Shown here one piece after another: positions 1 to 37,994 of a DNA stretch of 37,994 nt (its first letter is position 1; each line of letters begins with the position of its first letter). The position numbers were made by a program, and so were the translations under genes. The stretch is from Saprospiraceae bacterium (lineage in GTDB: Bacteria > Bacteroidota > Bacteroidia > Chitinophagales > Saprospiraceae): assembly GCA_027008645.1 (NCBI GenBank), contig JALVEE010000088.1, forward strand, positions 1-37,994. The letters run 5' to 3'. The notes under the pieces are model-generated. The model saw nothing but the letters and a program-made list of their open reading frames with translations. It did no database searches and had not been told where the DNA came from.

Positions 1-1
1 A

Positions 2-226
2 AATTACAAAATAGATTCCCCAGACCCAATAGTTGCAATTAAAATAAGAATGGAAGAACTGGAATTGAAACAAAAAGATTTGGTTGGAGTTGTTGGATCC
101 AAAGGTATTGTTTCTGAAGTTTTAAATAAGAAAAGACGACTAACCATTAATATGATTAGAAATCTATCTGATAAACTTAAAATTGCAGTTAATGTTTTAA
201 TACAGGAATATCACTTAAACTCATAA
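2..226 (+). CDS. HigA-like antitoxin, C-terminal part (truncated by window edge)
   Basis: An open frame enters from the left edge and runs 74 codons to a TAA. It reads as the C-terminal part of an XRE-type helix-turn-helix antitoxin of the HigA family: the stretch RMEELELKQKDLVGVVGSKG is the first half of the HTH, followed by SEVLNKKRRLTINMIRNLS and a short tail. Proteins of this family bind their own promoter and neutralise a HigB-type mRNA endonuclease, which is normally encoded just upstream and so would lie outside the window. The N-terminus is not visible. A VapBC pair follows about 240 bases later, so this edge looks like a cluster of toxin-antitoxin modules. The family call rests on the HTH pattern only. 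Confidence 0.7.
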   Translation, partial: NYKIDSPDPIVAIKIRMEELELKQKDLVGVVGSKGIVSEVLNKKRRLTINMIRNLSDKLKIAVNVLIQEYHLNS

Positions 227-465
227 ATCTACCCTACATAACACTAGTGACAAGAAGGTATAGACAGTGAAAATAAAGAAAAAGCATCAAAATCTCTAAT
301 TATAATTCAAGTGCTTTGCGACTTGAAATTGAAATTGAATATTTGGTAGGATTAAGCAAAATCTTGTTTTAAAAGTAAAATCGATTTTTTTTATAAAAGA
401 GAAGTTTACATTGAAACCAAAATAGTATTATCTATGTTCTTTAAGAAAGAATTAATTCAATAATT

Positions 466-705
466 ATGGAAAACATATCAGTAATTAGATTGATGAGGTT
501 GATTAAACCATTAAGTTTCGAACTGAAACTTGAAATTTTATCAGAATTGACTAATAATCTTAAAGCTAAGTTTAAATCAAATGGAAATGAAAAAGAAAAT
601 TTACTAAATGAATTATTTGGTTCTTGGGATGAAACAAGCGATGAGATGGTGAAAGAAATATATCGGAGTAGAGTAAATTCCAATAGAAATTTAAGTTTTG
701 ATTAA
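466..705 (+). CDS. Putative VapB-type antitoxin
   Basis: A 79-residue protein lying one base upstream of a PIN-domain toxin, the usual order for a VapBC module. It starts MENISVIRLMRLIKPLSFEL and continues with a helical charged region (ELTNNLKAKF) and a C-terminal tail rich in Asn and Arg. I do not recognise a named DNA-binding fold in it. The layout resembles the small Bacteroidota and cyanobacterial antitoxins that carry a short N-terminal segment and a C-terminal toxin-wrapping peptide. The antitoxin role is inferred mainly from position and size. It would be expected to bind and block the VapC toxin and to repress the operon. No clear TAnnTTTG promoter was seen in the 240 bases upstream. 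Confidence 0.65.
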   Translation: MENISVIRLMRLIKPLSFELKLEILSELTNNLKAKFKSNGNEKENLLNELFGSWDETSDEMVKEIYRSRVNSNRNLSFD

Positions 706-706
706 T

Positions 707-1105
707 ATGAAATATTTGCTTGATACTGATATTTGTATTTTCTTTCTGCAAGGAAAATATGATATTAAGAAGAAAATCAAAAAAGTTGGTATAAACAATT
801 GTTTCATTTCCGAAATATCAATAGCTGAACTCAAGTTTGGTGCTATAAAAAGTGGAAACATTGAAAAACATTTAAAAGAAGTTGAAAAAATGGAGGAATT
901 ATTCACCGTAATTCCTATATATAGCTCTTTAGATAATTATGCAAAAGAAAAAGTTAAATTACAAAAAACAGGAAATCTAATCCCTGATTTTGACTTATTA
1001 ATTGGAGTCACTTCAATTTCAAATAATTTAGTTTTAGTTACTAATAATGAAAGACATTTAAAAAGAATTTCGAATATTGAATTAGAGAATTGGACGAAAA
1101 TTTAA
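707..1105 (+). CDS. vapC: VapC-type PIN-domain toxin ribonuclease
   Basis: A 132-residue PIN-domain protein, the right length for VapC. The acidic residues that bind the catalytic metal are visible: Asp6 in LLDTDICIFF, Glu41 in EISIAELKFG and Asp96 in IPDFDLLIG, followed by LVTNNERHLKRI, the usual fourth motif of plasmid- and chromosome-borne VapC proteins. The ATG at 707 is chosen because it gives the canonical start MKYLLDTD and sits one base after the antitoxin stop; an in-frame TTG at 698 would overlap the antitoxin gene and adds nothing conserved. VapC toxins are site-specific endoribonucleases acting on tRNA or rRNA; the target here cannot be told from sequence. All catalytic acids appear intact, so the module may be active. 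Confidence 0.88.
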   Translation: MKYLLDTDICIFFLQGKYDIKKKIKKVGINNCFISEISIAELKFGAIKSGNIEKHLKEVEKMEELFTVIPIYSSLDNYAKEKVKLQKTGNLIPDFDLLIGVTSISNNLVLVTNNERHLKRISNIELENWTKI

Positions 1106-1301
1106 ATTAACATAAATCACAAAATAATCCTGTCACTAATAAACGATATGACACAATGGTAAATTATCACAGAATTTTTAAGTAATTCTCGAAAATTAAT
1201 ATTGCTACTTATTTAAAACGCTGACATTTAATTTAATATATTCGCCACAGCTCATATCGCAAAACCTTTAATGAGTTTGATGATTTAAAAAATAAATTAG
1301 A

Positions 1302-1640
1302 ATGAAAAGATATTGTTTTGCATTAGATTTGGTCGATGATAAAAAGCTTATCAAGGCTTATAAAAAATATCACGAAAAAATATGGCCGGAGATAACGGCA
1401 AGTATTAAAAATGCCGGTATAGAAAACTTGGAAATCTATCTTGTTGAAAACAGGCTTTTTATGATAATGGAGGTAAATGACGATTTTTCATTTGATAAAA
1501 AAGCAAAAATGGATAAGGAAAATCCAAAAGTTCAGGAATGGGAAACATTGATGTGGAACTATCAACAAAAACTTCCATTTGCAAAAGAAGGAGAGAAATG
1601 GGTATTGATGGAGAAGATTTTTGAGTTGGAGAAGTCTTGA
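1302..1640 (+). CDS. RhaM/FucM-family sugar mutarotase
   Basis: A 112-residue protein of the L-rhamnose mutarotase family (small ferredoxin-like alpha/beta barrel), which interconverts the anomers of L-rhamnose or L-fucose. The family landmarks are the start MKRYCFALDL, the active-site region YHEKIWPEI with His24, ENLEIYLVENRLFMIMEV, NPKVQEWETLMWNYQQKLP and KWVLMEKIFEL. The long C-terminal part is the form common in Bacteroidota, where it is annotated either as rhamnose or as fucose mutarotase. It lies 66 bases upstream of galK in the same direction and probably opens a six-gene sugar and lactate operon. The sugar acted on here is uncertain: no rhamnose or fucose isomerase is present, and the neighbours point to galactose. 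A weak promoter-like TATATTCG lies about 60 bases upstream. Confidence 0.85.
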   Translation: MKRYCFALDLVDDKKLIKAYKKYHEKIWPEITASIKNAGIENLEIYLVENRLFMIMEVNDDFSFDKKAKMDKENPKVQEWETLMWNYQQKLPFAKEGEKWVLMEKIFELEKS

Positions 1641-1706
1641 TATTTGCCAAGTTAAGGGTTTTGAGTCAAGATGATTAAAAGAAAACAACCATAGTTTACT
1701 AAAAAA

Positions 1707-2852
1707 ATGAAAGAAATAATAAAGCAAGTATTTACAGATAGGTTCGAGGGAAAGCCGGTGATAGTGCGGTCGCCGGGAAGAGTCAATCTGATAGGTGAGC
1801 ACACCGATTATAATGAAGGATTTGTTTTACCTGCCTCGATTGATAAAGCGATATATTTTGCTATTGCTCCCAATAGAGATAATGTATTCAGGTTTTACAG
1901 TTATGACTTGATGGATGAATACGTGACGGAGATAGATAAAATTGAGCCTTGTGATAAGCATTGGGCTAATTATTTGCTTGGTGTAATAGCACAATTTGTC
2001 AAAGATGGTAAACAAGTAATGGGTTTTGACTGCGCATTTGGCGGTGATATACCCATAGGGGCAGGATTGTCTTCATCTGCTGCCATTGAATGTGGATTGG
2101 CTTATGCCATTGACAAAATGCAAAAATTTGGTTATTCCACTATGGAAATGGTTAAAATTTCGCAAAAGGCTGAACACGAATATGCAGGAGTTATGTGTGG
2201 AATTATGGATCAATTTGCAGTCATGCACGGTCAAATCAACAAAGCGATAAAATTGGATTGCCGTTCATTGGAATACGAGCTTTTACCGGTAAAAATGGAG
2301 AATTACAAACTGCTTTTGGTAAATACCGGAGTAAAACATTCGTTGGCATCATCTGAGTATAATAAACGTCGAAATGAGTGTGCTGCGGGCGTTAAAATTC
2401 TCAAAAAATACAATTCATCAATACAATCCTTACGTGACGTTAGTTTGGATTTTATACAAAAACACAAGGCGGAGTTTGATGAGATTGTCTATGATAGATG
2501 TACTTATGTAATCGAAGAAAACATTCGTCTTGATGCAGCCTGTGAGGCGTTAAATAATGGTGATTTCACCGCGTTTGGTAATCAAATGTACCTTTCTCAC
2601 AGGGGATTAAAGGAGAAATATGAGGTGAGTTGTGTGGAATTGGATTTATTGGTTGATATAGCGAAAAAAACAAGGGGAGTACTTGGTGCGAGGATGATGG
2701 GAGGTGGTTTTGGAGGATGTACGATAAATCTTGTAAAGAAAAATGCTGTTGCTAATTTTAAAAATACTATTTTAGCGCAATACAAAACTCCGGAAGGGAA
2801 AGAACCTGAAATCTATGAAGTCGTAATAGATGGAGGAACCGGATTGGCATAA
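1707..2852 (+). CDS. galK: Galactokinase
   Basis: A 381-residue GHMP kinase that phosphorylates alpha-D-galactose to galactose-1-phosphate, the first committed step of the Leloir pathway. The galactokinase signature GRVNLIGEHTDYNEGFVLP is at residues 24-42, with the likely catalytic Arg25; the phosphate-binding GDIPIGAGLSSSAA is at 113-126; CGIMDQF at 164-170 contains the likely catalytic base Asp168; and the C-terminal motif RMMGGGFGGCTINLV is intact. Length is normal for the family. It lies between a mutarotase and an SGLT-type transporter 30 bases downstream. galT, galE and a classical galM are absent from the window, so the later pathway steps must be encoded elsewhere. Confidence 0.95.
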   Translation: MKEIIKQVFTDRFEGKPVIVRSPGRVNLIGEHTDYNEGFVLPASIDKAIYFAIAPNRDNVFRFYSYDLMDEYVTEIDKIEPCDKHWANYLLGVIAQFVKDGKQVMGFDCAFGGDIPIGAGLSSSAAIECGLAYAIDKMQKFGYSTMEMVKISQKAEHEYAGVMCGIMDQFAVMHGQINKAIKLDCRSLEYELLPVKMENYKLLLVNTGVKHSLASSEYNKRRNECAAGVKILKKYNSSIQSLRDVSLDFIQKHKAEFDEIVYDRCTYVIEENIRLDAACEALNNGDFTAFGNQMYLSHRGLKEKYEVSCVELDLLVDIAKKTRGVLGARMMGGGFGGCTINLVKKNAVANFKNTILAQYKTPEGKEPEIYEVVIDGGTGLA

Positions 2853-2882
2853 TTATTATTTTAGTCTAAAAAAATAAAAAAT

Positions 2883-4508
2883 ATGAATGAGCAATTTGCA
2901 TTTATTGATTACTTGATTTTTGGATTATATGCAGTCGTAATACTGGGCGTTGGCTTGTACATGTCTCGAAATAAAAAGGGACAGGACAAAACGACCGAAG
3001 ATTATTTTTTAGCCGGTAAAACTCTTCCATGGTGGGCAATTGGAGCCTCATTAATCGCTGCCAATATTTCAGCAGAACAGTTTATCGGTATGTCAGGATC
3101 GGGTTTTGCCATTGGTTTGGCTATTGCTACCTATGAATTGATGGCTGCATTGACATTGATTATCGTAGGTAAATATTTTTTACCTGTTTTCATTAAACAG
3201 GGATTATATACTATTCCGGAATTTGTTGAAAAGCGGTTTAATACTTCTTTGAAAACGATTTTAGCGATATTTTGGATAGCATTATTTGTATTTGTAAATC
3301 TCACTTCAGTCATTTATCTTGGGGGAAAGGCATTGGATACAGTGCTTGGAGCAGGTGATGGTTCCAATATTTTATTGTACATGTTTGGCTTGGCATTGTT
3401 CGCTGCCGCTTACTCCGTTTGGGGAGGACTGTCTGCCGTAGCTTGGACAGATGTAATACAGGTTGTACTTTTAATTGCCGGTGGATTGGTCACCACTTAT
3501 ATCGCCTTGGATCATGTGACTGCCCAAGGAGGAGCTATCAACGGTTTTGCTCATGTATATGATGTAGCAGCGGATAAATTTCATATGATATTAAAAAGAG
3601 ATAATCCTCAATTTGCCAATCTTCCGGGTATTGCCGTATTGATTGGTGGTATGTGGGTAGCAAATCTGTATTATTGGGGCTTTAACCAATATATTATTCA
3701 AAGGGCCTTGGCGGCAAAATCTCTTAAAGAAGCTCAAAACGGTATCGCTTTTGCTGCATTTTTAAAAATAATAGTTCCACTGATTGTAGTTATCCCGGGT
3801 ATAATCGCATTCGTGATGTACAAAGAGAATATAGCGGATGCTGCCGGTGCTTTTGCGAATGGGGATGCGATAAACTACGATAAAGCATACCCTTGGCTGA
3901 TTCGCACGTTTGTTCCGGCAGGATTTAAAGGGCTTGTTGTTGCTGCTCTATCAGCTGCGATAGTCTCGTCATTGGCTTCAATGTTGAATTCAACCTCTAC
4001 CATTTTCACTATGGATATTTACAAGCCCTATATAAATAAAAATGCAAGTGATAAGCAGTTGGTGACAGTGGGAAGAATCACAGTGTTGGTGGCTTTGGTA
4101 ATTGCAAGCTCAATAGGAAAAACTATGGGCTCTATTCCTCAAATGTTTCAATATATTCAAGAATATACAGGCATAGTCAGTCCGGGTATTCTTGCGGTGT
4201 TCTTAATGGGATTGTTTTGGAAAAAGACAAATGTCAAAGGAGCAATCGTTGGGGTATTGGCGTCAATTCCAATAGCGCTTGCATTGAAATTTCTTCCAAT
4301 CGAAATGCCATTTCTCGACCAAATGCTCTACACTTTATTGATGACAATGGTGGTGATTATGGGTATATCGTTGAATACGGGTGAAGGTGATGATGATCCT
4401 AAAGGTATTCCATTGTTAAAAGAAACTTTTTTGACAGGAAAGACTTTCAATATCAGTGCATATATTATTTTGATAATACTGGTAATACTTTATACAATCT
4501 TTTGGTAA
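2883..4508 (+). CDS. Na+/galactose symporter (SGLT family, vSGLT-like)
   Basis: A 541-residue sodium:solute symporter with about 14 hydrophobic helices, located in the inner membrane. As I recall the Vibrio vSGLT protein, the match is strong along the whole chain: STEDYFLAGK-like N-terminus (here TEDYFLAGKTLPWWAIGAS), NISAEQFIGMSGSG, YTIPEFVEKRFN, VANLYYWGFNQYIIQR, SSLASMLNS and YIQEYTG. Asn61, Gln66 and Glu85 correspond to residues that contact galactose in vSGLT, and the Lys in FLKIIVP and Gln in YIQEYTG are also kept; the Ser just after the Glu is Ala here. Together with galK next door this supports galactose or a close analogue as substrate. It is followed 12 bases later by lutA. Confidence 0.92.
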   Translation: MNEQFAFIDYLIFGLYAVVILGVGLYMSRNKKGQDKTTEDYFLAGKTLPWWAIGASLIAANISAEQFIGMSGSGFAIGLAIATYELMAALTLIIVGKYFLPVFIKQGLYTIPEFVEKRFNTSLKTILAIFWIALFVFVNLTSVIYLGGKALDTVLGAGDGSNILLYMFGLALFAAAYSVWGGLSAVAWTDVIQVVLLIAGGLVTTYIALDHVTAQGGAINGFAHVYDVAADKFHMILKRDNPQFANLPGIAVLIGGMWVANLYYWGFNQYIIQRALAAKSLKEAQNGIAFAAFLKIIVPLIVVIPGIIAFVMYKENIADAAGAFANGDAINYDKAYPWLIRTFVPAGFKGLVVAALSAAIVSSLASMLNSTSTIFTMDIYKPYINKNASDKQLVTVGRITVLVALVIASSIGKTMGSIPQMFQYIQEYTGIVSPGILAVFLMGLFWKKTNVKGAIVGVLASIPIALALKFLPIEMPFLDQMLYTLLMTMVVIMGISLNTGEGDDDPKGIPLLKETFLTGKTFNISAYIILIILVILYTIFW

Positions 4509-4520
4509 ATATAGAACAAT

Positions 4521-5261
4521 TTGAAAATAGCATTATCTATACCGTGTTTTATCGAAGAATTTTATCCTGAAGTAGCTGATTCATCTATGGAATTGATGAG
4601 GAAACTCGGAATTGAATTTGAAGTTCCCCGAGGGCAAACTTGTTGCGGTCAACCTCTCGCCAATTCCGGGTATGAACACAAGGCTATTGGCGCATATCAT
4701 CACTATGTGAATACTTTTGGTGATTTTGAACAAACTCTGATGATATCCGGTAGCTGTTCTTATCATATAAAGGAGCATTATGATATTATAGAACAAACAG
4801 GAAAAGTAAAAAGATTAAGGGAAAATATAAGGGATTTGACCGAATATATTATGTCGGAGTATATTGGAAAATTACCAAAGCTCAGCTATCCTCACAAAGT
4901 TGCCCTGCATACAGGATGCCATTCGCTGAGAGGAATGCGTTTTGGGGTATCGTCTGAACTATCCACACCGACAAAATCATTTTTGATGCCCTTGGTAGAG
5001 CATATTGAGGATATAGAGCTTGTTAGTTTGGACAGACCGGATGAATGCTGTGGTTTTGGCGGGACATTTTCTGTTTATTTTGATGAAATATCCGTAAGAA
5101 TGGGTACAGATAAGCTTGATGATGCTATAAATAAAGGTGTGGAAGTGTTGGTGAGTAACGATATGTCCTGTTTGATGCATCTTGATGGTATAATAAAGAA
5201 GAGAAAACTACCTCTGAAAGTGAGACATATTTTACAGGTTTTAAACGGAGATAAACTATGA
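4521..5261 (+). CDS. lutA: Lactate oxidation complex Fe-S subunit LutA (TTG start)
   Basis: A 246-residue protein with two CCG domains, the LutA/YkgE family. It carries Cys41-Cys42-Gly in GQTCCGQP, Cys79, Cys133 in HTGCHSL, CCGFGG at 176-181 and Cys217, which bind an iron-sulfur cluster. With LutB and LutC it forms a cytoplasmic complex that oxidises L-lactate to pyruvate. The start is a TTG at 4521: it gives the family N-terminus MKIALSIPCFIEEFYPEV and lies 12 bases after the symporter stop, and no ATG fits. lutB begins 3 bases after the stop, so the three lut genes are co-transcribed, probably together with the sugar genes. Confidence 0.93.
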   Translation: MKIALSIPCFIEEFYPEVADSSMELMRKLGIEFEVPRGQTCCGQPLANSGYEHKAIGAYHHYVNTFGDFEQTLMISGSCSYHIKEHYDIIEQTGKVKRLRENIRDLTEYIMSEYIGKLPKLSYPHKVALHTGCHSLRGMRFGVSSELSTPTKSFLMPLVEHIEDIELVSLDRPDECCGFGGTFSVYFDEISVRMGTDKLDDAINKGVEVLVSNDMSCLMHLDGIIKKRKLPLKVRHILQVLNGDKL

Positions 5262-5264
5262 GTT

Positions 5265-6617
5265 ATGGCTATTGATTTCAAGCAAAAATCCGCTTCTTTC
5301 GTTGAAAACAAAACAAGGTCAGCTTGGCACGATACAGCCCTTTGGTTCGTCAGAAACAAACGGGATATTGCGGTAATGGGGGTTGAAAACTGGGAACAAT
5401 TGAGATTGCAAGCGAGCAATATCAAAACTCATTGTCTGTCAAATCTCGACAAATACCTATTGGAATTTGAAGAAAATGCCTTGAAAAACGGGGCGATTGT
5501 GCATTGGGCAAAAGACGCTGATGAACATAATAAAATAGTAGGTGAAATACTGAATAAACACAAAGTAAAAAAAATAGTAAAGAGCAAATCAATGCTCACA
5601 GAGGAATGTGAATTGAATCCATATCTTGAAAAAAATGGAATTGAAGTTATAGACACGGATTTGGGCGAAAGAATTATACAATTGCGCAATGAACCTCCAA
5701 GCCATATAGTTCTTCCCGCCATTCATATCAAAAAAGAAGAAGTATCGGAATTATTTCACGAAAAATGGAATACAGAACGAGGTAATAATGACCCTCAATA
5801 CCTGACATATCAGGCAAGGCTATCATTGAGAAAAGATTTTTTGACTTCGGATGCAGCACTCACAGGAGTGAATTTTGCTGTGGCAGAGACCGGTGAGATA
5901 GTAGTGTGTACAAATGAAGGAAATGCGGATTTGGGAGTCAGTATCACTCCTGTACAAATTCACAGTATGGGATTGGAAAAACTTATTCCCAAGAGAAGCC
6001 ACCTCGGGGTTTTTACGAGAATGCTCGCAAGAAGTGCGACCGGACAAGCCATTACAGTATATACTTCACATTTTAAAAAACCAAAGCCGGAGGGCGAAAT
6101 GCATATTATTATCGTCGATAACGGAAGGTCTGAAAGATTGAAAAAAGAGGATTTTTGGACTTCTCTCAAATGTATCCGCTGCGGTGCTTGCATGAATACC
6201 TGCCCTATCTATCGAAGGTCGGGAGGGCATAGTTACGGTTATACTATACCCGGTCCTATCGGAGCTATATTGACACCAAATATCAATCTTGAAAAATATA
6301 GCGATTTGCCCTTTGCATCCACTCTATGTGGTTCTTGTAGCGATGTTTGTCCTGTGAAAATAGATATCCACAATCAATTGTACAAATGGCGACAAGTAAT
6401 CGGAAAAAACAATGTATTGCCCAAAACAAAAACCATCGCTATGGGATTGGCTGGAAAGATATTGGAAAAACCCGGATTGTTCAAATTTGTCTTTAAAATG
6501 GGAAGAATAGCACTGAGAATACTTCCGGATTTTATAGTTTACAACAGGTGGAACAATTGGGGAAAAGGAAGAAAAATGCCTGAAATCAAGAAAAAGAAAT
6601 TACGAAATGAATTCTAA
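5265..6617 (+). CDS. lutB: Lactate oxidation complex Fe-S subunit LutB
   Basis: A 450-residue protein with an N-terminal LUD domain (about residues 70-290; note the AETGEIVV segment near 207-214) and a C-terminal ferredoxin-like region. The first cluster motif is Cys303-x2-Cys306-x2-Cys309-x3-Cys313 followed by Pro. The second is Cys355-x2-Cys358-x3-Cys362 followed by Pro. This is the LutB/YkgF architecture; the protein passes electrons from lactate towards the quinone pool or another acceptor. It is slightly shorter than typical LutB because the C-terminal tail after the clusters is short. The reading frame overlaps lutC by 11 bases, which suggests translational coupling. Confidence 0.94.
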   Translation: MAIDFKQKSASFVENKTRSAWHDTALWFVRNKRDIAVMGVENWEQLRLQASNIKTHCLSNLDKYLLEFEENALKNGAIVHWAKDADEHNKIVGEILNKHKVKKIVKSKSMLTEECELNPYLEKNGIEVIDTDLGERIIQLRNEPPSHIVLPAIHIKKEEVSELFHEKWNTERGNNDPQYLTYQARLSLRKDFLTSDAALTGVNFAVAETGEIVVCTNEGNADLGVSITPVQIHSMGLEKLIPKRSHLGVFTRMLARSATGQAITVYTSHFKKPKPEGEMHIIIVDNGRSERLKKEDFWTSLKCIRCGACMNTCPIYRRSGGHSYGYTIPGPIGAILTPNINLEKYSDLPFASTLCGSCSDVCPVKIDIHNQLYKWRQVIGKNNVLPKTKTIAMGLAGKILEKPGLFKFVFKMGRIALRILPDFIVYNRWNNWGKGRKMPEIKKKKLRNEF

Positions 6618-7260
6618 AGATAAAATACTTGAAAATATAAGAATGAGTACTTCAAATAGGCAGGTTGAGCTCGAAGAGATACTGTCTTCTCAGAGTAATG
6701 AGATGCATTTAAAGAAGAGTACTAAGAATATGACAGAAGGAGAAAACTCTCTTAATTTGCTTGATAAATTTAAAACTTCATTAGAAGGAGTATCTGCCGA
6801 ATACCGGTTTTTTTCGGATTTTGCTGAAGCAAAAGATATAATCAATGATTTTCTTTCCGGTTACAAGCGATGTGTAAATATGATAAAAGATATTGCAATC
6901 AGCGGAATAAAACTTGATGATTTGAGTTCACCCAAGTCTTTGCACCCATTGGATTTGGCGATAATCAAAGGTGAATTTGGTGTTGCAGAAAATGGAGCGA
7001 TTTGGGTAGATGCCGGGAAATTGCCGGATAGAACAATCCCCTTTCTTTGTGAAAATCTTGTTGTGATGATTGACTCTAATGAGTTGGTCTTGGATATGCA
7101 TCGGGCATACCTGAGGACAGACACACAGGAATACAGTTATGGAGTATTTATAACAGGACCATCTAAGACAGCGGACATTGAGCAGACTTTGGTAGTGGGT
7201 GCACAAGGACCTAAGAGGATGTTGGTTTTGTGCAAAGGGAGTATCCATTATGGGCAGTAA
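6607..7260 (+). CDS. lutC: Lactate oxidation complex subunit LutC (LUD domain)
   Basis: A 217-residue LUD-domain protein and the third member of lutABC. The typical C-terminal half is visible: KGEFGVAENGAIWVDAG, PFLCENLVVMID, YGVFITGPSKTADIEQTLV and VGAQGPKRMLVLCKG. The first 60 residues are charged and poorly conserved, as in other LutC proteins. Its ATG lies inside the end of lutB (11-base overlap). The gene ends at 7260, one base before the stop codon of the convergent gcvP gene, with no hairpin terminator between them, so the two transcripts probably overlap at their 3' ends. Confidence 0.93.
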   Translation: MNSKDKILENIRMSTSNRQVELEEILSSQSNEMHLKKSTKNMTEGENSLNLLDKFKTSLEGVSAEYRFFSDFAEAKDIINDFLSGYKRCVNMIKDIAISGIKLDDLSSPKSLHPLDLAIIKGEFGVAENGAIWVDAGKLPDRTIPFLCENLVVMIDSNELVLDMHRAYLRTDTQEYSYGVFITGPSKTADIEQTLVVGAQGPKRMLVLCKGSIHYGQ

Positions 7261-7261
7261 A

Positions 7262-10159
7262 TCATAAATCCAATGTTTTTCCCTCGTAATCACTTACCGG
7301 AGGACAGGTGCAATACAAATTTCTATCTCCATATGCATTGTCAATTCTTGCTACAAAAGGCCAAAATTTGTTCAATTCCTTTAAATAAGGCAATGGATAT
7401 GCGGCTTTTGACCTGGAATAATCAAATTCCCACTCGTCGGCAGTTACCATTTCCGAGGTATGCGGGGCATTGTGCAATACATTGTTTTCTCCATCCACTT
7501 TTTCCGTAACTATATCTTCAATCTCCTGTCTGATTTGGTGCATCGCCTCAATAAATCTATCAATTTCTTCTTTGCTTTCACTCTCAGTAGGCTCAATCAT
7601 AAATGTATCGTGAACCGGAAAAGATACAGTAGGTGCGTGAAATCCATAATCCATTAGTCTTTTAGCAACATCCTCAGCAGTGACTCCCTTGGACTTAAAA
7701 TCCCTAAGATCCAAAATCATTTCATGAGCGACCATTCCCATACTATTGGTATAAACAATATCGTATGCTTTTGATAATTGTACTCTCAAATAATTTGCAT
7801 TCAGGATAGCGGTTTCTGTTGCTTTTTTCAAGCCCTCTGCTCCCATCAATCTTATATAAGCATGAGATATCATCAAGATGCCTGCACTTCCATATGGGGC
7901 GGAAGAAACAGCTTTGATTGATTTTGGATTTTTGGCATAATCATAAATATGTCCCGGTAAATAAGGAGCTAATTTTTTATTAGCCAATACAGGACCAACT
8001 CCCGGTCCTCCTCCTCCATGAGGAATAGCAAAGGTCTTATGCAGGTTCAAATGGCAAATATCAGCACCTATTACACTTGGTTTTGTCAATCCGATTTGTG
8101 CGTTCATATTGGCTCCGTCCATATAGACCAGTCCTCCTTTATTGTGAATAATATCACACATCTCAACTATTTCCTTCTCAAAAACACCATGTGTACTTGG
8201 GTAAGTAACCATAAAAGCCGAAAGACTATCTTGGTATTGTTCTGCTTTAGCTCTAAGGTCGTCTATATCGATATTCCCTTTATCATCGGTTTTTACTATG
8301 ACTACTTTCATACCTGCCATTACAGCACTGGCAGGATTGGTTCCATGGGCAGAAGCCGGTACCAAGGTCACATTTCTTTGAGTATCTCCATTATCCAAAT
8401 GGTATGCTCTAATAGTCATTAATCCGGTAAATTCTCCTTGAGCTCCTGAATTCGGTTGAAAGGTGCAAGCGTCAAATCCTGTTATTTCGTTTAAATAATC
8501 TTTGAGTTCATTTATCAATATTTGGTAGCCTTCAGTCTGTTCTTTTGGCGCAAAAGGATGTATATCTGTAAATTCACTCCATGTAATGGGAAGCATCTCC
8601 ACAGCTGCATTGAGCTTCATGGTACAAGAGCCTAGAGATATCATAGAATGAACCAAAGAAAGGTCTCTGTTTTCAAGGCGTTTCATATACCTCATCAATT
8701 CCGTTTCACTTCTGAATTTATTGAAAATGCTATGTGTGAGAAAATCGCTTTTTCGTATTAAAATATCCGGCAGGATATCAGCTATTTTTATCCCGGCAGA
8801 TATATGATTTATATATTCATTATCGCTTATTGATTTGTTTTTGGCTAATGCAAAAATCTTGATTATATCATTCAAATCAGCGATTTCGGATGTCTCATCA
8901 ATACTGATTGAAATAAAATCATCACCGATGAATAAATTTATATTCTTCTTCTTCTTAATTTCTTTGGCAATAATATTCTTTTCTTCCTTATCCACTTTAT
9001 ATGTCAGGGTATCAAAATACGTATTGTTTTGTCTCTTGTAGCCCGAAGCAGAAATGTGTTTGTCTGTGTATGTAGTTTTATTAAAAATATCTGTAGCTAT
9101 CTCTTTCAATCCGTCTTTCCCATGGTAAATAGCATAAAACCCTGCCATAATAGCCAATAGGGCTTGTGCGGTACAGATATTTGATGTGGCTTTTTCTCTC
9201 TTGATATGTTGTTCTCTTGTTTGAAGAGCCATTCTATATGCTTGTTTACCATTTCTGTCAACAGATACTCCTATGATTCTTCCGGGTATTTTTCTTTTGA
9301 AGTCTTCTTTAGCGGCAAAATATGCAGCATGAGGTCCTCCAAAACCCATGGGAATGCCGAATCTTTGTGTACTTCCAACAGCGATATCAGCACCTAATTC
9401 ACCTGGTGATGTTAATAAAGCCAAGCTTAAAATATCCGCTATAAATGTAACTAATGTATTTTTGCTTTTAGCTTCATCTATGATTTTAGAATAATCGACT
9501 ATATCTCCTGTTGAATTGGGATATTGCACTATGACGCCAAAATATTCATCGGTCGCTTTAAATTCAAAATAATCTCCGTATTCTATTGCTATGCCTTTTG
9601 CTTCTGCTCTGATTTCGAGAACAGATTTTGTTTGAGGAAAAATATTTTTGTCAACAAACAGTGTTTTAGCGGGGTTTTTCTTTCTTTTTTTGTTGTGAAC
9701 ATCATACATAAGCCACATTGCTTCCGCTGCTGCTGTCCCTTCATCCAAAAGAGAAGAGTTGGCAATTGGCAGTCCTGTCAAATCGGATATCATTGTCTGA
9801 AAATTCAATAATGCCTCAAGCCTTCCTTGGGATATTTCCGCTTGATAAGGTGTATATTGTGTGTACCAACCGGGATTTTCCAGTATATTTCTTTGTATGA
9901 CAGGAGGAAGAATAGTCCCGTAATAGCCTTGTCCGATAAAAGATTTGGCGACTTTATTTTTTTGAGCCAGATTTTTGATATACTTCAAGTATTCATATTC
10001 GAGCATTGGCTCGGGCAAATCAAGTTTTTCTTTTATCCTGATATTATCGGGTACAGTATTGAATATCAGTTCCTCGATATTGTTTATTCCGATTGTATTG
10101 AGCATTGATTTTTGATCTAAACCGGATATGCCTATATGTCTTTTTTCAAATTGTTTCAT
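7262..10159 (-). CDS. gcvP: Glycine dehydrogenase (decarboxylating), P protein
   Basis: A 965-residue single-chain P protein of the glycine cleavage system. It decarboxylates glycine with pyridoxal phosphate and passes the aminomethyl group to the lipoyl H protein. The N-terminus MKQFEKRHIGISGLDQKSML is typical, and the protein carries the two homologous halves of the long form. The PLP lysine is Lys708 in HLNLHKTFAIPHGGGGPG, and the glycine-rich loop and the C-terminal motif EFDYSRSKAAYPLPYL are present. gcvT and gcvH are not nearby. A -7 promoter element (TAAATTTG on the minus strand, 10201-10208) lies about 40 bases upstream of the start. The gene is convergent with lutC, with a one-base gap between stops. 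Confidence 0.97.
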   Translation of the reverse strand: MKQFEKRHIGISGLDQKSMLNTIGINNIEELIFNTVPDNIRIKEKLDLPEPMLEYEYLKYIKNLAQKNKVAKSFIGQGYYGTILPPVIQRNILENPGWYTQYTPYQAEISQGRLEALLNFQTMISDLTGLPIANSSLLDEGTAAAEAMWLMYDVHNKKRKKNPAKTLFVDKNIFPQTKSVLEIRAEAKGIAIEYGDYFEFKATDEYFGVIVQYPNSTGDIVDYSKIIDEAKSKNTLVTFIADILSLALLTSPGELGADIAVGSTQRFGIPMGFGGPHAAYFAAKEDFKRKIPGRIIGVSVDRNGKQAYRMALQTREQHIKREKATSNICTAQALLAIMAGFYAIYHGKDGLKEIATDIFNKTTYTDKHISASGYKRQNNTYFDTLTYKVDKEEKNIIAKEIKKKKNINLFIGDDFISISIDETSEIADLNDIIKIFALAKNKSISDNEYINHISAGIKIADILPDILIRKSDFLTHSIFNKFRSETELMRYMKRLENRDLSLVHSMISLGSCTMKLNAAVEMLPITWSEFTDIHPFAPKEQTEGYQILINELKDYLNEITGFDACTFQPNSGAQGEFTGLMTIRAYHLDNGDTQRNVTLVPASAHGTNPASAVMAGMKVVIVKTDDKGNIDIDDLRAKAEQYQDSLSAFMVTYPSTHGVFEKEIVEMCDIIHNKGGLVYMDGANMNAQIGLTKPSVIGADICHLNLHKTFAIPHGGGGPGVGPVLANKKLAPYLPGHIYDYAKNPKSIKAVSSAPYGSAGILMISHAYIRLMGAEGLKKATETAILNANYLRVQLSKAYDIVYTNSMGMVAHEMILDLRDFKSKGVTAEDVAKRLMDYGFHAPTVSFPVHDTFMIEPTESESKEEIDRFIEAMHQIRQEIEDIVTEKVDGENNVLHNAPHTSEMVTADEWEFDYSRSKAAYPLPYLKELNKFWPFVARIDNAYGDRNLYCTCPPVSDYEGKTLDL

Positions 10160-10200
10160 TTCTTCAAGTTGAATTCATTAATAGTGAAAATGAAGTGGCG

Positions 10201-10208
10201 CAAATTTA
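10201..10208 (-). promoter_or_regulatory. Candidate gcvP promoter, -7 element TAAATTTG
   Basis: Read on the minus strand the octamer is TAAATTTG, matching the Bacteroidota consensus TAnnTTTG. It sits about 40 bases upstream of the gcvP start codon. No well-spaced -33 TTG was found, so the call rests on the -7 box and position. Confidence 0.5.
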
Positions 10209-10291
10209 AAGATTTAAAGAACAAATGAAACTAAAAAAAATATTTTTTATTAAATTATTTAGACTTATTGTCAATTGTTTTACAAATAATA

Positions 10292-10334
10292 TTCAGAAAG
10301 CCCCCTCTACATTTTTGCAGAGAGGGCTTCTGAA
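10292..10334 (-). terminator. Hairpin terminator after the large T9SS protein gene
   Basis: An imperfect inverted repeat of 16-17 bases: the left arm at 10292-10308 includes AAGCCCCCTCT and the right arm at 10319-10334 includes AGAGAGGGCTT, with one mismatch, one bulge and a 10-base loop. It lies about 60 bases beyond the stop codon of the 10393-14895 gene and before gcvP. A long T run after it is lacking on the minus strand, so termination strength is uncertain. Confidence 0.7.
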
Positions 10335-10392
10335 GAAATTTCTATTTCAAGAAATTTAAAAATATTTATGAATTCACGGGATTAAAATTCAT

Positions 10393-13300
10393 TTATTTCA
10401 ATACCACCATTTTCTTGGTAGCTGTGTTTACATCTGTGCTCACGGTATAGTACAATACTCCTGATACATTGAGCTTGGATTTGTCGATAGTTATTGAATT
10501 CAAGCCTTTTTGTGCATGTCCAAATGTTTTGTAAACCAATTTACCGGTCAAATCAAAAACATTAAGCTCATATGTGCTTTCGTTAGGATTACTAAACTTG
10601 ATAACGGTACTGTTTGAGAATGGATTTGGAGTATTTTGCATCAATACAAAATCATTCTTACCTCCTGACCTGTAATCCAATTCTACATTAAACACATCAT
10701 AAGCTGAATTATACGCTTCTGATTTTGTGATATCCGAATTGAATGACAATACCTGATTTGTAGTACTTGAACCGATAGCTTTGAATCTCAATGTAAACAA
10801 TACTTGATTGTTCTTAGGAGACAATTCTTCTGAATTATCCCAACTTACAGGTAAGTAGCCTCTATCTAATCTATTCATCGCATAATTGTGTTCATCAATA
10901 TTGAACAAGCCGGATTTTATACCCTCAAATTCCAATTTATTGACATCAAATGATATGGTGGTTTGGAAACCTTGAATATCTGTAATGTCTTTGGAATATA
11001 CAGGGATTTCTACCATATCATTGGTATTGAAGCGCGCATCGTCAATAACAAACGAAATAGTCTCTTCTGATCTTCCTTCTACTTCATCATTAACTTTAGC
11101 ATCTCCACTTAAGTCTCCTACTTTTACTGCTATGAAATCAACAATTTGATCGTTTGTCATATTATTGATTTTGAAACTACTTGGGAAATCTTCAGCCATA
11201 GCTCTTTTTTCATTGCTGAATTTAAAGTCTTTTGCTATAAACCTCCAAGCAGTGTTGTTTTTGATTTCACTCTTTGAGCCTAATATCAATTTTCTCAATA
11301 ACAAGATATCGGATGCTGAAAGTTTTTTATCATTATTGGCATCAGCTGCGATTAAATCGTATGGAGACTTGATTTTCTTGATTCCCAATAAATGTTTTTG
11401 CAATATAACAATATCCAATGTAGAAAGACCATTTAGATAATCGTTTTTGAAACTAGGTTCAACAATATAATTTCTGTTGTTCTCAACATTTTCAAAGGCA
11501 AATTGACCGTCTTTATCTGTTGCCGCTGGAGCAAATTCACTATGCAAAAGATTGATTTTCACACCTTCTACTTTTTTATCATCGTCAGTAAGTACTGCTC
11601 CTGATACTGTGCCATATGCTATTGGATCAGGACAAAGTTCGTTATTGTCCTGAACATCACAAGTAGTTTCACAGTAATCCTGAGATACAATTGAACCATC
11701 TGGTAAGACTGCGGTCACCCACATTTGTACCGGTTGTATTCCTTTGTCATTGCAAAAATATGTTTTTACTTTGTTAGATGTATCTGCACTGAAAGAAAAA
11801 ATCAATCTATAACCACAGGTATGATTTGAACCATTATTAAACATATCAGCGCTCATCATAGCAGCAGGACCTCCCGCCATATTGGAAAGCTCAACATGGT
11901 TTGCTATACAAATCGGTGTGGGTTTTTTGCAATTTACTATTGTGACTAATTGCTCTTGAACTGTGCTATTACCACACTGATCCCATACTTGCCAAAGGAT
12001 TTTATGTGTACCTATTGCATAGTCACCACTAGCATCCAATTGGTTTCCGTTGTGGATTGAAGATGAATCGTCCCACATTCCAACAGCATTATCATTATTA
12101 TAATCAATATAATATCTCCACTTCATATTAGCATCTGTCGTGCAATCATCATGACAAGTATATTGAAGGTCAATATGCCCATCTGTACAAGTTTCATCAT
12201 ATGTGCAAACGGATTTATCAGGAGTAGCTTCAATAGTAGGCTCCACACTATTATTGACAAATATCACTTGGTCATAAGTCCAAGTTACAAATTTACCATC
12301 AACTTTATGACAATTATCAAGTACAGTCCATGTTCTGATTATTTTGAAACATGATGAATTGTTGCTTGGGTTATTGTCGTTGTCGATATATACTTGGTCT
12401 TCATAATTATTGCCACTTACCAAATCACAAGAAGCCTCATCCAATATCGGCCAACCTGTAGTATTTGGATGCAATGGACTTGTAGGGTCGGAAGCAGTAC
12501 CGGGATCCATACAAGAAGTATAGGTCTGGTCTTCAGGCCAAGTGATTGCTCCATAACCTGTACTATTGGTGCTACCTTTAGAATATCCGAAATAATTGGT
12601 GCGGACAAAATTTATAGTTTGTGTACATTCATCTGTTCTGCCACCATCGTCTGTAGCCGTAAAATGTCTTGTAATAGTTCTCACCGGATTTGAATAACAT
12701 TCATTTTCTACTTCGGTAGAATCGGTTGTGATTACAAAATTGCAATTATCATGTGCTGTAGGCCAACCGAAATATTTTGTTAAACTATCCGGTTCATATA
12801 TATGATCACATTCTACTTCTTGATTAGCAGGGCAAGTAATAGAAGGCGCTAGTTTATCTTGAACTTCCACACTAACCATACATGTTCCGATATTTCCGGC
12901 AGCATCTTTCACTTGAAGAACAACCATCCAATTATTACCGGCGATATCGCTACAATCAAATGTAACAAAATCAGTAAAAGGAGCAGTGGTTTGTTCCATT
13001 CTTTTAATTTTAAAATCAAGGGAGCCGGTACTACAATTGTCGTAACTGCCGCTATTGACAGCATAAGCAGGTAGTTGGGCTTCACCGTCGTATGTCAAAG
13101 AGATTGTAGTCATAGTTTGACAAACAGCAACAGGCTCAATTTTGTCTTCAACAGTCACATCAAATTTACAGTCTGCTTTGTTTCCGCAGGCATCAGTAAC
13201 AGTATATGTAACATGATTTACGCCAAGCGGAATATCGCGTACAAAAGGATGTTCTTCTTGAGCATTTTTTACATACCATTCTCCGGTACTACTGTTGATT

Positions 13301-14895
13301 ACATCTACCGCCCAAGTCCAATCATCAGCTTGACAATTGTCGTTTACTGTAGGAACCGGAAAAGCATAGCTGTCGAAGCAATCAAATTGATTAGTATTTA
13401 CTGTGACATCGCCAGAACAGGTGATTGCCGGCGCAGTTGTGTCAGCTATTTCTATTATTTGAAAGTGCATTCTTTTTCTGTCTGGATTATCGCAAAAAGG
13501 AGAACGAATTGTCCACATTCTTTGTATCCTTGTAAGGCAGTTATCTTCTGATACTACCATATCTGTATATTCAATAGAAAAATTGCACCCGAAATCAGAA
13601 TTCAAATCCAGGACAGTAGTAACTCCATCTAAAGTTATAGTTGGCCATCCTGTAACATTAGGTGAAGGATGCCCGGGATAATTTAAATCATCTTCCCATG
13701 AATCTGCTGCACATGTTAATGAATTGTCATCAGCTACTGTTTTGTTCTCAGGAAACTGAATTGCATTAGAATTGAAAACAGCAGGTCGCATTCTTATTAT
13801 TGAAATATTCACGGGTAATTCATCGGATGCATTGCCGCTTTCATCAACTGCTTGGTAAACACGATGCTGAACTTCAATTACTTTACCATCAGGATTAGTA
13901 CATTTTGTTGGATAATTATTATCAACATCATTATGAATCAGATTAATTTGTGTAGGATTATCACAGTTATCAAACCCTATAACCTTTACTTTGTCTTCTA
14001 TATTTTCATGGCAAAATACATTATAATCACAGGTAGCTCCTTTACCAAATACCTTGCCGCCGGCAGCGCTTGAAAATGTCCATGTGTAATCTCCTGTTTG
14101 TCCGGCGCCAACTGTTGTTGTTACTAAAAAGTATTTTCCGTTTACATTCGTGAGATTAATATTAGGAATAGAAACATTGCCACCTAAAGCTGTTGCATAA
14201 TCATCATATAAGAAATTGTCGCATACATTTGCCGGATCAAAGTTATTTTCGTACAATGCTACAAAAAATTGAGCATCGGCAGCTGCAGAACCATCCAAAG
14301 CAAATGTATAATTATCTGCTTGATCAATTGTAAATTCATATACATCATAATGAATTCCTGCTACACCTGTCGTGTCGCAATTTACTGAAGTTGACGGATT
14401 ATTACTGGAAGATCTGGTATATGTAGGGTCTCCTGCTACCAAAGTTCCTGTCATTGTAGAAGTCTGGCCATAACAAGAAATGGTAGGTGGTCTTGTATCA
14501 AATACCGGTATTGGAATTAACCCTGTTTCATTTTGCTGTGGAGTGTCGTGTTTAATCTTACCATAAACAGTTTGACCTACGTATCCTGATGGGATTACAG
14601 CAGGAACACCAACTCCTTGATCTATTATATTCAATCCGTTAGCATCTGAATACACTGTAATTGTGTAATTAGCATGATTTGTGTCGCATGCAGCTCCATC
14701 ATCTATAAGTAGTGCTTGCATGCTTACTTCTGCTTGGCAGTTATCGTCCACATAAGCAGAATAGCTGTCTTCAGCATTCAAATTACATTGTGCGTGTGTT
14801 GTCGTACTTAACGACATAATAGCGAAAAGAAACAACACTCCGTAGAGTCTTCTTGTTCTTTTTCCTAAATTTCCAAATAGGTTAAATTTCTTCAT
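10393..14895 (-). CDS. Large secreted HYR/dockerin/cohesin-like protein with T9SS sorting tail
   Basis: A 1500-residue exported protein. Residues 1-36 are a signal peptide ending near THA/QC. The middle (about 100-1090) is a string of Cys-, Asp- and Asn-rich beta modules with HYR-like endings such as DTTAPAITCSG and DKLAPSITCPANQEVEC, plus two copies of a module around TGWP...RTWT. Residues about 1092-1148 look like a carboxypeptidase-regulatory/SpaA-type fold (GTVSGAVL...GQFAFENV). About 1150-1205 is a type I dockerin-like pair with Ca-loop residues (ADANNDKKLSASDILLLRKL). About 1278-1405 resembles a cohesin (VEIPVYSKDITDIQGFQTTISFD). About 1416-1500 is a type A T9SS sorting domain (NTPNPFSNSTVIKF to the C-terminal KKMVVLK). 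The protein is probably displayed on the cell surface or released; adhesion or matrix binding is an inference. It is monocistronic, with its own promoter and hairpin terminator. Confidence 0.88.
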   Translation of the reverse strand: MKKFNLFGNLGKRTRRLYGVLFLFAIMSLSTTTHAQCNLNAEDSYSAYVDDNCQAEVSMQALLIDDGAACDTNHANYTITVYSDANGLNIIDQGVGVPAVIPSGYVGQTVYGKIKHDTPQQNETGLIPIPVFDTRPPTISCYGQTSTMTGTLVAGDPTYTRSSSNNPSTSVNCDTTGVAGIHYDVYEFTIDQADNYTFALDGSAAADAQFFVALYENNFDPANVCDNFLYDDYATALGGNVSIPNINLTNVNGKYFLVTTTVGAGQTGDYTWTFSSAAGGKVFGKGATCDYNVFCHENIEDKVKVIGFDNCDNPTQINLIHNDVDNNYPTKCTNPDGKVIEVQHRVYQAVDESGNASDELPVNISIIRMRPAVFNSNAIQFPENKTVADDNSLTCAADSWEDDLNYPGHPSPNVTGWPTITLDGVTTVLDLNSDFGCNFSIEYTDMVVSEDNCLTRIQRMWTIRSPFCDNPDRKRMHFQIIEIADTTAPAITCSGDVTVNTNQFDCFDSYAFPVPTVNDNCQADDWTWAVDVINSSTGEWYVKNAQEEHPFVRDIPLGVNHVTYTVTDACGNKADCKFDVTVEDKIEPVAVCQTMTTISLTYDGEAQLPAYAVNSGSYDNCSTGSLDFKIKRMEQTTAPFTDFVTFDCSDIAGNNWMVVLQVKDAAGNIGTCMVSVEVQDKLAPSITCPANQEVECDHIYEPDSLTKYFGWPTAHDNCNFVITTDSTEVENECYSNPVRTITRHFTATDDGGRTDECTQTINFVRTNYFGYSKGSTNSTGYGAITWPEDQTYTSCMDPGTASDPTSPLHPNTTGWPILDEASCDLVSGNNYEDQVYIDNDNNPSNNSSCFKIIRTWTVLDNCHKVDGKFVTWTYDQVIFVNNSVEPTIEATPDKSVCTYDETCTDGHIDLQYTCHDDCTTDANMKWRYYIDYNNDNAVGMWDDSSSIHNGNQLDASGDYAIGTHKILWQVWDQCGNSTVQEQLVTIVNCKKPTPICIANHVELSNMAGGPAAMMSADMFNNGSNHTCGYRLIFSFSADTSNKVKTYFCNDKGIQPVQMWVTAVLPDGSIVSQDYCETTCDVQDNNELCPDPIAYGTVSGAVLTDDDKKVEGVKINLLHSEFAPAATDKDGQFAFENVENNRNYIVEPSFKNDYLNGLSTLDIVILQKHLLGIKKIKSPYDLIAADANNDKKLSASDILLLRKLILGSKSEIKNNTAWRFIAKDFKFSNEKRAMAEDFPSSFKINNMTNDQIVDFIAVKVGDLSGDAKVNDEVEGRSEETISFVIDDARFNTNDMVEIPVYSKDITDIQGFQTTISFDVNKLEFEGIKSGLFNIDEHNYAMNRLDRGYLPVSWDNSEELSPKNNQVLFTLRFKAIGSSTTNQVLSFNSDITKSEAYNSAYDVFNVELDYRSGGKNDFVLMQNTPNPFSNSTVIKFSNPNESTYELNVFDLTGKLVYKTFGHAQKGLNSITIDKSKLNVSGVLYYTVSTDVNTATKKMVVLK

Positions 14896-15314
14896 TTTAA
14901 AAATTTTGAGTTATTAAATTATATTGAGTATAATATATTATCACATCACCGGAACCGGCAAATAATATCCAAGGAAGGGTTTAACAGTTTACTGTGTTTT
15001 TGTTTTTTCACACAACTTATAATATATATATGGTGTGCGAAAAGCGACTAGAGACACCTATTAAGATGTTTCATATTGCAAAATTACGTAATATTTTAAT
15101 ACTATGCAAATAAATTGAATATAAATTGCAAAATATTTTAATATGACGTTCAATTAGTGCTTTGTGATATGAGGTTTGGGAGGGGTTTTTGAAGGGAAAG
15201 AAAATAGTTGGTGAGTGGGGATGAGCCAAGAGTTTGTTATTTTTAGCCGTTTGTAACAGTTGATATCTGATATTAACGGTTAATACCGGATATTAAATTG
15301 TGAAATGTCTTCCA
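14896..15314. other. Intergenic region: 5' leader of the T9SS gene and 3' side of the MutS-like gene
   Basis: A 419-base stretch without a supported gene. The left half is the AT-rich leader of the large secreted protein with its promoter and two small hairpins. The right half, next to the mutS-like stop, holds imperfect direct repeats around GATATTAA (about 15260-15297) but no clear terminator. Confidence 0.6.
15079..15110 (-). promoter_or_regulatory. Promoter of the large T9SS protein gene (TTTG-N20-TAATTTTG)
   Basis: On the minus strand TTTG (15110-15107) is followed after 20 bases by TAATTTTG (15086-15079), a good match to the Bacteroidota -33/-7 promoter. It would give an untranslated leader of about 180 bases before the start codon at 14895. 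That leader contains the palindrome CCGGAACCGG (14949-14958) and a GGTGT/ACACC hairpin (15032-15058). Confidence 0.62.
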
Positions 15315-17129
15315 CTATTCGCCTATCTGTTTGGTTTCATTGAAATCTATATCAATCCCGATTTTTTTCATCAAGATAGATGCATTGAAGCTATCACAAA
15401 CACCATCGGTCAATTTGTAGTCAAAATATAGTTCATTTTCCTTGGTTTTAACTCCGAAATTGTAATTTCTAATCGAGTTTGGATGTACATACACCATCTC
15501 GGTAAGTGCGAGGTCGTGTGTGGCTATTATACCGGAAGCTTTATTTTTCATCATTTGTTTGATAAGTGCTTTTGTTCCAACATGTCTGTCTTGTGAATTT
15601 GTGCCTCTGAGAAGCTCATCCAATAGCAAGAAACAATTATCATTTTTTTCAACATATTTGAGTATGGATTTTATCCTCTCCAATTCAGCATGAAAAGTCG
15701 AAAGATTATCCTCCAAAGAATCTATGATGCGCATATAAGTAATCAACTGTACACTTGATACTTCAAATGATTCTGCACAAACCGGGCATCCGTTTAAGGC
15801 CAATACTGTATTTAATCCTATGGTTCTTAAAAATGTACTTTTTCCTGCCATATTTGAACCGGTAACTATGTCGAATTTTCCTTTTCCTTCAATGCTATAA
15901 TCATTGTCTATCCGGTTTTCTTTATTTATAAGAGGATGTCCAATATTTTTTCCCTTTATCAATAATTCTTTATCAGATATCAGTGGAAATACCCAATCGG
16001 GATTATTAAAATACAAGATACTCAATGAAAGATGTGCGTCAATATCCCCGATTTTGTCGAGCCATAATTTGATTTTTGAAGAATTTTTCAACATCCAATC
16101 TTCGATTTTATACGAATAATGTATATCCCAAAAAAGAAACAAGTTCAGAATACTTGCAACTACGAGATTCAGGCGATAATCCAAACTTTTTATCAATCCT
16201 GATAGTTTTCTCAGTTCCTTATCAATTTTATCTTCTCCTGTCAAATCCATTTTAATATTCTGCAAATGTTTTGATTTAAATTTACTTTTCTTTATTAATT
16301 TTATCAAAGCCGAATACTTCAAAAACAGTTTTTCCTGCTTAGAGATATGTTCATGAATAAGGTCAACTCTCTTTTTGAATTTCATTGTGATAAAATAGTT
16401 TATCGTCAACAGTGGAATTGACAGCCTCCACCATACCGGATTGATAAAACCAACTATAAGAGATATTGTTGTTAGAGCAGAAAGTATATACAAAACCACT
16501 TTTAGCACCTTTTTATCCTTAAAATAGTATTTGAATACTCTGACCCATCTATCAATACTATCATCATCTTCTTTGTCTTTGTCAGATATGTAAAATGTCA
16601 AAAGAAACTTATCCCTGAATTTATTTTTAGTAGCGAGTTCTTTAACTATTTCTTGTCTATCCAAAATATCTTGTTTTGGATGAGAAGTTCTTAATAACCA
16701 ATCTGATAATATTTTTTCTCCCTGTACTGTTACTGTTCTATTAAGTATATTGAACAAAGAGTATTTACCAAAAATATCCAAATCTGAAGAATACTCGTGT
16801 TTTGGATTTTTATATTTTTCTCCATCGCCAAAAATATTAGTCGAAGACAAAACATTCAATTCGTTCTTATATATCCGGATCAACCGATTATTCTTTTCAT
16901 TTAGCTTTATCAGTTTATTATGTTTTTTTACAAGGAAAGCAAAAAAGACTATCAAAGATATTGCAACCGCAAAACCAATAGTATTTGATATGGAAAATCC
17001 CAAATAAATAAGATAAATACCGGCTAAAACAACTGTAAGTCTCATAATTGATAGGTGAGATATTTTTTTCAACAATACTTTTTTGCTATCATTGAGTGTA
17101 TTTATCTTTTGATTATAGTAGTTCTGCAT
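15315..17129 (-). CDS. Membrane-anchored MutS-family ATPase
   Basis: A 604-residue protein with the C-terminal ATPase of the MutS family: Walker A in TGSNMAGKSTFLRT (about residues 421-432), Walker B in CFLLLDELLRGTNSQDRHVG (about 497-516), and IIATHDLALTEM after it. The N-terminal mismatch-recognition and connector domains of MutS1 are absent, as is the Smr domain of MutS2. Instead there are hydrophobic helices near 30-47 and 50-67 and another pair near 209-228 and 231-247, so the protein is probably held in the inner membrane with the ATPase in the cytoplasm. Related proteins are annotated in Bacteroidota as MutS-related with unknown function. It stands alone between two unrelated genes. 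A role in classical mismatch repair is unlikely given the missing lever and clamp parts. Confidence 0.85.
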   Translation of the reverse strand: MQNYYNQKINTLNDSKKVLLKKISHLSIMRLTVVLAGIYLIYLGFSISNTIGFAVAISLIVFFAFLVKKHNKLIKLNEKNNRLIRIYKNELNVLSSTNIFGDGEKYKNPKHEYSSDLDIFGKYSLFNILNRTVTVQGEKILSDWLLRTSHPKQDILDRQEIVKELATKNKFRDKFLLTFYISDKDKEDDDSIDRWVRVFKYYFKDKKVLKVVLYILSALTTISLIVGFINPVWWRLSIPLLTINYFITMKFKKRVDLIHEHISKQEKLFLKYSALIKLIKKSKFKSKHLQNIKMDLTGEDKIDKELRKLSGLIKSLDYRLNLVVASILNLFLFWDIHYSYKIEDWMLKNSSKIKLWLDKIGDIDAHLSLSILYFNNPDWVFPLISDKELLIKGKNIGHPLINKENRIDNDYSIEGKGKFDIVTGSNMAGKSTFLRTIGLNTVLALNGCPVCAESFEVSSVQLITYMRIIDSLEDNLSTFHAELERIKSILKYVEKNDNCFLLLDELLRGTNSQDRHVGTKALIKQMMKNKASGIIATHDLALTEMVYVHPNSIRNYNFGVKTKENELYFDYKLTDGVCDSFNASILMKKIGIDIDFNETKQIGE

Positions 17130-17501
17130 GTTAATACTCTTGTGTTTTTTATCAACTTGGGGTTTGAATCAATTTCATAACAAATTCTATCAATGGATAG
17201 TTGTTATTTGTTTTTAATTTTGACTTAGTTATTTATGTGCAAAGACAGTTGCTTTTTTCTTGATTCTATAAAAAGTTGAATAAACCCAATCTGGATTTTA
17301 AAATCTTGAAGTTGATTTTCATATTGATTAATACTGAAAAGAACGTGTTTTTCTTATTATTTCAATGGGATTTATCGTTGACTTGAGCCGAAATTGACCT
17401 TTTATTGGTAAAAAAAGCAAAAAAGTTGCTTGAATACTTATTATTTAAATAAAAAAATATACCTTTGCACTCCAATTTTAAATACTCAATAACAGATTGA
17501 T
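17130..17501. other. Intergenic region between divergent mutS-like and rplY genes
   Basis: 372 bases, AT-rich, between two divergent genes. The only feature I can support is the rplY promoter element near 17460. On the minus strand a TAGAATTTG with a three-base spacer (17181-17189) is a weak promoter candidate for the MutS-like gene. No small ORF with a recognisable product was found. Confidence 0.5.
17460..17467 (+). promoter_or_regulatory. rplY promoter, -7 element TACCTTTG
   Basis: TACCTTTG fits the Bacteroidota consensus TAnnTTTG and lies 34 bases before the rplY ATG, leaving a short leader of about 30 bases. The same octamer precedes slyD and korA on the minus strand. No convincing -33 TTG at the usual distance was found; TTG triplets at 17426 and 17430 are rather far upstream. 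Confidence 0.6.
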
Positions 17502-18137
17502 ATGGAAACTATAAAAATAAATGCAGAATTAAGAGATTCTAATGGTACAAGTGGTGCTAAAAAAGTTAGACAAAATAATTTGATTCCGTGTGTTATGTAC
17601 GGAGGGGATGATCAATATAAATTTACAGTTAAGCCCTTGGATGTTCGTGGTTTGGTTTATACTCATGAGTTTAAAACCGTTGAATTGAACCTTGGTGATA
17701 AAGTTACAAAAGCTATATTGAAAGAAGTGCAATTTCATCCTGTAACAGACAATATTTTGCACATGGACTTTCAAGAATTGGTTCCTGACAGAAAAGTAAA
17801 AGTTTCTGTACCGGTTAGTTTTACCGGTGTAGCTCCGGGAGTAAAAGCGGGAGGAACAAAAGTTGCTCTGCTTAGAAAGATTAGTATTAAAGCTACACCT
17901 GATAAGTTGGTAGATACTATTGTTGGAGATATTTCAAATCTTGAATTAGGATCTTCATTAGCAGTTAAGGAATTGATAATTCCCGAAGGCATTGAAGTAT
18001 TGGAAAATGAAAATACTCCGGTTTTATTTATTGAAACTCCAAGATCTCTTAAGAGTATGGAAAGTGCTGCTGATTTGCTTGAAGAGGGAGGAGAAGAAGC
18101 TGAAGGAGCTGAATCTGCTGAAGCACCTGCAGAATAG
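17502..18137 (+). CDS. rplY: 50S ribosomal protein L25/general stress protein Ctc
   Basis: A 211-residue protein of the long TL5/CTC form of L25, which binds 5S rRNA in the large ribosomal subunit. The N-terminal half is the 5S-binding domain (start METIKINAELRDSNGTSGAK, then NLIPCVMYGG and HPVTDNILHMDFQEL). The second half is the beta-rich TL5 C-terminal domain (VPVSFTGVAPGVKAGG, VDTIVGDISNLELGSSL). The last 25 residues are an acidic Glu/Ala tail, common in Bacteroidota. It has its own promoter and a strong terminator. pth, the frequent downstream neighbour of rplY, is not present here. Confidence 0.95.
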   Translation: METIKINAELRDSNGTSGAKKVRQNNLIPCVMYGGDDQYKFTVKPLDVRGLVYTHEFKTVELNLGDKVTKAILKEVQFHPVTDNILHMDFQELVPDRKVKVSVPVSFTGVAPGVKAGGTKVALLRKISIKATPDKLVDTIVGDISNLELGSSLAVKELIIPEGIEVLENENTPVLFIETPRSLKSMESAADLLEEGGEEAEGAESAEAPAE

Positions 18138-18161
18138 AGTTTATAAAAATAAAAAATATTT

Positions 18162-18192
18162 AAGACCGCCTCGATTGAAGCGGTCTTTTTTT
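18162..18192 (+). terminator. rplY intrinsic terminator
   Basis: A perfect 8-base stem AAGACCGC (18162-18169) / GCGGTCTT (18180-18187) with a 10-base loop, followed by a run of T. It lies 25 bases after the rplY stop. The stem and loop edges closely match the terminator of the tRNA-Phe gene at 26796-26829. Confidence 0.88.
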
Positions 18193-18328
18193 GTTTCGTT
18201 ATTTTGTGCATCTACAAATCGAGCCGAAAAGTTGTGGCTTAGCATTATTCTCCTGTTTTCTGCACTACCGCCCCCTCTGGCATCCTGCGAAAACCTTGCT
18301 CTCCCCCTTAATAATTTTTCATTTTGAT

Positions 18329-18369
18329 AAAAAAAAGAGCCTGACCCATATTGATCAAGCTCTTTTTTT
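18329..18369 (-). terminator. citrate synthase gene terminator
   Basis: An inverted repeat AAAAAAAGAGC (18330-18340) / GCTCTTTTTTT (18359-18369) lies 20 bases beyond the gltA stop on the minus strand. On that strand it gives a GC-containing stem and a run of T. The A and T runs on both sides make it usable in both directions. Between it and the rplY terminator (about 18193-18328) I see no gene. Confidence 0.8.
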
Positions 18370-18389
18370 ATTTATTACATTCCATACAA

Positions 18390-19697
18390 TCAATGGAATC
18401 TGATAAATTCTTTTACCCATTCTGATGTAACGGATTTTGGTCTTTCCAATGGAAGGCCTAAAGCTCTAGACCAAATCGAAGCAGCCAATACTCCCAAGGC
18501 TCTTGATACACCAAATAATACTGTGTAATACTCATATTCTTTAAATCCATAATGAACCAATAGTGCACCTGAATGTGCGTCAACATTTGGCCAAGGATTT
18601 TTTACTTTGCCAAGACCTTGAAGAATTGGTGGTACTTGTTCGAATAATTGCCAAATAATATTAACAAGTTTTGAATTTTTGATATTTCTTTCAGCAAATC
18701 TCTTTTGAGCAATAAATCGAGGGTCAGGTCTTCTCAAAACAGCATGACCATAGCCGGGAATCACTCTACCGGAGTTCAAAGTATCTTGTATATACTTTTT
18801 GACCTGTTCATCAGTTGGTTCATCTGTACCCAATGTTTCAATCATTTCAAATACCCATTTGATAACCTCTTGGTTTGCCAATCCGTGCAATGGCCCTGCT
18901 AAAGCATTTATTCCTGCCGACAATGAGAAATAAGCATCACTCAAAGTTGAATTAACCAAGTGAGTTGTGTGAGCTGAAGCATTTCCTCCCTCATGGTCGG
19001 AGTGAATAGTCAAGTATATTCTCATGAGTTCCATAAATCCTTTGGAGTCATTTCCAAGCATATGGGCAAAATTAGCACCCCAATCTAAATTTGGATCAGG
19101 ATCAATTTGTTTGCCATTATTGTATTTTCTATTGTAGATGTATGCTGCCAATAAAGGCAATGTAGCAATTAGGTTCATCGTGTCCTCATATGTAGGATCC
19201 CAATAATCATATTTGGACATTCCCTCAGCATATTTTTTCTTAAATACGCCATCATTTCCCATGGACAAAATACCCATACTAAACATAGTCATAGGATGTG
19301 TCTCTTTAGGCATAGCGTCTATTACATCTTTTGTGTGTTGGGGTAGATTGGCTCTTTTTTGCCATTGCTTGGTCAACCATGATACATCTTCATGCTCCGG
19401 CATTTCTCCTGTTAGAAGTAGCCAAAATAAACCCTCAGGGAGTGGCTCATCACCATCTTTTGCTGTAGGCAGTTTCTCTCTAAGTTCAGGAATAGAAAAG
19501 CCTCTGAACCTGATTCCTTCAATTGGGTCAAGTGCAGATGTCTCATAAGTCATTGACTTAAGACCACGCATTCCTCCATACAATTGTCTAATCGCTACCT
19601 GGTCAACTACCTTGTCACCGTTTTCCTTAAGGAGAGCTTTTACCTCTTTTCCAAGTGCTGTTGCTTTTTCTTTAAAAATAAGCTTTAATTTATCCAT
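18390..19697 (-). CDS. gltA: Citrate synthase (eukaryotic-type, Si)
   Basis: A 435-residue citrate synthase that condenses acetyl-CoA and oxaloacetate at the entry of the TCA cycle. The catalytic triad is visible: His271 in GPLHGLANQ, His318 in GYGHAVLR and Asp373 in NVDAHSGALLVHYG. These positions nearly equal those of the pig mitochondrial enzyme (274, 320, 375), and the N-terminal part (YGGMRGLKSMTYETSALDP, EGIRFRGFSIPE) is also of the mitochondrial kind, unlike the E. coli hexameric type. This form is usual in several Bacteroidota groups. The gene has its own promoter element (TAAATTTG, minus strand) and terminator, and is convergent with rplY. Confidence 0.96.
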   Translation of the reverse strand: MDKLKLIFKEKATALGKEVKALLKENGDKVVDQVAIRQLYGGMRGLKSMTYETSALDPIEGIRFRGFSIPELREKLPTAKDGDEPLPEGLFWLLLTGEMPEHEDVSWLTKQWQKRANLPQHTKDVIDAMPKETHPMTMFSMGILSMGNDGVFKKKYAEGMSKYDYWDPTYEDTMNLIATLPLLAAYIYNRKYNNGKQIDPDPNLDWGANFAHMLGNDSKGFMELMRIYLTIHSDHEGGNASAHTTHLVNSTLSDAYFSLSAGINALAGPLHGLANQEVIKWVFEMIETLGTDEPTDEQVKKYIQDTLNSGRVIPGYGHAVLRRPDPRFIAQKRFAERNIKNSKLVNIIWQLFEQVPPILQGLGKVKNPWPNVDAHSGALLVHYGFKEYEYYTVLFGVSRALGVLAASIWSRALGLPLERPKSVTSEWVKEFIRFH

Positions 19698-19757
19698 AAT
19701 GATATATTTATTTTGAATTTTAATTGAAATTATTATATTCTTCTTTCAAATACGGTA

Positions 19758-19765
19758 CAAATTTA
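19758..19765 (-). promoter_or_regulatory. Candidate gltA promoter, -7 element TAAATTTG
   Basis: On the minus strand the octamer is TAAATTTG, 60 bases upstream of the citrate synthase start. It is identical to the -7 box proposed for gcvP. No matching -33 element was seen in the AT-rich sequence beyond it. Confidence 0.5.
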
Positions 19766-19950
19766 ATAATTTTTCTTTTATAAATTTAACTTAAAGTAAA
19801 ATCATAGTATTATTTATATTCTTTATTATTTAGTATTATTCTAAATTTATATGCGGGTTAAATATTTTACCCTCTAATATTGTAAGATATTATCATAAAA
19901 ACTATGTCAGTATTAGCAATTGTCGGATATTTGGGCTTTCAATTAATCAT

Positions 19951-21186
19951 ATGATAAATTTCGAACGACATACTTTGGATAATGGAATGGTTTTATTGAT
20001 GAACATCGACAAAACCACTCCTTTGGTTGCTTTCAATATTATGTATAATGTGGGCTCAAAAAATGAAGATGAGTCCAAAACCGGTCTGGCACATCTTTTT
20101 GAACATTTGATGTTTTCCGGGACGAAACTTGTACCTGATTTTGATAGCCGTACACAAATAGTAGGAGGCGAGAATAACGCTTTTACCAATGCGGATATTA
20201 CCAGTTTCTACATCACTTTACCTGCGCAGAATATCGAAACGGCTTTTTGGCTTGAATCGGATAGAATGGTCAATTTGGTGTTGAGTAAGGAAAAATTTGA
20301 AAATGAAAAGAGGGTAGTAATCGAAGAATTCAAGGAAACTTCAATCAATGTACCTTATGGCGATATGTGGCATCATATGGCTGATTTGAGTTATACAAAA
20401 CATCCATATAAATGGCCTACAATTGGGAAAAAAATAGATCACATTCAGAACTTTACCCTTGATGATATTTTTAATTATTACAATGACTATTATCACCCAA
20501 AAAATGCAATTATTTCTATTAGTGGAAATTTTGATAAAGAAAATGCAATCAATTTGGCTGAAAAATGGTTTGGGAGAATCTCTAAAAAAGGTAAATCTGA
20601 TTTTTTATTTCCAAAAGAACCTAAGCAATTAGAATCAAAAACTACAATTATCAGGGATAATGTGCCGGCAAATGCCATTTATATGGCTTTTCATATGAGT
20701 GGGAGGGGTGATGAGAATTATTATACTCAGGATTTGATTTCAGATATTTTAGGTCGTGGTCGCTCTTCAAGATTATATCATAATTTGGTTAAAGAGCAGG
20801 AGATATTTACGGATTTGTACGCCTATGTCACAGGAAATATTGATCCGGGATTATTGATTATCGGAGGTAGTTTCTCTGATAAAACAGATCAAAAACTGGC
20901 AGTTGAGAGTATTCATAAGGAATTGGACTCAATGAAATCAGTATTGGTAGATAAATATGAGTTGAGAAAGCAAATCAATAAAATTGAAAATCAAATGGCA
21001 TTTTCTGAAATTGGCATTTTGAATAAAGCTATCAATTTGGCGCAGTATGAATTATTGGGAGATCCCAATCTCATCAATAAGCAAGAAGAACTGTATGAAG
21101 AAGTGACTCCGGAAGATATTTTAAGGGAGTCAAATGAGATTTTGCAAGAAAACAATTGTTCGAAAGTTTTATATCTAAAGGATTAG
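19951..21186 (+). CDS. M16-family zinc peptidase (intact HxxEH)
   Basis: A 411-residue M16B-type metallopeptidase. The inverted zinc motif is complete: His48-Leu-Phe-Glu51-His52 in GLAHLFEHLMFSGTK, with a third ligand in the KRVVIEEFKE segment (Glu123 or Glu124). The C-terminal half has the second M16 domain with GRSSRLYHNLVKEQEIFTDLYAY. There is no obvious signal peptide, so it is probably cytoplasmic or exported by an unseen route. M16B enzymes usually work with a second, inactive subunit; a catalytically dead M16 homologue is encoded 6.7 kb downstream (27853-29130). The gene is followed 7 bases later by a GT39-type membrane protein, probably in the same transcript. Confidence 0.9.
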   Translation: MINFERHTLDNGMVLLMNIDKTTPLVAFNIMYNVGSKNEDESKTGLAHLFEHLMFSGTKLVPDFDSRTQIVGGENNAFTNADITSFYITLPAQNIETAFWLESDRMVNLVLSKEKFENEKRVVIEEFKETSINVPYGDMWHHMADLSYTKHPYKWPTIGKKIDHIQNFTLDDIFNYYNDYYHPKNAIISISGNFDKENAINLAEKWFGRISKKGKSDFLFPKEPKQLESKTTIIRDNVPANAIYMAFHMSGRGDENYYTQDLISDILGRGRSSRLYHNLVKEQEIFTDLYAYVTGNIDPGLLIIGGSFSDKTDQKLAVESIHKELDSMKSVLVDKYELRKQINKIENQMAFSEIGILNKAINLAQYELLGDPNLINKQEELYEEVTPEDILRESNEILQENNCSKVLYLKD

Positions 21187-21193
21187 TTGATTT

Positions 21194-22807
21194 ATGTCAT
21201 TAAGTAAGATAATAAATAGTATTCCGGTTAAGTATTTTTATATATTAGCCATACTTTTGATTTTTCCTGCTTTATTGATAAATCTTGGTTTACTAACCTT
21301 TAATGAAGATGAAGCCATTCGTTCTTTGGTGGCATTGGAAATGAAATATTCCGGGAATCTTATCGTACCAACATTAAATGGTACATACTATTATTTCAAA
21401 CCGCCCTTATATAATTGGATAATCCTCTTGTTTTACAATATATTCGATGATGTGACACCTTGGACTGCGAGGTTCGCAACAATAGTCAATTTATTGGCTT
21501 TCACATTCACAATCTATTTGGTAAACAAAAAGTATTTGGATAAACATAAAGCTATAATAATCGCTTTGGTATCTATCACTTGCGGTAGGATTATCTTTTG
21601 GGATTCGATGTTGGCATATATCGATATCTCATATTCCTGGGTTACTTATGTGGAGATAATGTCGATATTTATTTTTTATAAACAAAAGAAATATTGGCAA
21701 TTGTTTTTAGTGAGCTATTTACTTATGTCCATCGGTTTTTTGATGAAAGGATATACATCGATAGCGTTTCAAGGACTGAGTTTGGTCGCATTTTTTATTT
21801 GGAAAAAAGATTTTAAAAGATTATTTTCTATACCTAATTTTGTGGGATTAGGTCTGTTTGGATTGATAGTGGGAGGATATTATTTCGCTTATAGTCAGTA
21901 CAATAGTATCGAAAATACTTTTACTCCACTATTGGATCAGTCGGTACGTAGAACTGCAATACACAAAACGATTGATATTTGGCAAACAGTCTGGCATTTG
22001 TTTACTTACCCATTTGACAATGTTTATCACTTTTTGCCTTGGTCTTTGATGATAATATTGGTCTTCAGCAAGAGAAGTGTAAAAGCTATTTTTAAAAATG
22101 ATTTTGTGGCGTTTAATGCCATAATGTTTTTAGCAAATATCACAGTGTATTGGGTTTCTGTAGAGGTATATCCACGATATATCTTGATGCTTGCACCAAT
22201 GATTTTCACTGTTTACATTTATATTTACGATGTTCATTTTGCAGAAAATAGTCGTTTGGTCAAGATATTGCATATCCTCTTTTTGATATTATTTGTGGCT
22301 ATTTTTGCGGTAAGTTTTTTGCCTTATATTGAAGAAAGGGCTTGGTTGAATGAGAACTATATTCAGAAGACTATATTTTTAAATATTTCAATACTTTTAT
22401 TGACTATAATATATTATTTCAGAAAAAACAATAAATTAATCATCATGGTTTTGTTGATATTGGTAGTAAGGATAGGCTATGATTGGTTTATGATTCCGGG
22501 TAGGAGGAGAGATGATCCCGGATATGACAAGGCGGCGATAAATATTGGAAATAAATATAAAAATGAAGCAATATATATCTATAAAAATTCCAAAATAGAT
22601 TATACTGCTTCGTATTATATCGCCAGGCAAAGAGGTAAAATCACCAGGAGAAAGTTTAAAGATTTTTCACCTCAGGAATACTATCTAATCGACACCTCTC
22701 ACTGTCTGCTCGACACTATACAATTCAGAATTGTAGAGGAATTTATTGAGCGGGAATCCGACCGTACTCTTTTTGTGATAAAACCCCATAAAGCCATTAA
22801 TAATTAA
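21194..22807 (+). CDS. GT39/ArnT-like membrane glycosyltransferase
   Basis: A 537-residue integral membrane protein with about 11 hydrophobic helices. The first periplasmic loop carries FNEDEAIRSLVALEM (Asp39, Glu40) and the later YYYFKPPLYNW (Lys69-Pro-Pro), the pattern of the PMT/ArnT family, which transfers sugars from polyprenyl phosphate donors to proteins or lipid A. A C-terminal soluble part of about 100 residues follows the last helix. The acceptor cannot be predicted. It lies directly behind an M16 peptidase. The stop codon overlaps the stop of the convergent slyD gene by two bases, with no terminator in between. Confidence 0.82.
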   Translation: MSLSKIINSIPVKYFYILAILLIFPALLINLGLLTFNEDEAIRSLVALEMKYSGNLIVPTLNGTYYYFKPPLYNWIILLFYNIFDDVTPWTARFATIVNLLAFTFTIYLVNKKYLDKHKAIIIALVSITCGRIIFWDSMLAYIDISYSWVTYVEIMSIFIFYKQKKYWQLFLVSYLLMSIGFLMKGYTSIAFQGLSLVAFFIWKKDFKRLFSIPNFVGLGLFGLIVGGYYFAYSQYNSIENTFTPLLDQSVRRTAIHKTIDIWQTVWHLFTYPFDNVYHFLPWSLMIILVFSKRSVKAIFKNDFVAFNAIMFLANITVYWVSVEVYPRYILMLAPMIFTVYIYIYDVHFAENSRLVKILHILFLILFVAIFAVSFLPYIEERAWLNENYIQKTIFLNISILLLTIIYYFRKNNKLIIMVLLILVVRIGYDWFMIPGRRRDDPGYDKAAINIGNKYKNEAIYIYKNSKIDYTASYYIARQRGKITRRKFKDFSPQEYYLIDTSHCLLDTIQFRIVEEFIERESDRTLFVIKPHKAINN

Positions 22808-23310
22808 TGGTGATGATGTCCACCACTATGAACGTGTCCGTGATCCAGTTCTTCTTGAGTAGCATCTCTAATATCCAAAATTTCTCCTTTGAAATATAGG
22901 TCTTTGTCAGCCATTGGGTGATTGAAATCCATTACAACCACATCGTCTTTTACTTCAACTACTTTAGCATTTAAGTGACGCCCATGTTGATCTTGCATGG
23001 TCAATACATTTCCTATTGTCAGCATTCCATCTTCAACTTTTCCATCTACTTCAAATGTTGATTTAGGCAATTCAATGATATTTTCAGGATTTGAAAGTCC
23101 ATACCCGTGAGCTGCATCAATTTTAAATTGGAAAGTATCACCTTTCTTTAATCCTTCAAGATTTTCTTCAAATTTTGGAATCATCATTCCCAAACCGTAG
23201 ATAAATTCCAAAGGTTGGTTTTCTTGTGTTTTTTCGGTCAATTCACTTTCGAAACCGTCGGTTCTGAGTTCATAACTCAGGGAAACGACCTTGTTTTTTT
23301 CAATTTTCAT
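22804..23310 (-). CDS. slyD: FKBP-type peptidyl-prolyl isomerase, SlyD-like
   Basis: A 168-residue SlyD-type protein: an FKBP prolyl isomerase domain with an inserted chaperone flap (about residues 65-120), then a histidine-rich tail ending HGHVHSGGHHHH that should bind nickel or other metals. The start ATG at 23310 gives MKIEKNKVVSLSYEL. An in-frame TTG 24 bases further upstream overlaps the promoter box CAAAGGTA (23332-23339, TACCTTTG on the coding strand), so a transcript would begin inside or after that TTG; ATG is therefore preferred. The protein assists folding in the cytoplasm and may deliver metal to metalloenzymes. Confidence 0.92.
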   Translation of the reverse strand: MKIEKNKVVSLSYELRTDGFESELTEKTQENQPLEFIYGLGMMIPKFEENLEGLKKGDTFQFKIDAAHGYGLSNPENIIELPKSTFEVDGKVEDGMLTIGNVLTMQDQHGRHLNAKVVEVKDDVVVMDFNHPMADKDLYFKGEILDIRDATQEELDHGHVHSGGHHHH

Positions 23311-23331
23311 TGTAAGTTTTTTATTGAGCCA

Positions 23332-23339
23332 CAAAGGTA
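23332..23339 (-). promoter_or_regulatory. slyD promoter, -7 element TACCTTTG
   Basis: Minus-strand TACCTTTG lies 21 bases upstream of the slyD ATG. Transcription should begin just downstream, giving a leader of roughly 15 bases. It decides the start codon choice for slyD. The octamer is the same as at rplY and korA. Confidence 0.6.
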
Positions 23340-23393
23340 TATATTTATATCAAATATACTCTAAAATGACGCATATATTCAATTTTATTTTTT

Positions 23394-23820
23394 CTATGCA
23401 ATTAACTTGTCATTCAAATACTGTTTTTCAAATTCTATTAGTCCTTTTTTGTTAATGTATTTTTTCAGTTACCAATATATCATTAATAGACTATTTTTAA
23501 ATTACCCTTAAGTCCAATAGAAGATGTGCTTTCATTGATTTTTCGTTTTTCTCCTTTTAATTATAAGTCTGAATTTTGATAATTTTCAATTTCAGTCAAA
23601 GAGCAGTTTGAATGTACACCATCCTTAATCAATTCATGAGACCATTTTCCATTTTTTTATAGGAATATTCTTTCAAAACATGGTGTTTATTGAATTTCTT
23701 TTTTATATGTACAGTCAATTTATTTGCCAAATAGGTTTTAATTTCTTCAGTCAGTTTTCTGTCGTTATATTTTGTTTTTGAATATGTTCCGGTCTTTTTA
23801 TCGTTTATGTCAAAATATTC
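23394..23820 (-). pseudogene. Frame-broken coding remnant downstream of the oxidoreductase genes
   Basis: No intact ORF lies in this roughly 400-base stretch, but three minus-strand pieces in different frames read like protein. The first, starting in the last codons of korB in another frame, includes FDINDKKTGTYSKTKYNDRK and runs about 60 codons to MENGLMN and a stop. The second reads HELIKDGVHSNCSLTEIENY. The third reads YINKKGLIEFEKQYLNDKLI then stop. Their composition resembles YwqK/MORN-like repeat proteins, but I cannot name the family. The pieces suggest a gene decayed by frameshifts and stops. It may also be chance in AT-rich DNA. Confidence 0.3.
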
Positions 23821-25061
23821 AATCCTGCTTCAATTGCTTCTAATAGTACTTTGGAGTATTTATGTGAGCTAACTGATTTTTTCAGAGCCTCAATATCCAT
23901 CATTCCCGTGTCTTTTATCCAATAGGATAGTGCTGCTAATGCAGCTCCTCTTTTACCTGCTGCTCTGTTAAAGTCTCCGTAAACAACCTTGTTTTTCAAA
24001 CTTTCGGTTTCTTCATTTTTCAAACTGTTATCCAAAATTATTGTACTGTTTTCTTGGATATTTCCTTTGATTTTATTCCAACCGTCATCTGATACGACAA
24101 TTACAGCATCGGGTGTTTCAAGACCTGTATATTTGACGGGAGTAGTCGAAAGAATCACCTCAGCAATCGAAAACCCTGTTCCTACTGTTACGGGATATTC
24201 GCCTTTCATCGTGCTGTGAAGTCCTGAAAACATTCCTGTAGTTGCTAATAATTTAGCTGCCGACTGCACACCGCCACCTGCAGATCCTGCCAGCACTAAG
24301 CCGACTCTTTTTTCTATCTTTGAATCAAATTCTTTTTCTATGATTTGCAAATTATCCAATAGTGATTTTCTTTCTTTATGGTGTGCTCTTACGGGGATTC
24401 TTTCATTTCTATATACCTCAGCTTCTTCAAATACTTCTTGAAGTTCGTCGAGTTTTTTAAATGCATAAGAAGTACAAAGGCTGGAGAATTCCACAATTGA
24501 GAATCCATTTACTTCGATTGCGTCCTTTAATACTTCCGTATATGTTTTAATCGAAGTTGCTCTGGCACTAAAGGCAGCCCCCGAAGCATGAGCCAATTTG
24601 ACAATATCAAAAGGAGGAACATCTACTTCAAAATGTCTTTGTTCTTTAAATTTTTGAGTGGAAAGACCACTTATTTGACCCCCGGTCATACCATAGAGAA
24701 GATTGTTCATTACAACAAGAGTTATATCAATATTTCTTCTTGCCGCTTCCAATACATGTTGAAGACCGATTGTAACTCCACCGTCACCTTGTATGACTAT
24801 GACTTTTTTATTGGGATTATCCAGTCCTAATGAAACACCAACACCCAATGCAGGAGCCCTTCCGTGTAATCCATGTATTGAATGAGTGTCAAATAATGGA
24901 TCAACTAATCCACTACAACCGATATCACTTACAATGACAGTATCGTGATTTGTATATCCCAACTGTTCCATTGCTTTGGCTATACTTCTTACTATAATAC
25001 CGTGTCCACACCCTTGGCAGAAAGGCATTTTGACCTTATTTAAAATTTTATTCTTTGTCAT
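23805..25061 (-). CDS. 2-oxoacid:ferredoxin oxidoreductase, fused beta (TPP) and gamma subunit
   Basis: A 418-residue protein in two parts. Residues 1-245 form the TPP-binding beta subunit: CQGCGHG at 15-21, GLHGRAPALGVG, and the TPP motif GDGG (92-95) to NN (119-120) followed by YGMTGGQ (123-129). Residues about 252-410 form a gamma domain (VGLVLAGSAGGGVQSAAKLL, MKGEYPVTVG). Such enzymes oxidatively decarboxylate a 2-oxoacid to its acyl-CoA and reduce ferredoxin. In many organisms gamma is separate or joined to alpha, so the beta-gamma fusion is less usual. Its ATG overlaps the stop of the alpha gene by one base (TAATG), indicating coupling. Substrate is not certain; 2-oxoglutarate or branched-chain oxoacids are most likely. 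No separate ferredoxin-like delta subunit is seen. Confidence 0.88.
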   Translation of the reverse strand: MTKNKILNKVKMPFCQGCGHGIIVRSIAKAMEQLGYTNHDTVIVSDIGCSGLVDPLFDTHSIHGLHGRAPALGVGVSLGLDNPNKKVIVIQGDGGVTIGLQHVLEAARRNIDITLVVMNNLLYGMTGGQISGLSTQKFKEQRHFEVDVPPFDIVKLAHASGAAFSARATSIKTYTEVLKDAIEVNGFSIVEFSSLCTSYAFKKLDELQEVFEEAEVYRNERIPVRAHHKERKSLLDNLQIIEKEFDSKIEKRVGLVLAGSAGGGVQSAAKLLATTGMFSGLHSTMKGEYPVTVGTGFSIAEVILSTTPVKYTGLETPDAVIVVSDDGWNKIKGNIQENSTIILDNSLKNEETESLKNKVVYGDFNRAAGKRGAALAALSYWIKDTGMMDIEALKKSVSSHKYSKVLLEAIEAGLNILT

Positions 25062-26176
25062 TATTTTACCGCTTTAACTATTTCAGAAGGACTAATCAAA
25101 CTACCGATTTTATTTACTGCAATAACCTTAGCAGGAGCATTTTTACCGTAAATAATTTCTTTGTAGATACCTCCGATATTTTCTTCAACAAAAATCACAC
25201 TATTAAATCTATCCATTATTTCCATTACTTTTGGCGGAACCGGAATCATTGTTTTTACAATCAAAAGCGCAACTTTCTCACCTGAATCTCTAAGTTCAGC
25301 TACGGCATCTCTGGCTGCATCTGCCGATATGCCATAAGTAACAATCAATTTGTCCGCTCCATCTTGGTTATCAAAATCATAAAAAGCAATCTCGTCAATT
25401 CTTTTTTCAAATTTTTCCTTTAGTCTTTTGGTATTAGCCATTGACTCCGGATCATTTTTCTTTATCAATCCTGCGTCATTATGTGTAGAAGCATTTATCC
25501 TTACTTGATATTTATCATCACCCAATGGAATGTAAGGGGGAACCATTTCTTTTCCGGTTTTATACGGTTTGTAAGGCTCTTCTACCTTTGTTGAAAATTT
25601 TTCTACCGGCTTTATTTCTTTCAATTTATTAAGATCGAAACTTTTATTTGTCATTACCAGTTCCTTGGAAGTAAGTAATATGACAGGAGTTCTGAATTTA
25701 ATCGCTGTTTTAATTGCTTCGTAAGTCATGGTCCAAGAGTCTTCAAAATCAGAATGGCTAAAAACAGGAATCGGATAATGACCGGAAATAGCACCATAAG
25801 TAAACATCAAATCTCCTTGGGCTCCTGTAGTTGCAGAGCCGGTGCTGGGACCAAGTCTTTGAGTCAGTATCAAAAGCATTGGTAATTCCATCGCATAAGC
25901 CATGTTCAATCCCTCTGTCATAAGAGCAAGACCGGGAAAAGCTGTGGCAGAAACAGGAAATTTTCCCGCTGCGGAATACCCTGCCATCCATTGCATCACG
26001 GTAATCTCATCAGGACCTGCTAAGAATGAGGGGAATCTCTGAGTTCCATATTGATAGAATCTATTGGAAGGAGTGATAGGATAACCTATAAATACATCAG
26101 CCCCTGCTTTTACACAAGCCTCAGTTATCAACATTGAAGCATCTGTAAACACCATTTGTTTATTATTCTTTTCCAA
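25061..26176 (-). CDS. 2-oxoacid:ferredoxin oxidoreductase, alpha subunit (KorA/VorB-like)
   Basis: A 371-residue alpha subunit with the hallmark YPITPS at residues 32-37, then GPDEITVMQWMAGYSAAGKF and LGPSTGSATTGAQGDL, and a C-terminal transketolase-like domain (VTYGISADAARDAVAELR). The form with YPITPS and without a fused gamma domain is the KorA/VorB group. With the fused partner at 23805-25061 it makes a two-gene, CoA-acylating 2-oxoacid oxidoreductase in the cytoplasm. A TACCTTTG promoter box lies 40 bases upstream. Citrate synthase is encoded 6 kb away, so a role in the TCA cycle (2-oxoglutarate to succinyl-CoA) is plausible but not shown. Confidence 0.9.
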   Translation of the reverse strand: MEKNNKQMVFTDASMLITEACVKAGADVFIGYPITPSNRFYQYGTQRFPSFLAGPDEITVMQWMAGYSAAGKFPVSATAFPGLALMTEGLNMAYAMELPMLLILTQRLGPSTGSATTGAQGDLMFTYGAISGHYPIPVFSHSDFEDSWTMTYEAIKTAIKFRTPVILLTSKELVMTNKSFDLNKLKEIKPVEKFSTKVEEPYKPYKTGKEMVPPYIPLGDDKYQVRINASTHNDAGLIKKNDPESMANTKRLKEKFEKRIDEIAFYDFDNQDGADKLIVTYGISADAARDAVAELRDSGEKVALLIVKTMIPVPPKVMEIMDRFNSVIFVEENIGGIYKEIIYGKNAPAKVIAVNKIGSLISPSEIVKAVK

Positions 26177-26215
26177 TTTTAATTTGTTTTTTTATTAATT
26201 AGCAAAACATTGCAA

Positions 26216-26223
26216 CAAAGGTA
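26216..26223 (-). promoter_or_regulatory. Promoter of the 2-oxoacid oxidoreductase operon, -7 element TACCTTTG
   Basis: Minus-strand TACCTTTG, 40 bases upstream of the alpha-subunit ATG, fits the Bacteroidota -7 consensus. No -33 TTG at the expected spacing was seen. Confidence 0.55.
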
Positions 26224-26292
26224 AACAGAATTATCCTAAAACATAAAATATAATAATGAAATAGTTCAGTTATTGATATTGTATATAAGTAG

Positions 26293-26769
26293 TGTCGGCA
26301 AGAGAACATATCAAAAATTGGGCGTATTTCATTTTTTACGAGGACACCAACAGATTATATGCCAAATTTTTTCGAAATGCCCGTACCAATCAAATTTAGT
26401 GATGGGATCAACGATACCTTGATTGTGTATAATCAAAAAACTGTTGATGATACGCTATTCTTTTCATTTCCTGATTTTGAACCCACTTCAGCACAATTTG
26501 ATCCGGATTTGTGGTTATGTGCAAAACATACAATTAACAAAGAGAGTGTTCCTGTAAAAACTATACATTGGACAGGAGAAACTAATAGCCTTTGGAATAT
26601 TAGCACAAATTGGGATTGCGGAATACCCACATTGAATGATGATGTAGTGATACCAAAAAATACTCCTCAATGCATCTTGTTACACAATGGTTTTTGTAAT
26701 CATCTTAAAGTAGAAAATGGAGCACAGTTGTCAACGCCTATAGGAGCTATACTTCATGTAGGAGGTTGA
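26293..26769 (+). pseudogene. Fragment of a large secreted protein (M1-peptidase-like C-terminal domain plus beta module)
   Basis: The open frame runs from a stop at 26290 to a TGA at 26767-26769; the first ATG at 26359 gives 136 residues. It has no signal peptide and no recognisable start of a domain. The first part (FFEMPVPIKFSDGINDTLIV, FEPTSAQFDPDLWLC) reads like the C-terminal beta domain of exported M1-type aminopeptidases. The second part (IHWTGETNSLWNISTNWDCG, IPTLNDDVVIP) is a module common in secreted Bacteroidota proteins. It stops after ILHVGG, where intact homologues would continue to a T9SS sorting domain. Both ends therefore seem missing, and it is probably a leftover of a deleted gene. 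Expression cannot be excluded. Confidence 0.55.
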
Positions 26770-26795
26770 GTTTCAGGTATATGTTGATAAACAAA

Positions 26796-26829
26796 AAGAG
26801 ACCGCCTCATTAATTTGAAGCGGTCTCTT
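26796..26829 (-). terminator. tRNA-Phe terminator hairpin
   Basis: A 10-base perfect stem AAGAGACCGC (26796-26805) / GCGGTCTCTT (26820-26829), with a T run on the minus strand after it. It starts three bases beyond the tRNA 3' end, as expected for its terminator. It shares GACCGCCTC and TTGAAGCGGTC with the rplY terminator. Confidence 0.85.
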
Positions 26830-26831
26830 CG

Positions 26832-26904
26832 TGGTACCCCCAGGAATTGAACCAGGGACACCAGGATTTTCAGTCCTGTGCTCTACCAACTGAGCTAGGG
26901 TACC
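26832..26904 (-). tRNA. tRNA-Phe (anticodon GAA)
   Basis: A 73-base cloverleaf on the minus strand. The acceptor stem is GGTACCC/GGGTACC with discriminator A, the D-arm is GCTCAGTTGGTAGAGC, the anticodon loop contains GAA (complement of 26869-26871, at tRNA positions 34-36), and the T-arm contains GGTTCAATTCC. The 3' CCA is not encoded. It stands alone. The gene for its synthetase alpha subunit, pheS, is 8 kb to the right but is not linked by an operon. Confidence 0.96.
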
Positions 26905-26961
26905 ATGCTTTACTATACCTGTGTATAATTTTTCTAAGCGGCTGCAAAATTATACTCTTTT

Positions 26962-26995
26962 TTTGTAATTAACAAATATTTCTTTAGTATTTTTG
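26962..26995 (+). promoter_or_regulatory. Promoter of the MtfA-like/M16 operon (TTTG-N22-TATTTTTG)
   Basis: TTTG at 26962-26965 and TATTTTTG at 26988-26995 are spaced by 22 bases and lie 22 bases before the ATG at 27018. This matches the Bacteroidota promoter with a slightly long spacer, and predicts a leader of about 15 bases. Confidence 0.55.
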
Positions 26996-27017
26996 TAGTT
27001 TTTGTAAAAAAAATAAA

Positions 27018-27851
27018 ATGAAGATACATTCAATAACATCATTAATCAGTATTCCATTTGTATTTGCAGCTTTCTATTACGGATATTTAACTTTTGTTTT
27101 AGATGATCCTAACACTTTTATATATTTCTTTATTTCAGTATTAATCGCAATAATTTTGCATGTTTTTCAACCTCAAATCGATTATTACTGGTATTCAAAA
27201 CACCCTCAAAGATTACAGGACAAAGAACAAGAGATTCTTCGATTGACTTCTACTTACTATAATTCATTGAGCGAAGAAGATAAAAAGATTTTTGAGAATC
27301 GAGTGTATATTTTTATGAGAGCTAAAGAATTCAAATGGGTCAGAGAGGAGCAAAAAGATCTTCCTGTTGATATGAAGTTGATTATTGCAGCCAATGCTAT
27401 TCAGCTAACTTTACGAAAAGAAGATTTTTTATACGACAATTACGATTATTATTTTGCATACAATCACCCTTTTCCCACTCCTGAAATGCAATTTTTACAT
27501 TCGGTAGAAGTCAATCATGAAGACAAAATGGCAATATTCAATATAGAATTTTTGATGCAAGCTCAAAACATAAATAATAAGATATTTAATATCGGTTTAT
27601 TCGCTTTTGCAGAAATATTCTTAAAACTTAATGAAAGGATAAGTTTTTCAAGTCTTGATAAAAATCAATTTTGGCAAGACATGGAAAAGGTTTCGGGTAT
27701 CAGTAAAGATTCTGTCATCAGTCATATTGGATATGAACCAAAATCATTGTATCCTGTTATGATTACAATCTTTTTTATGTTTCCAAAGAGTTTTGAAGCT
27801 CTTCTTCCAAAGAGATTTGAAGAATTAAGTAATGTTTTCTTAAAGAAATGA
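27018..27851 (+). CDS. Membrane-anchored MtfA/M90-like protein lacking the zinc motif
   Basis: A 277-residue protein with two membrane helices (about 7-27 and 33-50), then a soluble domain that I align with the MtfA/M90 peptidase family: SLSEEDKKIFENRVYIFM (83-100), MKLIIAANAIQLTL (119-132) and EPKSLYPVMITIFFMFPKSF (240-259), matching the DPAECFAVLSEYFF region of MtfA. Where MtfA has NLIIHEVAHKLD with the zinc-binding HExxH, this protein has NIGLFAFAEIFL (191-202): both His and the Glu are replaced. It should therefore not be a zinc peptidase. E. coli MtfA also binds the glucose regulator Mlc, so a binding role is possible. It is the first gene of a three-gene operon, with the next gene one base after its stop. 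Confidence 0.72.
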   Translation: MKIHSITSLISIPFVFAAFYYGYLTFVLDDPNTFIYFFISVLIAIILHVFQPQIDYYWYSKHPQRLQDKEQEILRLTSTYYNSLSEEDKKIFENRVYIFMRAKEFKWVREEQKDLPVDMKLIIAANAIQLTLRKEDFLYDNYDYYFAYNHPFPTPEMQFLHSVEVNHEDKMAIFNIEFLMQAQNINNKIFNIGLFAFAEIFLKLNERISFSSLDKNQFWQDMEKVSGISKDSVISHIGYEPKSLYPVMITIFFMFPKSFEALLPKRFEELSNVFLKK

Positions 27852-27852
27852 T

Positions 27853-29130
27853 ATGAGTATAGAGATACCGGCAGTACATCAAGTTTCAATATTCAAAATA
27901 CCTGAATACAAGACGATAATATTAGACAATGGTATTCCGGTTCATATATTACAAGCTCCTGAACCGGACGTCGTTAGGATGGATGTGGTTTTTGATGCAG
28001 GTAGAATTCATGAAAACGGAAGAGCCATTGCCAAAACAACATCGGTATTATTGCGGGAAGGAACTAAGAAAATGACTTCTGCCCGGATTGCAAAATCATT
28101 GGATTTTTTCGGTGCTTCTCTCACTTCAGACGCCTCTATGGATACTGCAACTGTCCAGGTTCATTGTATGGGGAAGTATTTTGAAGAAGTACTTACTATA
28201 TTGGATGATATATTGAAAAATCCGTCTTTTCCCGATGATGAGCTCTCTAAATTTAAAATAAGGATTTTGGAAAAATTAGAAGTGGAATTGTCGAAGAATG
28301 AGGTTTTGGCTTACAGGCATTTTACTGAAAAAATATTTGGAGCCGGTCATCCGTATGGCTACAATACGATGCCGGAAGACTACAAAGCAATAAGGACAAA
28401 TCAATTGGTCGAACATCATAAAAAAAATTATACAGCAAATAAATGTAAGATATTTATAACCGGGAATATTGATGAGAATAAAATAAAACTTATCAACAAG
28501 ACTTTGGGGTATATTGATAAAACCCCTGTAGTGGATAGTAAAATTGAATATAAAAAGCCAATTGAATCAGTTGGTGTTAGCAAATACAATACCGAAAGAA
28601 TACATCAAACAGCGATAAGAATCGGAAGAAAATTGTTTTCGAGAAATCACAAAGATTATGCTGGGATGTATTTATTAAATACCATTTTAGGGGGATATTT
28701 CGGTTCCAGATTGAGCTCCAATATAAGGGAAGATAAGGGATATACTTATGGCATTTATTCCACAATAGATATGATGATAAAGGATGGATATTTTATGATA
28801 AGTACGGATGTTGGAAGTCAATATTTGGAGGATACTTTAAGCGAAATTTACAAGGAAATAGATATTTTGAAAACTGAGAAAATTGATGAAGAGGAACTTC
28901 AATTGGTGAAAAACTATATTAAAGGAAACTTTCTTTCATTGATAAATGGAAATCTTAATTCTTTGAATATTATCAAAACGGTCGAATTGGCAGGATTGGA
29001 TAAATCTTTTTACACGGATTTTGTAGATGAAATCAGCAATATGAATGCAGACCATTTAATGGCTTTGGCAAATAAATATTTGAATAAAGAAGATTTTGTT
29101 GAAATACAAGTGGGAGACACAAAAAGATAG
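27853..29130 (+). CDS. Inactive M16-family peptidase homologue
   Basis: A 425-residue M16B-type protein with both M16 halves. In the place of the zinc motif HxxEH it has KTTSV (residues 61-65, just before LLREGT), so it cannot bind zinc in the usual way. The C-terminal half keeps the substrate-handling R/Y motif in GSRLSSNIREDKGYTYGIYS. This is the pattern of the non-catalytic subunit of M16B heterodimers. The catalytic partner is probably the M16 peptidase at 19951-21186, although the two genes are not adjacent. It lies one base from the MtfA-like gene upstream and one base from a small protein gene downstream. Confidence 0.9.
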   Translation: MSIEIPAVHQVSIFKIPEYKTIILDNGIPVHILQAPEPDVVRMDVVFDAGRIHENGRAIAKTTSVLLREGTKKMTSARIAKSLDFFGASLTSDASMDTATVQVHCMGKYFEEVLTILDDILKNPSFPDDELSKFKIRILEKLEVELSKNEVLAYRHFTEKIFGAGHPYGYNTMPEDYKAIRTNQLVEHHKKNYTANKCKIFITGNIDENKIKLINKTLGYIDKTPVVDSKIEYKKPIESVGVSKYNTERIHQTAIRIGRKLFSRNHKDYAGMYLLNTILGGYFGSRLSSNIREDKGYTYGIYSTIDMMIKDGYFMISTDVGSQYLEDTLSEIYKEIDILKTEKIDEEELQLVKNYIKGNFLSLINGNLNSLNIIKTVELAGLDKSFYTDFVDEISNMNADHLMALANKYLNKEDFVEIQVGDTKR

Positions 29131-29131
29131 T

Positions 29132-29503
29132 ATGGAAAATTGGGAATTGAATTTTAAATGGTTAAAACTTCAACATTTTATTAGGGACAAATTTGAGATG
29201 GAAGTATTACCAAATATAGACACGGTACTTTTTTTGGTAGGTATTCAGAAATTGGGTAAGATGCAGGAAGATTATACAAAGGAGGATAAATTGAGTATTA
29301 CAACTCTTGGAATGTGTGAAGTTCTAAAGCAAGATGGTTATTTTGTAGAAACAGGAGTTGACGATGAGGGGTGGCCGGTTTGGGATGAATTGAAACCATT
29401 TGAACCCGAATCTGATATAAAGGGGCAGGAAATACTAAAGATAAACGCAATAGATTATTTTGAGAGATATTATGACTTAAAAGAATTTAATGATGATGTA
29501 TAG
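29132..29503 (+). CDS. Small uncharacterised protein, third gene of the M16-like operon
   Basis: A 123-residue acidic protein with no signal peptide and no membrane helix. The ATG at 29132, one base after the M16 stop, gives the start MENWELNFKWLKLQHFIRDK; an in-frame start at 29096 would overlap the M16 gene and is not needed. Visible features are IDTVLFLVGIQKLGK near 30-44, a charged helix, LSITTLGMCEVLKQDGYFV near 55-73, and GWPVWDEL. The composition is that of a conserved housekeeping protein, but I do not recognise a named family. Position suggests a link with the two peptidase-like proteins upstream. A 118-base gap without a clear terminator follows. Confidence 0.75.
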   Translation: MENWELNFKWLKLQHFIRDKFEMEVLPNIDTVLFLVGIQKLGKMQEDYTKEDKLSITTLGMCEVLKQDGYFVETGVDDEGWPVWDELKPFEPESDIKGQEILKINAIDYFERYYDLKEFNDDV

Positions 29504-29621
29504 CAATTATTGTCTGCACGAAAACACTAAATAGTTTTGTTATAAAAAAATATTTCTACTGATTTTATGTTATAAATAACTATTGTTGTATGTTGCATTT
29601 TAAAATTAAATAGATTAAAAA

Positions 29622-30266
29622 ATGAAAAACTTATTGCCTATTCTATTTTTGGTAACTATTTTATTTGCAAGTAGCTGTAAAAAAGGGAAAAGACAAGCGG
29701 TTATTGAAACAAAATTTGGAAACATTACAGTAGAATTATCCGATTCAACCCCAATACACAGGGATAATTTTATCAAATTGGTAAATGATGGGTTTTATGA
29801 CGGTCTTTTGTTTCACAGGGTGATTAGTGACTTTATGATACAAGGGGGTGATCCGGAATCAAAAGATGCACCGATAAGCAAAAGGCTCGGAGCAAATGGT
29901 CCCGGATATACAATTTCTCCGGAATTAAAAGGGCTTTTGCATTATAGGGGAGCATTGGCATCTGCGAGAAAAGGCCCTAAAGGAAATCCTGACTCAGGTT
30001 CACAGTTTTATTTGGTTCAAGGCAAAAAACAGTTGACTGAAGAGGATTTGAAGAAAGCCGAGCAATACAATAAGCTTACATATACCGACGAAGAGAAAGC
30101 TAAATATCTAAAAGAGGGAGGATATCCGTTTTTAGACAATAATTACACGGTCTTTGGGTATGTGATTGATGGAATGGATGTAATAGACAAGATCGCAAAT
30201 GTAAAAAAAGTACCGGGAGACAGACCCGCGGAAAATATTGCTATGAAAATTAAAATGATAAATTAA
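29622..30266 (+). CDS. Cyclophilin-type peptidyl-prolyl isomerase lipoprotein
   Basis: A 214-residue lipoprotein. The N-terminus ILFLVTILFASSCKK has a lipobox with the acylated Cys at about residue 19, so the protein is probably anchored to the outer or inner membrane facing the periplasm. The rest is a cyclophilin domain: ETKFGNITVELSD, LLFHRVISDFMIQGGDP with the catalytic Arg, Phe and Gln, GSQFYLVQG, and YTVFGYVIDGMDVIDKIA. An insertion after GSQFYLV, containing KKQLTEEDLKKAEQYNKLTY, is typical of Bacteroidota periplasmic cyclophilins. It helps fold exported proteins by prolyl isomerisation. A paralogue fused to a PKD domain follows four bases downstream. Confidence 0.94.
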   Translation: MKNLLPILFLVTILFASSCKKGKRQAVIETKFGNITVELSDSTPIHRDNFIKLVNDGFYDGLLFHRVISDFMIQGGDPESKDAPISKRLGANGPGYTISPELKGLLHYRGALASARKGPKGNPDSGSQFYLVQGKKQLTEEDLKKAEQYNKLTYTDEEKAKYLKEGGYPFLDNNYTVFGYVIDGMDVIDKIANVKKVPGDRPAENIAMKIKMIN

Positions 30267-30270
30267 ATTT

Positions 30271-31158
30271 ATGAAGAGAATAATATATTTTGTTTTTGCT
30301 GTTGTACTGGCATCATCTTGTAATCGACCAATCGCAAAATTTGTGGTGGAAAATAGTGACAATGCGAATGCTCCTGCAAAAATCAAATTCAAAAACGAAT
30401 CAAAAAAAGCCGAAGAGTTTTATTGGGACTTTGGTGATGGTGACACATCCTCTGTTGATAATCCGGAACATAAATATTTAATGTCCGGAAATTATACGGT
30501 TGAGTTGGTGGCAAAAAAAGGCAAAAAGATATCCAAGACGAAAAAAAAGGTTCATATACAAGCTCCTGTTGTGTGTTTGGTATTAATAGAAACTCCATAT
30601 GGTGATATGGAAGTAGAGCTTTATGATGAAACACCAAAACACAGGGATAATTTTATTAAATTGGCTGAAAAAGGATTTTATGACGGACTATTGTTTCATA
30701 GGGTTATCGATGGATTTATGATACAAGGGGGAGACCCCAATTCAAAAAATGCCCCAAAGGATAAAAGACTTGGTTCAGGTGGTCCGGGATACCAAATAGA
30801 TGCAGAGTTTAATCCTGATTTGATACATCTAAAGGGAGCGTTATCTGCTGCGAGAATGGGTGACAATGTCAATCCGGAGAAAAAATCTTCAGGTTCTCAA
30901 TTTTTTATTGTTCAAGGCTCAAAACTCACAGATGCACAACTAAAACAAATCGAGCAAAGAAAAGGAATTCATTACACAGAAAAGCAAAAGAAAGAATACA
31001 AGCAAATAGGTGGTACACCGTTTTTGGATGGAGATTATACTGTATTTGGTAGAGTAATCAGTGGCTTGGATGTAATAGATAAAATTGCAAAAGTTAAAAA
31101 GAACAGGGCTGATAGACCTGTTGAAGATATTTGGATGAAAATAAAAGTTATAAAATAA
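30271..31158 (+). CDS. PKD domain-cyclophilin fusion lipoprotein
   Basis: A 295-residue lipoprotein: signal and lipobox (VLASSCNR, Cys at about residue 17), then a PKD domain at about 20-95 (AEEFYWDFGDGDTSSVDNPEHKYL is the diagnostic WDFGDG strand with the His-Tyr turn), and a cyclophilin domain from about 105 to the end (LLFHRVIDGFMIQGGDP, GSQFFIVQG, YTVFGRVISGLDVIDKIA). The active-site Arg, Phe and Gln are kept. It is clearly a paralogue of the preceding gene with a PKD module inserted after the lipobox. PKD domains usually mediate protein or polysaccharide contacts, so the module may place the isomerase on surface proteins. polyP glucokinase follows two bases later. Confidence 0.93.
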   Translation: MKRIIYFVFAVVLASSCNRPIAKFVVENSDNANAPAKIKFKNESKKAEEFYWDFGDGDTSSVDNPEHKYLMSGNYTVELVAKKGKKISKTKKKVHIQAPVVCLVLIETPYGDMEVELYDETPKHRDNFIKLAEKGFYDGLLFHRVIDGFMIQGGDPNSKNAPKDKRLGSGGPGYQIDAEFNPDLIHLKGALSAARMGDNVNPEKKSSGSQFFIVQGSKLTDAQLKQIEQRKGIHYTEKQKKEYKQIGGTPFLDGDYTVFGRVISGLDVIDKIAKVKKNRADRPVEDIWMKIKVIK

Positions 31159-31160
31159 TT

Positions 31161-31910
31161 ATGGAAATACTGGGATTAGATATTGGTGGTACAGGAATCA
31201 AAGGTGCTATTGTAAATACAAAAACAGGAGAGTTATTGACAGAAAGAGTGAGGGTGCTTACCCCACAGCCATCTACTGCTGAAAATATGGCATTGACAAT
31301 AAAGGAGATAATTGATAAATTAGACTATAAAGGTGAGTATATCGGTGTTGGTTTTCCCACATTGATAAGAGACGGCATAGTCCAATTCACATCCAATATT
31401 GACAAATCTTGGTTGCACGTTGATATAGCGAAAAAATTTGAAGAACTGATAGGCTTTAAGTTTTTTCCTTTAAACGATGCTGATGCTGCGGGTATTGCAG
31501 AAGCTGTTTACGGTAAAACAAAGGACAGAAAAGGTCTGGTATTGTTCTTGACCATCGGTACCGGTATAGGTTCCGCATTGATATATGACGGCAAGTTGAT
31601 ACCCAATTCGGAATTCGGAAAAGTAGAATTCAAAGGAGATGTTGCAGAGGCTTATGCTTCCAATAAAACAAGAAAAGAAAAACAATTGTCGTGGAAAAAA
31701 TTTGGAAAAAACTTAAATGAATATCTAAATTATCTCGATATGTTACTGTCTCCCTCTGCCTTTATTTTGGGAGGTGGCGTAAGTAAAAAATTGGAAAAAT
31801 ATGCTCCATATTTAACTATTGAAGTTCCGGTTATCCCCTCTGAATTTTTAAACGCTGCCGGAGTAATAGGTGCTGCGTATTATGCATCTAAAGAAGTAGA
31901 GAGTAAGTAG
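31161..31910 (+). CDS. ppgK: Polyphosphate glucokinase (ROK family)
   Basis: A 249-residue ROK-family kinase. The phosphate-binding start ILGLDIGGTGIKGAIV, then VGFPTLIRDG, NIDKSWL, PLNDADAAGIAEAVYG, LFLTIGTGIGSALIYDG, PNSEFGKVEF and ILGGGVSKK follow the pattern of polyphosphate glucokinases, which phosphorylate glucose using inorganic polyphosphate (often also ATP). The start ATG at 31161 gives MEILGLDIGG; an in-frame ATG at 31131 lies inside the preceding gene and is not supported. Length agrees with the short PpgK form. It may be co-transcribed with the cyclophilin genes. The phosphoryl donor cannot be proved from sequence. Confidence 0.88.
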   Translation: MEILGLDIGGTGIKGAIVNTKTGELLTERVRVLTPQPSTAENMALTIKEIIDKLDYKGEYIGVGFPTLIRDGIVQFTSNIDKSWLHVDIAKKFEELIGFKFFPLNDADAAGIAEAVYGKTKDRKGLVLFLTIGTGIGSALIYDGKLIPNSEFGKVEFKGDVAEAYASNKTRKEKQLSWKKFGKNLNEYLNYLDMLLSPSAFILGGGVSKKLEKYAPYLTIEVPVIPSEFLNAAGVIGAAYYASKEVESK

Positions 31911-32382
31911 TAGTACTCAAAGGTATCAGTTCTTTATGTTGTGTATTGTTGAGAGGTCAGAGACCTTCAACTCGAATGGGCTTCTTCTCTTCGTAAAACT
32001 ACGCTCCAACATTGAGTCAAAGTGTCTTCTACCTCTTGGCGAAAAAGCTTATCCAGTCGATAAGAGGTTAAAAACCTTTATCTCAAAGTGACAACACCTC
32101 TTGACTAAACATCTCTCAATGTACTGATCCAAAGCATCTTCTGCCACTTGGTGGAAAATATACTCAGGACTCTCTAATATTCCTGCTTTACTAATGACAA
32201 TCCTTTCTTGGTCATATATTTTAGAGAGTTCAGTCCAGCTGAACATAGGTATCAACTCAAAGGCATGTCACTAAAACATGGTTAAAAATGAATACTGTTT
32301 TTCTTGAAGGCATTAATTTATATACTTTTTATTTCCCCTTTTGTGTAACACTTATCTATTATTTGCGTATCTTGGTTATAGA
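31911..32382. other. Intergenic region with a diverged tandem repeat
   Basis: 472 bases between ppgK and the ECF sigma gene. Most of it is the diverged tandem repeat described separately. A 68-codon minus-strand frame (32049-32255, starting MIPMFSWTEL) crosses one repeat unit but has no recognisable product. Just before the sigma gene there is TATTATTTG (from about 32357), a -7-like box with a three-base spacer. Confidence 0.5.
31949..32158. repeat. Two diverged tandem copies of a ~100-base unit
   Basis: 31949-32044 and 32059-32158 align along their length with only small gaps: shared landmarks are AGAGGT near the start, CTCTT in the middle, and CAAAG..TCTTCT.CC.CTTGG.G.AAAA at the end. By eye about two thirds of positions agree. 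Read on the minus strand, both copies give charged peptide-like segments, but the second is broken by stops. This may be a decayed duplicated gene segment or a repeat element. Confidence 0.5.
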
Positions 32383-32931
32383 ATGCGATATGATAAAACA
32401 GATATTGATTATTTGATAGCTGAAAGTAAAAAAGGTAACAGCAGAGCTCAATTTAATCTATACAATAGGTATTGTAATAGTATGTTCAATACAGCCTACC
32501 GTATAGTTTATGATAAACAAGAGGCTGAAAACATAATGCAAGATGCTTTTTTGTCAGCTTTTACTAAATTAGATAAATACAAAAGTGAATTTAGTTTTGG
32601 TTCTTGGTTAAAAAGGATTGTAATAAACAGGTCAATTAGTCATTTGAGAAGCAGAAAAAATTACAATCAACTATTTGATTCAACTGCTATTTATTTGGAT
32701 GATATGATGCAGGAAAAGACTGTGGATTATACAAATACAGGAGTGAAGCAAATAATTGAGAATATGAAAAAATTGAGTGATAGTTATCGAACAGTGTTAA
32801 GTTTGAATCTAATTGAAGGATATAATTATGAGGAAATATCTGAAATACTTGGAATTTCTAATCAAAACTGTAGAACTATTGCTTCAAGAGCAAAGGCAAA
32901 ACTTAGACAATTGATAATTCAAAATAACTAA
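32383..32931 (+). CDS. ECF-family RNA polymerase sigma factor
   Basis: A 182-residue sigma-70-family factor of the extracytoplasmic type. Region 2 spans about residues 10-80 (SRAQFNLYNRYCNSMFNTAY, YDKQEAENIMQDAFLSAF, KYKSEFSFGSWLKRIVINRS). Region 4 is near 125-178 (LSDSYRTVLSLNLIEGYNYE, then EISEILGISNQNCRTIASRA). The ATG at 32383 gives MRYDKTDIDYLIAESK; a TTG start at 32341 would add 14 hydrophobic residues not seen in the family and overlaps the likely promoter. The gene for a membrane HEAT-repeat protein starts one base after its stop, in the position of an anti-sigma factor. Confidence 0.92.
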   Translation: MRYDKTDIDYLIAESKKGNSRAQFNLYNRYCNSMFNTAYRIVYDKQEAENIMQDAFLSAFTKLDKYKSEFSFGSWLKRIVINRSISHLRSRKNYNQLFDSTAIYLDDMMQEKTVDYTNTGVKQIIENMKKLSDSYRTVLSLNLIEGYNYEEISEILGISNQNCRTIASRAKAKLRQLIIQNN

Positions 32932-32932
32932 C

Positions 32933-33598
32933 ATGAGCAACTACATTAGTTTGGAAAAAATATTCAAAGAAAATAGAAAGGATTTTGATATAGAAAAACT
33001 TACTGATGGTCATGAAGAAAGATTCAAAGAAAAACTATTGAACTTTGAGGATAGACATAATAAAGAGAAAGTAATAAATTGGAAGTATATAGCTATTGCC
33101 GCTTCGATTGCTTTTATTTTGATGAGTATGGTAAGTATTTATAATTACGGTAAAAACAATGCTATATTAGCTTTGGTAAAATCTGATAGAAACATGTATA
33201 GACAGGATATGGTTTTGTCTATGATGGAGAGTCAATCTCCAAGCAAAAGACTAAAAGCAGTAAATTATATAGAAGAATATAGTGATCCTGATGATGAAAT
33301 TATATCAGCACTTATTAAAACTTTGTCTAGAGATGACAACTCCAATGTTAGGCTATCAACTGCATTGGGTTTATATAAATTTGCTTATAGAAAAGATGTG
33401 AGAAAGGCATTAGCCGAAGCGTTGATATATGAAAAAGATCCAAATGTTCAGTTGGAACTAATCAATATTTTAGTCGCAATAAAAGACAAATCGGCGATAG
33501 AGACTATGGAAAAAATGCTAGGAAAGAAAGATGTTCATGATTTTGTCAAGGATCAAATCGAAAGGGGAATAACGGAAATTAATTTCAAAAAGATATAA
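32933..33598 (+). CDS. Membrane HEAT-repeat protein, putative anti-sigma factor
   Basis: A 221-residue protein. The cytoplasmic N-terminus (1-48) contains LTDGHEERFKEKL, resembling the short GHxxRF motif at the start of many Bacteroidota anti-sigma-like proteins. One membrane helix spans about 50-70. The outer part (about 80-221) consists of HEAT-like helical repeats (LIKTLSRDDNSNVRLSTALG, LAEALIYEKDPNVQLELINI). The gene is one base from the ECF sigma gene, so it is probably its anti-sigma factor, holding sigma at the membrane through the N-terminal segment while the periplasmic HEAT repeats sense a signal. That mechanism is inferred. No classical zinc anti-sigma motif is present. Confidence 0.72.
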   Translation: MSNYISLEKIFKENRKDFDIEKLTDGHEERFKEKLLNFEDRHNKEKVINWKYIAIAASIAFILMSMVSIYNYGKNNAILALVKSDRNMYRQDMVLSMMESQSPSKRLKAVNYIEEYSDPDDEIISALIKTLSRDDNSNVRLSTALGLYKFAYRKDVRKALAEALIYEKDPNVQLELINILVAIKDKSAIETMEKMLGKKDVHDFVKDQIERGITEINFKKI

Positions 33599-33611
33599 TT
33601 AAATAAAGTTG

Positions 33612-33684
33612 TGAGTCTGCACCGGTAAAAGAGTTTTATCATATCATACGTTTTCTTGAAGCCACTTGGTAGACTCATTTTTTT
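33612..33684 (+). terminator. Hairpin with T run between the anti-sigma and DUF4097 genes
   Basis: TGAGTCT (33612-33618) pairs with AGACTCA (33671-33677), with CC/GG pairs continuing inside, and is followed by seven T. The loop is long (52 bases). It may be a partial terminator that lowers expression of the downstream gene, or the end of the sigma operon. Confidence 0.5.
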
Positions 33685-33719
33685 AAAAAAACCATATATT
33701 TAACATAAAAAAAATAATT

Positions 33720-34529
33720 ATGAAAAAAATGCAGTTTTTATTTGCAACTTTTATTTTTATGGCATTTACTCTAAATGCTCAGGACTTTAAAAGAGATTTA
33801 CAAGGGATAAACAGGGTGAAAATATATATGTCCGGTTCTTCTGACATAAAAGTAGTTTCTACGGATGATAATTCATTAAGAATCCATTCAGATGATTTTG
33901 AAAAACCTAAAAAACGAGAAGGGCTAAGAGCTATTTATTCAAATGGATATGATAATTCGAGTGTTGGCTTGTCAATTGAGGAAGAAAATGGGGACTTGAT
34001 TATTAAAAAGCTCAAACCTATGAAAGCGGATGATTATGTTTTTTATATACCGAAAGATATGGATTTTAGTTTAAATAATCTATTATCAGGAGATATCGAA
34101 ATCAAAGGATTTACTTCAGAAATAGAGATAAAAACTTTATCAGGTGATATAAAGATAGATGATGTGACAGGTCCGATTTTAGCTAATACGACATCAGGAG
34201 ACATCACAGTGTATTTTGGCAAAGTTGCACAAGAAAGTCCTATGTCCTTTATGTCAGTATCGGGTGATGTAGAATTGGTTTTCCCGGAGGATACTAAAGC
34301 AAATATGGTTATGCAAACTCTTTCGGGAACATCATATACCAATATTGATAATTTGGAGCTTATAAATAAGGAAAAATCTGAAATAAAAGGAAAGAATAAA
34401 GAAGATAATTATTTTGGAAATTACAATTTTAGCTTTAATGAAAATATCAAAGCGAAAATAAATGGAGGAGGTGTCAAGATTTTGGTAAAAACTATATCCG
34501 GAGATATCATTTTGAAAGAAGATGAATGA
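33720..34529 (+). CDS. DUF4097-type beta-repeat protein, exported
   Basis: A 269-residue protein with a signal peptide (LFATFIFMAFTLNAQ, cleavage near residue 20) and a DUF4097-like beta-helical body. The repeated strand motif is (L/V)SGD(I/V): LLSGDIEIKGF, LSGDIKIDDV, TSGDITVYFG, SVSGDVELVF and TISGDIILKE. Proteins of this group are periplasmic or surface-associated with unknown function, and in Bacteroidota they often follow an ECF sigma/anti-sigma pair, as here. It may be the target or sensor of that regulon. It ends 127 bases before the convergent pheS gene. Confidence 0.8.
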   Translation: MKKMQFLFATFIFMAFTLNAQDFKRDLQGINRVKIYMSGSSDIKVVSTDDNSLRIHSDDFEKPKKREGLRAIYSNGYDNSSVGLSIEEENGDLIIKKLKPMKADDYVFYIPKDMDFSLNNLLSGDIEIKGFTSEIEIKTLSGDIKIDDVTGPILANTTSGDITVYFGKVAQESPMSFMSVSGDVELVFPEDTKANMVMQTLSGTSYTNIDNLELINKEKSEIKGKNKEDNYFGNYNFSFNENIKAKINGGGVKILVKTISGDIILKEDE

Positions 34530-34544
34530 TGTGGAATAATATAT

Positions 34545-34630
34545 GTGCATTTCATTTTTTCGTTTTTCCCATTCTTTGCCTCTGACTCCTAAAGGAGAAT
34601 CAACCCGCATTGCGAAAAAATGATATGCGC
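34545..34630. repeat. Palindromic element between DUF4097 gene and pheS
   Basis: The arms GTGCATTTCATTTTTTCG (34545-34562) and CGAAAAAATGATATGCGC (34613-34630) are inverted copies agreeing at 16 of 18 positions. They enclose a small hairpin CTCC-TAAA-GGAG. The sequence TATTTCTTGCGCAG follows at 34638-34651. The left arm reappears inverted at 37814-37833 (20 identical bases, with 34542-34561), so this is a repeat family. It lies between convergent genes and could also act as a terminator. Confidence 0.7.
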
Positions 34631-34655
34631 CCAATAATATTTCTTGCGCAGCATA

Positions 34656-35687
34656 TTAGAATACCGCTTTGAATTGCTCCAAAAATCTTATATCATTTTC
34701 AAAAAATGCGCGGATATCATCTATACGATGAAGTAGCATCGCTTGCCTTTCTATACCCATGCCGAATGCAAATCCGGTATATCTTTCGGAGTCAATTCCG
34801 CAATTTTCCAAGACATTGGGATCTACCATTCCACAACCTAGAATTTCCAGCCAACCTGTTCCTTTAGTTATTCTATAGTCGATTTCATCGTTCAAACCCC
34901 AATAAACATCCATTTCTGCACTTGGCTCGGTGAAAGGAAAGTAGCTGGGTCTAAGTCTTATTTTAGTGTCTTTTCCGTACATTTCTTGAGCAAAATACAA
35001 GAGAGTTTGCTTCAAATCAGCAAAAGATACTCCCTCGTCGATATAAAGTCCCTCAACTTGGTGAAACTGTGCGTGAGATCTGGCTGAGATTGTTTCATTT
35101 CTATATACTCTTCCGGGAGCTATTATTCTGATTGGAGGTTTTGAATTTTCCATTAATCTGGATTGGACAGAAGAGGTATGAGTTCTTAGCAATCTCTTAG
35201 TAGAATCTTTGAGATAGAAAGTGTCTTGCATATCTCTTGCAGGATGATCTTCAGGTGTATTCATCGCTGTGAAATTGTGCCAATCATCCTCAACTTCTCT
35301 GTCTTCAGCTACGGTAAATCCCAGTTTTGCGAATATATCTATTATCTTATTATTTACTATGGAAATGGGATGGCGTGAACCCAATCTGATCGGATCACCG
35401 GATCTTGTCATATCGATTTCATCCGCTTTTTTAGTAGATTCAGCGCTTTCCAATCTGTTATTTTCATCGTTGAATCTTTTTTCAGCTACTTGCTTTAGTT
35501 CATTGAGATATTGACCGAATTCTCTTTTTTTCTCATTAGCGATATTTCTTATTTCGCCGAAAAGAGGTTTGATAATATTCTTTGATCCAACAAACTTTTT
35601 TCTAAATGATTCTAACTCCTGAGAATTGCTAATATCGAAATTTTTAATTTCGTCCATTAATTCTTTTGCCTTATCAAATGCATCCAT
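34656..35687 (-). CDS. pheS: Phenylalanine-tRNA ligase alpha subunit
   Basis: A 343-residue class II aminoacyl-tRNA synthetase alpha chain that, with PheT, charges tRNA-Phe. The N-terminal coiled coil covers about residues 1-90. Motif 1 region is HPISIVNNKIIDIFAKLGF. Motif 2 is near APGRVYRNETISARSHAQF with HQVEGLYID. The Phe-binding FPFTEPSAEMDVYWG and motif 3 in GFAFGMGIERQAMLLHRI are intact. Length is normal. It is the last gene of a DUF4271-hemD-pheS operon (20-base gap after hemD). pheT is not next to it. A tRNA-Phe gene lies 8 kb away. Confidence 0.96.
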   Translation of the reverse strand: MDAFDKAKELMDEIKNFDISNSQELESFRKKFVGSKNIIKPLFGEIRNIANEKKREFGQYLNELKQVAEKRFNDENNRLESAESTKKADEIDMTRSGDPIRLGSRHPISIVNNKIIDIFAKLGFTVAEDREVEDDWHNFTAMNTPEDHPARDMQDTFYLKDSTKRLLRTHTSSVQSRLMENSKPPIRIIAPGRVYRNETISARSHAQFHQVEGLYIDEGVSFADLKQTLLYFAQEMYGKDTKIRLRPSYFPFTEPSAEMDVYWGLNDEIDYRITKGTGWLEILGCGMVDPNVLENCGIDSERYTGFAFGMGIERQAMLLHRIDDIRAFFENDIRFLEQFKAVF

Positions 35688-35707
35688 AGCTTTAATTTAT
35701 TTCAGTA

Positions 35708-36493
35708 TTATTTACCATTTACTTCCAACAGATACTCGTCTATCGCAGTGATTATCGATGGAGATTTGGGAGTTGGGGACATTATATCTATTATCAAATT
35801 GTGTTTTTCAGCTTCTTCTTTAGTATGATGACCGAATACCGCTATTCTGGTTTTGTTTTGTTTGAAATCCGGGAAGTTTTCAAACAAAGATTTTATTCCA
35901 AGAGGATTGAAAAAGACAAGCATATCATAGGTGATATTGCTCAAATCCGAAAGGTCGGAAGAAACGGTTTCAAACATTTTCAATTCGGTAAATTCGATAT
36001 CATTTTTCTTAAGGAATTCTACGACTCCCACACTACCAAGATTTGATGTTGGGAGCAAAAATTTTTCCCCCTCTTTGAATCTGTCAAAAGCCGGTAGTAT
36101 GTCCTCCAACATTTTCTGACCATAGAAAATCTTGCGTTTTCTGTAAACAATATATTTTTGAAGATAATTTGCTATTACTTCTGTTTTGCAATAATATTTG
36201 GTAGAAGTAGGCATTGTTATTTTTAAATCTTCACATTTTTTGAAGAAAAAATCAATTGCGTTCTTACTAGTCATTATTATTGCAGTAAAGTCCTCAAGAT
36301 TAATTCTGTTTCGCCTAAACTCTTTGTTATCTACCGCAACTACATCTATGAATGGTCTCCAATCAATTTTCACTTTCCTGCGTTCTTCCAAATCAAAAAA
36401 AGGCGACCTGGCAGAAGTCGGTTTGGGTTGGGAAATTAAAATAGATTTTACCTCTATTTGCCTATCTTTGGCTGCTATATTTTCTGTAGCCAT
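35708..36493 (-). CDS. hemD: Uroporphyrinogen-III synthase
   Basis: A 261-residue HemD-family protein that closes hydroxymethylbilane to uroporphyrinogen III in haem synthesis. Segments typical of the Bacteroidota form are visible: VKSILISQPKPTSARSPFFD, PFIDVVAV, FTAIIMTSKNAIDFFFKKCE, YYCKTEVIANYLQKY, FLLPTSNLGSVGVVEFLKKN, YDMLVFFNPLGIKSLFENF and TRIAVFGHHTKEEAE, followed by SPTPKSPSIITAIDEYL. The family is poorly conserved, so the call depends on this ordered pattern and on the DUF4271 gene beside it, a common arrangement. hemA, hemB and hemC are not in the window. Confidence 0.88.
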   Translation of the reverse strand: MATENIAAKDRQIEVKSILISQPKPTSARSPFFDLEERRKVKIDWRPFIDVVAVDNKEFRRNRINLEDFTAIIMTSKNAIDFFFKKCEDLKITMPTSTKYYCKTEVIANYLQKYIVYRKRKIFYGQKMLEDILPAFDRFKEGEKFLLPTSNLGSVGVVEFLKKNDIEFTELKMFETVSSDLSDLSNITYDMLVFFNPLGIKSLFENFPDFKQNKTRIAVFGHHTKEEAEKHNLIIDIMSPTPKSPSIITAIDEYLLEVNGK

Positions 36494-36527
36494 ATTGCAA
36501 TTTTTGAATAAGTTTACTACCCCGATT

Positions 36528-37457
36528 TTACAAATAATTCACAAAAAACTTGTATAAAAATAACAAGGGTAAAATTTCAAAAGCGCAAAGGTAAATAAAA
36601 AAATGAAAAATACTAATGCTAAAGTAATTATATGTAACCAAAAAACCTCTAAAAAGCCTTAATAGATACATAATCGCTATTAAAACTATACCAAAAATCA
36701 AGAAAATTGAGGATATTGCAGGTACGCTGTAGGCTGCGATTAGGTTGATAGGTAATAAAAATATCCCAAGGGAAATATTGAATAACAATATTGTGAAATT
36801 ATAAATGATTAGAGCTTTTAAAGATGGAAATATCCAATTGAACAGGAATATCAAAATATGCTTCACTATATATATTATTGCTATTATCCCCAAAACTCTT
36901 AAAAACAAATCAAGACCGCTAATATTGTGTTTTGATTCTATATAGAGATAAACGAATATTGAAAGGTTTACAATGAAAGTGATGAAAAGGAAAAAATAAA
37001 ATAAAAATTCCCTTTGCCCAAAATTACGCAATAAGGAATTGGTGTGATTGTAATACCATATTACTTTTACTATTTTTTGGATTAAACCACGATTGACACT
37101 CAATAAAAGTGCGAGAAAAATCAGTATAAATAAAAATATCCAAAGTAAAAAATCAGAAGAGCCATTAAAATTCTCCACACCTTGTTTCTTATCGCTTCTT
37201 CTTGGTGAAGAAATGATTTTTTTTCCGGTTTTGTTGATGTTTTTTAATTCGAATGGATTGCTGTCCGAATTAGTCTCTCTTATCTTTTCTATAGTATCAA
37301 TAGACTCATCAATATCGATAACAGTCTTTTCAACAGCAGACTTATTTGGCTTTCCAATTCTCGATTTTATCTCAAAAGGATTAGTGTTTTGAGCCAATGC
37401 ATCACTATTGGAAAATAACAGTACAAATAATAAAAGAATGTAGCTTAATTTATTCAT
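36528..37457 (-). CDS. DUF4271-family membrane protein
   Basis: A 309-residue protein with a signal peptide (LSYILLLFVLLFSNSDALAQ), a linker of about 80 residues with two copies of an NPFE motif (NPFEIK at 26-31 and NPFELK at 67-72), and then about seven membrane helices from residue 100 on. This corresponds to the DUF4271 family of Bacteroidota, usually encoded beside hemD as here (34-base gap). Function is unknown; the operon hints at a link with haem synthesis or its transport. The NPFE repeats in the periplasmic linker resemble short docking peptides, but that is speculation. Confidence 0.82.
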   Translation of the reverse strand: MNKLSYILLLFVLLFSNSDALAQNTNPFEIKSRIGKPNKSAVEKTVIDIDESIDTIEKIRETNSDSNPFELKNINKTGKKIISSPRRSDKKQGVENFNGSSDFLLWIFLFILIFLALLLSVNRGLIQKIVKVIWYYNHTNSLLRNFGQREFLFYFFLFITFIVNLSIFVYLYIESKHNISGLDLFLRVLGIIAIIYIVKHILIFLFNWIFPSLKALIIYNFTILLFNISLGIFLLPINLIAAYSVPAISSIFLIFGIVLIAIMYLLRLFRGFLVTYNYFSISIFHFFIYLCAFEILPLLFLYKFFVNYL

Positions 37458-37708
37458 AAGAGAACAAAATTAGTATTTAATTTTTTATAATTTCAATTTT
37501 ATCTCCAGTTTTCGACAATAATCCTTTTTAATAATTCTAATTGTCACCTGTTAAAGAATAGAAAAACAGAATATTGTGGTTCATGTTTGATTATTATTTT
37601 ATTAAGAATTTTTAATACTATTTGCGTATGGGTAGTTCTGAAACCACTATTTGCATAGAGCACCCCACTTATATAATTAATCCGTTTTACTTCTATAAAC
37701 TACAGCAA

Positions 37709-37724
37709 TGTGCCGTTAGGCACA
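37709..37724. repeat. Perfect palindrome TGTGCC-GTTA-GGCACA
   Basis: A six-base perfect stem with a four-base loop. A similar palindrome, GCATACC-GTA-GGTACGC, lies at 37759-37775. The two share the form (T)RCC-GT(T)A-GGYA and resemble short hairpin repeats scattered between genes in Bacteroidota. Confidence 0.6.
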
Positions 37725-37758
37725 AAACATGGGTAAAAAAATCTATACTCACTAAAAA

Positions 37759-37775
37759 GCATACCGTAGGTACGC
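37759..37775. repeat. Palindrome GCATACC-GTA-GGTACGC
   Basis: Seven-base arms with one mismatch around a GTA loop. It is the second member of the CC-GT(T)A-GG hairpin pair in this intergenic region, about 50 bases after the first. Confidence 0.55.
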
Positions 37776-37813
37776 TATATTAAATACATCAACAAAACTT
37801 CATGTGAAAAAGT

Positions 37814-37994
37814 GAAAAAATGAAATGCACATAGTGCTCTGCGCAGAAAATAACTATACATATATACTTGTTCTTTTTTATTTATACTTCGTTGAAGAAC
37901 CTCGCAAATAGCTACGGCTATTCACGAGAACCTTCGCCTTGTCTAAATAAAAAATTACTGCGTCTAATATGCACACTTATTTCTTGCGCAGAGC
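37814..37994. repeat. Small element with inverted ends, incomplete at window edge
   Basis: It begins with GAAAAAATGAAATGCACATA (37814-37833), the inverted copy of 34542-34561. GCTCTGCGCAGAAAATAA at 37836-37853 is an inverted match, 16 of 18 bases, to TTATTTCTTGCGCAGAGC at 37977-37994, giving an element of about 160 bases with terminal inverted repeats. Inside is a hairpin CTCG-ca-AATAGC-TACG-GCTATT-ca-CGAG (37901-37928) with a UACG tetraloop. It may continue past the window. Confidence 0.6.

Follow-up and report, generated by a model that had tools for sequence, protein, structure and literature searches.

What does a HEAT-repeat membrane protein do in the place of an anti-sigma factor, encoded directly behind an ECF sigma factor and ahead of a DUF4097 protein? 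The question is raised by a locus of a Saprospiraceae bacterium (assembly GCA_027008645.1, contig JALVEE010000088.1), of which a window of 37,994 nucleotides, the whole stretch of DNA analysed, contains three genes in this order on the forward strand:

32383 to 32931, forward strand: ECF sigma factor, 182 aa (Pfam and NCBIfam profiles)
32933 to 33598, forward strand: single-pass membrane protein carrying HEAT repeats at its C-terminus, 221 aa (Pfam HEAT_2)
33720 to 34529, forward strand: DUF4097/Toastrack protein with a signal-like N-terminus, 269 aa (Pfam DUF4097)

The initial annotation had assigned the same coordinates and identities to these open reading frames, and Pfam agrees on each. 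The 182-aa protein carries Sigma70_r2 (1e-13) and Sigma70_r4_2 (4.7e-11), and only these regions 2 and 4, as is diagnostic for an ECF sigma factor. DUF4097 was found in the third protein with 2.1e-14 and 53.9 bits (cut-off 22.9), and the LiaG profile with 1.4e-12 and 47.4 bits, against a cut-off of 285. Among the matches listed (for the sigma factor, the best 25 of 107), no NCBIfam equivalog scored over its cut-off for any of the three proteins. The closest named relative, L003 (Saprospiraceae bacterium), shares 93% identity with the window HEAT protein. Distribution within the genus is patchy, with the HEAT protein present in 2/5 genomes. The genus genomes G077, G441 and G443 gave no match to it and have their ROK and pheS homologues on separate contigs; no operon-empty site was seen in them, the ROK and pheS flanks (≤1.5 kb) being free of any operon gene. 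Upstream of the sigma operon, positions 31930-32260 of the window belong to a dispersed imperfect repeat with 16 matches in its own genome, itself counted.

The middle protein was divided into three parts:

32933 to 33076, forward strand: residues 1-48 of the putative anti-sigma factor, a short, predicted cytoplasmic head with the motif GHEERF (N-terminal HMM scores)
33083 to 33142, forward strand: single transmembrane helix (hydropathy)
33191 to 33598, forward strand: predicted extracytoplasmic HEAT-repeat domain (HEAT_2, HEAT-family C-terminal HMM, AlphaFold, PDB matches)

This arrangement of a short cytoplasmic GHEERF segment, one membrane helix and extracytoplasmic HEAT repeats had been proposed initially and is supported by hydropathy and charge. 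The sole hydrophobic segment covers approximately residues 51-70 (hydropathy peak 53-69), GHEERF lies N-terminal to it, and the helix is flanked by 4 lysine/arginine residues before vs 2 after; across 84 HEAT proteins, this bias is N-in in 73, equal in 6 and opposite in 5, which supports a location of the repeats outside the cytoplasm. HEAT_2 matched residues 124-209 (1.7e-14, 54.3 bits, cut-off 27.7), and AlphaFold, run on the window and L003 proteins, modelled a HEAT solenoid with pLDDT block means of 72-88 over residues 91-180, at an overall value of 59.5. Most fold matches in the PDB were solenoids of the alphaRep, armadillo or HEAT kind, and one of these reached E≤0.001; as HEAT_2 is over its cut-off and the best PDB matches include alphaRep/HEAT solenoids, the protein was classed as a HEAT-repeat protein. 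Helices of the head were modelled at residues 3-13, 20-24 and 27-41 with low confidence, nearly all at pLDDT <50, in a model of the protein alone. At E≤1, Pfam recognised no anti-sigma domain in the protein, zf-HC2 included, and DUF3379 stayed sub-threshold (15 bits, cut-off 33.2). With about 48 residues before the helix and zf-HC2 unmatched, the protein falls outside class I (ASDI/zf-HC2) as defined by domain content; its head is about 35 alignment columns shorter than long heads and aligns with the membrane-proximal, final helix of class I.

The HEAT protein was matched in 39/150 family genomes, among them that of the window, and its profile matched 160/296 genomes of a phylum sample at E≤1e-6, many of them weakly, with head only or HEAT only, and most of those outside the gene-order set. 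This set comprised 83 distinct HEAT genes at 80 loci, mainly best matches, with L003 included and the window's own gene left out. The three-gene order, which the initial annotation had proposed to look for in other genomes, does recur there: an ECF sigma gene lies upstream on the same strand in 83/83 relatives and a DUF4097 gene downstream on the same strand in 81/83, the remaining two (L026, L123) being at contig ends. The HEAT gene overlaps the sigma gene or follows it almost directly (median gap -8 bases, ≤5 in 74/83, largest 192), and the HEAT-to-DUF4097 gap has a median of 13 bases (≤60 in 60/81, up to 265; 121 in the window). At least 62/83 operons hold two or more DUF4097 genes; the window has one. 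Judged by gene order, sigma-HEAT-DUF4097 is a conserved operon, spread over many families of the phylum. In three loci two complete operons adjoin each other; they share a strand in L111 and are divergent in L110 and L121.

Most relatives have a longer cytoplasmic part than the window protein. Zf-HC2 scored over its cut-off in L012, one of eight HEAT relatives in one Pfam test, and in L106 (43.6 bits), L117 and L111, all three of which had been chosen for their zinc motif; the motif, Hx3Cx2C, occurs in 7/83 relatives. The earlier statement that no known anti-sigma domain is present thus holds for the window protein and fails for these four relatives. Because zf-HC2 occupies the same place in the four, and because of the charge bias, the HEAT membrane protein is very probably an anti-sigma factor, which probably holds sigma inactive until an event outside the inner membrane. 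It might instead be a co-activator or scaffold that shares the operon, with sigma controlled mainly by its own synthesis, as the lack of a detected anti-sigma domain in the window protein and a head model mostly at pLDDT <50 would allow; in view of the zf-HC2 heads at the same position in relatives, and of a head type that tracks the sigma type across families (see below), we regard this as very unlikely.

Short heads, in which only about 48 residues precede the membrane helix, were found in the HEAT proteins of the window, L003, L122 (the same gene as L011), L094 and L104. A short-head profile matched 38/198 genomes at E≤0.01, and the 30 loci retrieved with it contained 3 of the known HEAT short heads, 17 members of a second, helical family, 2 longer proteins and 8 weak matches of other kinds, some FecR-like by eye. 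The helical family (L130-L136, L138-L145, L147, L148) consists of proteins of about 180 aa with a short head, a membrane helix and a conserved helical C-terminal domain. An ECF sigma gene lies upstream in 17/17 of its loci, and the downstream ORF encodes an exported beta-repeat protein with a signal-like start (by eye) in 16/17; in L147, the available downstream flank lacks such an ORF. At E≤0.01, a DUF4097 HMM matched the partners in L133, L140, L144 and L145, and four helical-family partners scored 32-50 bits against the DUF4097 HMM of the HEAT operons. For the four family members examined, neither Pfam nor NCBIfam gave a match over cut-off, and searching the PDB by sequence with the short-head family returned chance-like matches only (best E 0.028). 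The helical family is apparently a second, unnamed anti-sigma-like family of Bacteroidota. The two longer proteins, L151:1339-2988 and L155:442-1722, match the short head weakly and have sigma factors inside the window's short-head clade; OMP_b-brl_2 (Pfam) was found in L155, whose architecture is Dma-like, and not in L151. In the window's own genome, where the loci of 30/38 ECF matches were searched, the window's own included, the only GHxxRF-like partner besides that of the window was a 77-aa ORF on the opposite strand in L060.

The affiliation of the short-head HEAT proteins was assessed part by part. For this, the 17 helical-family proteins and a set of long-head HEAT proteins were divided behind the membrane helix and turned into separate HMMs for the N- and C-terminal parts; neither set included a short-head HEAT protein. 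The N-terminal part of the window protein (head and membrane helix) scored 60.3 bits against the helical and 13.1 against the HEAT family, and its C-terminal part 153.8 bits against the HEAT and 1.6 against the helical family. The other four short-head proteins behaved alike, with 37-53 (helical) vs 8-18 bits (HEAT) for the N-terminal and 88-149 (HEAT) vs ≤2.4 bits for the C-terminal part. L095-L097, HEAT proteins with shortened heads, stay with the HEAT family (28-46 vs 9-12 bits), so shortening alone does not yield this result. The window DUF4097 protein scored 194.5 bits against the HMM of HEAT-operon DUF4097 proteins and 12.0 against that of YGN-repeat partners, and the DUF4097 partners of all five short-head proteins group with the HEAT family.

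Trees were calculated after removal of eleven near-duplicate rows, which were also left out of the motif counts below. The window sigma factor groups with the helical-family sigmas and is split from the other HEAT-operon sigmas with a support of 98 in a tree of 96 rows, and of 100/100 in a careful 38-row tree, in which 16 of 68 other HEAT-operon sigmas were kept. By AU test, a single clade of all HEAT-operon sigmas, a group picked after seeing the tree, was rejected (p 0.022), and a position of the window sigma beside other HEAT-operon sigmas was not (p 0.509), a value that does not fix the direction of the head/sigma exchange. In the HEAT-domain tree, two short-head proteins stand beside long-head ones with supports of 97 and 96. 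Four groupings were considered there in AU tests: all five short heads as one clade (p 0.164), two others (p 0.249 and 0.158), and a fourth that is already a branch, with support 62. As no grouping tried was rejected, multiple independent head swaps, a reading suggested by this tree, are not claimed.

The initial annotation had also raised the prospect of a shared promoter motif before the sigma gene, and a conserved motif is indeed present there, as seen from hexamer enrichment in both sigma clades and from block conservation relative to L003:

32344 to 32371, forward strand: candidate ECF-type promoter of the sigma operon, TGTAAC-N16-CGTATC (hexamer enrichment and conservation vs L003)

Hexamers were counted in the 200 bases upstream of the sigma genes, for 22 rows of the short-head clade and 68 other rows (L095-L097 among the latter), with the caveat that kinship among the loci inflates such counts. 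In the short-head clade, TGTAAC was the most over-represented hexamer (13/22 upstream regions; shuffle mean 0.98), and TG[TC]AAC occurs in 20/22. In the other clade, GTAACC came first (47/68) and TGTAAC second (49/68; TGTAAC shuffle mean 3.38). The next base separates the clades: TGTAACA is present in 13/22 short-head regions vs 1/68 of the others. Window and L003 differ at one base in the block made up of the motif and the bases up to the start codon, though the sequence further upstream diverges. The end of the candidate -10 element is 11 bases from the called sigma start codon, which would leave a very short leader; an alternative sigma start, TTG at 32341, would overlap the candidate promoter. 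In L134, L104 and L147, the 5' end of the motif is too near the called sigma start (-7, -19 and -27), so that either the called starts or the role of the motif must be wrong there, and upstream of sigma in L122 and L094 the motif is absent. The strict pattern TGTAAC-N16-CGTATC appeared in 0/100 shuffles, which is not an independent test, as the pattern was derived from the window site itself. A scan of the whole own genome returned 1 match to the strict pattern, as did the reversed control, and is uninformative as to a regulon. Taken together, the enrichment and the clade-specific next base point to an autoregulated operon whose promoter variant goes with the type of sigma factor.

The window protein therefore looks like a hybrid, in which head, sigma factor and promoter type are of one family and the HEAT domain and DUF4097 partner of the other; one HEAT-DUF4097 sensor module is found behind two sigma/anti-sigma head types. 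Its head could alternatively be a shrunken class I domain of the HEAT family, in which helices 2-3 were lost in place with no swap. This would agree with the alignment to the membrane-proximal class I helix, with the AU tests that leave the short-head HEAT domains as one clade (p 0.164) and the window sigma beside other HEAT-operon sigmas (p 0.509), and with an hhalign probability of 97 between the HEAT and helical family profiles, over window residues 16-167 (the head and part of the HEAT domain). We nevertheless judge it unlikely, since the five short heads score 37-60 bits with the helical N-terminal HMM vs 8-18 with that of the HEAT family, the merely shortened L095-L097 still score with their own family, sigma factor and promoter variant side with the helical family as well, and one clade of all HEAT-operon sigmas was rejected (p 0.022, post hoc group). 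On account of the hhalign match, the two families that would have contributed to the hybrid may themselves be distant kin; their C-terminal HMMs do not cross-match.

The gene at 33720-34529 is the sole DUF4097 gene in its own assembly at E≤0.001. Signal-like N-termini were seen by eye in 24/25 DUF4097 proteins, so the DUF4097 proteins of the operons are probably exported. A fold search with the low-confidence model of the window's DUF4097 protein gave no match at E≤0.001. The gap before its gene contains a further element:

33612 to 33684, forward strand: intergenic hairpin followed by seven T, which may act as a partial terminator or as a leader element ahead of DUF4097 (conserved vs L003)

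Within this block, 68/73 bases are the same as in L003 (by eye), in diverged surroundings, and one change in the stem preserves pairing (G-U to A-U, by eye); the z-score of the fold, -1.64, is not significant. No second full copy was found in the own genome, and an Rfam search of the block gave nothing over its cut-off. By eye, TGTAAC is absent from the 121-base gap. Given the length of the gap and the possible terminator hairpin, co-transcription of DUF4097 is less sure in the window than in relatives.

HEAT solenoids are typical protein binders, and DUF4097, encoded downstream of HEAT in 81/83 operons and, like the HEAT domain, extracytoplasmic by prediction, might be the ligand of the solenoid, such that its placement in the envelope frees HEAT or its accumulation triggers sigma release. 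As a plain regulated target would co-occur equally well, and as more than one DUF4097 gene is present in at least 62/83 operons, the window having one, we hold this role to be possible, if rather doubtful.

Several known systems resemble the locus in part. With CnrY (class II, marked by a pair of sigma-wrapping helices), the window protein would have a short helical head in common, as far as the low-confidence head model goes; to our knowledge, CnrY is without a HEAT domain. With class I anti-sigma factors (ASDI/zf-HC2; e.g. RsiW, RseA, RskA, ChrR) it shares the place of a membrane anti-sigma gene directly after that of an ECF sigma factor, and the HEAT relatives L012, L106, L117 and L111 also share zf-HC2; it differs from them in its head of about 48 residues with some 35 long-head columns missing, in the unmatched zf-HC2 and in the HEAT solenoid as sensor. 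According to passages of PMC7406223, helices 1 and 4 of class I contact sigma4 and sigma2, as do two CnrY helices, and ASDI domains under 50 aa were dropped from that study. Such contacts would be compatible with a short head in which the pre-membrane helix is retained. The Dma family of Bacteroides (Dma1 and Dma2, with the ECF21 sigmas Das1 and Das2), as described in part of PMC13088901, likewise has an N-terminal sigma-binding part, one membrane helix, an extracytoplasmic part, a cognate ECF sigma factor and an extra operon gene; by these descriptions it is set apart by a disordered tether and C-terminal beta-barrel, whereas the 221-aa window protein ends in HEAT repeats. DUF4097 also stands beside an envelope-linked regulator in those Lia/PSP systems that have a Toastrack (DUF4097) protein, for instance LiaG (excerpts of PMC11237479); in the window this regulator is an ECF sigma pair and not LiaRS; PspA, PspC and LiaF are not among the three window genes. 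Toastrack, including DUF4097, was predicted to be intracellular in the excerpted text of Ravi et al. 2024 (PMC11237479), and the signal-like start of the window protein runs against this. HEAT and anti-sigma both occur, in unrelated places, in the part of PMC3174227 consulted. Our literature search, which most subscription papers lay outside, found no paper on a HEAT anti-sigma factor or a sigma-HEAT-DUF4097 operon.

We consider it likely that the locus as a whole forms an autoregulated operon of ECF sigma factor, transmembrane anti-sigma factor and exported partner, with HEAT-sensed release. Sigma would be kept at the membrane by the short head of the middle protein, and the HEAT solenoid would sense an event outside the inner membrane; candidates are a ligand, misassembly of an envelope protein, and the DUF4097 partner being lost or present in excess. 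By a change of shape or by proteolysis, the signal would weaken or destroy the grip of the head on sigma. Freed sigma would then transcribe its own operon, DUF4097 included, from TGTAAC-N16-CGTATC, and the DUF4097 protein would act in the envelope, with possible feedback.

For only 6% of Bacteroidetes ECF sigmas is a class I anti-sigma neighbour given in passages of Wu et al. 2020 (PMC7406223), so that, going by this figure, much of their control is unexplained. We tentatively suggest, as an idea that may well prove wrong, that Bacteroidota build envelope ECF switches from exchangeable parts, in which a cassette of promoter, sigma factor and short head, the head belonging to a single class that would be widespread and still without a name, is combined with varied sensors (HEAT, helical, beta-barrel), the HEAT and helical sensors being followed by an exported Toastrack-like partner that works with the sensor, and the window being a hybrid of two lineages. 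If true, this would explain part of the 6% figure (as excerpted from PMC7406223). The short head would add a second, testable class of anti-sigma heads in Bacteroidota, and the hybrid, with the same sensor and partner behind two heads, would offer a clean comparison; it hints that such circuits may evolve by part swapping.
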